The position numbers and the translations under genes were made by a program. Source: a virus. From it: a DNA stretch of 43,524 nucleotides. Every line of letters starts with the position of its first letter. Within the stretch, counting starts at the first letter, position 1. The DNA is taken from the IMG/VR virus record IMGVR_UViG_3300017917_001312, positions 1 to 43,524 of that record. The stretch is one strand, 5' to 3'. Shown here one piece after another: positions 1 through 43,524 of this stretch. Under the pieces are notes generated by a model that saw only the letters and a list, made by a program, of their open reading frames with translations, did not search any database and was not told where the DNA came from.

Positions 1-114
1 GTAATAAAAAATGTAGTTGGCCGGATATTCTTGATAGCATCGTTTGCCATCTCTCCGTTCAACTACATGTATGCGATCGTGCTCACGATCAAATAGTGCA
101 TCAATATAACTCAT
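1..114 (-). CDS. 43: N-terminus of T4-type family B DNA polymerase (gp43-like), cut by window edge
   Basis: A 38-codon open frame starts at the ATG at 112-114 and runs off the left edge. It begins MSYIDALFDREHDRIHVVER and continues with a Gly-Lys-Arg turn and ...PANYIFYY. From memory, this start matches the N-terminal beta-hairpin region of T4-like family B DNA polymerases from aquatic myoviruses. The catalytic motifs lie outside the window, so the call rests on the N-terminus and on the neighbouring DsbA-like gene. An AGGAGA ribosome-binding site lies just upstream. The protein would be the replicative polymerase working with the gp44-type clamp loader at 29773..30690. Confidence 0.62.
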   Translation of the reverse strand, partial: MSYIDALFDREHDRIHVVERRDGKRCYQEYPANYIFYY

Positions 115-188
115 TCTTCTCCTGTGGCTTATGGCCCACTAACCGTTCTACATGTTCCTTAAGGGAACGACTCATACAACTAATTATC

Positions 189-968
189 TTAGTCTGCTAC
201 AACTTCAATATTTTCTATTTCAAACTGGGGCGACTCAACAATTGATTGTAGCACGTCTGTGTTGATAACACGACCTATTCTGGGCCATCCTGTGTAACGC
301 TGTAGGGTTTGTTGTCCTACTTGATTGACCCAGGCATTGGCATGTTGCTCAAACCAATCTATAAAACCCGGTGGCTGATCAAATTTATAATCAGTTACCA
401 TGATATTTAGACCTGGCCTTACTAGATTGTGAAATTTACATGTTTGCGGAATGTTGCCGTGATCCTGCTGTCTGTAAACAAATATAGGATCATGGCCAAC
501 ATAAGGATTTTGTAATTTGACATCGCCAAACTTGAGTTCGGTCACAAACTCCAAATCATCCGGCACAGCAAATCCATCGTCGTTAAACCATTCAACCTGA
601 AGCCAATCGCCGCGACGCTCTCGGCCTTGAACCGCATGCAGAGCATAGTGTAGTTCGTGAAGCAGGCTGTCAAACTCTTCAGGAATATTTTGAAATCCTT
701 GTGCTAAAAAGGTTTCAATATCCTTGTGCATCTGAGTAGTTATGTCCAGGGTATAATGATCATGTACCCAAGGCCATCCCAACTGTTGTTGAGCTTGTGC
801 GCCTAGTTCTCTTAGCCGGTCCTCGGTATAACTTTGAGGATCTCGGCTGATTGGTTTGGTCTTGCTGTTTTTCTTGACCAAGTCAAGGTACGGTGCACGA
901 AGTGAATTGTGATCTAATTCAATTTCTAGTGCATCGTGTCCTTGATACTTGACAAGAATGTCTGCCAT
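189..968 (-). CDS. Conserved hypothetical protein, 259 aa
   Basis: Not recognised. It is an acidic, soluble-looking protein with no signal peptide or membrane segment, rich in aromatic and His residues (LHELHYALHAVQ near residue 105; several W and H later). The ATG lies only 3 nt after the stop of the DsbA-like gene and lacks a clear Shine-Dalgarno sequence, so translation is probably coupled to that gene. It sits between dsbA and the DNA polymerase, so a role in replication or transcription would fit, but no motif proves it. Confidence 0.75.
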   Translation of the reverse strand: MADILVKYQGHDALEIELDHNSLRAPYLDLVKKNSKTKPISRDPQSYTEDRLRELGAQAQQQLGWPWVHDHYTLDITTQMHKDIETFLAQGFQNIPEEFDSLLHELHYALHAVQGRERRGDWLQVEWFNDDGFAVPDDLEFVTELKFGDVKLQNPYVGHDPIFVYRQQDHGNIPQTCKFHNLVRPGLNIMVTDYKFDQPPGFIDWFEQHANAWVNQVGQQTLQRYTGWPRIGRVINTDVLQSIVESPQFEIENIEVVAD

Positions 969-971
969 TGA

Positions 972-1232
972 CTAGAGAGTTTTACCTACAGTGACCAAAA
1001 TTTGCTCAAGCAATTCGTGATCCTGTTGTTCACGACCAAATTCTGACTTGTGTGCCAGTTTGATAGCTTTCTTTAACACACCTGGCTTGATTTCTAATTC
1101 TTCAGCCACGGCTTTGATAGTGTCGTTAAGACCGCCGGTGAGTGTTTCGATTTCGGTAGTAACTTGAATACCTTCATTGATGATTGTATTAAGTTTTTTG
1201 GTTTGTTCTGCTGTGAATACGCGAGATGACAT
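972..1232 (-). CDS. dsbA: DsbA-like dsDNA-binding protein / late transcription cofactor
   Basis: An 86-residue, highly charged, largely helical protein (MSSRVFTAEQTKKLNTIINE...), close in length to T4 DsbA (89 aa). T4 DsbA binds double-stranded DNA and enhances late promoter function. The C-terminal half (LEIKPGVLKKAIKLAHKSEF) has the same helix-turn-charged pattern (LGVDGKMFNRLLALYHK in T4), which is the main support. AGGAGA lies 6 nt before the ATG, and a good sigma70-type promoter lies upstream (1259..1286), so it can be expressed separately from the upstream methyltransferase. The call is from remembered similarity, not a search. Confidence 0.55.
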   Translation of the reverse strand: MSSRVFTAEQTKKLNTIINEGIQVTTEIETLTGGLNDTIKAVAEELEIKPGVLKKAIKLAHKSEFGREQQDHELLEQILVTVGKTL

Positions 1233-1258
1233 TGATTTCTCCTGTTAATAGTCTATTA

Positions 1259-1286
1259 ATTATACAGTGATTATTTACTAATGCAA
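1259..1286 (-). promoter_or_regulatory. sigma70-type promoter of the dsbA-like gene
   Basis: On the minus strand, TTGCAT (1281..1286) is separated by 16 nt from a perfect TATAAT (1259..1264). The start site would leave a normal leader of about 20 nt holding AGGAGA, unlike the leaderless promoters elsewhere in the window. Confidence 0.65.
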
Positions 1287-1289
1287 GTA

Positions 1290-1393
1290 TTTTGGTAATG
1301 CTCACTTTAAAGATACCTTCCGGGCACGACTCCTTAGTATCTTAGCCCAGCAGCCGGGCACACCGTGAACCATAAGGTCCTAAGGTAGGTGTT
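1290..1393 (-). other. Intergenic segment with several hairpins; candidate structured RNA
   Basis: This non-coding stretch follows the methyltransferase stop. It holds a 7-bp inverted repeat (aagatac 1310..1316 / gtatctt 1337..1343), a GCCC/GGGC hairpin (1345..1359) and a direct repeat of ccgggcac (1320..1327 and 1354..1361). A 21-nt segment (1368..1388) closely resembles a universally conserved 23S rRNA segment (see findings). There is no T-tract, so it is not a simple terminator, and no tRNA fold was seen. Confidence 0.4.
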
Positions 1394-1978
1394 CTATTTG
1401 ATGCCAATGACCATGTAGCGTGTGTAGTCGGTTTGGGGATCCGCTAATGCAAGATCGCCAGTGTACAACACTTCACTCAGAGGAAAACGCTGTATGATAT
1501 CGTCGGTTCCGTGATACTGTTGTCCAGGATCATGATCTCTGGCCTGCATCACAACCAAGGTTCCAGCAGGTATGCGTTCAAACCAATCTATTCCGGGCAT
1601 GTCTGTTAAGCTGGTGTTGATCACCACCCCGTCTGACCCTAACTGTCTATAGTCTAGGTCGTTGGCATCTTTCAGCATATATTCGTTATTACCTATGCCC
1701 AGGTGATCGTGCATGCGTTCGCTGGCTTGTAAAAACTGTTTATCAGTTTCTACGTTGATTAATTGTTTGTATTGAATCACGGGATCTAGACGATTGATCA
1801 CAGCAAGATTACCATACCATGAACCTAGTACATATATAGTGCCAAACTTGGGTGATATCTTGGCCAGTTCATTCAGCATCCAAACCTTACTGGCAATTAG
1901 GTCAGAGGTGTAGCTACCTTTTAAAGTATAGCCACTGGATTCATTAACAAGGGGCGTAAGGATTTCTTGGAGTATCAT
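1394..1978 (-). CDS. Class I SAM-dependent methyltransferase-like protein
   Basis: A 194-residue protein with a Rossmann-type order. A strand plus glycine loop (IYVLGSWYGNLAVINR, about residues 48-63) is followed by an acidic strand end (LINVETDKQFLQASERM), where SAM ribose would be held, and then by LKDANDLDY and VVINTSLTDMPGIDWFERI. This pattern fits the small methyltransferase-like proteins of T4-type phages. The glycine motif is degenerate (GSWYGN rather than GxGxG), so SAM binding or catalysis is not certain. The start has a GAGGA box upstream. Confidence 0.55.
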   Translation of the reverse strand: MILQEILTPLVNESSGYTLKGSYTSDLIASKVWMLNELAKISPKFGTIYVLGSWYGNLAVINRLDPVIQYKQLINVETDKQFLQASERMHDHLGIGNNEYMLKDANDLDYRQLGSDGVVINTSLTDMPGIDWFERIPAGTLVVMQARDHDPGQQYHGTDDIIQRFPLSEVLYTGDLALADPQTDYTRYMVIGIK

Positions 1979-2026
1979 ATCCGTCGTCCTCGGGATATAC
2001 CGGGTATGGGTATTGACTTTGTTCGT

Positions 2027-2743
2027 TCATAGTGTAGGTGCCTTGGGTGCTTGTGGAGATACGGGTGCTGCCGGTGGCTTGGGTGTAGCAGGTCGTTTGA
2101 CTTTCATGAGTTCTTGTGTAGCAATGGCCGAACCCTTGTTAAAACTTGGACTAAACGGCGAGTTGGCTGTTTGCCCGCCCTTGTCTTTTGACCATGCATA
2201 GCCAGCACGATGTCCTGAACAGTCTTTGGTACATTGACTGCCCATAAAAGAAAGTTCATTTAGTTGTTCATCATCAAGCCAGGTGTCAGCAAATGCCTTA
2301 CACAAGGCCTGTATCTTTTTGTTCCGAGTAATTTGTAAATGGAATCGTTTAGAGCCACGTGTGTCTTGACTAGGATCACGATAGCCAGCATAGACTTTAT
2401 GTACAGGACTGGAGTCAATCAAGTCTGTACAACTATCACCCACACGTTCGGGCATGGGTTCGGTACAAGGACTACATGTGGTTAGGATAATTGATCCTTC
2501 GGGTATTTCACCAAAGCGTTGATTGTAGGCTTCAATAGCGGCACGTTCACCATGCACGTCTTTGTCACCAATACGATAATTCAATGCGGCCACACAGTTG
2601 TTGTCAGGATCTAACACAGCGGCAGCAACCATGCCATATTCGTTGGGATCTTTCTGTTGTCCTGCAATGACCATTTCACAGAGACGCACAAGTATGGCAT
2701 CTAGTTTGTCGTGATTGACAATGCGAAAGTCACTGATCTTCAT
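2027..2743 (-). CDS. Deaminase-like zinc protein with phage C-terminal module
   Basis: 238 residues. The N-terminal half looks like the cytidine/deoxycytidylate deaminase fold: a hydrophobic strand (MVAAAVLDPDNNCVAALN), then HGE at 64-66 in the place of the usual H-A-E. This is followed by TTCSPCTEPM with Cys90 and Cys93, and another Cys at 105. The Cys spacing is not the classic PCxxC, so activity is unproven. The C-terminal part (QCTKDCSGHRAGYAWSK... SPSFNKG) resembles a short Cys/His module seen in other T4-like phage head-region proteins, followed by a Pro/Ala-rich tail. It starts 3 nt after the FMN-reductase-like gene. Confidence 0.5.
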   Translation of the reverse strand: MKISDFRIVNHDKLDAILVRLCEMVIAGQQKDPNEYGMVAAAVLDPDNNCVAALNYRIGDKDVHGERAAIEAYNQRFGEIPEGSIILTTCSPCTEPMPERVGDSCTDLIDSSPVHKVYAGYRDPSQDTRGSKRFHLQITRNKKIQALCKAFADTWLDDEQLNELSFMGSQCTKDCSGHRAGYAWSKDKGGQTANSPFSPSFNKGSAIATQELMKVKRPATPKPPAAPVSPQAPKAPTL

Positions 2744-2746
2744 AGT

Positions 2747-3391
2747 TTATCTTTTGTTGAAACTAGGAGCACTTGTGTATCCTGTGCGTTTTTCTTGTTT
2801 TAGTTGTACAAGTTTGCCGATGTCACTCTGTTTCAATAGCTCTGCCCAGGCCACTTGATTTCTTGTAAAAATCTTTACCAGTTCCTCAAAATCTTTTTGG
2901 CTTTCTGGATCGTCACCGCCACCGTTTACAGCCGATACAAATGCATCAGGTGGAGTAGTAAATCCTAGGTAACTGGCATAATGAAACAGCTGGCCGTAAA
3001 TGTGTTGCCATCCGTCATCACTACCAGAAATTACCGCACCAAATACTTTGCCGTATAAGGGTGCCACGTCATTTTTGATTGACCAATCATCAAAGTAGCC
3101 ACAGCGTTCCAACACTGCCTGTATGTAACTACTGTAAGTACCCCACCAGATGGGTGTGGCCAAGATCAATCCGTCGTGAGTTAATATTTCTTTTAGAACC
3201 GCGGTCATGTCATCAGGTGACCCATCTCTGCGAACTATGTCAACTCCGGGTTCAAAATCAAGATCTCGTAGAACTATTTCTGTAGTTTCTACATTGTATT
3301 TTTTAAATTCAGCTCTAACCCTATCAACTACTTGTTGAGTGTTTGATTCTTTGGGCGGAGTCAAGCTACCATTTAATATAAGAAATCTCAT
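2747..3391 (-). CDS. NADPH-dependent FMN reductase / flavodoxin-fold protein
   Basis: 214 residues. The N-terminus MRFLILNGSLTPPKESNTQQ is the phosphate-binding loop after beta-1 of the flavodoxin-like fold. LILATPIWWGTYSSYIQAVL (about 75-94) is the conserved aromatic FMN loop of NAD(P)H-dependent FMN reductases, and GKVFGAVISGSDDGW is the following strand. The family reduces FMN or small electrophiles with NAD(P)H in the cytoplasm. The C-terminal tail ending in SAPSFNKR goes beyond the fold and echoes the SPSFNKG of the next gene. Its ATGA start overlaps the stop of the upstream 165-aa gene. It shares the head-protein block with Dps. Confidence 0.75.
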   Translation of the reverse strand: MRFLILNGSLTPPKESNTQQVVDRVRAEFKKYNVETTEIVLRDLDFEPGVDIVRRDGSPDDMTAVLKEILTHDGLILATPIWWGTYSSYIQAVLERCGYFDDWSIKNDVAPLYGKVFGAVISGSDDGWQHIYGQLFHYASYLGFTTPPDAFVSAVNGGGDDPESQKDFEELVKIFTRNQVAWAELLKQSDIGKLVQLKQEKRTGYTSAPSFNKR

Positions 3392-3885
3392 TTTTTACTC
3401 TTGTTTCCCCAGTTCTTGGCACCGACCTTGCGGCAACGCACTAGAGCACCTGATGCATAAGCCGACGGCCATACCTTGTAGCGACTCTTTACTTTGTGAT
3501 AACAAGCATCTTGTTTTTCATTTAATTCTTCTTCGCGAACCTTGGTAGCAACATTCTTGGCTGGACCACGACGTTCTGGATTGGGATCTTCTCTACGCTT
3601 CTTGGCGGCAGCTGCTGCACGTTTCTTTTTACCTAAGGCATGTGCTTTACTTTGTGGCAGGCACTTTGGCTTGCCTTCTGAATCACTTCCTCTAGCACAG
3701 TCACCACGGATCTTGCCGTCAGGACCAAAGCGAACCCACTTTTCTTTGAACCACTTGCGTAGATCTTCTTCCATGTGTTCTTCGCTCACAGGCACACAGT
3801 TAGGAACCATATGGTCACCTTTCTTTTTCATGCCTTTCTGCTGATAACCCTTCCAGCAGGCTTCTAGTATTTCTTTGTATCTCAT
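3388..3885 (-). CDS. Lys/Arg-rich DUF5872-like protein, probable head-internal protein
   Basis: 165 residues, strongly basic. The order is: leader MRYKEILEACWKG (I-L-E followed by A, like a prohead-protease site); a module DLRKWFKEKWVRFGPDGKIR with CARGSDSEGKPKCLPQSKA that I recall as DUF5872; a long KKKRAAAAAKKRR basic helix; and a second module with ACYHKVKSRYKVWPSAYASG and ALVRCRKVGAKNWG. Both modules recur in phage and giant-virus proteins and look like small Cys-containing nucleic-acid-binding units. The gene overlaps both neighbours by ATGA. Packaging is inferred from the leader and context. Confidence 0.6.
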   Translation of the reverse strand: MRYKEILEACWKGYQQKGMKKKGDHMVPNCVPVSEEHMEEDLRKWFKEKWVRFGPDGKIRGDCARGSDSEGKPKCLPQSKAHALGKKKRAAAAAKKRREDPNPERRGPAKNVATKVREEELNEKQDACYHKVKSRYKVWPSAYASGALVRCRKVGAKNWGNKSKK

Positions 3886-6287
3886 TCAAATGCCTTGGCC
3901 AATTGATCTATGCGTTTTGCGGCTTCTAATAAACGCGACTCTGTTATGCCTTGGTCTGCTACAGTAGATTCAAATGTTTCACTTTCATTCTTCTTACGCC
4001 CAGCACAGTGAGCACGTTGGCTAAAACCTTTAGGGTTAGAGCAGTTAATACTGTCTTTGTATTTCTTACTCCACTTTTCATCAACTTGCTCTTCACCCAA
4101 GGTGCTAAACATACCGCCTGCACCTAGTTCTTCTGCTGCAACCTGTTGTTTGATGTTGTCAAAGTAGTATTCACTACTAGCAAAGCCTAGGCCGTGTGTT
4201 TTAGCATAACTCTTGCCGGCGGTGTGTGTCTTGAAACGCTTCTTGATCTGCTTGGTCTCAGGATCATACACAATCCAACTACCGTGATCTTCTTTAATAC
4301 CTTGTGCGGGCAGGTCAACGCCATCTTGCCACTCATAGTTAGGAACAAATTCGTCTTCGATAGATAACTCAATTTCAGCACCAGGATTGCGACGTGCGAC
4401 ACTATTGGCATCGCTAATAATGGTAGCTAGTTTGTATGGCTCGTTACGAGTGTAGTTGTGTGAACGACCCTTGCCTTCAGGGTAGATCACTTTGATTCTA
4501 TGGCTTTTGAACACAGGGGATTTTTTATGTTCAGCTTCTTTTTGTGCGGCACGATAACCCTTACGGAATTCATAATAACCGTCACTGTTTTCAGGGTGTG
4601 GGTTTTTGTAAGGTTTGTTGCTTTCGCCATCGGCATAGCCCGCTTCAAACGGACCCTGGTTAAAGCTAATCTCATCTATGTGCTTAGGTTTCTTACCAGC
4701 CTTCTTCATAGCAATCGCAATGGCGGCCTGCTGTGCTGGCGATCCTGCTTCATTTGTTTTGTAGATAGGTGCTTGGCCTTGTGCTTGCCAATATTTGTTT
4801 CTATCTTGATATGTTTCACCAGACTTTAATTTTTTAGGAGGATCAATTGTAATTTTCATTGGAGGAGGAAACTCTCCAAATCCTGCTTCTTCCATTTTAT
4901 CATAGTCAGTGGCAGCAATAGTAATAACACTAGGGTCACGACCATTAGCTTTGAATTTGGCTCGTAATTTGTTTGCTACAGCTTCTGCATGATCTTCGTT
5001 TTCGAAGTCTTTCCACTTTTTACCCTTGATAAAAACTGAATAGGGTGTGCGTGGACGGCCTGTGCGTTGAGCCACAATCGCATCGCTCCAACCTTCGTCT
5101 ACTTCGCGAGCTGTGCCTAGAGTAAATGCAGGTTGATTGAGGCGTAGTTTGTCGCTCTTGGTATGAGCAGTACTGTGATATGTTAAATCAAACACACGAT
5201 TACCATCACGGTCTGTGGTTTCTTTGCCAATGGTATAACGACCGTTAGCAATCCATTCTCCAGCACGTAGGCTCTTGGCAGTTAGGGGAATACCTGGTAA
5301 TGGTGTAGCACGACCTTGATCGTCGACCTGATTGCGTAAAGCACTGCGTTTAAAATCGCCTGCGGCCAACAGTTCTGGATCGTTGGCTACTACATCTCCA
5401 GCAATGACCAACTTGGGTTCGCCGTTGATGTTTTCAAGTTTGGCATAAAATGTCTGCTTTGGATCAGCCAACAGATCGGTGGCAAATTTCACATTGAAGT
5501 CAATGGTACTGGACCCAGTTACTTTCTTTTGAGCATTTAGTATGAAGTCGATACGATCGCGGATAGCTTGTACAGCTTCTTCCTTTGATGCGGCTTTTTC
5601 CATAAAGCCCTTGCGATCAATTTCAGTGTGTGCGGTGTACATGCCAGTGTTGCCAAACGGCTTCTTACGCACATAGATCTTGTAGTTCTTGTAAGGCTCT
5701 GCTTCTTCAAAATTCTTGTCAGAAGCTACAGAAATGTATTCGTTTACTTTTTCAGAATTTTTTTTTTGATCGGCTTTGCGTTCAGCTTCGCGACGTGCAA
5801 CATCACTAAGGTGTGTTACTTCACCACGTGGATCTACAGGACGACCTGATTTGGCCTTAGGAACTTTCTTCCATTCGCCTTCTTTGTGCCAAGCATCGTC
5901 TGCACCTTCGTATGTAGGGCCTTCTTTGCCAGGACCACCTTTACCAGCCAACCATTTGGCAGCGTTCTTAACTGTACTGGCTACTGCACCAGCACGTGTT
6001 TGTGGAGTTGCGCGAGCAATCTTTTCTTTCTTGTCCACAATGTCTTGTCCAATGCCAGCTTCGCGTAGTTTGTAATAGCTATCACGTTCAGCTTTGAGTT
6101 CTTGAAATTTTTTCAACAGTCCCGAGGCACTTTCAGGATGACCAGAGTCACGAGCTTTTTTTGCCATAGCAGCTAACTCGTCCATCTTCATATTCAAATC
6201 GTCGATGCGACGTTGTTCTAAACGATCAACTGCGCCTTCTGCGAGTCTACGCTCGTAGTCTGTGTTGAATAAATCAAATACTTGCAT
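3882..6287 (-). CDS. 801-aa mosaic protein of small phage modules, probable head-internal protein
   Basis: Begins MQVFDLFNTDYERRLAEGAV, so an L-A-E/G protease-type site follows a short leader. Next come a Lys/Glu-rich coiled-coil region (20-75) and repeated short modules: TPYSVFIKGKKWKDFENEDH (a DRBM/SPOR-sized alpha/beta unit), FEAGYADGESNKPYKNPHPE with YYEFRKGYRAAQK (like ribosome-modulation-factor-type phage modules), and SKKYKDSINCSNPKGFSQRA with HCAGRKKN (a Cys motif). It ends in a helical LLEAAKRIDQL. No catalytic motif is evident. AAGGA precedes the ATG. Position and leader suggest it is packaged in the head, possibly with the DNA. Confidence 0.6.
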   Translation of the reverse strand: MQVFDLFNTDYERRLAEGAVDRLEQRRIDDLNMKMDELAAMAKKARDSGHPESASGLLKKFQELKAERDSYYKLREAGIGQDIVDKKEKIARATPQTRAGAVASTVKNAAKWLAGKGGPGKEGPTYEGADDAWHKEGEWKKVPKAKSGRPVDPRGEVTHLSDVARREAERKADQKKNSEKVNEYISVASDKNFEEAEPYKNYKIYVRKKPFGNTGMYTAHTEIDRKGFMEKAASKEEAVQAIRDRIDFILNAQKKVTGSSTIDFNVKFATDLLADPKQTFYAKLENINGEPKLVIAGDVVANDPELLAAGDFKRSALRNQVDDQGRATPLPGIPLTAKSLRAGEWIANGRYTIGKETTDRDGNRVFDLTYHSTAHTKSDKLRLNQPAFTLGTAREVDEGWSDAIVAQRTGRPRTPYSVFIKGKKWKDFENEDHAEAVANKLRAKFKANGRDPSVITIAATDYDKMEEAGFGEFPPPMKITIDPPKKLKSGETYQDRNKYWQAQGQAPIYKTNEAGSPAQQAAIAIAMKKAGKKPKHIDEISFNQGPFEAGYADGESNKPYKNPHPENSDGYYEFRKGYRAAQKEAEHKKSPVFKSHRIKVIYPEGKGRSHNYTRNEPYKLATIISDANSVARRNPGAEIELSIEDEFVPNYEWQDGVDLPAQGIKEDHGSWIVYDPETKQIKKRFKTHTAGKSYAKTHGLGFASSEYYFDNIKQQVAAEELGAGGMFSTLGEEQVDEKWSKKYKDSINCSNPKGFSQRAHCAGRKKNESETFESTVADQGITESRLLEAAKRIDQLAKAFE

Positions 6288-6297
6288 TTTGTTTTCC

Positions 6298-7221
6298 TTA
6301 AGCTTCTTCTATGTAGTCGGCCGATTCGTCTTTCTTGGCTCGGCGAGCGGCAAACATTTCCAAAGCCATTTCAGCTTCTTCAATTGTTTTAAATCTTGAT
6401 CGCATGGCACGTCCGCTGTTGCGAATTTCAAAACCCGCAGGTTCGTTGCCGTGTATTTCCCACAAGCCACATTCGTTAGTGACCGATTTAACTGGAGCCG
6501 ATTCGGGCATCACAGGATTTTGAACTGGTTCTGGAGCTATGTCGCCGGTGTCGTCACCTTCGATTGGATCTTCGTCTAGGGTTTCTTCATCTTCCCAGTC
6601 TTCAACATCTTCTTGATCGTTGTGGAATTCAACATCGCTGATGTGCATGCTGGCTTCTTCACCATTGTCTAAACGTACAATAACAAACTTGCCACTTGGT
6701 GCAAATTCTGCCACTTCAGCAAACTCACCTTCGTATTCATTTGGGCCTGTGACCATGACACGATCACCAACTTCTAATTTACGATGATCTTCGTCTAGTT
6801 CTTTTGGTTTGTCTTTGGCAACAAGGGCACGATCCTTTTTGTCTTTTTTCTTGAGATCTGAATCTTCGTGCTTTTTGTCTTTCAAGTCTGTGTCAGATTT
6901 GATTTCATCTGCTACTGTTTTTAAATAGTCAGCAAATGATGCTTTGACTTTGTCTAGTACGTCTTCGTTGGCCACTGCTTCTTCAACTGGCTCACGATCA
7001 TCTTCTACTGCGTCACCGACCATGTAGCCATGCATAGGATGTTCTGGATCGGTTTTGGCTCCTAGAACCTTGATGTGTTTGGGTTTGAAAAGTGCAGGCA
7101 ACTGTGGCACTGACTTTTGTTGTGCTGTCAAGCCGTGCTTGGTAGAGGTGGGACTAATCCGGCCTTCTAGGATGGCCAGTCTCTCAACTATTGAATAGAT
7201 ATCGTTATGATCTTGTGCCAC
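6298..7221 (-). CDS. 307-aa acidic phage protein with KOW-like segment, GTG start
   Basis: The start is GTG (7219-7221); the only nearby ATG is followed at once by a stop. The N-terminus IYSIVERLAILEGRISPTST contains I-L-E/G, a prohead-protease-type site, and the following QQKSVPQLPALFKPKHIKVL resembles conserved segments in T4-type aquatic phages. The middle is very acidic and Lys-rich. Residues about 150-200 (VGDRVMVTGPNEYEGEFAEV ... DNGEEASMHISDVEF) look like a KOW/SH3-type barrel. The C-terminus WEIHGNEPAGFEIRNSGRAM resembles a small beta-beta-alpha module. It is probably a head scaffold or internal protein. Confidence 0.55.
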   Translation of the reverse strand: MAQDHNDIYSIVERLAILEGRISPTSTKHGLTAQQKSVPQLPALFKPKHIKVLGAKTDPEHPMHGYMVGDAVEDDREPVEEAVANEDVLDKVKASFADYLKTVADEIKSDTDLKDKKHEDSDLKKKDKKDRALVAKDKPKELDEDHRKLEVGDRVMVTGPNEYEGEFAEVAEFAPSGKFVIVRLDNGEEASMHISDVEFHNDQEDVEDWEDEETLDEDPIEGDDTGDIAPEPVQNPVMPESAPVKSVTNECGLWEIHGNEPAGFEIRNSGRAMRSRFKTIEEAEMALEMFAARRAKKDESADYIEEA

Positions 7222-7224
7222 TTA

Positions 7225-7665
7225 TCATGCCCTTGCCGCTTTCAAATAACTCTTTAACTGCCACATATACTTGCCATGTAAACTCATTTGATCAGCAGCA
7301 AAGTTTGCAATGTCATCGCGACCTGCTTCGGTAGCGGCGTCAAACACCTGCTTGGTCATGTCTTTCATGGTTTGTGTATCTGCGAGTAATTCTTCTAACA
7401 TTAATCGGGCACGAGGAACTTTGATTTGTCCCTGTATTTGTGTTAATTCCTGGAAGCGTTCAAAGCTTCCTGGTGCGTATTCTTCTGAAGTACGGATATA
7501 TTCAGCAATAGGGTCAACTGCATCAAAAGCAGCTTCATAAATGTTGCTGAAAAATTCATGTAGTTCGCCAAAGTCAGGACCTTCCACGTTCCAATGAAAC
7601 ATGTGTGCCTTTAAATAGTAGGCAAATTGACTGGCCAAGTAAGTTTTTAATAAATCTGCTAACAT
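7225..7665 (-). CDS. dps: Dps-family ferritin-like protein
   Basis: 146 residues, a four-helix ferritin-like protein. The Dps intersubunit ferroxidase ligands are all present at the canonical spacing: His24 (FHWNVEG), His36 (ELHEF), Asp51 and Glu55 (VDPIAEYI), that is +12, +15 and +4 as in E. coli Dps. Dps dodecamers oxidise Fe(II) with H2O2 and store Fe(III), preventing Fenton damage; some bind DNA. There is no long Lys-rich N-terminal tail here, so non-specific DNA binding is doubtful. The TAATG start overlaps the upstream 68-aa gene. Its place inside the head-protein block is unusual and suggests virion association, but the protein itself shows no clear leader. Confidence 0.88.
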   Translation of the reverse strand: MLADLLKTYLASQFAYYLKAHMFHWNVEGPDFGELHEFFSNIYEAAFDAVDPIAEYIRTSEEYAPGSFERFQELTQIQGQIKVPRARLMLEELLADTQTMKDMTKQVFDAATEAGRDDIANFAADQMSLHGKYMWQLKSYLKAARA

Positions 7666-7871
7666 TATTTCTTCCGCTTTTTGTATTTCTTGTACTCTGC
7701 GGGCGTATTAGGCGTCGCATCGTCAGTAGTGTATTTAGTGCCCGAAAAGAAAGATCCGCCATTTCTTGAAATCATGCCGCCTAGCGGAGCCGCTACAGTG
7801 GCAATACTGCCTGAGCCGGTGGCACCAGCTGACGCATTTTCCGTTAAATCAACAAATTCATGCAGTCGCAT
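7665..7871 (-). CDS. 68-aa small protein with capsid-targeting-like leader
   Basis: MRLHEFVDLTENASAGATGS begins with the block's shared M-R-x-x-E-F leader and has L-T-E/N, a prohead-protease-type site, at residues 9-12. The rest is Gly/Ser/Ala-rich (SIATVAAPLGGMISRNGGSF) with a basic tail KKYKKRKK. I recall similar small proteins in T4-type phages but know no function. AAGGA lies 8 nt before the start. The gene overlaps the 3' end of the upstream 100-aa gene by 14 nt. Confidence 0.65.
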   Translation of the reverse strand: MRLHEFVDLTENASAGATGSGSIATVAAPLGGMISRNGGSFFSGTKYTTDDATPNTPAEYKKYKKRKK

Positions 7872-8160
7872 TTCGAATCCTTAATTGTCCATGTTCATCA
7901 ATTGTAGCTGAACCCTCTACTACAGTGGGTTTGCCCACATACAGTTCAGCCAAGTTAGGCGGTACCAGTTCGTAGTGTATGCGATATTCACCAGGTTCAG
8001 CTTCGATCTGTATTTGTTCTTTTAGATAAATGTCAGGGTTGGTCCACCACCAGGTACGTTCAGTAAACAATTCGTCATTGACATACAAGCGATAGGTTGG
8101 AGGTAATCCTTCCCATTTACAAGACAAATTACACGCAACACGGACATATTCTTGGGCCAT
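7858..8160 (-). CDS. 100-aa beta-rich protein
   Basis: Predicted from sequence to be a beta-sandwich-like protein (YRLYVNDELFTERTWWWTNP, QIQIEAEPGEYRIHYELV, GSATIDEHGQLRI). The pattern resembles small ligand-binding or structural domains carried by T4-like phages. The start follows a late-promoter-like CTAAATA by 4 nt with no room for a ribosome-binding site, so the mRNA may be leaderless. Function unknown. Confidence 0.65.
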   Translation of the reverse strand: MAQEYVRVACNLSCKWEGLPPTYRLYVNDELFTERTWWWTNPDIYLKEQIQIEAEPGEYRIHYELVPPNLAELYVGKPTVVEGSATIDEHGQLRIRNATA

Positions 8161-8164
8161 GCTG

Positions 8165-8171
8165 TATTTAG
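8165..8171 (-). promoter_or_regulatory. Late-promoter-like CTAAATA, 4 nt before a start codon
   Basis: The minus strand reads CGCTAAATACAGCATG, with CTAAATA in place of the T4 late TATAAATA core. Transcription would start at or next to the ATG of the 100-aa gene. Confidence 0.45.
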
Positions 8172-8180
8172 CGGGAATTT

Positions 8181-8756
8181 TTAAGCCAGTCTTGCAACTA
8201 ATTTTACGTTGCTGGCCCAGCCTTGCAAATCTTTTATTTCGCCTGGCTCGGCATGTTCTAATTCGCGTGTTGTTACATACAATAAATCAAAGTTTTTACC
8301 ACGTGTTTCGTAAGCAGTATGTGTGCGGAAATCATAGCCATAAACATTCAATGAGCTTTTGCGTTTTAGCTCGCGCCAGATGCGTTGTCCACCTGGGCTT
8401 TGATAATGATCACTTACCAGCACTAGATTAAGTTTACGTATTAGGTATTCGTAAACTGTGACAGCACGAACTTGATTTCGAGGACGTGCATATACTCCAT
8501 AGATTTTCAATGCCCATTCATTGGTTTTATATCTAGTACCCGACACCGTGATTTCAACTCGGCGAGTCTCAGGATTAAAAACATTATAAGACGTGTTCAT
8601 GCCCCAGCGCCAACGATACATTTCATAGCCACCAGGAAAAGCGCCTACATATTCACCCAACCAGTAACGTTCGTCGCCTATAGGGATACGCTTGCCTCTG
8701 CGTGGCAGTTGTTCTAGGGTTCGTTGTTTTTTGTAAATGTGATCAATAAGCAACAT
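8181..8756 (-). CDS. 191-aa phage protein, possible internal or injected protein
   Basis: Not firmly recognised. The N-terminal half is aromatic-rich (GGYEMYRWRWGMNTSYNVFN). The C-terminal half has LNLVLVSDHYQSPGGQRIWR followed by a strand/turn pattern. From memory this SD-x-x-QSPGG-x-x-x-W motif occurs in many phage proteins built like GNAT acyltransferases, but no acetyl-CoA P-loop (Q/RxxGxG/A) is clear. It starts 6 nt after the upstream 60-aa gene and ends 20 nt before the next. Confidence 0.6.
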   Translation of the reverse strand: MLLIDHIYKKQRTLEQLPRRGKRIPIGDERYWLGEYVGAFPGGYEMYRWRWGMNTSYNVFNPETRRVEITVSGTRYKTNEWALKIYGVYARPRNQVRAVTVYEYLIRKLNLVLVSDHYQSPGGQRIWRELKRKSSLNVYGYDFRTHTAYETRGKNFDLLYVTTRELEHAEPGEIKDLQGWASNVKLVARLA

Positions 8757-8762
8757 AGGTGC

Positions 8763-8945
8763 TTATTTAATTTCTCTTACTGAGCTGATTAAAGATTTAG
8801 CGCCGTACTGTTGTTTTAGGATCTGACGTGCCATATAAATGTCTTTGGCAAATACACTCACATCAGTAAACACAGGATGTGGTTGAGTGATCTTGACTCG
8901 TGCTGTAAAGACTTTAAAGCCAGCAAATATTTCTTGGGCTCTCAT
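8763..8945 (-). CDS. 60-aa small protein with MRAQE leader
   Basis: The start chosen is the ATG at 8943-8945, which overlaps the upstream stop (ATGA) and gives MRAQEIFAGFKVFTARVKIT, the same MRAQE leader as the upstream 66-aa protein. The remainder is a compact alpha/beta sequence (VFAKDIYMARQILKQQYGAK). Function unknown. An upstream in-frame start would add nine residues but loses this match. Confidence 0.6.
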   Translation of the reverse strand: MRAQEIFAGFKVFTARVKITQPHPVFTDVSVFAKDIYMARQILKQQYGAKSLISSVREIK

Positions 8946-9142
8946 TTCTTTTTGCCGCCCTTCATATTTGCACACCAGTGATACATTTTGCCTTTTTCTC
9001 CACCATACTTACGAGCTTTAGCTCGTAAACTTGAGACACTACCTTTGCAACTAGCACCGGCCTTTTTTACACGTCCTGGACGACTCTTGCCTTGGACCCG
9101 GCCATCGGCAAAATTTTCTGTAACAAACTCTTGGGCTCTCAT
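8942..9142 (-). CDS. 66-aa basic Cys-containing protein with MRAQEFVTE leader
   Basis: MRAQEFVTENFADGRVQGKS: the leader resembles the T4 internal-protein targeting sequence MKTYQEFIAE, with V-T-E/N as a possible cleavage site. The rest (SRPGRVKKAGASCKGSVSSL ... KARKYGGEKGKMYHWCANMK) is a short basic module with two Cys that I recall from several T4-like phages. The cleaved product would be about 57 residues and very basic, fitting a DNA-associated internal head protein. Confidence 0.65.
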   Translation of the reverse strand: MRAQEFVTENFADGRVQGKSRPGRVKKAGASCKGSVSSLRAKARKYGGEKGKMYHWCANMKGGKKK

Positions 9143-9144
9143 GA

Positions 9145-12100
9145 TTATCTTACCGTTGCACGACGAACATCAAAGCGTTCTTCGTAGCCAGGTTCTGCAC
9201 CCAAGCTCTGTAGATACTGCATGGCCTGTGTTCTAGCTGCTGTACCTTCTAAATTGCTGAAGCGATGTATCACATTGCCCGAATCTCGGTCTACAATTTC
9301 CCACTCCGGAACACCCTTGGCATCTACTGCCATGGACTGTGGTGATTGTTGCGTTTGTTTAGGACGCTGAACAATGTTCTTGGCCAACTTGGCACGTGGG
9401 CTTAGAACTTTTTCTTTGGGTTCGGCATTGTAGGGTTCAATGAAGAATGGAATTACATCACCGTATTTTTCATAGGCCTGTTCGACAGCTTGATTGCGTG
9501 TGTCAGCTTGAATAATTTCTAATGTTTCTCTATTATCGCCGCGAAGCACCCGCCATTGGTTTGATCCTTCACCTACATCACGCAGAGTATAAGCACGATC
9601 AAAATCTTGCACACTACTACCAGGACTTACGGACTTCTTGGCACGTTCATGTGCTTCTTCATAATCAAAGTTGTTGTATTCTTGACCTGCAACTGGTTGT
9701 CCAGTGGAGTTATTATACAACTTCCAATTGGACTTTTTCTCAGGCACTTCTTTACTCAAGGTCTTTTCAGCCCACTGCTTTTTAAGTTGTTCTTTGTCAA
9801 TTTCTCCAGTGGCAAACTGTGTGAACAAGTTGAGTGCATCATCACCTTGGGGATTGATCAGCTTGTATAACTTCTTGGCATACTCTTTACGCTCTAGGTC
9901 AGGGCGCCCTGCTAGATACATGGCATAAGCATAGCGCATCATGGTGTTTTCTAGTTTACCTGGTTCGGCATCGCCTTCGGCCAACCAGTCACCACCTGCA
10001 CTACGAAACTCAATATACTTGCCCTGCTTGTGAGCACTAGTGTATTTGCCTTCACCAGTGCTTTTAACCAACTCACGTTCAGCCAACTCCAACAAGTTGT
10101 TGCGCAACAATTCCATCACGGAAGCAATATTACGCTCACTGCTGGCACGGCTACGAATATCCTTCATGGCAGCTTTGGTATAGGTATTTGATTCGCGGCC
10201 AAACTGTTTGAGCACGTATTCATCACCTAGGAACAAGATCAACTTCAAGTAGTCAACACGTCCTTCTTTGTAGGGAATACTCACGCCCATGTGCAGGCCT
10301 GTTGATTGATTGGTGTAGGCATTGCCATCACCATTGGCCCAGTCTGTTACTTCTTCTAGTTTCTCTAAGGCTTGTTTGAGTGGCATAGGCGGACTAACAA
10401 TTTCTAATCCACAATCTTCTTCATCGTCGGGATCTAAACTTGAGTCAGGTTCTACTATCCATAGGCCAGGCTTGCGTGTAGCTGAATGATAACCACTACT
10501 AACTTTGACCGGCATATCTATGGCATCGTGCAAGCTATCGCCAATTTCATCCCAACTACGGCTTCCGCCATAAACATCAGAACCTGTAAAATATGGCCAA
10601 CTTAAATTAAATGTGTCAGCGATGTCACTCATCCAACGCCAACCTTGATCTGAGAAGAAGCTGCTGTCATCATCCATAACAAAGTCATCGCGGAAGTTTT
10701 GCAATACTTCGTCGTAGTTGCTGTCTTCGGCAGCCAAGCATGATTCTACTTCTTCTGTTAGGATTTCGTCAGCACCTTCAGCAGCTTCTTTGTATTTGTC
10801 CAGCATGTCTAACTGTTCATCTGATAACTCACTACCTTTGATTTCGCCGTTTTTGCGACTTTCACCTAGAGCAATAATAGCTTCGGCTTGTTCGTCGGTT
10901 AGTTCCATGCCATCTACCAACATGGCCTGCAAGCGATCATGCCAAGACTGTTGTTCTAAGAAATAGTCGCGAATCAGTTCGTCTCGCTCGTCTCTCCATG
11001 AATCATACATTTGCTCATCGTGCCACTCGTAGTAGGCTTCGTCCAGCTTTTCTTCTAAGTCATTGCGTTCTCTACGGCTGAGTCCATAGCCGTATTCATC
11101 GTTGCTAAAAAACTCAATAATTTGACTTAGACTGGTGCAACGTTCGTCCATGTCATAGTCGGGTTCCATTTCACCTGAATCTTCATCACGCTGTGTGTCA
11201 CGGAAGATCAGTTCAGCTTCAAAGCCACACTGTATGCCTTCGGCTTCGGGACTGTTGGCAAACTGTTGTAAGTTACTGGCAGCCATGCGCACTTCATCTA
11301 GCTCTTCTGATTCTACTATCGTGCCTTTACGTTTAAACTGCGCTAGTTCTAAACTTAGTTTTTCAAACAGGCCATTGGGTTTAAGCTGTTGCGGCTGACC
11401 TTGACTATTTGTTTTAAGTTTTAATTTGTTTGCTTCTCGACCCACCGCCCCGGGACGAACATCTTTCGTCAGAGCCATTACATAGCGTGGATCTTTAGCC
11501 TGCTTTTTTGTTGGTATGTATCCTGAAGCACTTTCAGTAACTTCATTGCCATCCAGGTGTTCGGCTTGTCCTGCTGCAAAGAAGTCAGGATGTAGTCTAG
11601 CATAGTCACGCATTAATATACCAGCACGTGCATTGGCTTCATTTTCCCAAGGGCTACCAGTTTCACCAGCATCTGGACCCATACGAGAACCATCACGTTC
11701 GTGTTGATGTTTGTGTGTTAGTTCGTGTGCTACTGTGCGTAACACGTCCATGATATGGCGCTGACCCCAGGCCACTTCTAATAAATTACGATCATTGATA
11801 TAACGACCAAATGTTTTGTGAACCACTGCCCATTGCGGATCTTTACGCAATTTGATTTCAGGCATGTGTTCTAGTTTTAATTCTTTACTACAAAAATCAA
11901 TAAAGTCTTTTAATACTTGTTCATCGGTGGGTGCAGTATCTATGTCATCGTCAACCATGCAGGTTGTAGGATTAGTTCCGTCGGGACTCAGGCCCACTTC
12001 GGTCAATTCAGACTCGTGTCTAAATCCGTATGTGAATACTGAATGTGGTCGACGACGTTCTTTAAGACTGAGCTCTTGATTTTTGGCTTCTATTCTGGCA

Positions 12101-12762
12101 TCATGCAATTTTTTAAGCACACCCTGACTGCGCAGGATTTTAAATGCTAGATTTTCAGGACCAAATTCGCCGTGTTGTTCTAGGCCGGTTTGACGCATAC
12201 GCTTGATCTTACGGGCCATGCGATCCATCTTTTCACGACTGCCAGTTTTAACAGCACGTTCAATAGCATGTCCTACTGTTTCAAACTTGTTGCGTGTAGC
12301 AGTGTCATCCACAGTGGCTCGGGCTCTGCGTGGAACCTGTAACCATTTATCCTGTAGCAGGCTATAAGTGCCCTGACTCACCGGTGGCTTGTCTGCGGCT
12401 TCCACATATAGTTCTACATCAAAGCCTCGAATTTTAATATCATGTGTGTCGTTGTACTGTGCTTTTTTGGCATCAAACAATTCACGGTACACAGGATCTT
12501 CGGGTTGATCAACCACAAGATGTAGATCAATATCACTACTGGGAGTATATGTATAAGCAGCATTGGAACCACTTATAGTAATGTCTTTAAGAGCTAGATC
12601 TGAGATGCCTAGACTTTCACGAAAATCTTCTGCAATTAATAATAATTGAGCACGGACATCGTCACGTAGGTGTTCATTTGAGTCCCATAATTTAGGGTTT
12701 AAATGATCATTGAACTTGACAGCATCGTCAAGATTGTAGGCATCTAATTCTTGAATATTCAT
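9145..12762 (-). CDS. 1205-aa multidomain protein: nucleotidyltransferase, zincin protease, amidoligase-like
   Basis: The start is set at the ATG 12760-12762 (MNIQELDAYN), 5 nt after an ATAAATA late-promoter motif; an upstream in-frame ATG would place the promoter inside the gene. Residues 62-84 hold a nucleotidyltransferase signature (GSNAAYTYTPSSDIDLHLVV: Gly-Ser, then Asp77 and Asp79). Residues 340-375 hold a zinc-metalloprotease motif HELTH (346-350) with a downstream WENEANA glutamate. From about 510, CGFEAELIF, a distant EIVSPPMP, GLHMGVSI and IEFRSAGGDW fit the amidoligase (glutamine-synthetase-like) family. Between them, L-T-E/V (253-256) and V-T-E/S (408-411) look like prohead-protease sites at the domain borders. 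Probably a packaged, processed polyprotein. Confidence 0.75.
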   Translation of the reverse strand: MNIQELDAYNLDDAVKFNDHLNPKLWDSNEHLRDDVRAQLLLIAEDFRESLGISDLALKDITISGSNAAYTYTPSSDIDLHLVVDQPEDPVYRELFDAKKAQYNDTHDIKIRGFDVELYVEAADKPPVSQGTYSLLQDKWLQVPRRARATVDDTATRNKFETVGHAIERAVKTGSREKMDRMARKIKRMRQTGLEQHGEFGPENLAFKILRSQGVLKKLHDARIEAKNQELSLKERRRPHSVFTYGFRHESELTEVGLSPDGTNPTTCMVDDDIDTAPTDEQVLKDFIDFCSKELKLEHMPEIKLRKDPQWAVVHKTFGRYINDRNLLEVAWGQRHIMDVLRTVAHELTHKHQHERDGSRMGPDAGETGSPWENEANARAGILMRDYARLHPDFFAAGQAEHLDGNEVTESASGYIPTKKQAKDPRYVMALTKDVRPGAVGREANKLKLKTNSQGQPQQLKPNGLFEKLSLELAQFKRKGTIVESEELDEVRMAASNLQQFANSPEAEGIQCGFEAELIFRDTQRDEDSGEMEPDYDMDERCTSLSQIIEFFSNDEYGYGLSRRERNDLEEKLDEAYYEWHDEQMYDSWRDERDELIRDYFLEQQSWHDRLQAMLVDGMELTDEQAEAIIALGESRKNGEIKGSELSDEQLDMLDKYKEAAEGADEILTEEVESCLAAEDSNYDEVLQNFRDDFVMDDDSSFFSDQGWRWMSDIADTFNLSWPYFTGSDVYGGSRSWDEIGDSLHDAIDMPVKVSSGYHSATRKPGLWIVEPDSSLDPDDEEDCGLEIVSPPMPLKQALEKLEEVTDWANGDGNAYTNQSTGLHMGVSIPYKEGRVDYLKLILFLGDEYVLKQFGRESNTYTKAAMKDIRSRASSERNIASVMELLRNNLLELAERELVKSTGEGKYTSAHKQGKYIEFRSAGGDWLAEGDAEPGKLENTMMRYAYAMYLAGRPDLERKEYAKKLYKLINPQGDDALNLFTQFATGEIDKEQLKKQWAEKTLSKEVPEKKSNWKLYNNSTGQPVAGQEYNNFDYEEAHERAKKSVSPGSSVQDFDRAYTLRDVGEGSNQWRVLRGDNRETLEIIQADTRNQAVEQAYEKYGDVIPFFIEPYNAEPKEKVLSPRAKLAKNIVQRPKQTQQSPQSMAVDAKGVPEWEIVDRDSGNVIHRFSNLEGTAARTQAMQYLQSLGAEPGYEERFDVRRATVR

Positions 12763-12767
12763 GATTG

Positions 12768-12774
12768 TATTTAT
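12768..12774 (-). promoter_or_regulatory. Late promoter ATAAATA, 5 nt before a start codon
   Basis: The minus strand reads ATAAATA-CAATC-ATG. No Shine-Dalgarno sequence fits between the motif and the ATG, so a leaderless late mRNA for the 1205-aa gene is expected. Confidence 0.6.
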
Positions 12775-12828
12775 TGGATAAACAAAAGCCGCTGTCAAAG
12801 CGGCCTGTGTTTTAATTGTTAAAAATGA

Positions 12829-13800
12829 TTACTTTTTGGCTTTGGCCTTGGCTTTTGGCGCAGGTTCTGCTTTGGCTTTGGCCACAGGTTCTGCCTTTTT
12901 GCTTTTGGCCAAAACTTTGGCCACTGGCTTGGGCGGTTCTGCTGTGACTGTTGTAACTGGAGCTGCTACAGCTGGTTGAGCTGTGGCTGGAGCACCTACT
13001 ACATTGCCTAGAGCCGCGCCGTTTTGCAAGGCTAGGGTATGTAGATCACGATACAGTTGATCCTGTTGCTGGAAGTCAAATACGTATGTGCCGGTGTGCT
13101 TTAATAACACACGCTTGTCTACCCAGACATCACCACCTAGATCACGCCAGTTTTCACAGAAAGTCCAGTCCTCTGAATAGTAACGATTTTCACGTACTGC
13201 TGTGTCAAAATAGGTCTTCATGTAGGGATTTAATTCGGCAGGCAGGCCAATGTCATTTAAGAATGGTTTTGTAGCAGGATGAGCATTTAATTTCTCAAAC
13301 ACATGACGTTTAATTAATAAAAATCCTGTGCCAGTTTTTGAAACTTCCTGTAAGGGACCTTCTTCTCTAGCGCCTTCAAAGCCATTTACACACCATTTAA
13401 CTGGCAAGCTCTTCATTGGGTATAGGCCACCAATCACGTCTTTGTCGGCATTTAACATTACTAGCAAATGCCAAGGTTCCCAACCAATGTCAGCGTCAAT
13501 AAACATCAGGTGTGTGGATTCTTTATTGTGCAGGAATTTGGCTGTGAGTGTATTTCTAGCACGACTAATTAAGGACTCGTTAGTCATGGTTTCCATGGTC
13601 CAATCCAGGCCCAGCTGACGTGCAGCGTTAGACCATTTGATATAGCTCATGAATGTGGATTCTGTCAGCATACCACCGTAACATGGCATACAAATATGAA
13701 CTCGGGTGGTTTTTAAATAATCAATGTTTACTTGAATTTGTTGCTGTCCTGGGTTTGCGCCCTCGGCAGGAGTTTGTGCAGTTGGTTGTGCGTCAGCCAT
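12829..13800 (-). CDS. GT-A type glycosyltransferase with Lys/Ala/Pro tail
   Basis: 323 residues. The catalytic domain shows the Anp1/GT-A-like pattern of T4-type phage glycosyltransferases: VHICMPCYGGML, LISRARNTLTAKFL, a D-x-D strand (HLMFIDADIGWEPW), GTGFLLIKRHVFEKL, and YYSEDWTFCENWRDLGGDVW with the acidic residue near the acceptor. It would transfer a sugar from a nucleotide donor to DNA, protein or a surface glycan; the acceptor is unknown. The last about 60 residues are a low-complexity Ala/Pro/Lys tail (KSKKAEPVAKAKAEPAPKAK), possibly for nucleic-acid binding. AAGGA precedes the ATG. Confidence 0.75.
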   Translation of the reverse strand: MADAQPTAQTPAEGANPGQQQIQVNIDYLKTTRVHICMPCYGGMLTESTFMSYIKWSNAARQLGLDWTMETMTNESLISRARNTLTAKFLHNKESTHLMFIDADIGWEPWHLLVMLNADKDVIGGLYPMKSLPVKWCVNGFEGAREEGPLQEVSKTGTGFLLIKRHVFEKLNAHPATKPFLNDIGLPAELNPYMKTYFDTAVRENRYYSEDWTFCENWRDLGGDVWVDKRVLLKHTGTYVFDFQQQDQLYRDLHTLALQNGAALGNVVGAPATAQPAVAAPVTTVTAEPPKPVAKVLAKSKKAEPVAKAKAEPAPKAKAKAKK

Positions 13801-13827
13801 GTTTTTCCTTATTGTTAAGTTGTGGAA

Positions 13828-13834
13828 TATTTAA
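13828..13834 (-). promoter_or_regulatory. Late-promoter-like TTAAATA with normal leader
   Basis: TTAAATA lies about 28 nt upstream of the glycosyltransferase ATG, leaving a leader that contains AAGGA. It contrasts with the leaderless arrangement at neighbouring genes. Confidence 0.35.
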
Positions 13835-13844
13835 TACAGTTTGT

Positions 13845-14594
13845 TCAGTGCGATTTTTTTTCGTCGGCGTAGTCAAATTGCAGTTGAATTTTTTCTCGGA
13901 GTAGTTGAATTCGTGCTCGATTTACACGGCTTTCGCGCATGATGCCGACCTTGCCTTCGCCACCATCTACAATGGGTGTACCGTAGCTGACAATTTCGTC
14001 AACAGTATTGGCACCTAGTTCTTGATCGAAAATGGCCTGTAGTTCTGCATTGGGCGCACCGTATAAATCGGTAATAATGGCTTCGTGGTCTTGATCACTG
14101 CCTTTTTTGTATAATTCACGTACTTGGCTGGCACTGTTGGCATCTGCACCGCGCACTTTAAAGTTCACTGTGGGTGTGATCACAACATAACCGGCCTTGC
14201 TCATGGGTTTTAATTTCGTTAAATTATCCGGCAAGGGTTGCAAGTAGCTGGGCTCGCCATTCTTTTTGGGTTTGAAATTAAATCGTTCTGCATCCTTGGC
14301 ACTGACAGCAAATACCAAGGCTGTGGTGGCCTTTTCTTCAGGAGTTAAATTATCGGTAATTTCTCGTACTTGATAAGGATTGCGTGTTTGTACCACATGA
14401 CTGGCTGGAATACCTAATGTAGTGATCATTTTAACCTTGTCAGTATAGCTGAATGGCGAATCGGTATCATTTTGTACATTACTGGTAGCAATATAAACAC
14501 CATCACTAAACTTGTTGGTTAACCAATCATAGCTGGCTTTATGCCCCAAATGAAACGGATGAAAACGACCAGGATAAACCACTAAGATATTCAT
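13845..14594 (-). CDS. Cytidylyltransferase-like nucleotidyltransferase (HxGH)
   Basis: 249 residues from the ATG at 14592-14594. MNILVVYPGRFHPFHLGHKA carries the HxGH motif (His15-Leu-Gly-His18) of the nucleotidyltransferase superfamily that includes NMN and pantetheine-phosphate adenylyltransferases. A later ADANSASQVRELY segment resembles the second nucleotide-binding motif. The substrate cannot be told from sequence; NAD salvage or sugar-nucleotide supply to the adjacent glycosyltransferase are both possible. The C-terminal third is helical and charged (RVNRARIQLLREKIQLQFDY). An ATAAATA motif sits 5 nt before the ATG. Confidence 0.78.
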   Translation of the reverse strand: MNILVVYPGRFHPFHLGHKASYDWLTNKFSDGVYIATSNVQNDTDSPFSYTDKVKMITTLGIPASHVVQTRNPYQVREITDNLTPEEKATTALVFAVSAKDAERFNFKPKKNGEPSYLQPLPDNLTKLKPMSKAGYVVITPTVNFKVRGADANSASQVRELYKKGSDQDHEAIITDLYGAPNAELQAIFDQELGANTVDEIVSYGTPIVDGGEGKVGIMRESRVNRARIQLLREKIQLQFDYADEKKSH

Positions 14595-14599
14595 GTTAA

Positions 14600-14606
14600 T
14601 ATTTAT
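14600..14606 (-). promoter_or_regulatory. Late promoter ATAAATA, 5 nt before a start codon
   Basis: ATAAATA-TTAAC-ATG on the minus strand, with no Shine-Dalgarno sequence. It lies just upstream of the nucleotidyltransferase start, in the short gap after the previous gene. Confidence 0.6.
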
Positions 14607-14608
14607 GG

Positions 14609-15046
14609 TTACATGTTTTCCAACAACCACATGTAAATTGGTGATGTAAAGGATAAAGTTACTGTGCCGTTACAGCCTAGAGTACCGTAGAATTTTTGTT
14701 GTGTTGGTTCAGCAGTGCCATTGAAATCATGCTCGTAAACTGCTTGTTCTGCCAGTACATGCCCTAGACCGATGTCATCAAACGCCACAGAATTCACTGT
14801 GAGACAAGCATCTTTAACTATTTGACCCTGCGCATCCACTGTGGTATGATCAGACTGTTTGTTTTTCATAACAATACGTAAGACATGATCTCCGTCAAAA
14901 TCTTCAAAGGCTTGTCTGACCTTTACTGTTTCGGTCACGTGTGCGGAATCAAACAACTGTGCGTGATCCAGCCAGATTTCACAGCCCAAGGCCGCCGCAG
15001 GATCAGTTGTGCTGATCTCACAAGAAAATACTGCTGAATTTTTCAT
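14609..15046 (-). CDS. 145-aa beta-rich structural or ligand-binding protein (paralogue of 38206..38856)
   Basis: Beta-sandwich-like. The segment HVLRIVMKNKQSDHTTVDAQ plus GQIVKD aligns with [20 protein letters not shown] plus GNILEN in the 216-aa protein at 38206..38856, in the same order relative to an upstream EIWLDHAQLF / [10 protein letters not shown] strand. The two are probably paralogous domains. Function unknown; the fold looks like small carbohydrate-binding-type domains. It lies in a run of structural genes starting 9 nt after the upstream stop. Confidence 0.6.
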   Translation of the reverse strand: MKNSAVFSCEISTTDPAAALGCEIWLDHAQLFDSAHVTETVKVRQAFEDFDGDHVLRIVMKNKQSDHTTVDAQGQIVKDACLTVNSVAFDDIGLGHVLAEQAVYEHDFNGTAEPTQQKFYGTLGCNGTVTLSFTSPIYMWLLENM

Positions 15047-15055
15047 TGAATTATT

Positions 15056-15421
15056 TTAGAATGTTACTGTAATACTGTCTATGGTGCCGCCATCAAAATT
15101 AATGATTTCGGCTCGTAAAAATGTAAAATTGCCAACAATGGTGCGCCCGTCAACTACTGTGGTTGGGTCTGCGCACACTAATTCTTCCAAATCAAACCAG
15201 GCCGCTTGAATTGACGGTTGATCATTTAAGGTAGCCTGTATGCGAACAGTGCCAACAAAATCTGTAGTTCTTAGAGTCACAGTTTGTATGGATCCTTGGC
15301 CAGCATAGTAGTTGGCAGCACGTGTTGCGTCGCCAAAGAAATCCTGACTGCTGCCGTCGTAGTTGCCCGAGGGTGTGCCCCAGGTGGTTGTGGTCAGCAA
15401 GTACTCAGTGGTCAGGATCAT
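15056..15421 (-). CDS. 121-aa conserved phage particle protein
   Basis: Beta-strand-rich protein (MILTTEYLLTTTTWGTPSGN ... TTDFVGTVRIQATLNDQPSI ... GNFTFLRAEIINFDGGTIDS). From memory, this D-F-x-GT-x-x-I-x-ATL ... NFT(F/W)-x-R-A pattern is common in tail or baseplate accessory proteins of T4-type aquatic phages. The start ATGA overlaps the stop of the upstream 54-aa gene. Confidence 0.6.
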   Translation of the reverse strand: MILTTEYLLTTTTWGTPSGNYDGSSQDFFGDATRAANYYAGQGSIQTVTLRTTDFVGTVRIQATLNDQPSIQAAWFDLEELVCADPTTVVDGRTIVGNFTFLRAEIINFDGGTIDSITVTF

Positions 15422-15582
15422 GCTTGTTTGATCTCTACCAGTGTGCCTGAACCGGCCAATTCTGCTACAACTGCTTCTAATTGAGCCACAACATCTGCGC
15501 TCAATAAAGGTGCAATACTAGCATCATCTTTGACCAATTGGCTAACTGTGATTACAAGGGTTTGTTCGTTAATTTTTGCCAT
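15418..15582 (-). CDS. 54-aa small acidic protein
   Basis: Translates as MAKINEQTLVITVSQLVKDD then a helical ASIAPLLSADVVAQLEAVVA and a short end ...VEIKQA. ATG at 15580-15582, TGA at 15418-15420 overlapping the next ATG. The coding pattern, coupling to the downstream gene and an upstream ATAAATA motif support it as real. Function unknown. Confidence 0.6.
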   Translation of the reverse strand: MAKINEQTLVITVSQLVKDDASIAPLLSADVVAQLEAVVAELAGSGTLVEIKQA

Positions 15583-15589
15583 AGTGTAT

Positions 15590-15596
15590 TATTTAT
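15590..15596 (-). promoter_or_regulatory. Late promoter ATAAATA, 7 nt before a start codon
   Basis: AGATAAATA-ATACACT-ATG on the minus strand. The motif overlaps the stop codon of the upstream gene (AGA TAA) and has no room for a normal leader. Confidence 0.5.
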
Positions 15597-16342
15597 CTGG
15601 CAATAATGCTCATAGTCTTTCTTATTAGACCAGGACGTATTAAATTAAACATCAATAGCCAGCTTTCTCCAGTGTAATCAAAAAAGAAATAGTCCTGTGT
15701 ACGGTGGAAACTGCCCGATAAAAATGCCTGTAAACTGGGACTTATTCTAATGTGCTCGTGCTGATTAATAAAGAAATTAAGTAAATTGGCCTTTTCCTCA
15801 GGAGTCAATTTTACGTTGCCAAGATACGCACGATTTGCATGACGTGGATTAACTAATCTTATAGTGTCTTTGGGGCGAGTGACCACTGCTTCGGAATACT
15901 GCTTCGATAATAAAAAGCCCAATTGATCTGCCAACTTTAATAATTCATAATCATTTGTATAAAGCCAAGCAGTATTGACCGAGGTAACCAATTTAAAACC
16001 AGCATTGGAATTTAACAATAGATCAGTCAAGGTATGTAGGTTCTGTACTGTTTCGTCGGTAATTTCACGGTCAGATCGAGCCAAGATATTTTTACTAAGC
16101 CCTACTCCCCAGTTGCGTAGCATACTGACTTCACGCCATTGTCGACGACGTTCAATTACAGTGTCAATGTAGGCATGATCCAGCTCACGCAGGCATGACA
16201 CTTCTGCCAACTGAAATCCTACGCAAAAACAGTATCGATCGTAAAACAATCGATCTTTTTGGACCCGCTTAAATTTTAGGTTTGAATTGATCAAGTACAA
16301 TGTATCCGTCTTCGTTGACCACAGGCAGGGCCTTGGGCTCAT
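15593..16342 (-). CDS. Conserved T4-type phage protein of about 215-249 aa, start uncertain
   Basis: The conserved part begins around FKRVQKDRLFYDRYCFCVGF and continues with LDHAYIDTVIERRRQWREV, a middle with VTSVNTAWLYTNDYELL, and a C-terminus RTQDYFFFDYTGESWLLMFN with LIRPGLIRKTM. I recall this layout as a conserved unknown of aquatic T4-like phages. The frame is open to an ATG at 16342, but that overlaps clpA by 74 nt. In-frame TTG codons near 16295 (just before clpA ends) and at 16254 are alternatives. Function unknown; no membrane segment. Confidence 0.65.
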   Translation of the reverse strand: MSPRPCLWSTKTDTLYLINSNLKFKRVQKDRLFYDRYCFCVGFQLAEVSCLRELDHAYIDTVIERRRQWREVSMLRNWGVGLSKNILARSDREITDETVQNLHTLTDLLLNSNAGFKLVTSVNTAWLYTNDYELLKLADQLGFLLSKQYSEAVVTRPKDTIRLVNPRHANRAYLGNVKLTPEEKANLLNFFINQHEHIRISPSLQAFLSGSFHRTQDYFFFDYTGESWLLMFNLIRPGLIRKTMSIIAR

Positions 16343-18554
16343 TGGTTTCTACAATAAAGTCTAGATCTGCATCTTTCATTACTGCATGGATTGTACAATT
16401 TTCCAAGCGATCAAACAGGATCTTCTTGGACAATGGCACACGAATTAGCTCATCAATCTTGCGCCCTAACGGTCTGGCACCCATCTTGGGATCGTAACCC
16501 TTGTCAGCCAGCATGTCAATTACCGATTCTGTCAGAGTTAATCGGATTTGTTTAGTCAACAAACTGTTCTGCAATTCATCCACAAACTTGACCACAATCT
16601 TTTTAATAGCAAGTGTATCTAGTTTATTAAACTTACAGATCTGATCAATACGATTGCGTAGCTCGGGTTTAAAGAACTCTTTCATAGCACGATCTTCTTC
16701 TCCGGTCTTTTCTAGGGTCTTGCCAAAGCCAATGTTGTTGGTTTCGTTATCTCTAGCACCTAGGTTCGAAGTCATGATAATGATGGCGTTCTTCAAGTCC
16801 ACTGTCTTGCCGTTGGCTGACGTAATACGTGCTTCGTCCAGCATCTGCAACATGATGTTGATTACATCCGGATGTGCCTTTTCAATTTCGTCAAACAACA
16901 AGATACAGAATGGGTTCTTACTAACATCGCTAATAAGTTTACCACCACCTACATTGCCGTCTTCAAAGCCCACATAGCCCGGAGGTGCGCCAATTAGGCT
17001 ACTTACTGTGTGCTTCTCTTGATATTCTGACATGTCGTACTTCAACAACTTCATGTCCAAGTGTTCGCTCAACAACTTGGCCAATTCTGTTTTACCTGTG
17101 CCTGTGGGTCCCAAGAACAAGAAGCTGGCCACTGGTCGTTTGGCATTGCCAATACCGCTGAAGTTGATGTACACACGCTCTAGCACTGAGTTGACTGCTT
17201 CGTCTTGTCCGTAGAGCTTTTGTTTGATGTTGGATTCTAGTTCAACAATCTTGTTGCTACGCTCGTTTTGTAAACGATCTAGGGGAACTCCAGATACCCG
17301 GCTTAACTGTGCCATGATCAAATCCTTGGTAATTGTAGTCAAGCCCTTGTCCTGCACACGCTCTCTGGCACTGGCAGCATCAATCAGGTCGATTGACTTG
17401 TCAGGATTCTTACGATCATGGATATAACGATTGGCCAAGTCCACTGCGGCTGTGATTGCTTCGGTTTCAATTAGAACATTGTGGAACTGTTCTAACCTTG
17501 GGCTGAGTCCAATAAGGATCTGTTCTGTGGTTTCTGCATCGGGTTCATCAATGCCTACACGATAGAAGCGGCGCATGAGTGCGCGATCCTTTTCAAATGA
17601 CTCGTAGTATTCTTCCCAAGTGGTTGACGCTACTACCTTTAGGTTGCCCTTGGTAATGGCTGGCTTCAGCATATTGGCAAAGTCTAGTGTACTGTTGGCA
17701 CTTGAGCCAGCACCTTTCATGGTGTGTGCTTCGTCCACAAACAGGATACAGTTCTTCTTGCTTTCTAAAGCAGCAATGACCTGTTTGAATTTCTCTTCAA
17801 ATTCGCCGCGATACTTTGATCCAGCAAGCAGGCTACCGATTTCAAGTCCCCAGACTTCATGTCCCAGCAAGAACTGTGGCACACGTCCGGCTTCAATTTC
17901 CTGTGCAAGTCCTTCTACAATAGCTGTTTTACCTACACCTGGATCGCCCACCATGAGTACATTGGCTTTAAACTTGCGGGCCAACACAGCAATCATTTCG
18001 TCAAGTTCTCGACTGCGCCCAATCATGGGTTCCAGCTTGTTGTCCTTGGCCATTTGTGTTAGGTTGATACAGTGTTCTTCCAGGATCTCGTTGGCCTGTT
18101 GATGACTGATCTGAACATCGTTGTGATTGTAGGTGCGCTGATAAAATTCAGCAAACTCCTGTTTCTTGACTCCGTACTTGAGCAAGAAGTAGTGTGCATG
18201 ACTGTTGGTTTCGGCCATCATGGCCAGGTATAGGTCCAGCACTGTGATTGACCTACGTCCAGTAAACAGGACCTGTGTAAGTGCGCGATTGAAACAGCGT
18301 TCTAGAGCATTGGTCTTGCGTGGCTGTACTTCACGATCTGTCTTGACTAGACTGTGTAGGCTGTCAAGATAAGTGTCTAGCTCGGCTTCGAATCTTTCTA
18401 GATCCATGCCAAATTTTTCCAACACACGACGGAATGGTATATGACGAGTCATGGCCAACAACACATGTTCTGTTAACACATATTCATGATGCTTGTCTCG
18501 AGCCAATTTTACTGCGGACTCAATGATTTGTTCAATTTCTGGATTGTTTTGCAT
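16269..18554 (-). CDS. clpA: ClpA-like AAA+ unfoldase
   Basis: 761 residues, like bacterial ClpA. There is an N-domain (1-150), then AAA+ D1 with Walker A GDPGVGKT (203-210), Walker B DEAH (274-277) and pore loop SKYRGEF. D2 has Walker A GPTGTGKT (482-489), DEIE (555-558) and pore-loop Tyr in GYVG (526-529). There is no long ClpB-type coiled-coil middle domain, and an I-G-F tripeptide (608-610) sits where ClpA/ClpX carry the ClpP-docking loop, so it probably feeds a ClpP protease. No clpP is in the window; host ClpP is a candidate partner. It is transcribed after dnaJ and has its own likely promoter at 18581..18609. Confidence 0.92.
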   Translation of the reverse strand: MQNNPEIEQIIESAVKLARDKHHEYVLTEHVLLAMTRHIPFRRVLEKFGMDLERFEAELDTYLDSLHSLVKTDREVQPRKTNALERCFNRALTQVLFTGRRSITVLDLYLAMMAETNSHAHYFLLKYGVKKQEFAEFYQRTYNHNDVQISHQQANEILEEHCINLTQMAKDNKLEPMIGRSRELDEMIAVLARKFKANVLMVGDPGVGKTAIVEGLAQEIEAGRVPQFLLGHEVWGLEIGSLLAGSKYRGEFEEKFKQVIAALESKKNCILFVDEAHTMKGAGSSANSTLDFANMLKPAITKGNLKVVASTTWEEYYESFEKDRALMRRFYRVGIDEPDAETTEQILIGLSPRLEQFHNVLIETEAITAAVDLANRYIHDRKNPDKSIDLIDAASARERVQDKGLTTITKDLIMAQLSRVSGVPLDRLQNERSNKIVELESNIKQKLYGQDEAVNSVLERVYINFSGIGNAKRPVASFLFLGPTGTGKTELAKLLSEHLDMKLLKYDMSEYQEKHTVSSLIGAPPGYVGFEDGNVGGGKLISDVSKNPFCILLFDEIEKAHPDVINIMLQMLDEARITSANGKTVDLKNAIIIMTSNLGARDNETNNIGFGKTLEKTGEEDRAMKEFFKPELRNRIDQICKFNKLDTLAIKKIVVKFVDELQNSLLTKQIRLTLTESVIDMLADKGYDPKMGARPLGRKIDELIRVPLSKKILFDRLENCTIHAVMKDADLDFIVETNEPKALPVVNEDGYIVLDQFKPKI

Positions 18555-18580
18555 GATGCCCTTAGAGTGTACTTGTTACA

Positions 18581-18609
18581 AGTATATAGTATTTCAAATT
18601 GTTAAACAA
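18581..18609 (-). promoter_or_regulatory. sigma70-like promoter of clpA with overlapping palindrome
   Basis: TTGTTT (18604..18609), 17 nt, TATACT (18581..18586) on the minus strand. A 15-bp palindrome, tacttgttacaagta (18570..18584), overlaps the -10 box and start region and could be an operator. Evidence is pattern only. Confidence 0.45.
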
Positions 18610-18612
18610 GGT

Positions 18613-19404
18613 TTATTGGCTTCTATTTTTCTCTATTTCTGCCAATAGTTCAGGTGAAATTGTTTTGGGAATAGTAGCCTGTATTCGAACCAGCAAATCC
18701 CCAGTGGGTGCCGCACGATGTGGTAGGCCACGTTCACGCATTCTCAACATGGTACCCGGTTGCGTTCCAGCTGGTACTGCCAGTTCCAATTGATTGCCTA
18801 AAAGATCTGTAATGGCAATCGTACCACCCAGGATTAGATCCCAGATACTGACTGCCTGTTCCATGATGATGTTTTGTCCATGGCGCTGAAATTTAGGATT
18901 AGGATGTATTCTGTAGGTCACGATTAGATCCATACCTCCTGGACCAATGCCTGGATACTGTACTGAATCACCATCTTCAATGCCCTGCGGTATTTCAATT
19001 TCCACAGCATGTGTTCCTTGCTGTGTGCCTACTGTGATGGTTCTTGGACCACCACGAGCTACATCTTGCAAGGTAACCCACAACTGCATCTGTGCTCGTT
19101 GCCGTTGATGGAATCCAGGATGACTGAAACGAGTACCAAACATGTTAAAGATTGTGTCAAAATCAAACGGACTACCGGCCTGTTGGCTAAATCCACCAGG
19201 ACCAAACGGACTAGGATTGTCGTACTGTTGACGTTTGGCAGGATCACTCAAGATACGATATGCTTCTTCTACTTCTTGAAACTTGACCTTGCTGCCACCT
19301 TCTTTGTCAGGATGGTATAGGCTGGCCTTTTGGCGGTAGGCCCGCTTGATAGCATCTGGTGTGGCTTGGCGATCAACGCCTAGTATATCGTAGTATGATT
19401 TCAT
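18613..19404 (-). CDS. dnaJ: DnaJ/CbpA-type co-chaperone (no zinc domain)
   Basis: 263 residues. The J-domain begins MKSYYDILGVDRQATPDAIK and has HPD (about 31-33). A Gly/Phe/Pro-rich linker (FGPGGFSQQAGSPFDFD) follows, then two C-terminal beta domains (EIEIPQGIEDGDSVQYPGIG, DLLVRIQATIPKTISPELLA). No CxxCxGxG repeats, so it is CbpA-like (class B). It stimulates a DnaK ATPase and delivers substrates; no dnaK is in the window, so host DnaK is the likely partner. There is no Shine-Dalgarno sequence before the ATG, and the leader is the T-rich remnant of a terminator hairpin. Confidence 0.92.
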   Translation of the reverse strand: MKSYYDILGVDRQATPDAIKRAYRQKASLYHPDKEGGSKVKFQEVEEAYRILSDPAKRQQYDNPSPFGPGGFSQQAGSPFDFDTIFNMFGTRFSHPGFHQRQRAQMQLWVTLQDVARGGPRTITVGTQQGTHAVEIEIPQGIEDGDSVQYPGIGPGGMDLIVTYRIHPNPKFQRHGQNIIMEQAVSIWDLILGGTIAITDLLGNQLELAVPAGTQPGTMLRMRERGLPHRAAPTGDLLVRIQATIPKTISPELLAEIEKNRSQ

Positions 19405-19409
19405 AAGGG

Positions 19410-19461
19410 AAAAAAAGCAACAGGTAATAGTAATTATACTACCTGTTGCAGGTGTTTACAA
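19410..19461 (-). terminator. Rho-independent terminator with an embedded sigma70 promoter
   Basis: On the minus strand, GCAACAGGTA (19440..19449) pairs with TACCTGTTGC (19417..19426) around a 13-nt loop, followed by seven T (19410..19416). The loop holds a perfect TATAAT (19433..19438), with TTGTAA (19456..19461) 17 nt upstream. RNA from the upstream lysis operon would terminate here, while RNA started at the loop promoter lacks the 5' arm and reads into dnaJ. Confidence 0.75.
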
Positions 19462-19464
19462 CTT

Positions 19465-19683
19465 TTACTTCTTCTTTTGCGGTTGCTTTGCGGCTGGTTT
19501 CTTTTCAGGAACCTTGGTGCCTTCTAACTTCTTGTGTGTTTTGACATTCTTGCACACTTCTTTCTTGGTCTTGGCATCAGTATGGCAAACTCGTTTGACC
19601 ACAGCTTCTGCTCTAGCAGGTTGTGCTACCAAGGCCACAGCAATGGCTATGGCTGTCCAGGCTACAAAATTAAACAATCTCAT
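19465..19683 (-). CDS. 72-aa secreted basic protein
   Basis: From the ATG at 19681-19683, which has AAGGAGAG just upstream. MRLFNFVAWTAIAIAVALVA with QPARA then AEAV is a typical signal peptide with an A-x-A cleavage site. The mature part is basic, with two Cys (RVCHTDAKTKKEVCKNVKTH) that could form a disulfide in the periplasm, and a Lys/Pro tail. It is the last gene before the terminator at the end of the lysis region. Function unknown. Confidence 0.7.
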   Translation of the reverse strand: MRLFNFVAWTAIAIAVALVAQPARAEAVVKRVCHTDAKTKKEVCKNVKTHKKLEGTKVPEKKPAAKQPQKKK

Positions 19684-19693
19684 CGTTCTCTCC

Positions 19694-20137
19694 TTATAAG
19701 GCAGGGAAGCTAGGAGCTCCCGGGCCTGCTGGCTTACTACTACCAAATGCTGGTGCACTAGGTGTTGGACTACCAAAGCTAGGTGCCGATGGTGCGCCAA
19801 AACTTGGTGCTGGTGTGCTAGGTGCGCCAAACGCTGGAGTGTTGTTGTCGTTAGCTTTACCGGCTAACTTTTCTTGTGTACGACCAAAAGCCGCAACACC
19901 AATCACAGCACCCATAGCCATATGGAACAAGCCTGCGCCTTGTAGTGTCACTGGATTCCATTGTGTTTGCACACTGCCATGTCCCCAGGCCTGAACTAGA
20001 CTCCATAAGATTGGAAACAACACAAAGTCACAGGTGCATACTAACATATACATCCAACCCATCATTGGACGCCATTTAGCGTTCATCCAATCTTCTTTTT
20101 TCTGCTCACTGGCAGATAATTTTACTTCTTCAGTCAT
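19694..20137 (-). CDS. 3-TM holin-like protein with FG-rich tail
   Basis: 147 residues. KKEDWMNAKWRPMMGWMYML plus VCTCDFVLFPILWSLVQAW gives one or two membrane segments, and GAGLFHMAMGAVIGVAAFGR gives another. This matches the layout I associate with the 3-TM holin family of gene-transfer agents and phages (WRP...GW near the start). After residue 100 it has a Pro/Ser/Phe-Gly repeat tail (APSFGAPSAPSFGSPTPSAP). AAGGAG precedes the ATG. A pore-forming lysis role fits the context; activity is inferred. Confidence 0.65.
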   Translation of the reverse strand: MTEEVKLSASEQKKEDWMNAKWRPMMGWMYMLVCTCDFVLFPILWSLVQAWGHGSVQTQWNPVTLQGAGLFHMAMGAVIGVAAFGRTQEKLAGKANDNNTPAFGAPSTPAPSFGAPSAPSFGSPTPSAPAFGSSKPAGPGAPSFPAL

Positions 20138-20174
20138 TACAGCTCCTTATTTTTATTATTATATTGTACTACGT

Positions 20175-20432
20175 TCAAACTGCTGATGCTATAGTGATCA
20201 GTCCTGTTAGAATTGTATTTAACTTCTCTTTAAACTCAAGCTGGTTCATCTCGTTGATTATGCTTAATTGGCGTTGCTGATCCTCAAGTATTTCTTTTAG
20301 TTCTGCACTGCTTAATTGTCCTGCTTTGGCTTGTTCGGTTAACTCGTTGATTTGCTGTGCGGCTTGTGCAAACACAGGATCGCCTGAATTGGCCAACTCT
20401 GCTAGGCCTTGTTGTAGTTCATCTAATGTCAT
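20175..20432 (-). CDS. 85-aa helical protein in lysis region
   Basis: MTLDELQQGLAELANSGDPV followed by Gln/Glu-rich helices and a hydrophobic C-terminal end (LNTILTGLITIASAV) that could sit at a membrane. The ATGA start overlaps the stop of the upstream lipoprotein. Function unknown; position suggests a lysis accessory role. Confidence 0.6.
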   Translation of the reverse strand: MTLDELQQGLAELANSGDPVFAQAAQQINELTEQAKAGQLSSAELKEILEDQQRQLSIINEMNQLEFKEKLNTILTGLITIASAV

Positions 20433-20830
20433 CTTGGGCGGTCTCCTGCCACGTGTTGTATTACATAAGCGGCATTTTCAATACTGCCATACTTTAATTT
20501 ACAAAATGTTACACTGGGTGTGCCTTTTGTATAGGCTTGATTTAGGCCTTGTGCTATTTCATTTAGACTCTCGCTGGCTTTTCGACCATTGTCGTTGCGA
20601 GGGATCTGTTCACTGTAGTTTTGAAACAAGCGAGTCTTAAGTGCTATAGCTTGTGCATTTACTGGAGCAAGTGCAGGATTATCGCATTGGTTCTTATACA
20701 CTTGTGCATCTGTGCGAATCTGAGTAACTAACATATACTCTTGATTGTCAAAGCCAGTCATAAAGTATGCGTCCCATACAGCACAACCATTAAGACTTAA
20801 CACCGCTATAACAGCAATTAGTTTTTTCAT
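20429..20830 (-). CDS. 133-aa lipoprotein
   Basis: MKKLIAVIAVLSLNGCAVWD has a lipobox (L-N-G-C, Cys16), so it is predicted to be an acylated periplasmic lipoprotein. The mature part has Cys49 and Cys110, which might pair. It overlaps the membrane-protein gene upstream and the 85-aa gene downstream by 4 nt each. It is longer than a usual o-spanin, and the o-spanin candidate at 21198..21467 is better placed. Function unknown. Confidence 0.65.
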   Translation of the reverse strand: MKKLIAVIAVLSLNGCAVWDAYFMTGFDNQEYMLVTQIRTDAQVYKNQCDNPALAPVNAQAIALKTRLFQNYSEQIPRNDNGRKASESLNEIAQGLNQAYTKGTPSVTFCKLKYGSIENAAYVIQHVAGDRPR

Positions 20831-21201
20831 AAGGGTCTATCCGGAGGTTGTGGCACAGTCATTGACTGTGCTTTGGTAGTCATGTACTTGTCAAAGATAG
20901 CGTTGCTTACCCATACGCCCATGTAACCCACAAAATACCATTCTGGAAACTGTTCTGGTTTATTCACAATCAAATAAACAAATGCCCAGGTACTGACTAC
21001 CCAAGCACCAAAGCGTGTGAACTTCTTTTCATCTAGGCGTCCGTTAACAGTGACCAAGTCACTTAGGTTAAGTGTATCATAGGGATTGCGGCTGAGTTGT
21101 ACAAGTATGTACAAGGTACCCAAGACCAGGATAGCCAACAACAACTGCATGGTGTGTGCGGCCGTGAACCACTCGACAATGCTGTTGAGACTAATGGTCA
21201 T
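20827..21201 (-). CDS. 124-aa membrane protein of lysis region
   Basis: Three hydrophobic stretches: MQLLLAILVLGTLYILVQL, GAWVVSTWAFVYLIVN and WYFVGYMGVWVSNAIF. It may be a second holin, an antiholin or an unrelated inner-membrane protein. Flanked by lipoprotein and spanin genes with 4-nt overlaps. Confidence 0.6.
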   Translation of the reverse strand: MTISLNSIVEWFTAAHTMQLLLAILVLGTLYILVQLSRNPYDTLNLSDLVTVNGRLDEKKFTRFGAWVVSTWAFVYLIVNKPEQFPEWYFVGYMGVWVSNAIFDKYMTTKAQSMTVPQPPDRPL

Positions 21202-21467
21202 TTGAAGGCCTCATTGAAGATTTTCTTCTGCTCATCGTACCAACGTTTCCAACCATCGGCCTGTATCTTGCACTCGTAGTACACACCATAGTTGTCCACA
21301 ACTACATTTAAGAACTTGCTGAACTGATGATCGTCTTGTTGAACCAGTTGTAGATCGCCACAGCTTTTGGTCAACTCTTCGGGTGCTTCTGGGAATTTCA
21401 TTTTGACCGGAGTAGCACAACCTGCCAACAAGACAACTGCTATGAGGGAAACAAGTTTATTTTGCAT
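21198..21467 (-). CDS. Outer-membrane lipoprotein spanin (o-spanin-like)
   Basis: 89 residues from the ATG at 21465-21467. MQNKLVSLIAVVLLAGCATP has a clear lipobox (L-A-G-C). The 5' end overlaps the 3' end of the i-spanin candidate, the usual Rz/Rz1-type layout. Mature part about 73 residues with three Cys. It would bridge to the i-spanin and fuse inner and outer membranes in the last step of lysis. Confidence 0.65.
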   Translation of the reverse strand: MQNKLVSLIAVVLLAGCATPVKMKFPEAPEELTKSCGDLQLVQQDDHQFSKFLNVVVDNYGVYYECKIQADGWKRWYDEQKKIFNEAFK

Positions 21468-21945
21468 TTTGAACCTTTCCATCTAGTGTTACAGTTACCT
21501 TAGGTTTACGATTTTGTGCGGCTTCGTTGTGTATTTCGATAGCGGCATCACTCACACGACACTCAGCATCGAGTTGTTTGGCGTTTTGTGCTATTTGACC
21601 TTTGATTGCGGCTGTGTTGTTGCGAACATCTTGTTTGTTGCGTTTGATTTCGTCGTTAAGGCGTTCTGTTGCGGCTTTGCTCTTTTCTTGAGCAATCTCT
21701 ACTTTTTGTTGTAGTTCAGCCACACGGTCACGCCACTGCATTTCTGCTGACTCACCGCCTTTGAAGTACACACCTGCGGTCAACAAGATAGTGCCCAGCA
21801 CCTGTACTGGAACACGATACTGAGTAATAAACGGAATCCAGCTGGTAAAGAAACTCAGCACAGTTAGGACCGCGCCAGAGATCAACACACCATTAACAAA
21901 GGCCGATAACAACCAATCAGGGAGAAAGTGTAGTAGGAACATCAA
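21457..21945 (-). CDS. Inner-membrane spanin (i-spanin-like)
   Basis: 162 residues. N-terminal hydrophobic segments (LPDWLLSAFVNGVLISGAVL, VLGTILLTAGVYFKGG) are followed by a long coiled coil (VAELQQKVEIAQEKSKAATE ... RLNDEIKRNKQDV) and a short C-terminal end. This is the layout of a phage i-spanin, though more N-terminal membrane helices than usual are present. It overlaps the endolysin upstream and o-spanin downstream. Confidence 0.68.
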   Translation of the reverse strand: MMFLLHFLPDWLLSAFVNGVLISGAVLTVLSFFTSWIPFITQYRVPVQVLGTILLTAGVYFKGGESAEMQWRDRVAELQQKVEIAQEKSKAATERLNDEIKRNKQDVRNNTAAIKGQIAQNAKQLDAECRVSDAAIEIHNEAAQNRKPKVTVTLDGKVQNAK

Positions 21946-22556
21946 GCACCAAATACGTGTTTAGCATGCTCGTAATGCTTCTTACGATCTTCAAGACCAA
22001 TGGTACCACCGTTGATACGCTTGGTCATGGTAAGGATATCATCTGAGTCAGCATACTGATTCAGGTTGTTGTTTTCCCAGAACCAGCAGGCACTTTGTAC
22101 AGCACCTTCAAATGTCTGTAGATAATCTGGAATCTGATCTAAAGGAGTTTCAATTGAATCAGCAAAAGATTGATAGTTGCTTTGTCCAGTCAACTGAATA
22201 AGGCCACGTCCACAGTAGCGATAGCCATCTCCTGATGCTTCGTCACCGTTGCCCATTCTGTTAGCATACACGCGATTGGCAATGGCTTCTTGATTGTGAG
22301 CATACTGTTGTGCTAGTTCATCTGTAGGAAAGTATTTAGGAAATACCTTGCGCAGTGTTTCAGCACGATAGTTTAGATTCTCGTGTAAGGCTGTAAAGTT
22401 TCCTGACTCGTGTGCGGCCTGTGCAATAAAAGCTGCCACACGTTGCGGAGTATCAATACCGTAGTCGGGTAGGAGTTTGTTTAAGGCGTCGCACCAGTGA
22501 TCCAGGTATGGATTGTTGCCGATGCAGGAAGCGAGTTGTTCTTGTGTAATTTGCAT
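21942..22556 (-). CDS. GH19-type endolysin
   Basis: 204 residues. Catalytic-domain signatures of glycoside hydrolase family 19 (chitinase-like) endolysins: FIAQAAHESGNF with Glu50 as the likely acid, LHENLNYRAETLRKVFP, and GYRYCGRGLIQLTGQSNY. It would cleave the glycan strands of peptidoglycan. No signal peptide, so it needs a holin. A CTAAATA motif lies 27 nt upstream (22583..22589), leaving a leader with a weak AAAGG. Confidence 0.9.
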   Translation of the reverse strand: MQITQEQLASCIGNNPYLDHWCDALNKLLPDYGIDTPQRVAAFIAQAAHESGNFTALHENLNYRAETLRKVFPKYFPTDELAQQYAHNQEAIANRVYANRMGNGDEASGDGYRYCGRGLIQLTGQSNYQSFADSIETPLDQIPDYLQTFEGAVQSACWFWENNNLNQYADSDDILTMTKRINGGTIGLEDRKKHYEHAKHVFGA

Positions 22557-22582
22557 AATACGGGTACCTTTGTTGATACCAA

Positions 22583-22589
22583 TATTTAG
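22583..22589 (-). promoter_or_regulatory. Late-promoter-like CTAAATA upstream of the endolysin
   Basis: TCGCTAAATATTGG on the minus strand, 27 nt before the endolysin ATG. It fits late expression of the lysis operon. Confidence 0.4.
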
Positions 22590-22596
22590 CGAAAAA

Positions 22597-23214
22597 CTAG
22601 ATGACTTTTACCGCAATATCTTGTTGGGCATAATCATGGCGATACTGCTCGGGCGGCGATTCTATACCCAATACAGCAGCCAAGGCTTGATTATTTCCAG
22701 GAACATGCCCGGTGTATCGGTCCCAGGCTGATAATATATCCATATTTTGACGATCAATACAGTGTGCCATTCTAGCATGATTTTGATAATAGGGACGATA
22801 ATCAGGATAGGTAATATCAAAGCCGCCGCAACGCACCCACCAACCAAGACAGGCATCGTTGCCGCGATGAACTAGCACAACAGGCGACTCTGGCCACAGA
22901 TCTTTTATGTAATCAATGTGGTGTGCTAGAGTATGTCCTTTGATTATTCTCACTCCTGTGCCAGAAAATGGCTGATCAAAAATGCTTTCTAGTTCTGCAC
23001 GAGTTTTCATATGCAAATCTAGCGGCAATTCAAATTCCATACCAGGATCAAAATAACTGCCTTGATGCATGGGAGAACCGTTGTAGGCTACATCACTTGC
23101 ATACACTCTATTGCTGTTGTCGTCTGAGCGATCGATGCTGTTGCTGTAGTAGATATTTTTGGCCACGCTGGACCACTTGGATCCAGGTGCGCCGATTACA
23201 AAGATATACTTCAT
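22597..23214 (-). CDS. P-loop / sulfotransferase-like conserved phage protein
   Basis: 205 residues. MKYIFVIGAPGSKWSSVAKN has a P-loop-like turn after beta-1, similar to the PAPS 5'-phosphosulfate loop of sulfotransferases. Later, a strand PVVLVHRGNDACLGWWVR resembles the second conserved region. I recall a similar unknown in T4-type phages. Sulfotransferase activity is speculative. The ATGA start overlaps the stop of tctC. Confidence 0.5.
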   Translation of the reverse strand: MKYIFVIGAPGSKWSSVAKNIYYSNSIDRSDDNSNRVYASDVAYNGSPMHQGSYFDPGMEFELPLDLHMKTRAELESIFDQPFSGTGVRIIKGHTLAHHIDYIKDLWPESPVVLVHRGNDACLGWWVRCGGFDITYPDYRPYYQNHARMAHCIDRQNMDILSAWDRYTGHVPGNNQALAAVLGIESPPEQYRHDYAQQDIAVKVI

Positions 23215-24176
23215 TCTTTGGTCAAGTCCACTCGCTGGCTCAACGGAATCCAGGTTGCTCGCAATTTTTCAATGCCTCTAGCAAAGCCAGCCGGAGTAGT
23301 TTCACTCCGGTCAACAAAGATCAAGTTGTCATGATAGTACTGTTTGATTTCGGGTGATTCAAGCGCAGGTGTAAAGTTGCGCTGATACCAAGCAACTATT
23401 TCGCTAGAAGTACCAGGAGGAAGTATCAAGGCCCAGGCAGCAAACACATCAATGTAGTGTCCGTTGACCTTAATAGGTTCTACTTTGGGATAGTAAGCAA
23501 CTTTTTGCTCGCCAGTAACACCAATCAACTTGACTTTACCTGCATCAATTAGAGGCTTGGCAATGGCCACTGGCATGATGCCAAATTCAAAACCAGCATC
23601 ACTGGCTGTGGCTGTTACTGCTTGCAAGGGTCCTGGGAACTGACTTGTTTTGACTAGATCTTTGTTGCCCTTGGCAATATACATGAAGTATTCAAATGTC
23701 ATGCGGTGTGCGCCGCCACCAACTGCTACTGTAACAGGTTTGTTTGTGTGCTGAACATAGTCAACCAACTCAGGCACTGTGTTGATCTTGCTCTTGGGAT
23801 TGGCCACAATGCACAAGGGACTCTTGCCCATGCCCATTACATTGGTAAAACTGTTGTAAGCAAATTTCTTTTGATTCTTTTGCCAGATATCGTTGGTAAC
23901 AAATGTGCTCATGTAACTGGGGATAGCAATAGTATATCCGTCGGGCTTGGCATCATACAAGTGATTCATAGCAATAACACTATCGCCTCCTGGCTTGAGT
24001 TCAATGATAAAATTGGCATTGGGATTGTTCTTTTGAACAACTGCACTGATGGCACGGAATCCAACTTCGTTGCCGGATCCAGGCTGATTACCAATGATAA
24101 CAGTAATGGGTTTGGTAGGTTCCCAGGCAAAAGCCAAAGCAGGAACCAGTAAGAGTATAGCTAAAATGCGTTTCAT
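23211..24176 (-). CDS. tctC: TctC/Bug-family periplasmic solute-binding protein
   Basis: 321 residues with a signal peptide (MKRILAILLLVPALAFA). The mature part has the Bug/TctC signatures: PITVIIGNQPGSGNEVGFRA, a PGGDSVIAM loop, the strand KPDGYTIAIPSYM, and the C-terminal WALILPPGTSSEIVAWYQRN. In bacteria these capture carboxylates or other small metabolites for tripartite tricarboxylate transporters. No membrane partner (TctA/TctB) is in the window, so it would have to work with a host transporter or act otherwise. AAAGGA precedes the ATG. Its presence suggests capture from a host rich in Bug genes (often Betaproteobacteria). Confidence 0.88.
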   Translation of the reverse strand: MKRILAILLLVPALAFAWEPTKPITVIIGNQPGSGNEVGFRAISAVVQKNNPNANFIIELKPGGDSVIAMNHLYDAKPDGYTIAIPSYMSTFVTNDIWQKNQKKFAYNSFTNVMGMGKSPLCIVANPKSKINTVPELVDYVQHTNKPVTVAVGGGAHRMTFEYFMYIAKGNKDLVKTSQFPGPLQAVTATASDAGFEFGIMPVAIAKPLIDAGKVKLIGVTGEQKVAYYPKVEPIKVNGHYIDVFAAWALILPPGTSSEIVAWYQRNFTPALESPEIKQYYHDNLIFVDRSETTPAGFARGIEKLRATWIPLSQRVDLTKE

Positions 24177-24296
24177 ATTATCCTTTGAAAATTTTACTGC
24201 GGGCAGTATTTGTGCGTAAATACTTATAGAAATTTACAAAGTAGGCAAAATTTTTACCTCTTTGTTAAATTTATTTACCTAGATAGGAAAATTTTA
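24177..24296 (+). promoter_or_regulatory. Divergent control region between tctC (-) and a methyltransferase (+)
   Basis: One 14-bp segment, gtaaatacttatag (24216..24229), reads as late-like TAAATAC on the plus strand and as CTATAAGTA on the minus strand, giving overlapping back-to-back promoters. A long imperfect hairpin (24230..24272; arms aaatttacaaag and ctttgttaaattt) would be at the 5' end of the plus-strand RNA. AGGAAAA lies before the plus-strand ATG. Confidence 0.5.
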
Positions 24297-25037
24297 ATGA
24301 ATAACAAAATTTACAAGCTGATTGAAGAAAATTTGCATCAGGCTTTTAATTTAGAAAAATACCAACGTGTTGTAGAAAATCTATCGCCCAGAACCGAAGT
24401 AGACAAACTGCCCTGGACTCCTGCACGTTATCGCAAGTTCAAAGATCGTGTTGAAGCTGAGCTACAGTTGGATGGCGACTTTGTTGGATCATTACAAAAC
24501 ATTGTGGAAGACTTTGATCGCAGATACCTGCGCAGATTCTTCAGTGAAATTTGGAAACCCAGAACCGGTGACTACAACTACACTGGCTGGCCCTTGATTG
24601 ACGAAATCAACAAACAGGATCCCAAGAATGTGCTGGATGTGGGTTGCGGATACAATCAGTTTAAACAACATATTCCAAACTTGATCGGTATTGACCCGTA
24701 CAATTCTGCGGCTGATTACATGGTTGACATCTTGGACTACAAGGTCAAACCCGGCACACACGATCATATTATTGCGTTGGGTTCAATCAACTTCAACAGC
24801 AGAGAAGATATTGAAGCTCGTTTTGCTCACTGTGTGGATTTACTAGCACCCGGTGGCAAGATGTATATTCGTGCCAATCCTGGAATCCAATGGAAAACTG
24901 GTCCTTGGGTAGAAATTTTTGCTTGGTCGTTTGAAGTAGTAAAAGAACTGGAAGAAAAGTACAAGCTCAAACTGGAAACTTACAAACAGGAAAACACCGA
25001 TCCAGGTCGTTTATACTTTGTGTATTCCAAGCCCTAG
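24297..25037 (+). CDS. SAM-dependent methyltransferase
   Basis: 246 residues from the ATG at 24297, chosen for its AGGAAA box (an earlier in-frame ATG at 24210 overlaps the promoter region). Residues about 115-130 (KNVLDVGCGYNQFKQHIPNL) contain motif I D-V-G-C-G, followed by LIGIDPYNSAADYMVDILDY with the acidic ribose ligand. HDHIIALGSINFNSREDIEA and LLAPGGKMYIRANPG are motifs IV-V. The N-terminal ~100 residues are helical, of unknown role. Substrate unknown. One of only two plus-strand genes; its 3' end overlaps the convergent SGNH-like gene by 27 nt. Confidence 0.8.
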   Translation: MNNKIYKLIEENLHQAFNLEKYQRVVENLSPRTEVDKLPWTPARYRKFKDRVEAELQLDGDFVGSLQNIVEDFDRRYLRRFFSEIWKPRTGDYNYTGWPLIDEINKQDPKNVLDVGCGYNQFKQHIPNLIGIDPYNSAADYMVDILDYKVKPGTHDHIIALGSINFNSREDIEARFAHCVDLLAPGGKMYIRANPGIQWKTGPWVEIFAWSFEVVKELEEKYKLKLETYKQENTDPGRLYFVYSKP

Positions 25038-25664
25038 CATGTATTCAGCGGCCGTTGCATGTGCCTGCTCTAGGGGATGCCATGCAGCAGTTTCTGGAAA
25101 GCCATTGGCTCGGCTCCATTCTAAAAAACTCTTGCCTTCAAATCTGGTCATGTAAGGACGAACATAGTCCTGTAGTTCCAAAATTGCTGCTGTAGTATGC
25201 CATTTAGTATCAAACGTGGTGTCATCCATGTAGGTCATGATAAATGGAAAATTCTTTTGTTTAAGAGTATCAATGACCAGGCGCATGCTCATCAAGCTGG
25301 TAAGTTTGTCTCGATATTCTGAATGTATGTCTCGATAGTAGGTTTTTGCCACAGCGGTTTCATCAATGGGCATGATAGTTTGCCATTTATCTGTGTCGCG
25401 ACTGTTGTAATCAAATCGATCAATCCAGGTCCACCCAATCACATATAGTGCAGGTTCTACGTTACTGGCTTGACTCAATACACGTTCTGCTATTTGTAAA
25501 TTGCCTGAACCCGGGCGGGCATAACACTGATATCCATAGCCTAACCCTTTGGCATACAAGGCTGGCCAAGTCAGTTGACTGGCTGTAGCATAAGGGCCGT
25601 TGCGTCCATCGTCTGATAATTCAGTTCCAAAGATGAAACTACAGCCAAAACTTTTAATATCCAT
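25011..25664 (-). CDS. SGNH-hydrolase-like protein
   Basis: 217 residues. MDIKSFGCSFIFGTELSDDG has the GCSF block-I-like serine, ARPGSGNLQIAERVLSQ the Gly/Asn block, and WHPLEQAHATAAEYML a late His near the end, consistent with an SGNH/GDSL-like hydrolase. Such phage proteins may deacylate or deacetylate glycans. Its start is 5 nt after a TATAAT box and within an inverted repeat (see findings), so a leaderless mRNA is possible. Confidence 0.6.
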   Translation of the reverse strand: MDIKSFGCSFIFGTELSDDGRNGPYATASQLTWPALYAKGLGYGYQCYARPGSGNLQIAERVLSQASNVEPALYVIGWTWIDRFDYNSRDTDKWQTIMPIDETAVAKTYYRDIHSEYRDKLTSLMSMRLVIDTLKQKNFPFIMTYMDDTTFDTKWHTTAAILELQDYVRPYMTRFEGKSFLEWSRANGFPETAAWHPLEQAHATAAEYMLGLGIHKV

Positions 25665-25675
25665 AGGATATTATA
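25655..25675 (-). promoter_or_regulatory. TATAAT box and start-codon hairpin of the SGNH-like gene
   Basis: TATAAT (25670..25675) lies 5 nt before the ATG at 25662-25664; no good -35 is visible. The inverted repeat TAATATCC / GGATATTA (25655..25673) has a 3-nt loop, with the start codon spanning the loop and 3' arm. The promoter overlaps the 5' arm. Confidence 0.45.
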
Positions 25676-25697
25676 TATCTAGTTTATTGTACGGGGA

Positions 25698-26255
25698 TTA
25701 AAGAATGCCAGCAGCAACTTGAATTGCTTGTAGGTCTCGGTCTTTTTTGTCGTAGTTGCTGACAGGATGAATACCAGCGGCCACTCGCATTTCGTTTAGG
25801 CCTTGATCAATTTTTTCTCTGTAGGCCTTGGGACTTAGCGGAACCAAGCTGTCAAATGTATCGCGTGTGAATGGAACTTCTTTGCCACGATAGTGCATGG
25901 TCCAATCAGAACTCTTGTCAAACTCAGTCAAGGTTCCTAGGTCAGTCAACAACTCATCTACCTGTGCGCCTGCTGTGCTGCGACGGCGTATTTCTACATA
26001 GACCAAATAACGATTGGGTTTGATTTCACCTGGTGAACGATCAGCATCGACAACAAAGTCGTAGCCTTTTTCAAACCAATTCATTAGATCCTTAGCAGCA
26101 CTTTCATCACGTACAAAGAAGCTGACAACAATGATATCGTCATCGTCGCCCATTTTGGAACTAAACTCATCCACATGAATAGTAGGTTTGAGGAGGCCTT
26201 CCATGTCCTTGTAGTTCAGGGCTTCAAAAAGATTATTGGAGTTGGTCTTGTGCAT
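25698..26255 (-). CDS. 185-aa conserved T4-type phage protein
   Basis: MHKTNSNNLFEALNYKDMEG, then HVDEFSSKMGDDDDIIVVSF plus FVRDESAAKDLMNWFEKGYD and PGEIKPNRYLVYVEIRRRS. I recall this sequence pattern as a conserved unknown next to the 189-aa protein family in cyanophages and other T4-like phages. The domain resembles an alpha/beta unit; no catalytic motif. It overlaps the upstream gene by 23 nt. Confidence 0.65.
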   Translation of the reverse strand: MHKTNSNNLFEALNYKDMEGLLKPTIHVDEFSSKMGDDDDIIVVSFFVRDESAAKDLMNWFEKGYDFVVDADRSPGEIKPNRYLVYVEIRRRSTAGAQVDELLTDLGTLTEFDKSSDWTMHYRGKEVPFTRDTFDSLVPLSPKAYREKIDQGLNEMRVAAGIHPVSNYDKKDRDLQAIQVAAGIL

Positions 26256-26802
26256 TTTGGGCAGTCTGGTCGTTTTGGTATTCTTCTTTGTCTAGATCTT
26301 GCTCGTATGCAGTATCCAGATCCTCAAGATCAACTTCTTGATCTTCTAGTTCAATTGAGCCGGTGCGTATATCGCTCATCAAGCTCTTGGGCATGGTTAT
26401 TTCTACCAACCATACCTTTTTTTCCATTAGTTTGGCCTTGTGTGTTCCTGGAACAAAATCGCTAGGATCATCGATTTTCATAGGCACTTTCATGTTGACT
26501 TTTTTGTACTTGACTGTGCAGTCAAATGGCAACAGTCTACGTCCACCACGTGGATCAGGCATGAGTGATTCGGGCCACATAAAAATACAACTCACTGTGT
26601 ATTTTTTAATTTCAGGACCCTGTACCAATTCACCAATGATCCAGTTTTTAAAAGCATAGATATCTAATTCATCCAACACACGCTCAAAGTCCAGGAGGGT
26701 CAGCAGTGAGCCCTCACTCATGTAGATGTTTTTAATGTTATCGGCTACTTGCCAATAGTCAGCACCATCTTTAAATATGGGTTGGTCAAATTTATTGCTC
26801 AT
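26233..26802 (-). CDS. 189-aa conserved T4-type phage protein
   Basis: MSNKFDQPIFKDGADYWQVA, then GSLLTLLDFERVLDELDIYA plus FKNWIIGELVQGPEIKKYTV, SLMPDPRGGRRLLPFDC and a highly acidic tail. I recall a conserved family in T4-like marine phages, usually next to the preceding gene's family. Function unknown; a role near the head or neck is possible. The ATG is 5 nt after an ATAAATA late-promoter motif with no Shine-Dalgarno sequence. Confidence 0.65.
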   Translation of the reverse strand: MSNKFDQPIFKDGADYWQVADNIKNIYMSEGSLLTLLDFERVLDELDIYAFKNWIIGELVQGPEIKKYTVSCIFMWPESLMPDPRGGRRLLPFDCTVKYKKVNMKVPMKIDDPSDFVPGTHKAKLMEKKVWLVEITMPKSLMSDIRTGSIELEDQEVDLEDLDTAYEQDLDKEEYQNDQTAQNAQDQLQ

Positions 26803-26807
26803 GTAAT

Positions 26808-26814
26808 TATTTAT
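26808..26814 (-). promoter_or_regulatory. Late promoter ATAAATA, 5 nt before a start codon
   Basis: ATAAATA-ATTAC-ATG on the minus strand, driving the 189-aa and 185-aa genes. Same spacing as at 12768, 14600 and 40949. Confidence 0.6.
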
Positions 26815-26976
26815 GGTCTATTAGATATACCGAACAGTTTGAAGATTTACCGGACAGCTTAATACTTATGCCGGTAGAATGCAAATAGTCAGCCCATAAA
26901 ACTCTAAAATATTGCGCCTAAATACACAGGACAGCATGGTGCTGTCAGTATTAACTTCTACAAAACGGAGTACAAC
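26815..26976 (+). promoter_or_regulatory. Divergent control region upstream of phoH
   Basis: Holds a plus-strand CTAAATAC (26918..26925), then a perfect 7-bp hairpin GACAGCA-TGG-TGCTGTC (26930..26946) near the predicted 5' end of the RNA, and a CGGAG ribosome-binding site before the TTG start. Farther upstream are direct repeats taccgaacag (26828..26837) and taccggacag (26848..26857), exactly 20 bp apart, and an inverted ccggta (26871..26876), an operator-like layout. Confidence 0.45.
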
Positions 26977-27714
26977 TTGAGTAGACACAGAGCAGTAAAG
27001 TCACAAAAACGTCAAAATATGACACATCAAGAAAACACCATACGCTTCGAACAAGCAAAACCAGTCAAACAACGAGCCATTGATATCGTGCCACGTACAC
27101 GCAATCAAGAACGCTTGGTACTGGCGTTGCAAGATGATTCGCAGTCGATTGTGGTAACAGCAGGGCCAGCAGGAACAGGTAAAACCTATCTAGCGATGTT
27201 GGCCGCGGTTAAGGCCTTTAGGGAAGGAGAAGTAGACCGCATAGTATTAACACGCCCAGCGGTGGGCGTAGAGGATGAGAAACATGGTTTCTTGCCCGGC
27301 GACTTAAACCAAAAGATGGATCCGTGGGTACGGCCATTAACAGACATTCTTCGCGAGTATTATCGTCAACCCGATATAGCCGCTATGATCGCCGAGCAGG
27401 TAATTGAAATTGCGCCACTGGCTTTTATGCGAGGACGAACTTTCAAGGGTGCTTACATTATTGCAGACGAAATGCAAAATGCCACACCCAGTCAGGTAAA
27501 AATGCTAATGACCCGTATTGGCGAAGGCAGTAAAATAGTAATCACGGGCGACGTTGAACAGGCGGACCGAAACCGCGGCAACAATGGTCTATTAGACCTA
27601 TGCCAAAGACTCGAGAAAGGGGGTGTAAAGGGTATAGCTGTATGCGAGTTGGATAATCGCGACATACAGCGGCACAGAATTATTGATTCTGTGTTACAAC
27701 TTTACGCTGACTGA
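26977..27714 (+). CDS. phoH: PhoH-like P-loop ATPase, TTG start
   Basis: 245 residues. The TTG start (with CGGAG 7 nt upstream) gives MSRHRAVKSQKRQ, like other phage PhoH N-termini; the first ATG is 13 codons in with no such site. Walker A GPAGTGKT (63-70), then VLTRPAVGVEDEKHGFLPGD, RGRTFKGAYIIADEMQNATP (Walker B DE) and KMLMTRIGEGSKIVITGDVE are the PhoH family signatures. PhoH proteins are ATPases linked to RNA metabolism or phosphate stress in bacteria and are common in aquatic phages. It converges with the HAD gene with a 13-nt overlap. Confidence 0.93.
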   Translation: MSRHRAVKSQKRQNMTHQENTIRFEQAKPVKQRAIDIVPRTRNQERLVLALQDDSQSIVVTAGPAGTGKTYLAMLAAVKAFREGEVDRIVLTRPAVGVEDEKHGFLPGDLNQKMDPWVRPLTDILREYYRQPDIAAMIAEQVIEIAPLAFMRGRTFKGAYIIADEMQNATPSQVKMLMTRIGEGSKIVITGDVEQADRNRGNNGLLDLCQRLEKGGVKGIAVCELDNRDIQRHRIIDSVLQLYAD

Positions 27715-28307
27715 CCAGTGACCACTTCGTAAATGTGCTTCCAGTTCTTTACGATAGTGACATGTTCATGTTCGTAGTGCATGTTGTGGCCGTGTTCCAG
27801 GAGTAGGCATTTTAATCCTGCCTTGTAACCGGCCTCAGCATTTTCAATCTTGTCTTCAATCCACCAGAGTCCTGTGCCTTCATATTCTTCCAGGGCTTCA
27901 TCTTTGTGTGCTCCGGTGTCCAGGCAAACCACACGCTCAAATGCATCACCAAACAACTTGTGTATGTTCATTTCACGCAGTTTGATAACATTAGGATCTA
28001 GGCTTACACTTGTAATAGCATGGAACTTGTAGCCGTGTTCTTCATGTAAGCGTTTGATGTAGTACATGGCATCACGTTGTGCTGGAAGGAATCCAATGTG
28101 TGCAGATTCGTTGAACACCTTGATCAGTTTGATTACTTGCTCTCTAGAGATGCCGTAACGCAGGCCCATGTCGTAAGTAAATTTACTGCCTTCGACTTCT
28201 TCAAAGCCATGCTCCTGCATCCAAACATTAAAGGCCCACTCCCAGTCAAGGCATACGCCATCACAGTCAGTTAGGATGAGTTTTTTGTTTCTATATTTCG
28301 ATTTCAT
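27702..28307 (-). CDS. HAD-superfamily phosphatase-like protein
   Basis: 201 residues. Motif I is LTDCDGVCLDWE (Asp14 nucleophile, Asp16 acid/base), motif II a Thr/Ser strand FHAITSVSLD, and motif IV WIEDKIENAEAG. The closest match in mind is the 5'(3')-deoxyribonucleotidase-like or polynucleotide-phosphatase-type HAD proteins of T4-like phages; substrate uncertain, with nucleotide metabolism the likely area. The ATG lies 6 nt after the TATAAT of a perfect sigma70 promoter, so its mRNA should be leaderless. Confidence 0.8.
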   Translation of the reverse strand: MKSKYRNKKLILTDCDGVCLDWEWAFNVWMQEHGFEEVEGSKFTYDMGLRYGISREQVIKLIKVFNESAHIGFLPAQRDAMYYIKRLHEEHGYKFHAITSVSLDPNVIKLREMNIHKLFGDAFERVVCLDTGAHKDEALEEYEGTGLWWIEDKIENAEAGYKAGLKCLLLEHGHNMHYEHEHVTIVKNWKHIYEVVTGQSA

Positions 28308-28313
28308 AGTACT

Positions 28314-28342
28314 ATTATACTACAAAATTGTCGACTTGTCAA
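28314..28342 (-). promoter_or_regulatory. Perfect-consensus sigma70 promoter, leaderless arrangement
   Basis: TTGACA (28337..28342), 17 nt, TATAAT (28314..28319), then AGTACT and the ATG of the HAD gene. With a normal start site 7 nt after the -10 box, the first base is the A of ATG. Confidence 0.8.
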
Positions 28343-28358
28343 GTCTGGTTAGTGGGCA

Positions 28359-28643
28359 CTAACTTTGTGGTGATTCTGCTTTGATTTCAATAGGATGCCC
28401 GTTCTCACTAAACAGTCGTTCCATGATTGCAGGATAAAACGGGTAGTAATAGCTGATGATACGATCCCAATCTTTGGGAATGGTATTTTCTCTTAGACTG
28501 GCTTTGAGAACTTTCTGCTCTTTAAAATCCAGGATTACACTGGCAGTTTGCCAATCTTTGGTTCTAACACGATTGGTCACAGTCATGCCTTCATCAATCT
28601 TGCCATTGGCCTGATAAAAATAAGTTAGTAGTAGGTATCTCAT
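28359..28643 (-). CDS. 94-aa conserved T4-type phage protein
   Basis: From the ATG at 28641-28643, which overlaps the upstream stop (ATGA): MRYLLLTYFYQANGKIDEGM, VILDFKEQKVLKASLRENTI, PKDWDRIISYYYPFYPAIME. I recall this as a conserved small protein in T4-like aquatic phages (PKDWDRI). Function unknown. An upstream start adding 28 residues would overlap the radical SAM gene heavily and is less likely. Confidence 0.7.
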   Translation of the reverse strand: MRYLLLTYFYQANGKIDEGMTVTNRVRTKDWQTASVILDFKEQKVLKASLRENTIPKDWDRIISYYYPFYPAIMERLFSENGHPIEIKAESPQS

Positions 28644-29773
28644 TGATAATCTTTCTGATATTTTTTGATTATTTGATTGTAAGTCGTTAAGTCTTTGGCT
28701 TTGGGTGCGCAAAGACCACAAAAGCAAACAGTCTTTTTACATTGTATTACAGGTAAGTTTTTGCTGTCAAGTTGATTGGTTAATGTATCCAGGATTTCTT
28801 GGGTGTTTGACAAGGTACCAATGGGCCCAACTGCACCAGCAAAATTCATTTGGCAATCTTTGTTGACAAAAACTTCTCCAGTAACCTGTTTGACATACAA
28901 GAAAAACCAATTTACACTACAGTACCAATCAGGAAACTTGTTGTCTAAAACAAAAAAATTACGTTGTTGATAGTTTTGATCTTGACAAGTTTGCCGACCA
29001 CCACAGCAGGCTCTACCGGTGTTGCTGAGATTCAGCTGTTGGTCAGAAGGTGTCTTGAGTTTTTGACTTGTTCCGTAGGTTTTAGATTGATACAGTTGAT
29101 TAAACCATGTGACTTGTTTTGAACTATAGTTGTTTTTTGCAGCAGTTGTGTCATCCAACTGTCTAGGTAGCATTTTGATACCGTTGTGTTCTAGCCATAC
29201 TATCATGTCCTGTGCATCAGCAAAGTAAGGTTCCTGATCATTCATTAGCACTATGCATTTGACTGGTGTACCAGCTGATTGTATGGTCAACAAGTTTTCT
29301 TTGAATTGTTGTTTTTGCTTGGCACTGGCTTCGGTATGATAGCTTACTGTAAACTCATCTATGTAGGGCAGTATGCTCAATAGCTTTTTAACAGGCACAA
29401 TAGCATTGGTAGTTGTGGTAACTGTCAGACTCCATCGATCTTTATAGGCATGATACTTGTTGCGTACTTCGCCAAGTATCTTTACAATGTCTGGATGATG
29501 CAGGGCTTCACCACCGTACACATTCAACACCACAGTTCTGAGTCCCTTGGGTTTGAATCGCATGTATTGATCCACATACTCAAACATAAAGTCCAGAGTT
29601 TGTAAGCATTCATCCAAAGGCGGATGTTGTGTGCTGTTGTCGTGCCCACCATACAGTCCTTTTTCGCAATAGCTACAGTTTAGATTGCACTTCATGGTCA
29701 ATTCCCAATCCAATAGAAAACTAATTCTATTAGCAGGGTCTATTGCCGGTTCAAGGACTTCAAAGTCAGGCAT
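28640..29773 (-). CDS. Radical SAM enzyme with Cys-rich C-terminus
   Basis: 377 residues. DWELTMKCNLNCSYCEKGLY carries the CxxxCxxC cluster motif (Cys29, 33, 36). VVLNVYGGEALHHPDIVKIL is the GGE SAM-amine motif. Downstream, ACCGGRQTC and CKKTVCFCGLCAPKA suggest an auxiliary Fe-S cluster like SPASM/twitch domains. Family members modify peptides, tRNA or metabolites through a 5'-deoxyadenosyl radical; substrate unknown. It sits directly after the gp44 gene (TAATG overlap), where T4 has gp62. Confidence 0.85.
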   Translation of the reverse strand: MPDFEVLEPAIDPANRISFLLDWELTMKCNLNCSYCEKGLYGGHDNSTQHPPLDECLQTLDFMFEYVDQYMRFKPKGLRTVVLNVYGGEALHHPDIVKILGEVRNKYHAYKDRWSLTVTTTTNAIVPVKKLLSILPYIDEFTVSYHTEASAKQKQQFKENLLTIQSAGTPVKCIVLMNDQEPYFADAQDMIVWLEHNGIKMLPRQLDDTTAAKNNYSSKQVTWFNQLYQSKTYGTSQKLKTPSDQQLNLSNTGRACCGGRQTCQDQNYQQRNFFVLDNKFPDWYCSVNWFFLYVKQVTGEVFVNKDCQMNFAGAVGPIGTLSNTQEILDTLTNQLDSKNLPVIQCKKTVCFCGLCAPKAKDLTTYNQIIKKYQKDYQ

Positions 29774-30690
29774 TACAAATTGGCAAGCTCAGTTAGTGTG
29801 GCACTCAAGTTGATTTCTTGATCAGCAACCATTGGAACATTTACAAGTCCGTTGCGAATAATAATGATTGCGCGATCTTGTTTTTCTGGATCTTTTGACC
29901 AGAGTTCCAAGTTATCATAACACCAGCGGAACACATCTTCCATTTCTTCTGGCCTCACTTGGCTACACATGAGTTTACGAGCTTCGTTGATACGACCTTC
30001 TTTAAACAGTTCAACCGCACTCAGTTTCCAATCTCCGGTACTTCCTGTGTCTCCATTGGGTGCAATAAGTCGTCCAGTTGTGCTGTTCATTTGCAAGGTA
30101 TTCAAGCACTTGCGCAAGTCTGGATACGTGGCTTTGACATAGGTATCTAGGGTGTCCAAGTCAAACTCCACACTTTCTTCCACCAACACTGTGGCAGCTC
30201 TAGCAGTGAACTCGGTTACATCCACACGTTCAATGTGGAATCCTTGACAACGACTGTGTAAGGCTGGAATAATTTTGGTTGGATAGTTACAAGTTAAAAT
30301 AAAACGTGCTGTGCTGGCATAGGTTTCCATAACTCCGCGAAGTGCGGCCTGTGCGTTTGGACTTAGATAGTCTGCTTCGTCTAGCAGGACAACTTTGAAG
30401 TCGCCAAATGGCACGGTTTCCACAAACTTTTGAATCTTTTCACGTACATCATCTACCGAGTTGGTACGTGATGCATTGATCTCTAACACATCATAGTCAT
30501 CAATGCCCAGTTGATTAATCAAGATCTTGGCCAGGGTCGTTTTGCCAATGCCAGCATTGCCACTGAATATCAAGTGCGGAATTGCTTTGTCTCGGATCCA
30601 TGATTCAATCTGTTCTTGCTGTGTAGAATCACGGAACACATATCCGTCGATTGTTTTAGGGCGATATTTTTCTGTCCAGAGTTCTTTCAT
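29773..30690 (-). CDS. 44: Sliding-clamp loader ATPase (T4 gp44-like)
   Basis: 305 residues. MKELWTEKYRPKTIDGYVFR is the typical RFC/gp44 start. Walker A GNAGIGKTT (44-52), Walker B VLLDEADYL (DEAD 104-107) and the SRC motif (146-148) giving the arginine finger are all present. It loads the gp45-type clamp for the DNA polymerase at the window's left edge. gp62 and gp45 are not in the window; the gene after it is a radical SAM enzyme, not gp62. Confidence 0.92.
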   Translation of the reverse strand: MKELWTEKYRPKTIDGYVFRDSTQQEQIESWIRDKAIPHLIFSGNAGIGKTTLAKILINQLGIDDYDVLEINASRTNSVDDVREKIQKFVETVPFGDFKVVLLDEADYLSPNAQAALRGVMETYASTARFILTCNYPTKIIPALHSRCQGFHIERVDVTEFTARAATVLVEESVEFDLDTLDTYVKATYPDLRKCLNTLQMNSTTGRLIAPNGDTGSTGDWKLSAVELFKEGRINEARKLMCSQVRPEEMEDVFRWCYDNLELWSKDPEKQDRAIIIIRNGLVNVPMVADQEINLSATLTELANL

Positions 30691-30872
30691 TTTGGTCCTA
30701 AGTTTTTTGTGTGGTTTGATGCAAATTTTGCGGCTGGCCTACGACGATAACCTTCAGGTCGTCGTAGTGCTTCAATTAACTTTTCTTGCTCTTTTATTTT
30801 ACGAGTTTCGGCTTGCTGTTGTCTATGACGTTTGAGTATCGTCAGTGGGTTTGTGATCCGGGGAAAGCTCAT
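30687..30872 (-). CDS. 61-aa basic small protein
   Basis: From the ATG at 30870-30872, with AAGGAC upstream: MSFPRITNPLTILKRHRQQQ, AETRKIKEQEKLIEALRRPE and GYRRRPAAKF. Basic and helical. It overlaps the upstream gene by 50 nt in another frame and the clamp-loader start by 4 nt. Function unknown; its position ahead of gp44 suggests a replication context. Confidence 0.6.
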   Translation of the reverse strand: MSFPRITNPLTILKRHRQQQAETRKIKEQEKLIEALRRPEGYRRRPAAKFASNHTKNLGPK

Positions 30873-31071
30873 TGCTCTTGTCCTTTTGTAAACTGGCCTT
30901 GTCGTACTTAGACACCAGGCGTTCTTCATTGTACACTTCTAATTCACTAGTGTCAACACGCTTAGGAAGTTTAGAGCCGAATATTTTTTCCCAATTGGAT
31001 TCTACTTGATCGTTGGGCGCAAGTTGTGGTCTGCGCCCGTAACCTTTTCCACCATCACCACTGAGTGCCAT
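30823..31071 (-). CDS. 82-aa hydrophilic protein
   Basis: MALSGDGGKGYGRRPQLAPN followed by WEKIFGSKLPKRV and a Ser/Asp/Lys-rich end. No known domain. The start overlaps the stop of the 52-aa membrane protein (TAATG). The 3' part overlaps the next gene in another frame, so the end is less certain. Confidence 0.6.
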   Translation of the reverse strand: MALSGDGGKGYGRRPQLAPNDQVESNWEKIFGSKLPKRVDTSELEVYNEERLVSKYDKASLQKDKSNELSPDHKPTDDTQTS

Positions 31072-31229
31072 TACACCAACTCCTCAGCAATGCCTAGCCC
31101 TTCGGCTAGGATTAGGAATGCCCCGGCAGCAAACAGTTGTCCTGCGCAAAGAAGTACACCTGCTAGGATACGAAAGCCGCTTTTGACAAAACTAATATTA
31201 CGATGTAATTTTGGATCTGGGTGCTTCAT
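31071..31229 (-). CDS. 52-aa small membrane protein
   Basis: ATG at 31227-31229 gives MKHPDPKLHRNISFVKSGFR and a hydrophobic helix ILAGVLLCAGQLFAAGAFLI, ending LAEGLGIAEELV. Single or hairpin membrane segment, cytoplasmic N-terminus likely. Overlaps both neighbours (ATGA upstream, TAATG downstream). I recall similar small proteins in T4-like phages; function unknown. Confidence 0.65.
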   Translation of the reverse strand: MKHPDPKLHRNISFVKSGFRILAGVLLCAGQLFAAGAFLILAEGLGIAEELV

Positions 31230-31402
31230 TTTTTACCTCGGAAGAAATTTAATAAGTTATAAAATCTTGATTTGTAAGGATCGGATAGGATTGTATCCAA
31301 CATGCTGGGACGATGCGGGCAACGACCTTGCTTCCAATCACAGTCAGGTTTAGGTATACGTCGGCATACACTACACTTGGGTTGTTTTTTGACTCGACCC
31401 AT
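31226..31402 (-). CDS. 58-aa Cys-rich, probable zinc-binding protein
   Basis: ATG at 31400-31402. MGRVKKQPKCSVCRRIPKPD then CDWKQGRCPHRPSMLDTILS: Cys10, Cys13, Cys21, Cys28 and nearby His could bind zinc. The C-terminal DPYKSRFYNLLNFFR is helical. I recall this small family from T4-like phages. Function unknown. Confidence 0.68.
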   Translation of the reverse strand: MGRVKKQPKCSVCRRIPKPDCDWKQGRCPHRPSMLDTILSDPYKSRFYNLLNFFRGKK

Positions 31403-31404
31403 TA

Positions 31405-31803
31405 CTAGCGTTCTTGTTTGGCAACGTGTACCGCAGTACTCATAGTATCGTCCTGTGGACGATCTTCACGATCCGATACCAATAAAATATCCTTAGGGTC
31501 AATTTTACGTATTGTGCGTTTGTGTGCAAGCTCGCCATCTTCAATGTCGATGCCACGTGTCCAACGACCATGGGCAACCATGATCCATTGTCCTACACGA
31601 ACATTCTTTTGTTTTGGTCCAATAGCATATACACGACCCCAACGTGGACGAATACCTAAACTGGTTCCGTTGTCATTGGGCAGGATTAGTCCTGTTTGTG
31701 TGATACGAGTATCAAATTCCATGTCTGATACCAACACACTGTCTTGTAGAGCTTGAATTTTTTCTCGTGGAATTTGATGTGGTGCAAATGCAGCTTTGGT
31801 CAT
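31405..31803 (-). CDS. 31: GroES-like co-chaperonin (T4 gp31-type)
   Basis: 132 residues. The core LQDSVLVSDMEFDTRITQTG, ILPNDNGTSLGIRPRWGRVY, AIGPKQKNVRVGQWIMVAHG and KIDPKDILLV has the cpn10 order (V-strand, mobile loop, GxVxAxGP, V-x-x-G-x-x-V). In T4, gp31 replaces GroES on host GroEL to fold the major capsid protein. Here the mobile loop (MEFDTRITQTGLIL) is longer than in GroES, as in T4-like phages. Followed closely by the 58-aa gene. Confidence 0.78.
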   Translation of the reverse strand: MTKAAFAPHQIPREKIQALQDSVLVSDMEFDTRITQTGLILPNDNGTSLGIRPRWGRVYAIGPKQKNVRVGQWIMVAHGRWTRGIDIEDGELAHKRTIRKIDPKDILLVSDREDRPQDDTMSTAVHVAKQER

Positions 31804-31805
31804 GC

Positions 31806-32294
31806 TTAGATCTTTCTTAGTCCTTGAGCTTGTTGACGTTCACGTAAAGTTTTTTCTTTTTCTTGCTTGATTAATCTACTACGAGCAATGGCTGCCGCAA
31901 GACCACCTTCACCGGTAGGAGGAAATACATTTTCTGGCAAGGGTTCTGGAGCCACTACAGGTTCTACTTCTGGAGCCACCTCTACCAAGGGTGCGTCCAA
32001 ATCATCTAGAATTTCTTCCACTGGATCCACCGGTTCTGAAATATTTTGTGCAGCACGTTTGGCAGAAATGTTACTGGTCTGAACTGGAGCTGCATCGGAT
32101 ACATTGGTAGTTCTGCGATATTGTCGTTGAACCTGCCGATTCTTTTGATCAATCACACGATTATTACCGTCCAGGCGATCTCCGCGGGCATTAACATTCA
32201 TGTTGCCTACTGCTCTTGTGCTTTCATTTTGTAAAATAAGCGAGCCAAGATCAACCGCTTTTCCCATGGCTGATTTATATACTTTGCGTGTCAT
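31806..32294 (-). CDS. 162-aa conserved phage protein, disordered middle
   Basis: MTRKVYKSAMGKAVDLGSLI with LQNESTRAVGNMNVNARGDR is the conserved part (from memory, shared in T4-like aquatic phages). The middle is Pro/Glu/Val-rich and probably disordered; the end is a basic helix (AIARSRLIKQEKEKTLRERQ). AGAGGA precedes the ATG and a TTAAATA motif lies 24 nt upstream. Function unknown. Confidence 0.62.
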   Translation of the reverse strand: MTRKVYKSAMGKAVDLGSLILQNESTRAVGNMNVNARGDRLDGNNRVIDQKNRQVQRQYRRTTNVSDAAPVQTSNISAKRAAQNISEPVDPVEEILDDLDAPLVEVAPEVEPVVAPEPLPENVFPPTGEGGLAAAIARSRLIKQEKEKTLRERQQAQGLRKI

Positions 32295-32318
32295 AGTTAT
32301 TCCTCTGAATTATATCTG

Positions 32319-32325
32319 TATTTAA
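32319..32325 (-). promoter_or_regulatory. Late-promoter-like TTAAATA overlapping a stop codon
   Basis: CGTTAAATACAG on the minus strand, overlapping the TAA of the DnaE-like gene and preceding the 162-aa gene, with a normal AGAGGA leader. It would add late expression to the second half of this operon. Confidence 0.4.
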
Positions 32326-32837
32326 CGAAGGAATTCTTCTGGCTCTAATTTATAAAACATCGAATCGATTCTGTGAACACCTAGTTTATACAGCACATAG
32401 CTGGCCACACTTGATCCTCGTCCTACTCCCCAGATTACTCGATTCTCTTTCATTACATCTACCAAGTATTTTAGATAGCGCAACAAGTTAAACAAATCAC
32501 GTTCTTGAAACAACAACAATTCATGTCCACAGCGTTGTAGTTCTGCTTCGGTAGTACATAGGCCTAGTACATATTCAGCAATATCTAAAGTCTTGTACTC
32601 TTCGGGCATGTGCCACCGAGCCTGTTGCTCTTGATGAAACACGTTGGTTAATATATCAGTACGTCCTGCATATTTTATAAAGTCGGGCGCTCGTTCAAGA
32701 AACTGAATGGCCTGTTCAATGTTGACAGAATCATCTACCAGCATGCGTTTGATCGTAGCAGGTTCACGTCCGCTCATCAAGAGATTGCAAACATCCTCTT
32801 CGTCAAATATCATTTCACCTAGATTATTTTGTTTCAT
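32322..32837 (-). CDS. Fragment-sized DnaE/PolC-like protein
   Basis: 171 residues from the ATG at 32835-32837 (an in-frame TTG at 32861 is the alternative). Near the end, NRVIWGVGRGSSVASYVLYK followed by LGVHRIDSMFYKL closely matches the conserved G-x-GRGS(S/A)...LGIT-x-DP-x-x-Y-x-L segment of bacterial DNA polymerase III alpha subunits. The rest (ILTNVFHQEQQARWHMPEEY, ELLLFQERDLFNLLRYLKYL) fits the region just before it. The palm catalytic aspartates that follow in DnaE are missing, so it cannot be a polymerase. It may be a captured and repurposed piece. Confidence 0.6.
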   Translation of the reverse strand: MKQNNLGEMIFDEEDVCNLLMSGREPATIKRMLVDDSVNIEQAIQFLERAPDFIKYAGRTDILTNVFHQEQQARWHMPEEYKTLDIAEYVLGLCTTEAELQRCGHELLLFQERDLFNLLRYLKYLVDVMKENRVIWGVGRGSSVASYVLYKLGVHRIDSMFYKLEPEEFLR

Positions 32838-33429
32838 CTCGTCCAAAATCTGCAAATACAATGTTGCCGGTTTCTCCGGGTTCCTGTCCAGGCCAAGCTA
32901 GTCCTAGGTCATGCCACTGTGAATAGTTGCCCGGAGCCAGGGTGTAAACTTGTTCGCCATCTTGTAGATCCACGTCAAAGTGTGTTAGGTCCGGAGTGGT
33001 CCACCAAGCAGGCATTTTGATGTCTTCAGCAGTTTCGTTTTCACTGTGTAGATACACTGTGTTGTCACCCAGTTGACTGCTTAGTTCAGTTTCCAACACA
33101 CTGATATGACTTTCCATGATGGCATTGAGTTTATGGAACAGCATTACACCCACAATTTGATCTACTGGATCCAAGGGCAGTGTGGTAATTTTAACACCTG
33201 CGGCAGTATAAAGTCTACAGGCTTCTTGTTCTTCTATGTTGATAAAAACGCTAGAATCTATTTCTTCTGTGATAAAATGTTTGAGTCGTTCAAAGGCCAC
33301 ATTGGTGACTTCAGCTTCTCTATGATTGGTTACCATGTACACAGTCAATCTGTACCCATTCATTATCAAACGACCGCGCCAGTGTACTCCAGCGGTAAAA
33401 TGTAGTGTGTGTTCGATTCTTACGTTCAT
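32824..33429 (-). CDS. 201-aa hypothetical protein
   Basis: MNVRIEHTLHFTAGVHWRGR, GYRLTVYMVTNHREAEVTNV, then alpha/beta sequence, and an acidic Trp-rich end (PAWWTTPDLTHFDVDLQDGE). No motif recognised. Start ATGA overlaps the 73-aa gene; the 3' end overlaps the DnaE-like gene by 14 nt. Early operon context. Confidence 0.65.
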   Translation of the reverse strand: MNVRIEHTLHFTAGVHWRGRLIMNGYRLTVYMVTNHREAEVTNVAFERLKHFITEEIDSSVFINIEEQEACRLYTAAGVKITTLPLDPVDQIVGVMLFHKLNAIMESHISVLETELSSQLGDNTVYLHSENETAEDIKMPAWWTTPDLTHFDVDLQDGEQVYTLAPGNYSQWHDLGLAWPGQEPGETGNIVFADFGRDETK

Positions 33430-33647
33430 GAAATATCAATGACCTCGTCAAACGGAGTTCCGGTGTCGCCTCTGAGTTTTTCTTGATACTTGGTTTGGTA
33501 GCTTTCGATGGCCATGCGTAGTTGATCGCAAAGATAAGCATTGCCTGTACGATACGCAATACCTAATTTTTTATTCAGTTCGGAGATCTTCTCACTCAAT
33601 TGCTCAAGTGAGAGATCATCTAGATTTGCTATTAATGGATGTTCCAT
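33426..33647 (-). CDS. 73-aa helical conserved phage protein
   Basis: MEHPLIANLDDLSLEQLSEK, ISELNKKLGIAYRTGNAYLC, DQLRMAIESYQTKYQEKLRG: a helical hairpin that I recall as conserved in T4-like phages, function unknown. First gene of an operon with a near-perfect sigma70 promoter whose -10 box ends 6 nt before the ATG, so the mRNA should be leaderless. Confidence 0.7.
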   Translation of the reverse strand: MEHPLIANLDDLSLEQLSEKISELNKKLGIAYRTGNAYLCDQLRMAIESYQTKYQEKLRGDTGTPFDEVIDIS

Positions 33648-33653
33648 GTACTA

Positions 33654-33682
33654 ATTGTACAGGATTACAACTCAGCTGTCAA
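33654..33682 (-). promoter_or_regulatory. Strong sigma70 promoter, leaderless arrangement
   Basis: TTGACA (33677..33682), 17 nt, TACAAT (33654..33659), then 6 nt and ATG. TGTAC/GTACA flanks the -10 box as a 5-bp inverted repeat. It heads the operon 33647..28359. Confidence 0.75.
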
Positions 33683-33695
33683 CTAATTTTGGTTA

Positions 33696-35138
33696 TTAAC
33701 CAACTCGGTACCAGGTACTGTCTGTGGTATAATAAACATATCTGTAACCTGTGCCTGCTGTGGCTGATCCAGCAAAGGTTGGATTAACTGTACCTGTACC
33801 TACTGCCAAGGTCACTGTATTGCCGGAAATAGCAAAGTTACAGATTTGACCATTTACCGGAGTAGTAGGCATGTTTAGCGTAGCAGTATAACCTGTGTTG
33901 TTGGCTACCAAAATATTGATACTGTTGGTAGTGCTTAAACTATATGTTCCAGTAGCAGTGATGTTTGCACGAACTGGAGGTTGAATGTTTAAGTTTCCAG
34001 TAAATGATCCACTGACAGAAATGTTACCACCAGTGATGTTACCTGTGACGCTTGCTGATGTAGTAATTAAAACTTGGCCAGTACCATTTGGTGCCAAGCT
34101 AATATTGCCGTTGGATGTAGTATTGATAGATAAGTTGCCTGAACTGTCAAATACATTGCCAAGAATAGTTAAATTACCAACTGTGGCATTGCCTGTGGCA
34201 CTGATTATGCCAGCTGTCAAGATATTACCACCAGTGATGTTGGCTGTGGCACTGATTAGGCCACCGGTCAATACATTGCCACCAATAACATTACCTGTTA
34301 CACTGGACAGTCCAAGATTAAGAACATTACCAGCATAAACATTTCCTGAGGCGCTTAAAATACCGGCAGTTTTGATATTGCCACCAGTGATGTTGGCTGT
34401 GGCACTAACTTGACCACCTGTCAGCAAGTTACCAGCAGTAACGTTGCCTACAATGCTTTCAATGTTGTCGATTTCTACGTTGCCTGTGATAGTTCCTGTA
34501 ACTGACAAATTACCAACCACACTAACATTGCCCGAAAAGCCACTGCGACTTTGTGTTAGATCATTCAAGAAAATTGTTGATCCACTGTCGGTAGTAGTAA
34601 AAGCATAGACATAAGTTCCAGTGGCACTGAATGTAATGGTGTTGGTTCCTGTGTCGAGACCTTGAATACCAATCAAACTGGTAGCACTAGCACCAGATCC
34701 TACTGCGCTAGGTAATTGCAAAGTGTCGGCAACATTGCTCACGGTTACTTGAACATATACTGTGTCTTGTGTGCCGGCAGCAGTAAAGTTGGTAAAGGCC
34801 AAACTGATTGGACCGCCGGTTGTAACTGTTTGGTATGGACCAGCTGTGTAGTTGATACCTACGCTACCACTTACAGTGCCTAAACTTACCACTGTGCCAC
34901 TGATATTTTGGCCTTGGAAGTTGCTCAAAATACTACCATTCATATCATTGTTCAAGGTAGTACCTGTCAAGGCTGCTTTTAAAATGGCCTTGTTTTGTAG
35001 GTCTGTAATTTCGTTGGCAGCATACTGGAAATTGGTTTTGGTGTTGGTAAAGTTATCACGAAAACCTTGTGAGTTATTATCCTGGCCCGCAACTGGGTAT
35101 GCGCCATCGATATTATTTGGGTTAATTGCACTGGTCAT
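33696..35138 (-). CDS. Tail-fibre / adhesin protein with beta-helix repeats
   Basis: 480 residues. MTSAINPNNIDGAYPVAGQD with NNSQGFRDNFTNTKTNFQYA resembles the attachment N-terminus of T4-like tail-fibre proteins. Residues about 205-400 are a tandem array of degenerate turns (GNVxxGNxLTGGxxSATANI-TGGNI...), which should form a beta-helix or similar fibre. The end ATAGTGYRYVYYTTDSTWYR looks like a small C-terminal tip. It probably binds the host surface. AGGA precedes the ATG. Confidence 0.78.
   Translation of the reverse strand: MTSAINPNNIDGAYPVAGQDNNSQGFRDNFTNTKTNFQYAANEITDLQNKAILKAALTGTTLNNDMNGSILSNFQGQNISGTVVSLGTVSGSVGINYTAGPYQTVTTGGPISLAFTNFTAAGTQDTVYVQVTVSNVADTLQLPSAVGSGASATSLIGIQGLDTGTNTITFSATGTYVYAFTTTDSGSTIFLNDLTQSRSGFSGNVSVVGNLSVTGTITGNVEIDNIESIVGNVTAGNLLTGGQVSATANITGGNIKTAGILSASGNVYAGNVLNLGLSSVTGNVIGGNVLTGGLISATANITGGNILTAGIISATGNATVGNLTILGNVFDSSGNLSINTTSNGNISLAPNGTGQVLITTSASVTGNITGGNISVSGSFTGNLNIQPPVRANITATGTYSLSTTNSINILVANNTGYTATLNMPTTPVNGQICNFAISGNTVTLAVGTGTVNPTFAGSATAGTGYRYVYYTTDSTWYRVG
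34015..34470 (-). repeat. Tandem coding repeats in the tail-fibre gene
   Basis: On the plus strand, ccagtgatgttggctgtggc recurs at 34232 and 34384 (152 bp apart), and a diverged copy lies near 34030. The units encode the GNI...ISATANITGG turns and are a possible site for recombination and length change. Confidence 0.65.
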
Positions 35139-35151
35139 AGTTTGTCCTAAA

Positions 35152-37569
35152 TTATTCTAAAATGTTCCGCTTGGGAAATACGAGGTATTTATCGTATATC
35201 TGAGTGTTGGAATACATATCTACCGGCACAATAAACTGTACACTGTTACCGTCAAATACTGTGGGTGGTCCTGGATCCACGTCAAAAGTTGTGGATTCTG
35301 GTGGTGTTGGGTTCCACTGCTGTGTTTCACGATCCCAGTTCTTGGTCAACAAGTTATCAAGCTCGTAACGATCCACGTCAAAATCTACTAGATTTAGTTG
35401 ATCGCCAAATATGCTATTGATGTTGTACTTTATTTGTCCAGATTTGCCTGGTAGGGTATAAGCAATTACCCAGGCTGGAGTAAACCCTAGCACCTGGCCA
35501 TTGGTTTGTTTGCTCAGCATCCAACGTGGCAACACATTTGAAATTTGTCCCACTGTGTCAATTACCTGTGTACGCATGTCTTGTAAACTGTTAGGGTAAA
35601 CAACATCAACCTGCTGGGCATTGACTTCAATTGGGTAAGGTAACACAACTTCTTTGCCTACACTTTCACCTTGGTTGTTGACCAAGTTGTCAATGACTTC
35701 GCTGTAGACCACTTCGTATATTACATTGCCGGCGTCATCTAGAGCTTGTGCAGTTTTGATTTCGCCCAGCACTAAATTTTTCCAGTAATGATTGAGTTCA
35801 AGTGCTTGAACATAACTGTCTAAGGTAGCAGCAGTCAGCCCGTAAGCATGCCAGTATTTGACCTGAGTACTCAATCCAAAATTAGGATCCTGTGGACGAT
35901 ACAGCAATTCAGGCGGGAATATGTCTACACTTTGCAACAGGCTGGCCAACAGGTTTCGATCGTTTTGTGGCGGCATGGCCTGTATGTACAAGTTGTCAAA
36001 GGGTTCATTGTACTTACGAACCACAGTGATTGAGAAAGTTTTAAACACACTGACCACGCCATCTACACTGTAGGCATTGACTGTAAATGTGAACTTGAGG
36101 TCAAATGTGGTTTCGGTGCTCAAGCCCACAGTAGGATTTGAGTTGGGATTGTAGATGTTGCGACTCTTGACATCAAAGGTAGTGGTTCCGCCATCTAAAG
36201 CAAAGGTATCAAAACTCACACGTCCAGCAATATCGCCTTCGGGTAGGAGTTGTAGGCCTTGCGGCAGACTACTGTCACTGCCTGATTTTAACTGATACTG
36301 AATAGGAATACCACTGGCATTTACAGCCTTGACATACAGTGTGCTAATGGATCCGTTGTCAATTGTTCCTAGATCGCTAGGTGTCAACCAGGTAACTTGT
36401 GTGCTCAAGTTGCCAACAATGTTCATTGAATAATAGTAGTATCCACTGATTATAGTTGGATCATTTGTTTTATAAACACGTATTGCAAAACTATAAGTTA
36501 ATTCAGTAATGCCTAGGTCAGGAATAAATCCATACAACCATCCGGTGTTGGGATCTAAACTCAGTCCCGGTGGCAAGGTAAATCCACCTTGGTCAAATCC
36601 TTCTCCTGGATAGTCAAAACTGCCAGGAGTAAAGTTTACTGTTGCGGTATCGTAGCCCAGTGTTCCAGCAAGACTAATGGTGTAGGTAATCTGATCGCCA
36701 TCTAAGTCAATGCCGTCGAACTTGAATGCAAAGAAGTTGTCGTTGCGCACAGTGCCGATCGAGCCCTGTGGCGTAAGTAAAATTGGAGTACGGGTCGGCG
36801 TACCATCAGCAGTAACAAAGGTATTGTCAGCAGTGATTTGGGTGTCGTCGGCTGTGAGCGCATTACGACTGTAGACTAGAATACTAAAGGTTCTAAGGTT
36901 GCTGGATTTGCCGTCGGTGATTTCCAACACAAATTGATAGTTGACCGTGGAACTCTTGGTACTGTAATCAAATGCATACTGATCAAATCCTATACCATCT
37001 CTACTGAATCCTGACGGTACTCCTGCATCAGTATTTGGAGCAATAAAGCCGGATATCAATCCTTTGTTGTTGATGGTCAGACCCGGAGGTAGTTGCCCAG
37101 CGGCCAATTTGACCACAACTATATCTGCGGGGTCAACATCAGTGTACTGAACCTGTAGGCCAAACACCTGAGTGCCGTCAAAGTATTCGGCAATTTGTCC
37201 CGGAGGCGTTATAAATTCGGGATTGTTTTGTCCTGTGACTGTGATTGTAAATGTGCGATCAGCCAAGCGGTTGATCACTGTAACACCCTGTATTACCTTG
37301 GTGGTATAGGCACGAACTGCAAATTTGCTAGTGACATCCTTACTGACCGGAGCCGGTACACCATCAACTACCACTATGGCTTGGGGCACACCCATGATTA
37401 TACCAGTGGCGTTATCAACTTCAACACCGGCTGGCAGTTGTCCAGCAATGACTTCATAATAAACTGTGCCAGCGTCAGGATCGTAGGCTTCCAAAGGAAC
37501 AGAATAAAACACACCCTCGGGTATGGTTCCTAAATTACCAGCAGGAGTGATCCAAACAGGCTGGGCCAT
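35152..37569 (-). CDS. 805-aa structural protein with Ig/cadherin-like repeats
   Basis: At least four copies of a dystroglycan/He_PIG-like motif: GQLPAGVEVDNATGIIMGVP, GQLPPGLTINNKGLISGFI, FTLPPGLSLDPNTGWLYGFI and SSLPQGLQLLPEGDIAGRV, each in a beta-sandwich domain. The C-terminal 300 residues (PPQNDRNLLASLLQSVDIFP ... PRWMLSKQTNGQVLGFTPAW ... VFPKRNILE) are a different domain that I recall in baseplate or tail proteins of T4-like aquatic phages. Likely a tail or baseplate adhesin. It starts 1 nt after the 86-aa gene. Confidence 0.75.
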   Translation of the reverse strand: MAQPVWITPAGNLGTIPEGVFYSVPLEAYDPDAGTVYYEVIAGQLPAGVEVDNATGIIMGVPQAIVVVDGVPAPVSKDVTSKFAVRAYTTKVIQGVTVINRLADRTFTITVTGQNNPEFITPPGQIAEYFDGTQVFGLQVQYTDVDPADIVVVKLAAGQLPPGLTINNKGLISGFIAPNTDAGVPSGFSRDGIGFDQYAFDYSTKSSTVNYQFVLEITDGKSSNLRTFSILVYSRNALTADDTQITADNTFVTADGTPTRTPILLTPQGSIGTVRNDNFFAFKFDGIDLDGDQITYTISLAGTLGYDTATVNFTPGSFDYPGEGFDQGGFTLPPGLSLDPNTGWLYGFIPDLGITELTYSFAIRVYKTNDPTIISGYYYYSMNIVGNLSTQVTWLTPSDLGTIDNGSISTLYVKAVNASGIPIQYQLKSGSDSSLPQGLQLLPEGDIAGRVSFDTFALDGGTTTFDVKSRNIYNPNSNPTVGLSTETTFDLKFTFTVNAYSVDGVVSVFKTFSITVVRKYNEPFDNLYIQAMPPQNDRNLLASLLQSVDIFPPELLYRPQDPNFGLSTQVKYWHAYGLTAATLDSYVQALELNHYWKNLVLGEIKTAQALDDAGNVIYEVVYSEVIDNLVNNQGESVGKEVVLPYPIEVNAQQVDVVYPNSLQDMRTQVIDTVGQISNVLPRWMLSKQTNGQVLGFTPAWVIAYTLPGKSGQIKYNINSIFGDQLNLVDFDVDRYELDNLLTKNWDRETQQWNPTPPESTTFDVDPGPPTVFDGNSVQFIVPVDMYSNTQIYDKYLVFPKRNILE

Positions 37570-37570
37570 A

Positions 37571-37831
37571 TTAGAATGTGCTTAGTGCCACTGTGCGCCA
37601 AATATCGGTGCTACCATCATAGTCGGCAATGCAAATATAAAAATTTGAACTATCGAACGCAATCATACCTGCGGTGTCGCCAATTGTTCCGACCATGCTA
37701 CTAGGAACACCGGTTTGAACGCGGCTAAAAAGTTCACTAAAATTGGTATTGCATTTTTGGTAGGCCGTGCGTATTGGATCTCCCAAGCCATCGTTGGGTG
37801 CTGTGCCTACATTGATTACTAGTTGTGCCAT
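37571..37831 (-). CDS. 86-aa T4-type tail-fibre/baseplate attachment protein
   Basis: MAQLVINVGTAPNDGLGDPI then RTAYQKCNTNFSELFSRV is the well-known N-terminal attachment signature (x-N-x-G-x-x-P-N-D-G-x-G-D-P-x-R-x-A) of T4-like fibre and baseplate proteins; here it stands nearly alone with a short C-terminal beta domain (MIAFDSSNFYICIADYDGST). The start and ribosome-binding site lie in the 3' half of a hairpin with a late-promoter-like loop. Confidence 0.75.
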   Translation of the reverse strand: MAQLVINVGTAPNDGLGDPIRTAYQKCNTNFSELFSRVQTGVPSSMVGTIGDTAGMIAFDSSNFYICIADYDGSTDIWRTVALSTF

Positions 37832-37871
37832 AGAATTGAGTCCTCTGCATATATTTAGCAGAGTTCTATGG
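37828..37871 (-). promoter_or_regulatory. Hairpin with late-promoter motif in its loop and start codon in its arm
   Basis: On the minus strand: CCATAGAA (37864..37871), CTCTGC, loop with CTAAATATAT (CTAAATA 37852..37858), GCAGAG (37858..37863 pairs with 37843..37848), a 7-nt bulge, then TTCTATGG (37828..37835) holding the ATG. The AGAGGA ribosome site is also in the 3' arm. Confidence 0.7.
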
Positions 37872-37885
37872 CTTAAGGTTTTGGG

Positions 37886-38209
37886 CTAGTATGGGTTAAA
37901 ACTGCTACCGCAACCACAGGTGCTTTGTGCGTTGGGATTATCTATTACAAAACTTGCACCCATTACACCATCATTGTAGCGTATTTTGGCATCGTGTAGA
38001 TACTGCCAACTCATGCTGTCTACCAGCACTGAAACACCGTCAATGTCGGTAGTGAAGTCGTCATCGTTTTGTACATTGTCCAAGGTAAATCCGTACTGCA
38101 TGCCCGAGCATCCACCGCCCTGTACAAACACTCGAAGTTTTAAATCTGGGTTGTTTTCCTCAGCCAAGATGTCTTTGATTTTTTCAACGGCAGTTGTTTC
38201 TATGATCAT
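37886..38209 (-). CDS. erpA: A-type Fe-S cluster carrier (ErpA/IscA-like)
   Basis: 107 residues. [17 protein letters not shown] with Cys34 and the C-terminal CGCGSSF with Cys98 and Cys100 are the three cluster ligands of A-type scaffold/carrier proteins (HesB family). It would accept [2Fe-2S]/[4Fe-4S] clusters from IscU and pass them to apo-enzymes; the radical SAM enzymes encoded nearby are plausible clients. AAGGA precedes the ATG, which overlaps the upstream stop. Genes of this type are known in aquatic phages. Confidence 0.93.
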
Positions 38210-38856
38210 TTGCGTTCCTTTAGTTGTTGTTCTAAAATTCTTATGTCCTTGACCGTATTTACAATATCATTCAGCAAGTTCAAATCTGGCCACTTTTCGT
38301 GTGGGTCATCTTTGTTTTTGAGTTTGGCAATACTGGTTGTGATTGGAATGGGCAAGGTCAATCGCCAGGTACCATTTTCGTACATGTCCAGGCTGTGGGT
38401 TGGTTCTACACTAAGTCCGTGCTGTTGATAGTAGGCAAGTTTGTCCGGATCAAGATCCATAGTGTAACTGCCCAACAGCGGCATGGTTTCATTGTCAATG
38501 ATGTCAATGCCGTTGATCAGCAATTCTTTGATAGATAAACTTTGATTTTCTAAAATATTACCCTGAGAGTCCACCACTGTATCTTTATTGGTCTTTTCAA
38601 CATATTTGATTTCAAGAACCTTGTGTGACAACGACATGTCGAGTTTTTCAGAGTACTGAAACTCAAAGCCTGTGTTGTCGCACTGTGCTGTAGCAACCGG
38701 TTGGCCATCCACTAGAATCTGCAATTCTGGCCAACGACCTGCCGCAGGTGTTCCTGAGAATTTTAGGCTAAAATCAAACCGATCAAACCGACAGTAGTCA
38801 ATGATATCCGTGGGTATCAGATAGTCTAGATTAGTTTGTTGTGAGTAGTGTTTCAT
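38206..38856 (-). CDS. 216-aa beta-rich protein (paralogue of 14609..15046)
   Basis: After an N-terminal [20 protein letters not shown] it has [34 protein letters not shown] plus [19 protein letters not shown], the same strand order as the protein at 14609..15046. The C-terminus is a coiled-coil ([35 protein letters not shown]). Likely a small structural or glycan-binding protein. The start overlaps the radical SAM gene by 26 nt. Confidence 0.6.
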
Positions 38857-40366
38857 CTAGTGCTTTTTGTAAATCCTGCTTGATTTGTTTTAACTTTTGT
38901 AAATTTTGATAGTCGATTCCAACTCCTAGTCTGGACAAAGGATAGCCCAAGGAATCAACCAACAGCAAAGTAGTTAGTCGGTTTAGGGATCTTCGCATGT
39001 AATCGTTGCCAGGATCGTGCTTGCTTAACCATTGTGTATCATCGTAGGGATCCAAGATCAAGCCCAATTCGTCGGCAGCTTCGTGTAGATAGGTTCCACT
39101 GTTGACCATCAAGGGTTGTCCAATGCTCACTTTGATAATGGTGCCGGATGCAATATAAGGTTGGCAGTCGATAAGAAACTTTAAATTTTCATAAAAGTAT
39201 TCTAGGGTTTCGTTGTAAAATCCACTGAACATCAAAAAGGTACAGGTAATCTTGTTTTTTCTAAACTGTTCAAGTTCGTCAAACACATCTTGTGCAGTCA
39301 TTTTCTTTTTCATAGCAGCCAACACAGCGTTACTGCCGCTTTCAACACCAATCTTCAAATCAATCACGCCCGAACGTGCCATCAAGGGATAAATGTCGCT
39401 GGGAGTGTGTGCCTGTGGACGACAGATGTATTGTCCAAACCAATGTATTTGTTCATGGTAGGGTCGATTATCGTTGTAATCAGCTATGATGGTTAGCCAC
39501 TGCTTGAATGCTTTGAAACTTCCATTGACCAGACTGTCAGTAAATTCAAACACACTGACCCCGTGTTTTTCTTTTAGGTAAATCATTTCGTTGGCAATAT
39601 CTTCGCCTGAGCGGAAACTGAAACGTCCATACTGTCCAGGAATGTCACAGAATGTACAGGACCGTACGCATCCTTTGCTGCCGGTAATCGGTAAGGATAC
39701 TCCATCAGTCCAAACATATTCTGAAATTCGATAATCGTCGTAGTTGGGTACCGGTGTTTTAAAAATCACAGTTACGTTGTTGAACACACCTTCAAATGGT
39801 TTGTTGGTTCCAAGTTCTTTTTCAAGTATGTCAATCAGCTCGTCTAGGCCACTGCCTAGTATGACGTAGTCGGCTAGGCCTTGTTCGGTTAAGTATTGAT
39901 GGAAGGGCTTGATCATGTCTATCTTTTTGATAGCTATGCCAAAGTTACTCAAACTGTTACAGGTAACCGGTAGGCCCATACCGCCCAGGATAATTTTCGT
40001 GTTGGGCATGCGCCGACGTATTTCTTGTGCCAGGAGATATGTACTGCGATGTTGGAACGCTGTAAACACACTGAGTCCAATGATTCTAGGATTGACCGCT
40101 TGGATTTTGGCAATAGATTCATCCAGCCATTGCTGGCATGTTGCCGAAGCAACATCGTCAAATGATTCACTGGGTCTAAATATACCACTCAGTTGATGAT
40201 AAGTTTCTGGATTACGATCGCATTGATTAATAAAAAATTCCAATGATAAATCCAGTGCGGTTGCTGTAAAGCCAGCCTGCTCCACTGCTGATCTTAAAAT
40301 AGCAGGTGCGCCTGGCATACGGTCAAGAACCAATGCAGGCATTGAACAGATTACAATGTCTTTCAT
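38831..40366 (-). CDS. B12-binding-type radical SAM enzyme
   Basis: 511 residues. The N-terminal 180 have a cobalamin-binding-like Rossmann layout (IIGLSVFTAFQHRSTYLLAQ, IILGGMGLPV, DYVILGSG). Then GSKGCVRSCTFCDIPGQYGR gives CxxxCxxC (Cys233, 237, 240), and FEFTDSLVNGSFKAFKQWL, LKIGVESGSNAVLAAMKKKM and ITCTFLMFSGF are later radical SAM barrel motifs. No clear DxHxxG B12 motif, so cobalamin binding is uncertain. Substrate unknown; methylation or C-C bond formation are typical. No Shine-Dalgarno sequence precedes the start. Confidence 0.85.
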   Translation of the reverse strand: MKDIVICSMPALVLDRMPGAPAILRSAVEQAGFTATALDLSLEFFINQCDRNPETYHQLSGIFRPSESFDDVASATCQQWLDESIAKIQAVNPRIIGLSVFTAFQHRSTYLLAQEIRRRMPNTKIILGGMGLPVTCNSLSNFGIAIKKIDMIKPFHQYLTEQGLADYVILGSGLDELIDILEKELGTNKPFEGVFNNVTVIFKTPVPNYDDYRISEYVWTDGVSLPITGSKGCVRSCTFCDIPGQYGRFSFRSGEDIANEMIYLKEKHGVSVFEFTDSLVNGSFKAFKQWLTIIADYNDNRPYHEQIHWFGQYICRPQAHTPSDIYPLMARSGVIDLKIGVESGSNAVLAAMKKKMTAQDVFDELEQFRKNKITCTFLMFSGFYNETLEYFYENLKFLIDCQPYIASGTIIKVSIGQPLMVNSGTYLHEAADELGLILDPYDDTQWLSKHDPGNDYMRRSLNRLTTLLLVDSLGYPLSRLGVGIDYQNLQKLKQIKQDLQKALDETLLTTN

Positions 40367-40394
40367 ATAAATTTTTTGGGTATTGCTTTGTGTA

Positions 40395-40943
40395 TTACAA
40401 ACGTTCGTTACAAACTGACCAGTCGATGATTTTCCAGATGTTGTCTAGATAACGCTCTTTGTCGCTTTGATAGTCCAAGGCCCAGGCATGTTCCCACCAG
40501 TCTACTAGAACACAGATATCTGTTCTAACCTGATGATTTGGGATGGTTTTAATCGTGCCCGATGTGCTAAGATATACCCAACCCGATCCCTGGATGGCCA
40601 TGGCCACCTTTTTAAACTCATCTTTAAAGTCTTCATAGGTTTTGAAGTTGCTTTCAATTAGTTCTAGCACAGCACCTTTAGGACGGTTGGCACCTTTGGG
40701 AGCCTTCAACTGTGGAAAGAATTTGTTATGTAAAAACGATCCAGCACGGTTAAAGTTGGCATTGCCTTCACCGGCATTGTAGCGTTTGGCATAGCCTTTG
40801 GCTAGGTGCTCGTAGTGATAGTCAATGGTAGCACGACTCATCACAGGCTCTAGGGCCTTTTCTGTATAGGGCAAGGGTGTAGTTTCCAGCTTGGCTGGTC
40901 TAGTGCTGGCTTCTACGAGATTGATTTGTTCACGCATGTTCAT
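40395..40943 (-). CDS. sod: Fe/Mn superoxide dismutase with N-terminal capsid-targeting-like leader
   Basis: 182 residues. Metal ligands conserved: His43 (DYHYEH), His72 (FLHNKFF), Asp148 and His152 (VDWWEHAWALDY). The usual second-shell His30 of bacterial enzymes is replaced by Leu, though the equivalent Tyr34 is kept. The catalytic core follows an extra leader MNMREQINLVEASTRPA, where L-V-E/A (9-12) is a prohead-protease-type site; cleavage would leave a normal-length enzyme. It would convert superoxide to H2O2 and O2. The start is 5 nt after ATAAGTA. Confidence 0.92.
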   Translation of the reverse strand: MNMREQINLVEASTRPAKLETTPLPYTEKALEPVMSRATIDYHYEHLAKGYAKRYNAGEGNANFNRAGSFLHNKFFPQLKAPKGANRPKGAVLELIESNFKTYEDFKDEFKKVAMAIQGSGWVYLSTSGTIKTIPNHQVRTDICVLVDWWEHAWALDYQSDKERYLDNIWKIIDWSVCNERL

Positions 40944-40948
40944 ACTAT

Positions 40949-40955
40949 TACTTAT
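40949..40955 (-). promoter_or_regulatory. Late-promoter-like ATAAGTA, 5 nt before a start codon
   Basis: ATAAGTA-ATAGT-ATG on the minus strand. It overlaps the IF-1 stop codon (AGA TAA). Same spacing as the ATAAATA promoters at 12768, 14600 and 26808. Confidence 0.5.
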
Positions 40956-41170
40956 CTGCGACGAACTATTCGTCCGCGAGTTAAATCATATGGGCTGAAT
41001 TCTAGCTCTACTACATCACCGGCCAGAACTTTAATGTTGTTTTGACGCATACGGCCTGACAGGCTTGCGAGTACGGGCTTTTCAAAGTTTTCTAACTGCA
41101 CCCGGTATTGTGTGTTACGCAGAACTTCTGCTATAACACCTTCCATCTTAATAAAATCATCTTTGCTCAA
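40952..41170 (-). CDS. infA: Translation initiation factor IF-1, TTG start
   Basis: 72 residues, full length for bacterial IF-1. MSKDDFIKMEGVIAEVLRNT, YRVQLENFEKPVLASLSGRM, RQNNIKVLAGDVVELEFSPY and DLTRGRIVRRR match the S1-like OB fold throughout, including the SGRMR(Q/K)N and SPYDL(S/T)RGRI signatures. It would bind the 30S A site during initiation. The only in-frame start that gives the full N-terminus is TTG; AAGGAG lies 13 nt upstream, further than usual. ATAAGTA at 41196..41202 is a candidate promoter. Confidence 0.95.
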   Translation of the reverse strand: MSKDDFIKMEGVIAEVLRNTQYRVQLENFEKPVLASLSGRMRQNNIKVLAGDVVELEFSPYDLTRGRIVRRR

Positions 41171-41195
41171 TTGGTTATCAAATCTCCTTGTGTTT

Positions 41196-41202
41196 TACTT
41201 AT
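41196..41202 (-). promoter_or_regulatory. Late-promoter-like ATAAGTA upstream of IF-1
   Basis: GGATAAGTAAAACAC on the minus strand, just after the stop of the 131-aa gene and 25 nt before the IF-1 TTG. Leaves a leader with AAGGAG. Confidence 0.4.
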
Positions 41203-41205
41203 CCA

Positions 41206-41601
41206 TTAACGGCGCATTTTACTAATATCTTTGGCTTCTTCATCTGTGAATACTGGTACAGCATTTGACTTGTGCATGGTGCCAATACCCTTGATCTTGG
41301 TACCTGTGTATTCGGTATCATGCACTTTTACACAAGGAACCCAGCCTGTGTCCTGCGAAGCTACTCGAGGAGTTTCACGTCCAGGCGGAGTTTTGGGTAT
41401 AAAGTCTGCGATAGTTTTGCGTGGAGCATTGTATGGGCCTGTGCTGAATCTAGGAGTAAGTTTTTCAAACTCAATCAACTTGCGATCCCATTCAGCTTGT
41501 CGTTGTTGTGCTAACTTCTTGGCTTCCGAACTGGCCCATTTGCGTGGACCACGTTTTTTACCTGTGGTACTGAGCCACGGTCCTTCAAGATGCATGGTCA
41601 T
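41206..41601 (-). CDS. 131-aa basic phage protein
   Basis: From the ATG at 41599-41601, overlapping the stop of the 57-aa gene: MTMHLEGPWLSTTGKKRGPR then a Lys/Gln-rich helix (KLAQQRQAEWDRKLIEFEKL) and a Pro/Thr-rich end. I recall MT-x-HLEGPWLSTTGKK in T4-like aquatic phages as a conserved unknown. Function unknown. Confidence 0.65.
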   Translation of the reverse strand: MTMHLEGPWLSTTGKKRGPRKWASSEAKKLAQQRQAEWDRKLIEFEKLTPRFSTGPYNAPRKTIADFIPKTPPGRETPRVASQDTGWVPCVKVHDTEYTGTKIKGIGTMHKSNAVPVFTDEEAKDISKMRR

Positions 41602-41771
41602 CGTTGTAAGTTCCCCCAGGCTAACCATTTATCAACTTCTTCACGCTCTAAGTCATTGGCAATCTCAATGCGACGAGGATAGATACTACGCTCGTCCCAC
41701 TCAAGACGGAACACCACCCATTTACCGGTGTCGATGTTCTGCATGGCATTAACTTCGCTGTCAAATATCAT
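41598..41771 (-). CDS. 57-aa small protein
   Basis: MIFDSEVNAMQNIDTGKWVV, FRLEWDERSIYPRRIEIAND, LEREEVDKWLAWGNLQR. ATGA overlaps at both ends support it as a real coupled gene. Alpha/beta, soluble. Function unknown. Confidence 0.65.
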   Translation of the reverse strand: MIFDSEVNAMQNIDTGKWVVFRLEWDERSIYPRRIEIANDLEREEVDKWLAWGNLQR

Positions 41772-42094
41772 TTGAATAAGATCATTGCCATTAAGGTTGC
41801 TTGGATCATAAAGCCTATGCTGATAGTAATAATGTTAAGTGTGTCTTTCAATACTATAGCACGTCCAAACAATAAAAACAAGCTGGCCCACAAGAACATG
41901 ACCATGTCCAAGCTAGGAACTTTGTCGCTGAGTCCAGTCATTAGGGCAAGCAGGGTAGGAATAGTAGCACAGTTAATTACAACGATAGCCAACCAACCTA
42001 GGGTGTCTGCCGAAATCTTGGGCAGGTACTTGTTTAAGAATTCATTTACTGCTTCACGATTAATATTAATATTGTTTTTGATATCGATATTCAT
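41768..42094 (-). CDS. 108-aa membrane protein next to wall hydrolases
   Basis: From the ATG at 42092-42094 with AAGGAG upstream; TAATG overlap with the hydrolase. Charged N-terminus MNIDIKNNININREAVNEFL, then about three hydrophobic segments (TLGWLAIVVINCATIPTLLA, MVMFLWASLFLLFGRAIVL, IITISIGFMIQATLMAMILF). A holin or other inner-membrane role is possible given the two wall hydrolases before it; not proven. Confidence 0.65.
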   Translation of the reverse strand: MNIDIKNNININREAVNEFLNKYLPKISADTLGWLAIVVINCATIPTLLALMTGLSDKVPSLDMVMFLWASLFLLFGRAIVLKDTLNIITISIGFMIQATLMAMILFK

Positions 42095-42642
42095 TAGATA
42101 CTCTCCTTGTAAAAGATATGACGGCCAATTTTGGTAATTTCGGGTTTGCCCCATCTTGGATTGACATAGTCCGCATGATAATACATGGCGTCTTTCATGC
42201 TGGGCAATCTAAAACCTTCGAGCAGGACTTTCTTTGCTACTTCTTCTGCTTCACGATAGTGCGCTGATGCAATTGGTCGGAGTGCAGATTTACCATCACA
42301 AGTCCATGAAAACTGACAGATAATCTTTTGATATATTACATTTTTAGAATAAACCACGTCGCAAACATCACGGCCAAACTTGCCATCGGCTACACGATTT
42401 AGCGTGACCTGTGCCACAGCAACCTTGCCTTCGAATGGCTCAAAGCCGGCTTCGTGATAGATGTTTTTAGTCAAGCAGGCCAACTGCTTGGTACGGTCTT
42501 CGGCTGAAATAAATCCTTGACGTGCGGCTTCGTTAGTTGAGCGCAAATAGTCCAAGCGATTTACTGTTACATGATACAGGGCAAATGCCACTGCCATAAA
42601 ACCCACTACTCGTAATGCTGTATTAGTTTGTGCAACCTTCAA
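42094..42642 (-). CDS. SleB/CwlJ-like cell wall hydrolase 2, TTG start
   Basis: 182 residues. Start TTG (42640-42642) with AGGAGG 5 nt upstream; no nearby ATG fits. MKVAQTNTALRVVGFMAVAF plus ALYHV is a membrane anchor or uncleaved signal. ACLTKNIYHEAGFEPFEGKV with VAVAQVTLNRV holds the conserved Glu, then CDVV, CQFSWTCDG, MYYHADYVNPRW and IGRHIFY: the Hydrolase_2 (SleB) family, which cuts peptidoglycan. Paralogue of the upstream gene. Promoter and ribosome site lie in a hairpin (42649..42702). Confidence 0.85.
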   Translation of the reverse strand: MKVAQTNTALRVVGFMAVAFALYHVTVNRLDYLRSTNEAARQGFISAEDRTKQLACLTKNIYHEAGFEPFEGKVAVAQVTLNRVADGKFGRDVCDVVYSKNVIYQKIICQFSWTCDGKSALRPIASAHYREAEEVAKKVLLEGFRLPSMKDAMYYHADYVNPRWGKPEITKIGRHIFYKESI

Positions 42643-42648
42643 AAGAAC

Positions 42649-42702
42649 CTCCTAATTTACTAGCAATAAAACTATTATAGCAAATTAGGAGTTTTTGGTC
42701 AA
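42649..42702 (-). promoter_or_regulatory. sigma70 promoter inside a hairpin that covers the hydrolase ribosome site
   Basis: TTGACC (42697..42702), 17 nt, perfect TATAAT (42674..42679). CTCCTAATTT (42682..42691, in the spacer) pairs with AAATTAGGAG (42649..42658), which contains AGGAG of the next gene. Promoter RNA would start near 42667, inside the loop, and so lack the 5' arm. Confidence 0.7.
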
Positions 42703-42706
42703 CGGT

Positions 42707-43360
42707 TTATTCGTAGAAGATATGGCGGCCTGTGCGGGCTACTAATTGCTTGGTTTTAGCCCAGATAGGACGGATTCCACTGTTGTGAAAAAACAACGCT
42801 GACCCATATTTGGCACGTTCTTCTTCGTATTCGCCTTGGGCTAGACGTTGTGCAATTTCTTTGCTTTCGACCCAACGCTCATCGTCGGATTTGGGATTGC
42901 GAGCATAGCCGGCGCAGGTCCACGAAAACTGGCAAACAGGAACCTGTTGTACAACTACTTCCTTTTTCTCTACCATTTCGGGACGACCAAAGTAGCCAAC
43001 TTGAACTACTTCATTCCGTTTAACTTCGCGGGCTTTGACAACCACGGTGCGAGCTTTGACCACATCACATACTGACTTGCCAAAGCGACCATCCTGTGCG
43101 CGGTTAAGTGTGACAACACCTACCGCAATTTTGCCTTCGGTTGATTCGCCGCCGGCTTCATAGAATATGTTTCTTGCCATACACTCAACGTCCCGATCCG
43201 ACAGGAATGGTGTGGCAATCATATTAACAGTGCGCTCTACAAACTCTGTAGTTTGACGAATAACTGTGCCTGTCAATGTTGTTTCTGTTACTTTTACTTC
43301 TTGTGCTACAACTTGTGTACTACCTACTGCTAGTAATAACGATATGAATAAATGTCTCAT
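42707..43360 (-). CDS. SleB/CwlJ-like cell wall hydrolase 1, secreted
   Basis: 217 residues from the ATG at 43358-43360 (AGGAG upstream); an earlier in-frame start would put 37 residues before a clean signal peptide MRHLFISLLLAVGSTQVVAQ. Core ECMARNIFYEAGGESTEGKI, CDVV, CQFSWTCAGYARN, ALFFHNSGIRPIWA, RTGRHIFYE matches the SleB family. It has an extra Val/Lys-rich insert of about 30 residues between CDVV and CQFSWTC absent from its paralogue. Exported to the periplasm, so it may act on the wall before or without holin action. Confidence 0.85.
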   Translation of the reverse strand: MRHLFISLLLAVGSTQVVAQEVKVTETTLTGTVIRQTTEFVERTVNMIATPFLSDRDVECMARNIFYEAGGESTEGKIAVGVVTLNRAQDGRFGKSVCDVVKARTVVVKAREVKRNEVVQVGYFGRPEMVEKKEVVVQQVPVCQFSWTCAGYARNPKSDDERWVESKEIAQRLAQGEYEEERAKYGSALFFHNSGIRPIWAKTKQLVARTGRHIFYE

Positions 43361-43524
43361 GCTCGTTCTCCTCTGCGTAATACTGTACGCTTCAGCGGAT
43401 ACCCAGGATGGGCGCAAGGACAAGTGTGAGTGTAAGATGGACGCAGACAAGACCTCGGGCCTCAATGCCATACTCTCTAAGCGCGGTTTTGTTTCTCCCC
43501 GGGCTCATACCATTTGTCAATGAA
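43361..43524 (-). other. Left-over 3' end of an upstream gene, two competing frames
   Basis: One minus-strand frame reads FIDKWYEPGEKQNRA to a TAG at 43477-43479; another stays open as far as a TGA near 43395. Both are entered from the window edge. Codon and residue make-up cannot decide. Between 43361 and 43476 a small hairpin GCGTA/TACGC (about 43375-43390) is seen but no clear promoter. Confidence 0.3.

Follow-up and report, generated by a model that had tools for sequence, protein, structure and literature searches.

The window, a 43.5-kb fragment (43,524 nucleotides) of an uncultured virus, comes from a giant T4-like (jumbo) phage. It has no head operon, and its genes also include those for ClpB, DnaJ-like and PhoH-like proteins, a clamp loader and an endolysin. 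An ORF on the minus strand (9145..12762), delimited by translation of the window and by its orthologues, encodes a 1205-aa protein from an ATG start; all features below lie on the same strand. Along the chain, a Pol-beta-type nucleotidyltransferase (NTase) is followed by a zincin, a 58-aa module, an Amidoligase_2 domain and a variable C-terminus. The sequence-only reading had described a single chain with a nucleotidyltransferase, a zinc protease and an amidoligase. This chain is real: the ORF, the conserved catalytic residues and confident AlphaFold2 domains support it, and the structure prediction proposed as a check, combined with Foldseek, backs all three folds. The layout as three enzymes captured these domains and missed a 58-aa mobile module (residues 411-468) and a C-terminal region of ~205 residues. 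With an NTase, a zincin and an amidoligase, the chain has the two or more unrelated effector-type domains expected of a polyvalent protein.

The NTase occupies residues 1-240 (12043..12762). The G-S...D-x-D signature of the Pol-beta superfamily and its third acidic residue are present, with G65, S66, D77, D79 and E117 invariant in 58 of 58 sequences. Pfam NTP_transf_2 matches 56 of the 67 alignment members; the window protein alone scores 20.3 bits, just under the curated cut-off of 21. AlphaFold2 models residues 1-403 with a mean pLDDT of 82 and a disordered stretch at ~245-274, and Foldseek places the NTase closest to AAD(9)/AadA (E 1.5e-3, with a low TM-score over the two-domain model), with MNT nucleotidyltransferases also near. 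The linker that follows (residues 241-275; 11938..12042) is predicted to be disordered, most of residues 245-274 having a pLDDT below 50.

The zincin metalloprotease domain (residues 276-395; 11578..11937), recognized by conservation, AlphaFold2 and Foldseek, carries the HELTH form of the HExxH helix: H346, E347 and H350 are invariant in 67/67 sequences, as is the downstream glutamate, E373. Jannalysin is among its fold matches (E about 0.1). Next comes the 58-aa mobile module (SASGYIPT...GLFE; residues 411-468; 11359..11532), which recurs in relatives and has no match in cultured phage records.

The glutamine-synthetase-like Amidoligase_2 domain spans residues 491-1000 (9763..11292). Its Pfam profile matches the window protein above the cut-off (E 7e-8; 34.6 vs 22 bits) and all 57 alignment members. 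The G-x-E-x-E, E-x-x-S-P, T-x-x-H and R motifs of the family are conserved, the acidic, His and Arg motifs forming invariant columns among relatives. The AlphaFold2 model of residues 480-1000 has a mean pLDDT of 87.5, its first ten residues being disordered, and Foldseek returns glutamine synthetase/YbdK-like matches (E 5e-3). For all domains, the Foldseek placement is weak but coherent (best E ~1e-3 to 1e-1, low TM-scores), and sequence searches against solved structures gave no credible relative for any of them. Judged from the folds, the activities would be nucleotidylation, proteolysis and peptide-bond formation. The remaining C-terminal region (residues 1001-1205; 9148..9762) varies in length among relatives, and W-x-[VIL]...TG-like units are visible in it on inspection.

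Scans for the 58-aa module and for the zincin yielded 67 and 80 loci, respectively; the first full-length relatives, at loci L002 and L003, are 1411 and 1448 aa long. About 60 orthologues from uncultured phages keep the NTase-zincin-module order, in most cases followed by the amidoligase, and conserve the catalytic residues; additional modules lie between these parts, and the total length ranges from ~500 to 2560 aa. Cultured phages have the parts separately: NTases occur on their own in cyanophages, Cr30, Molly and Lak phages, zincins apart from the other domains in S-SRM01 and B23, and in Atu_ph07 the amidoligase (AUZ94978) has its own gene near that of the portal. The stand-alone NTases and the S-SRM01 zincin, which has no leader, sit among replication genes.

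What separates the domains is of particular interest. L-T-E/V and V-T-E/S had been read as domain borders cut by a prohead protease, and the specificity assumed for the T4 enzyme, (L/I)-x-E, agrees with cleavage by gp21 after L/I-X-E (PMC9026906). Both motifs lie where claimed, at E255 and E410, and are kept as candidate cut sites; the amidoligase, however, begins after L-D-E490/V, not after E410, so that E490 joins the list, probably with E235, E467 and E484. Two motifs alone carry no weight, because [LIVM]xE occurs 25 times in the 1205-aa protein and its density is no higher in linkers than in domains. The flat density arises because the "linkers" hold other folded modules; within the zincin, the motifs at E302 and E329 sit in confidently folded parts. 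This crude density test was replaced by tests anchored at the borders.

At the amidoligase border, E490 (ELDE/V; 11293..11295) lies in a stretch with pLDDT below 50, and [L/I]xE falls in a single, fixed column in all 35 distinct contexts from relatives, with P3 being Leu in 34 and Ile in one while P2 varies. The P3 codons include all six Leu codons plus ATA/ATC. This diversity indicates that P3 is selected at the protein level and rules out, for this position, a DNA-level recombination site as the origin of the motif; at P1, GAA is used in 50/53 cases vs 79% overall, a mild bias. At the border of the 58-aa module, the residue at E410 (EVTE/S; 11533..11535) is Glu in 42 of 42 contexts whose upstream sequences are dissimilar; D, K, Q, N, R, S, T or G replaces it in none. 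A full [LIVM]xE stands there in 31/42 contexts, against a background of 4.7%; P3 is L, V, I or M, sometimes Q, T or A, and the Val at E410 departs from the strict L/I of T4. E255 (ELTE/V; 11998..12000) falls in the disordered linker, where pLDDT is below 50, and E235 (LSLKE/R; 12058..12060), at the end of the NTase, is a weak candidate.

The same signal emerges where homology ends. In 87 polyproteins with 1266 left and 2236 right breaks of local homology, [LIVM]xE shows a several-fold peak exactly at the break, and the counterparts with D, K, Q, R, N or S are flat. Separate leader-bearing proteins behave alike in this test (9.9 vs 0.6 per position). Proteins that had been picked neither as cargo nor for a leader are not a clean negative control, because break-point counts rise there too; the set includes modular proteins, e.g., of the 801-aa type described below. 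Contexts and break points are phylogenetically non-independent, and hence the border counts are given without a p-value.

Neighboring genes carry what looks like a head-targeting signal. T4 internal proteins reach the prohead by means of an N-terminal capsid-targeting sequence (CTS) of 10-19 residues, which is removed at an L/I-X-E site (PMC9026906). Immediately downstream of the polyprotein gene, a 66-aa gene (8942..9142) starts with a T4-type leader, MRAQEFVTE/NFADG. The NFADG module occurs in three contexts, each time behind [LV]-x-E: in this gene, as the C-terminus of a 601-aa L003 protein (after V-K-E) and as that of the L002 polyprotein (after L-S-E). Leader-like starts are also found in a 68-aa gene (7665..7871; MRLHEFVDLTE/N) and in a 165-aa gene (3388..3885; MRYKEILE/ACWKGY), whose cysteine-containing and basic modules have similar counterparts recurring in cyanophages. 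Between them, an 801-aa protein (3882..6287) is a second modular, cargo-like chain, and its L003 version has inserted modules. Across loci, 95 ORFs start with M-x(2-5)-[FY]-[LIVM]-x-E, compared to at most 12 when any other residue replaces the Glu; the consensus is M-R-A-x-E-F-I-x-E. The multi-locus set is decisive here, as counts in the 344-kb relative G001 alone are weak (8 E, 6 G, 5 K) owing to start-codon and spurious-ORF noise. Stand-alone zincins start with MRFKEFLTE/S and a stand-alone amidoligase protein (L099) with MRVRHFIAE/AELFE/INM; among leader-bearing neighbors in relatives are GNAT domains and a sub-threshold ART-PolyVal match. The polyprotein itself does not have a CTS in the T4 sense, a leader of ~7-20 residues ending in L/I-x-E: the I-x-E at residue 5 is not conserved, being Q or D in several orthologues. 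Its start, MNIQELDAYNL, is leader-like yet has no conserved cut site.

The protease that would act on these sites is encoded in a relative. The window itself lacks the head region, and G001 has an S77 (T4-gp21-type) prohead protease (E 6e-24) within a T4-like order of head genes: portal - core - gp21 - gp22-like - gp23. By inspection, its capsid protein has K-Y-L-K-E/N near the N-terminus, where the T4 site is expected. As for linkage to packaging or transfer genes, another mark of polyvalent proteins, the neighbors of the polyprotein gene bear head-targeting leaders, and the structural head genes of G001 lie elsewhere. The late promoter TATAAATA is uninformative, with none in the window and few in the 344-kb relative. 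Location among replication genes is no argument against packaging, because the S-SM1 cytidylyltransferase (T4-GC190, SSM1_190), which starts with MKKFSAFLNE/A and is encoded among replication genes, is reported in purified virions (PMC3037559). The link between this leader and the virion is drawn here; the relevant part of PMC3037559 does not discuss the leader.

The L/I-x-E motifs between the enzymes therefore suggest that the chain is probably packaged in the phage head, cleaved there and passed on in pieces to the next cell. The polyprotein would enter the prohead core, where the gp21-type (S77) protease would cleave its disordered borders after [L/I/V]-x-E, at E255, E410 and E490 and perhaps at E235, E467 and E484, to release the nucleotidyltransferase, the zincin, the small module, the amidoligase and C-terminal pieces. 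The fragments would remain in the head and leave with the DNA on ejection. Once injected, they would probably act as early effectors, modifying or cutting host proteins or countering nucleotide- or protein-based defence. The first of these roles appears likeliest, since ART and GNAT neighbors, the NTase and the zincin all belong to protein-acting classes in the polyvalent-protein survey (PMC5512222). These steps differ in strength. As far as sequence comparison can tell, packaging and cutting are well supported by the border motifs, the S77 protease of a relative, the T4-like leaders and the cyanophage virion enzyme, and we consider packaging and cleavage by the prohead protease likely. Ejection of the pieces into the host is somewhat favored, and an early effector role is an evenly balanced proposition.

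The chain might instead be packaged and cut but used within the head, in the core or scaffold, in DNA condensation or in maturation; its fragments would then be degraded or leave the head, and not be injected as effectors. The T4 core proteins gp22 and gp67 are cut by gp21 into many pieces, which mostly leave the head (PMC9026906), and small, basic modules are common among the neighbors. A scaffold would nonetheless hardly account for three catalytic domains whose active sites are invariant, or for the ART/GNAT neighbors, and this fate is unlikely. An ordinary cytoplasmic multidomain enzyme, whose [LIVM]xE borders arise incidentally from shuffled modules or from a preferred linker composition, would accord with the NTase and zincin homologues that stand alone in cyanophage replication-gene neighborhoods and with a raw motif density that is not raised in linkers. 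Yet the motif holds at fixed borders over dissimilar contexts with no D/K/Q/R signal, stand-alone forms bear T4 CTS-type leaders, and a leader-bearing enzyme from just such a replication neighborhood was found in cyanophage virions, according to PMC3037559; we regard a purely cytoplasmic role as quite improbable. Processing of a packaged polyvalent protein by its own zincin, as proposed for zincins that are embedded in polyvalent proteins of phages and plasmids and free neighboring domains (PMC5512222) and as its fully conserved active site in the polyprotein family would permit, is very unlikely given that the border motif is of T4 gp21 type and also occurs in leader-bearing proteins separate from the zincin polyprotein, that an S77 protease lies in the head operon of a relative, and that this motif, preceded by a targeting leader, is also present in stand-alone zincins; the zincins could still hit other targets.

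Taken as a whole, the polyprotein is probably a head-packaged cargo chain that combines the targeting of T4 internal proteins with "polyvalent" effectors. A broader idea, to which we lean slightly, is a combinatorial cargo system: interchangeable enzymatic and small modules would be bounded by prohead-protease sites, head maturation would yield a cocktail of injected effectors, and new effectors would be gained by inserting modules beside L/I-x-E. If so, the head-maturation protease doubles as a cargo-releasing enzyme, and L/I-x-E leaders and borders form a code that would predict packaged and delivered proteins among the many unannotated ones of jumbo phages and cyanophages, along with their cut sites. 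Proteins predicted in this way would make up a large pool of candidates for injected enzymes of anti-defence or host takeover (NTase, zincin and amidoligase; ART and GNAT in relatives), and the idea of T4 capsid targeting would be joined to that of polyvalent proteins. CTS and gp21 processing, polyvalent proteins and the three enzyme superfamilies are already known; in the literature searched, which leaves aside many subscription papers and preprints, no multi-enzyme cargo chain was encountered whose shuffled modules are separated by conserved prohead-protease motifs.

T4 Alt is an ADP-ribosyltransferase. Like Alt and the T4 internal proteins, the present system has enzymes as cargo, an L/I-x-E-ending leader, here on neighboring and stand-alone cargo genes, and a gp21-type protease in a relative; by contrast, T4 cargo consists of single proteins trimmed at their ends, whereas here enzymes are joined and shuffled at the motif between them. 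T4 gp22 and gp67 similarly give several fragments after L/I-x-E but are scaffold proteins without enzymatic domains, and their fragments mostly exit the head. The inner-body and ejection proteins of phiKZ and SPN3US are jumbo-phage head proteins that the prohead protease cuts after x-x-E and that are ejected (PMC5694885); they differ in having long propeptides, another residue before the Glu and a single mature product per protein. The amidoligase resembles Amidoligase_2 (PF12224) in both its above-cut-off sequence match and its glutamine-synthetase-like fold. Polyvalent proteins of phages and conjugative elements (Iyer et al., 2017; PMC5512222) share the many unrelated enzymatic domains, among them zincin and NTase, as well as ART and GNAT, here in neighbors, and a proposed transfer with DNA. 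The word amidoligase is absent from the text of that paper, and the portion used here describes neither a capsid-targeting leader nor prohead-protease borders. There, Pol-beta NTases are reported only for conjugative elements and processing is credited to the embedded zincin, unlike in the phage polyprotein described here.

The polyprotein gene is adjoined by leader-bearing cargo genes in two relatives that encode the full-length polyprotein, and the products are a 601-aa protein with an ART-PolyVal-like domain, whose score lies under the Pfam cut-off (L003:11755-13560), and a 663-aa protein with several GNAT domains (L002:14745-16736). At another locus, a 525-aa protein (L063:8994-10568) with the leader MRASEFIVE/S (slash, candidate cut) contains a family 19 chitinase/endolysin domain and may be a packaged cell-wall enzyme. 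A 693-aa protein of the 344-kb relative G001 (125324-127405, in L011), with repeated units EGNAFTGxLAKTPKGGKFKVGNKEFTD, is probably a further modular cargo protein.

The window encodes, on the minus strand, an Fe/Mn superoxide dismutase (40395-40943; Pfam E 1e-22), possibly a head-packaged enzyme by its sequence; it starts MNMREQINLVE/AS, resembling the targeting leader. Also on this strand are two neighbouring, related genes of endolysin family phrog_938 (42094-42642 and 42707-43471) and a TctC-family tricarboxylate-binding receptor (23211-24176; Pfam E 2e-22), which is unusual for a phage and has a signal-peptide-like N-terminus.

In the cytidine-deaminase-like protein of the window (2027-2743, minus strand), the C-terminal module SFMGSQCTKDCSGHRAGYAW begins directly after L-N-E, and the arrangement is similar in L002 and L003. 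Cysteine-rich and basic modular proteins of the T4-GC119 type, encoded close to terminase genes in the cyanophages S-SM2 (L180:2174-4725), Bellamy (L181:2477-4485), S-SRM01 (L182:2495-4324) and S-SM1 (L184:22537-24024), are assembled from a common set of small modules whose borders are [LIV]xE-like.

Follow-up and report, generated by a model that had tools for sequence, protein, structure and literature searches.

Late transcription in bacteriophage T4 serves as the textbook example of phage promoters activated by a sliding clamp; its boxes are followed by a leader that carries a Shine-Dalgarno site. Leaderless genes of bacteria have been recognized in silico through a promoter -10 box placed some 12 bp ahead of the start codon (PMC3160421), and the translation of leaderless mRNAs has been described as preferring AUG (PMC9031893). 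A paper on phage AR9 remarks that phage transcripts are often leaderless, and the transcripts of AR9 itself have leaders of 26-491 nt (PMC5312081). No report of leaderless late mRNAs of the T4 type was found in the literature searched, with the primary transcription paper of phiKZ lying outside that body of work.

Here we describe a group of giant environmental T4-like phages in which boxes resembling the T4 late promoter stand only a few nucleotides before start codons. Judged from genome sequence, these boxes are very probably T4-type late promoters that would yield leaderless mRNAs at spacings of 4-5 nt, or near-leaderless ones at a spacing of 7 nt. As far as the literature searched shows, the clade, in which the boxes of a large share of late genes would be placed so as to do away with the leader, would be the first with a leaderless T4-type late regulon.

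Late-type boxes and predicted genes in the window

The window, by which we mean the whole 43.5-kb stretch of DNA analysed, is a linear IMG/VR record and thus possibly a fragment. Its gp44-type clamp loader, Clp ATPase and virion protein place it among the jumbo T4-like phages, and by the clamp loader its closest cultured relative is PA5oct (56% identity). An Rfam scan of the window returned no known RNA element. All nine ATAARTA boxes lie on the coding (minus) strand, with none on the plus strand. A first-pass annotation had reported ATAAATA or ATAAGTA exactly 5 nt before ATG, with no Shine-Dalgarno sequence, at four genes, and all four read so (Table 1). The 4-nt and 7-nt cases that it listed (starts 8160 and 15582) are likewise present, as are late-like genes with a normal leader (starts 37831, 32294 and 13800). 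When nine sites were placed randomly, or random A/T-rich 7-mers were used, two trials in 100,000 brought at least four boxes to a common distance from an ATG that opens an ORF (P ~2e-5).

Table 1. Boxes, predicted genes and neighbouring features of the window (distances are from box to ATG)
Feature	Position	Strand	Remarks
Box ATAAATA + CAATC + ATG	box 12768..12774, run 12774-12760	minus	5 nt to ATG 12762
Gene with ATG 12762	9145..12762	minus	1205 aa, Amidoligase_2 domain; phrog_36119 at N-terminus; predicted leaderless
Intrinsic-terminator-like hairpin	12780..12805	minus	GCCGC/GCGGC stem, then TTTTGTTT; between gene 12829-13800 and box
Box ATAAATA + TTAAC + ATG	box 14600..14606, run 14606-14592	minus	5 nt to ATG 14594
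Gene with ATG 14594	13845..14594	minus	cytidylyltransferase-like, CTP_transf_like (PF01467); predicted leaderless
Box ATAAATA + ATTAC + ATG	box 26808..26814, run 26814-26800	minus	5 nt to ATG 26802
Gene with ATG 26802	26233..26802	minus	virion structural protein, phrog_12928; predicted leaderless
Second box ATAAGTA	26863..26869	minus	60 nt upstream of ATG 26802
Box ATAAGTA + ATAGT + ATG	box 40949..40955, run 40955-40941	minus	5 nt to ATG 40943
Gene with ATG 40943	40395..40943	minus	Fe/Mn superoxide dismutase (PF02777, PF00081); predicted leaderless
Box CTAAATA	8165..8171	minus	4 nt to ATG 8160, 100-aa protein
Box ATAAATA	15590..15596	minus	7 nt to ATG 15582, 54-aa protein; possibly 3-nt leader
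Weak box TTAAATA	8764..8770	minus	7 nt to ATG 8756, 191 aa; absent from the first-pass list
Box CTAAATA, leadered contrast	37852..37858	minus	20 nt + GAGG motif before ATG 37831
Box TTAAATA, leadered contrast	32319..32325	minus	24 nt + AGAGG before ATG 32294
Box TTAAATA, leadered contrast	13828..13834	minus	27 nt + AAGGA before ATG 13800

The PA5oct orthologue of the gene starting at 26802 is annotated as a virion structural protein (ESI-MS/MS). The box of this gene is sited in the spacer adjoining its nearest upstream neighbour, a divergent PhoH gene on the plus strand (26977-27714), and the second box farther upstream could be the source of a leadered transcript of the same gene.

Several other features of the window deserve mention in their own right. 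A hairpin-forming GCGGACGAATAGTTCGTCGC (40958-40977, minus strand), with no T run, lies immediately upstream of the superoxide dismutase box. An inverted repeat, ACATGT...ACATGT (14611-14634, minus), occupies the same position relative to the cytidylyltransferase box, and one of its arms (aacatgtaacc) is kept in relative G012. Together with superoxide dismutase, the fragment encodes a ferritin-like protein (7225-7665, minus) and an Fe-S assembly protein (37886-38209, minus), a trio that suggests management of iron and oxidative stress. There are also two radical-SAM proteins, one (38831-40366, minus) having a weak B12-binding match and the other (28640-29773, minus) scoring below Pfam's cut-off. 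Finally, the phage encodes a periplasmic solute receptor of the TctC/Bug type (PF03401; 23211-24176, minus); this family is frequent in Burkholderiales, and the host may thus be a member of that order.

Spacing between box and start codon in relatives

Three viral-contig searches of IMG/VR gave 238 related loci, many of them on contigs of 200-350 kb. In 4.26 Mb of IMG/VR sequence from related contigs, spacing was taken as the distance between ATAARTA and an ATG that opens an ORF of at least 50 codons; pattern counts on whole records without this ORF filter are less clean. At spacings of 4, 5, 6, 7 and 8 nt there are 24, 90, 20, 81 and 8 sites (223 altogether), followed by 0, 1, 0 and 0 sites at 9, 10, 11 and 12 nt, and then by a second class spread broadly over 15 to about 40 nt. 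Relative G012 has 31 sites at 4-8 nt and about 47 at 14-40 nt, so that some two fifths of its box-linked starts are close.

The spacing in related genomes, on which the first-pass annotation had let its claim depend, is far from random: the two-peaked distribution holds over 87 protein families, 35 of which have a modal spacing of 4-8 nt and none a modal spacing of 9-12 nt. The constancy that it had proposed stands for the four window sites at 5 nt and gives way in the relatives to a range of 4-8 nt with modes at 5 and 7. Spacing 5 is found in 22 families, and most of the spacing-7 sites come from three. The gene at 14594 has a spacing of 5 in the window and of 7 in G012; more generally, the spacings of orthologues move between 5 and 7 and hardly ever reach 9-12.

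The pattern is tied to a particular sequence. In a de novo count of all 7-mers at each offset over 4416 starts, ATAAATA at -12 comes out on top (79 occurrences versus 7 expected), which puts the close class at the ~12-nt distance used for bacterial leaderless genes (PMC3160421), and ATAAATA at -14 is likewise high. CTAAATA and GTAAATA show the same spacing behaviour as ATAAATA in the relatives, and TTAAATA does so weakly; one-base variants such as ATAAAAA, ATAAATT and ATACATA produce no spacing peak there. Neither six permuted 7-mer boxes nor the reverse complement gave a peak-and-gap pattern in the relatives, and a strand-independent A/T-rich signal was rejected on this ground. Two of the permuted boxes do have small isolated peaks, presumably through overlap with the real box.

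Promoter identity and rival explanations

Close and far sites differ in their translation signals. A Shine-Dalgarno motif, scored as GGAG, GAGG or AGGA, accompanies 1.3% of the close sites (4-8 nt) versus 75% of the far sites (15-45 nt), and the start codons at spacings of 4-8 are 189 ATG, 2 GTG and 5 TTG, in keeping with the AUG preference of leaderless translation (PMC9031893). T immediately precedes the ATG in about 66-78% of cases at spacings of 5-8 and in 46% at spacing 4, and A occupies this position in 2-22% of the close classes versus 35% of leadered genes. A T at this position forms the pyrimidine-purine initiation dinucleotide expected of a transcript whose +1 is the A of ATG. Counted by family, 72% of the spacing-7 class have A at box +5, which makes a 3-nt leader an alternative there; spacings of 5 and 7 could both put +1 on the A only if the start site shifts. 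The near-empty interval of 9-12 nt may reflect leaders that are too short for a Shine-Dalgarno site, yet no longer leaderless.

The core itself is TATAAATA-like (ATAARTA, CTAAATA or GTAAATA) and is enriched upstream of starts in the relatives; the first T (-13) of the T4 8-mer consensus is not kept in the clade boxes, and some sites have G instead of A at one core position. A conserved element on the -35 side was looked for in the spacing-5 logo, where no base exceeds 0.45 from -24 to -15. Since the late box of T4 extends from about -13 to -6 (PMC2988020), a 5-nt gap would set +1 on the A of ATG, and the prediction of the first-pass annotation, drawn from the same geometry and from sequence only, agrees with this. 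Of 13 long relatives, 12 encode a gp55-type sigma factor (E 1e-61 to 1e-85), the window phage being known from a 43.5-kb fragment. The open frames of these sigma factors (L260-L271) have about 300-360 codons, compared with 185 aa in T4 gp55, and so carry extra sequence. A gp44-type clamp loader is present; for the gp45 sliding clamp, the one model used (phrog_223) finds none in the 13 relatives or PA5oct, where the protein may be too divergent, and the remainder of the T4 late machinery is therefore hypothetical for the clade. In PA5oct and GAP32, orthologues have an ATAAATA-type box 24-36 nt upstream, with a leader; the box is shared, and what differs in the clade is its distance to the ATG.

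Four other accounts of the close boxes have to be weighed. That the spacing arises by chance or by shared ancestry of a few genes is scarcely credible: the dominance of three families among spacing-7 sites would suit it, yet the family-level histogram refutes it, with modes at 4-8 nt in unrelated families and orthologues that shift between 5 and 7, as does the rarity of a shared spacing in the randomized window. An annotated ATG that is wrong, with the true start further inside the ORF and an mRNA that is normally leadered, has next to no probability either. Nothing in the window genes was found to favour an internal true start, and none of the five tested has, within 30 codons, a further start in frame that is preceded by a Shine-Dalgarno motif; among close sites as a whole, 3 of 227 do. 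When homologues with close boxes are aligned pairwise, the match begins at residue 1 in 1648 of 1989 pairs, seven families mix close and leadered members with the same N-terminus in both, and the depositors of the cultured Xanthomonas phage XacN1 independently annotated the same ATGs at three close sites (ORF233 at 126974, ORF234 at 128288 and ORF267 at 158321). On the N-terminal alignments and the rarity of internal Shine-Dalgarno starts, a wrong start codon was rejected. Genes without a Shine-Dalgarno site frequently have A/U-rich upstream regions, so the box might instead be a translation element within a longer mRNA, such as an S1-type enhancer or an unstructured ribosome site, and no promoter. 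We regard this as very improbable, because the exact 7-mer matters, permuted and one-base variants giving no peak, and because the same box recurs 15-40 nt upstream of Shine-Dalgarno-led genes and upstream of the leadered orthologues in PA5oct and GAP32; a gp55-type sigma is also present in the clade.

The remaining account accepts the close boxes as promoters but has the protein made mostly from read-through mRNAs, by translational coupling or re-initiation, with the leaderless transcript minor. Close sites do crowd the ends of upstream ORFs: a stop lies within 40 nt upstream at 150 of 221 (about two thirds), and within 10 nt at 75 of them versus 13 of 206 leadered sites, with another 75 at 11-40 nt. 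At these sites read-through and coupling may therefore contribute, and the window genes at 14594, 15582 and 40943, with gaps of 14, 10 and 8 nt (the last to a doubtful ORF of 72 aa), would fit. At the other 71 close sites, however, which come from 20 families, the 40 nt upstream contain no stop of a same-strand ORF, and spacing 5 dominates among them (45 of 71). The divergent PhoH gene upstream of 26802 also speaks against it, as does the terminator-like hairpin at 12762, which is followed by T-rich sequence and kept in G012. INDEPENDENCE from upstream transcripts is predicted at 12762, where this hairpin would isolate the gene; 7% of close boxes have a terminator-like hairpin in the 60 nt preceding them, versus 0.8% in shuffles. 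Coupling, moreover, would leave spacings of 9-12 nt unemptied, and as the main source of protein it is unlikely. A separate arrangement was seen in G012, where two divergent predicted leaderless genes have starts 39 bp apart (L304; G012:C1:141242 and 141281), so that each box lies in the shared spacer and the neighbour on that side is divergent.

Transcription from T4-type late promoters directly at the start codon thus remains the preferred explanation. Host RNA polymerase with the phage gp55-like sigma would read the boxes, presumably late in infection. At spacings of 4-5 the first transcribed base would be the A of the start codon, and at spacing 7 transcription would begin within about 3 nt of it; the 5'-end AUG would then be bound by 70S ribosomes along the leaderless route. 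In the same genomes, a second class of late promoters would provide leaders of about 10-35 nt, most of them containing a Shine-Dalgarno site. The leaderless late reading of the first-pass annotation is supported in this form by the lack of Shine-Dalgarno sites, the near-exclusive use of ATG, the T-A dinucleotide and the gp55-type sigma, with the refinement that 7-nt sites may carry a 3-nt leader.

Whether the division of the late regulon into leaderless and Shine-Dalgarno-led mRNAs serves as a regulatory device, the two classes being translated differently late in infection, perhaps via a phage bS21, is a tentative and rather doubtful extension. A phage-encoded bS21 is found in 8 of 13 long relatives (G001, G002, G005, G007, G008, G010, G011 and G012), as well as in PA5oct and Atu_ph07. 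As the sole cause of the pattern, bS21 was rejected, given its presence in 8 of the 13 relatives and in PA5oct, which has bS21 yet no pattern; a phage-encoded IF3 was dismissed too, none being found in the 13 relatives.

Distribution and comparison with known systems

The close-spacing pattern is clear in XacN1, with 19 sites at 4-8 nt (17 distinct) versus 2 at 9-13, and weak in the pelagiphage Mosig, with 6 sites at spacing 5. It is absent from T4, PA5oct, GAP32, S-WAM1 and, over the roughly three quarters of its genome covered, Atu_ph07, and the idea of a general T4-like trait was rejected on these absences. So patchy a distribution implies either repeated gain of the pattern or its loss in several lines. 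Orthologues that switch between leadered and leaderless forms offer natural experiments on the reasons for leader loss, and with XacN1 in culture a laboratory test of the question is possible.

The clade boxes share with the T4 late promoters (gp55/gp33/gp45-dependent TATAAATA; PMC2988020) the same core at the -10 position and the lack of a visible conserved upstream element, and the clade encodes a gp55-type sigma. The difference lies in placement, as the first-pass annotation had held in calling the arrangement unlike the usual T4 picture: of 32 T4 boxes, none is 4-8 nt ahead of an ATG that opens an ORF, and they are found mainly 14-32 nt upstream. PA5oct has a homologous gene block, a gp55-type sigma and ATAAATA upstream of the virion-protein and superoxide dismutase orthologues, but its boxes precede the start by about 24-25 nt, with no 4-8 nt class. 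Lambda cI and other leaderless mRNAs (PMC9031893), for which use in a T4-type late regulon is not known, resemble the present genes in their AUG-dependent 5'-end AUG, which is here predicted from box geometry. With the leaderless genes of bacteria (PMC3160421), the clade shares a box about 12 nt before the ATG and the lack of a Shine-Dalgarno site; there, however, the box is the -10 element of the host sigma-70, whereas here it would be that of a phage late sigma.
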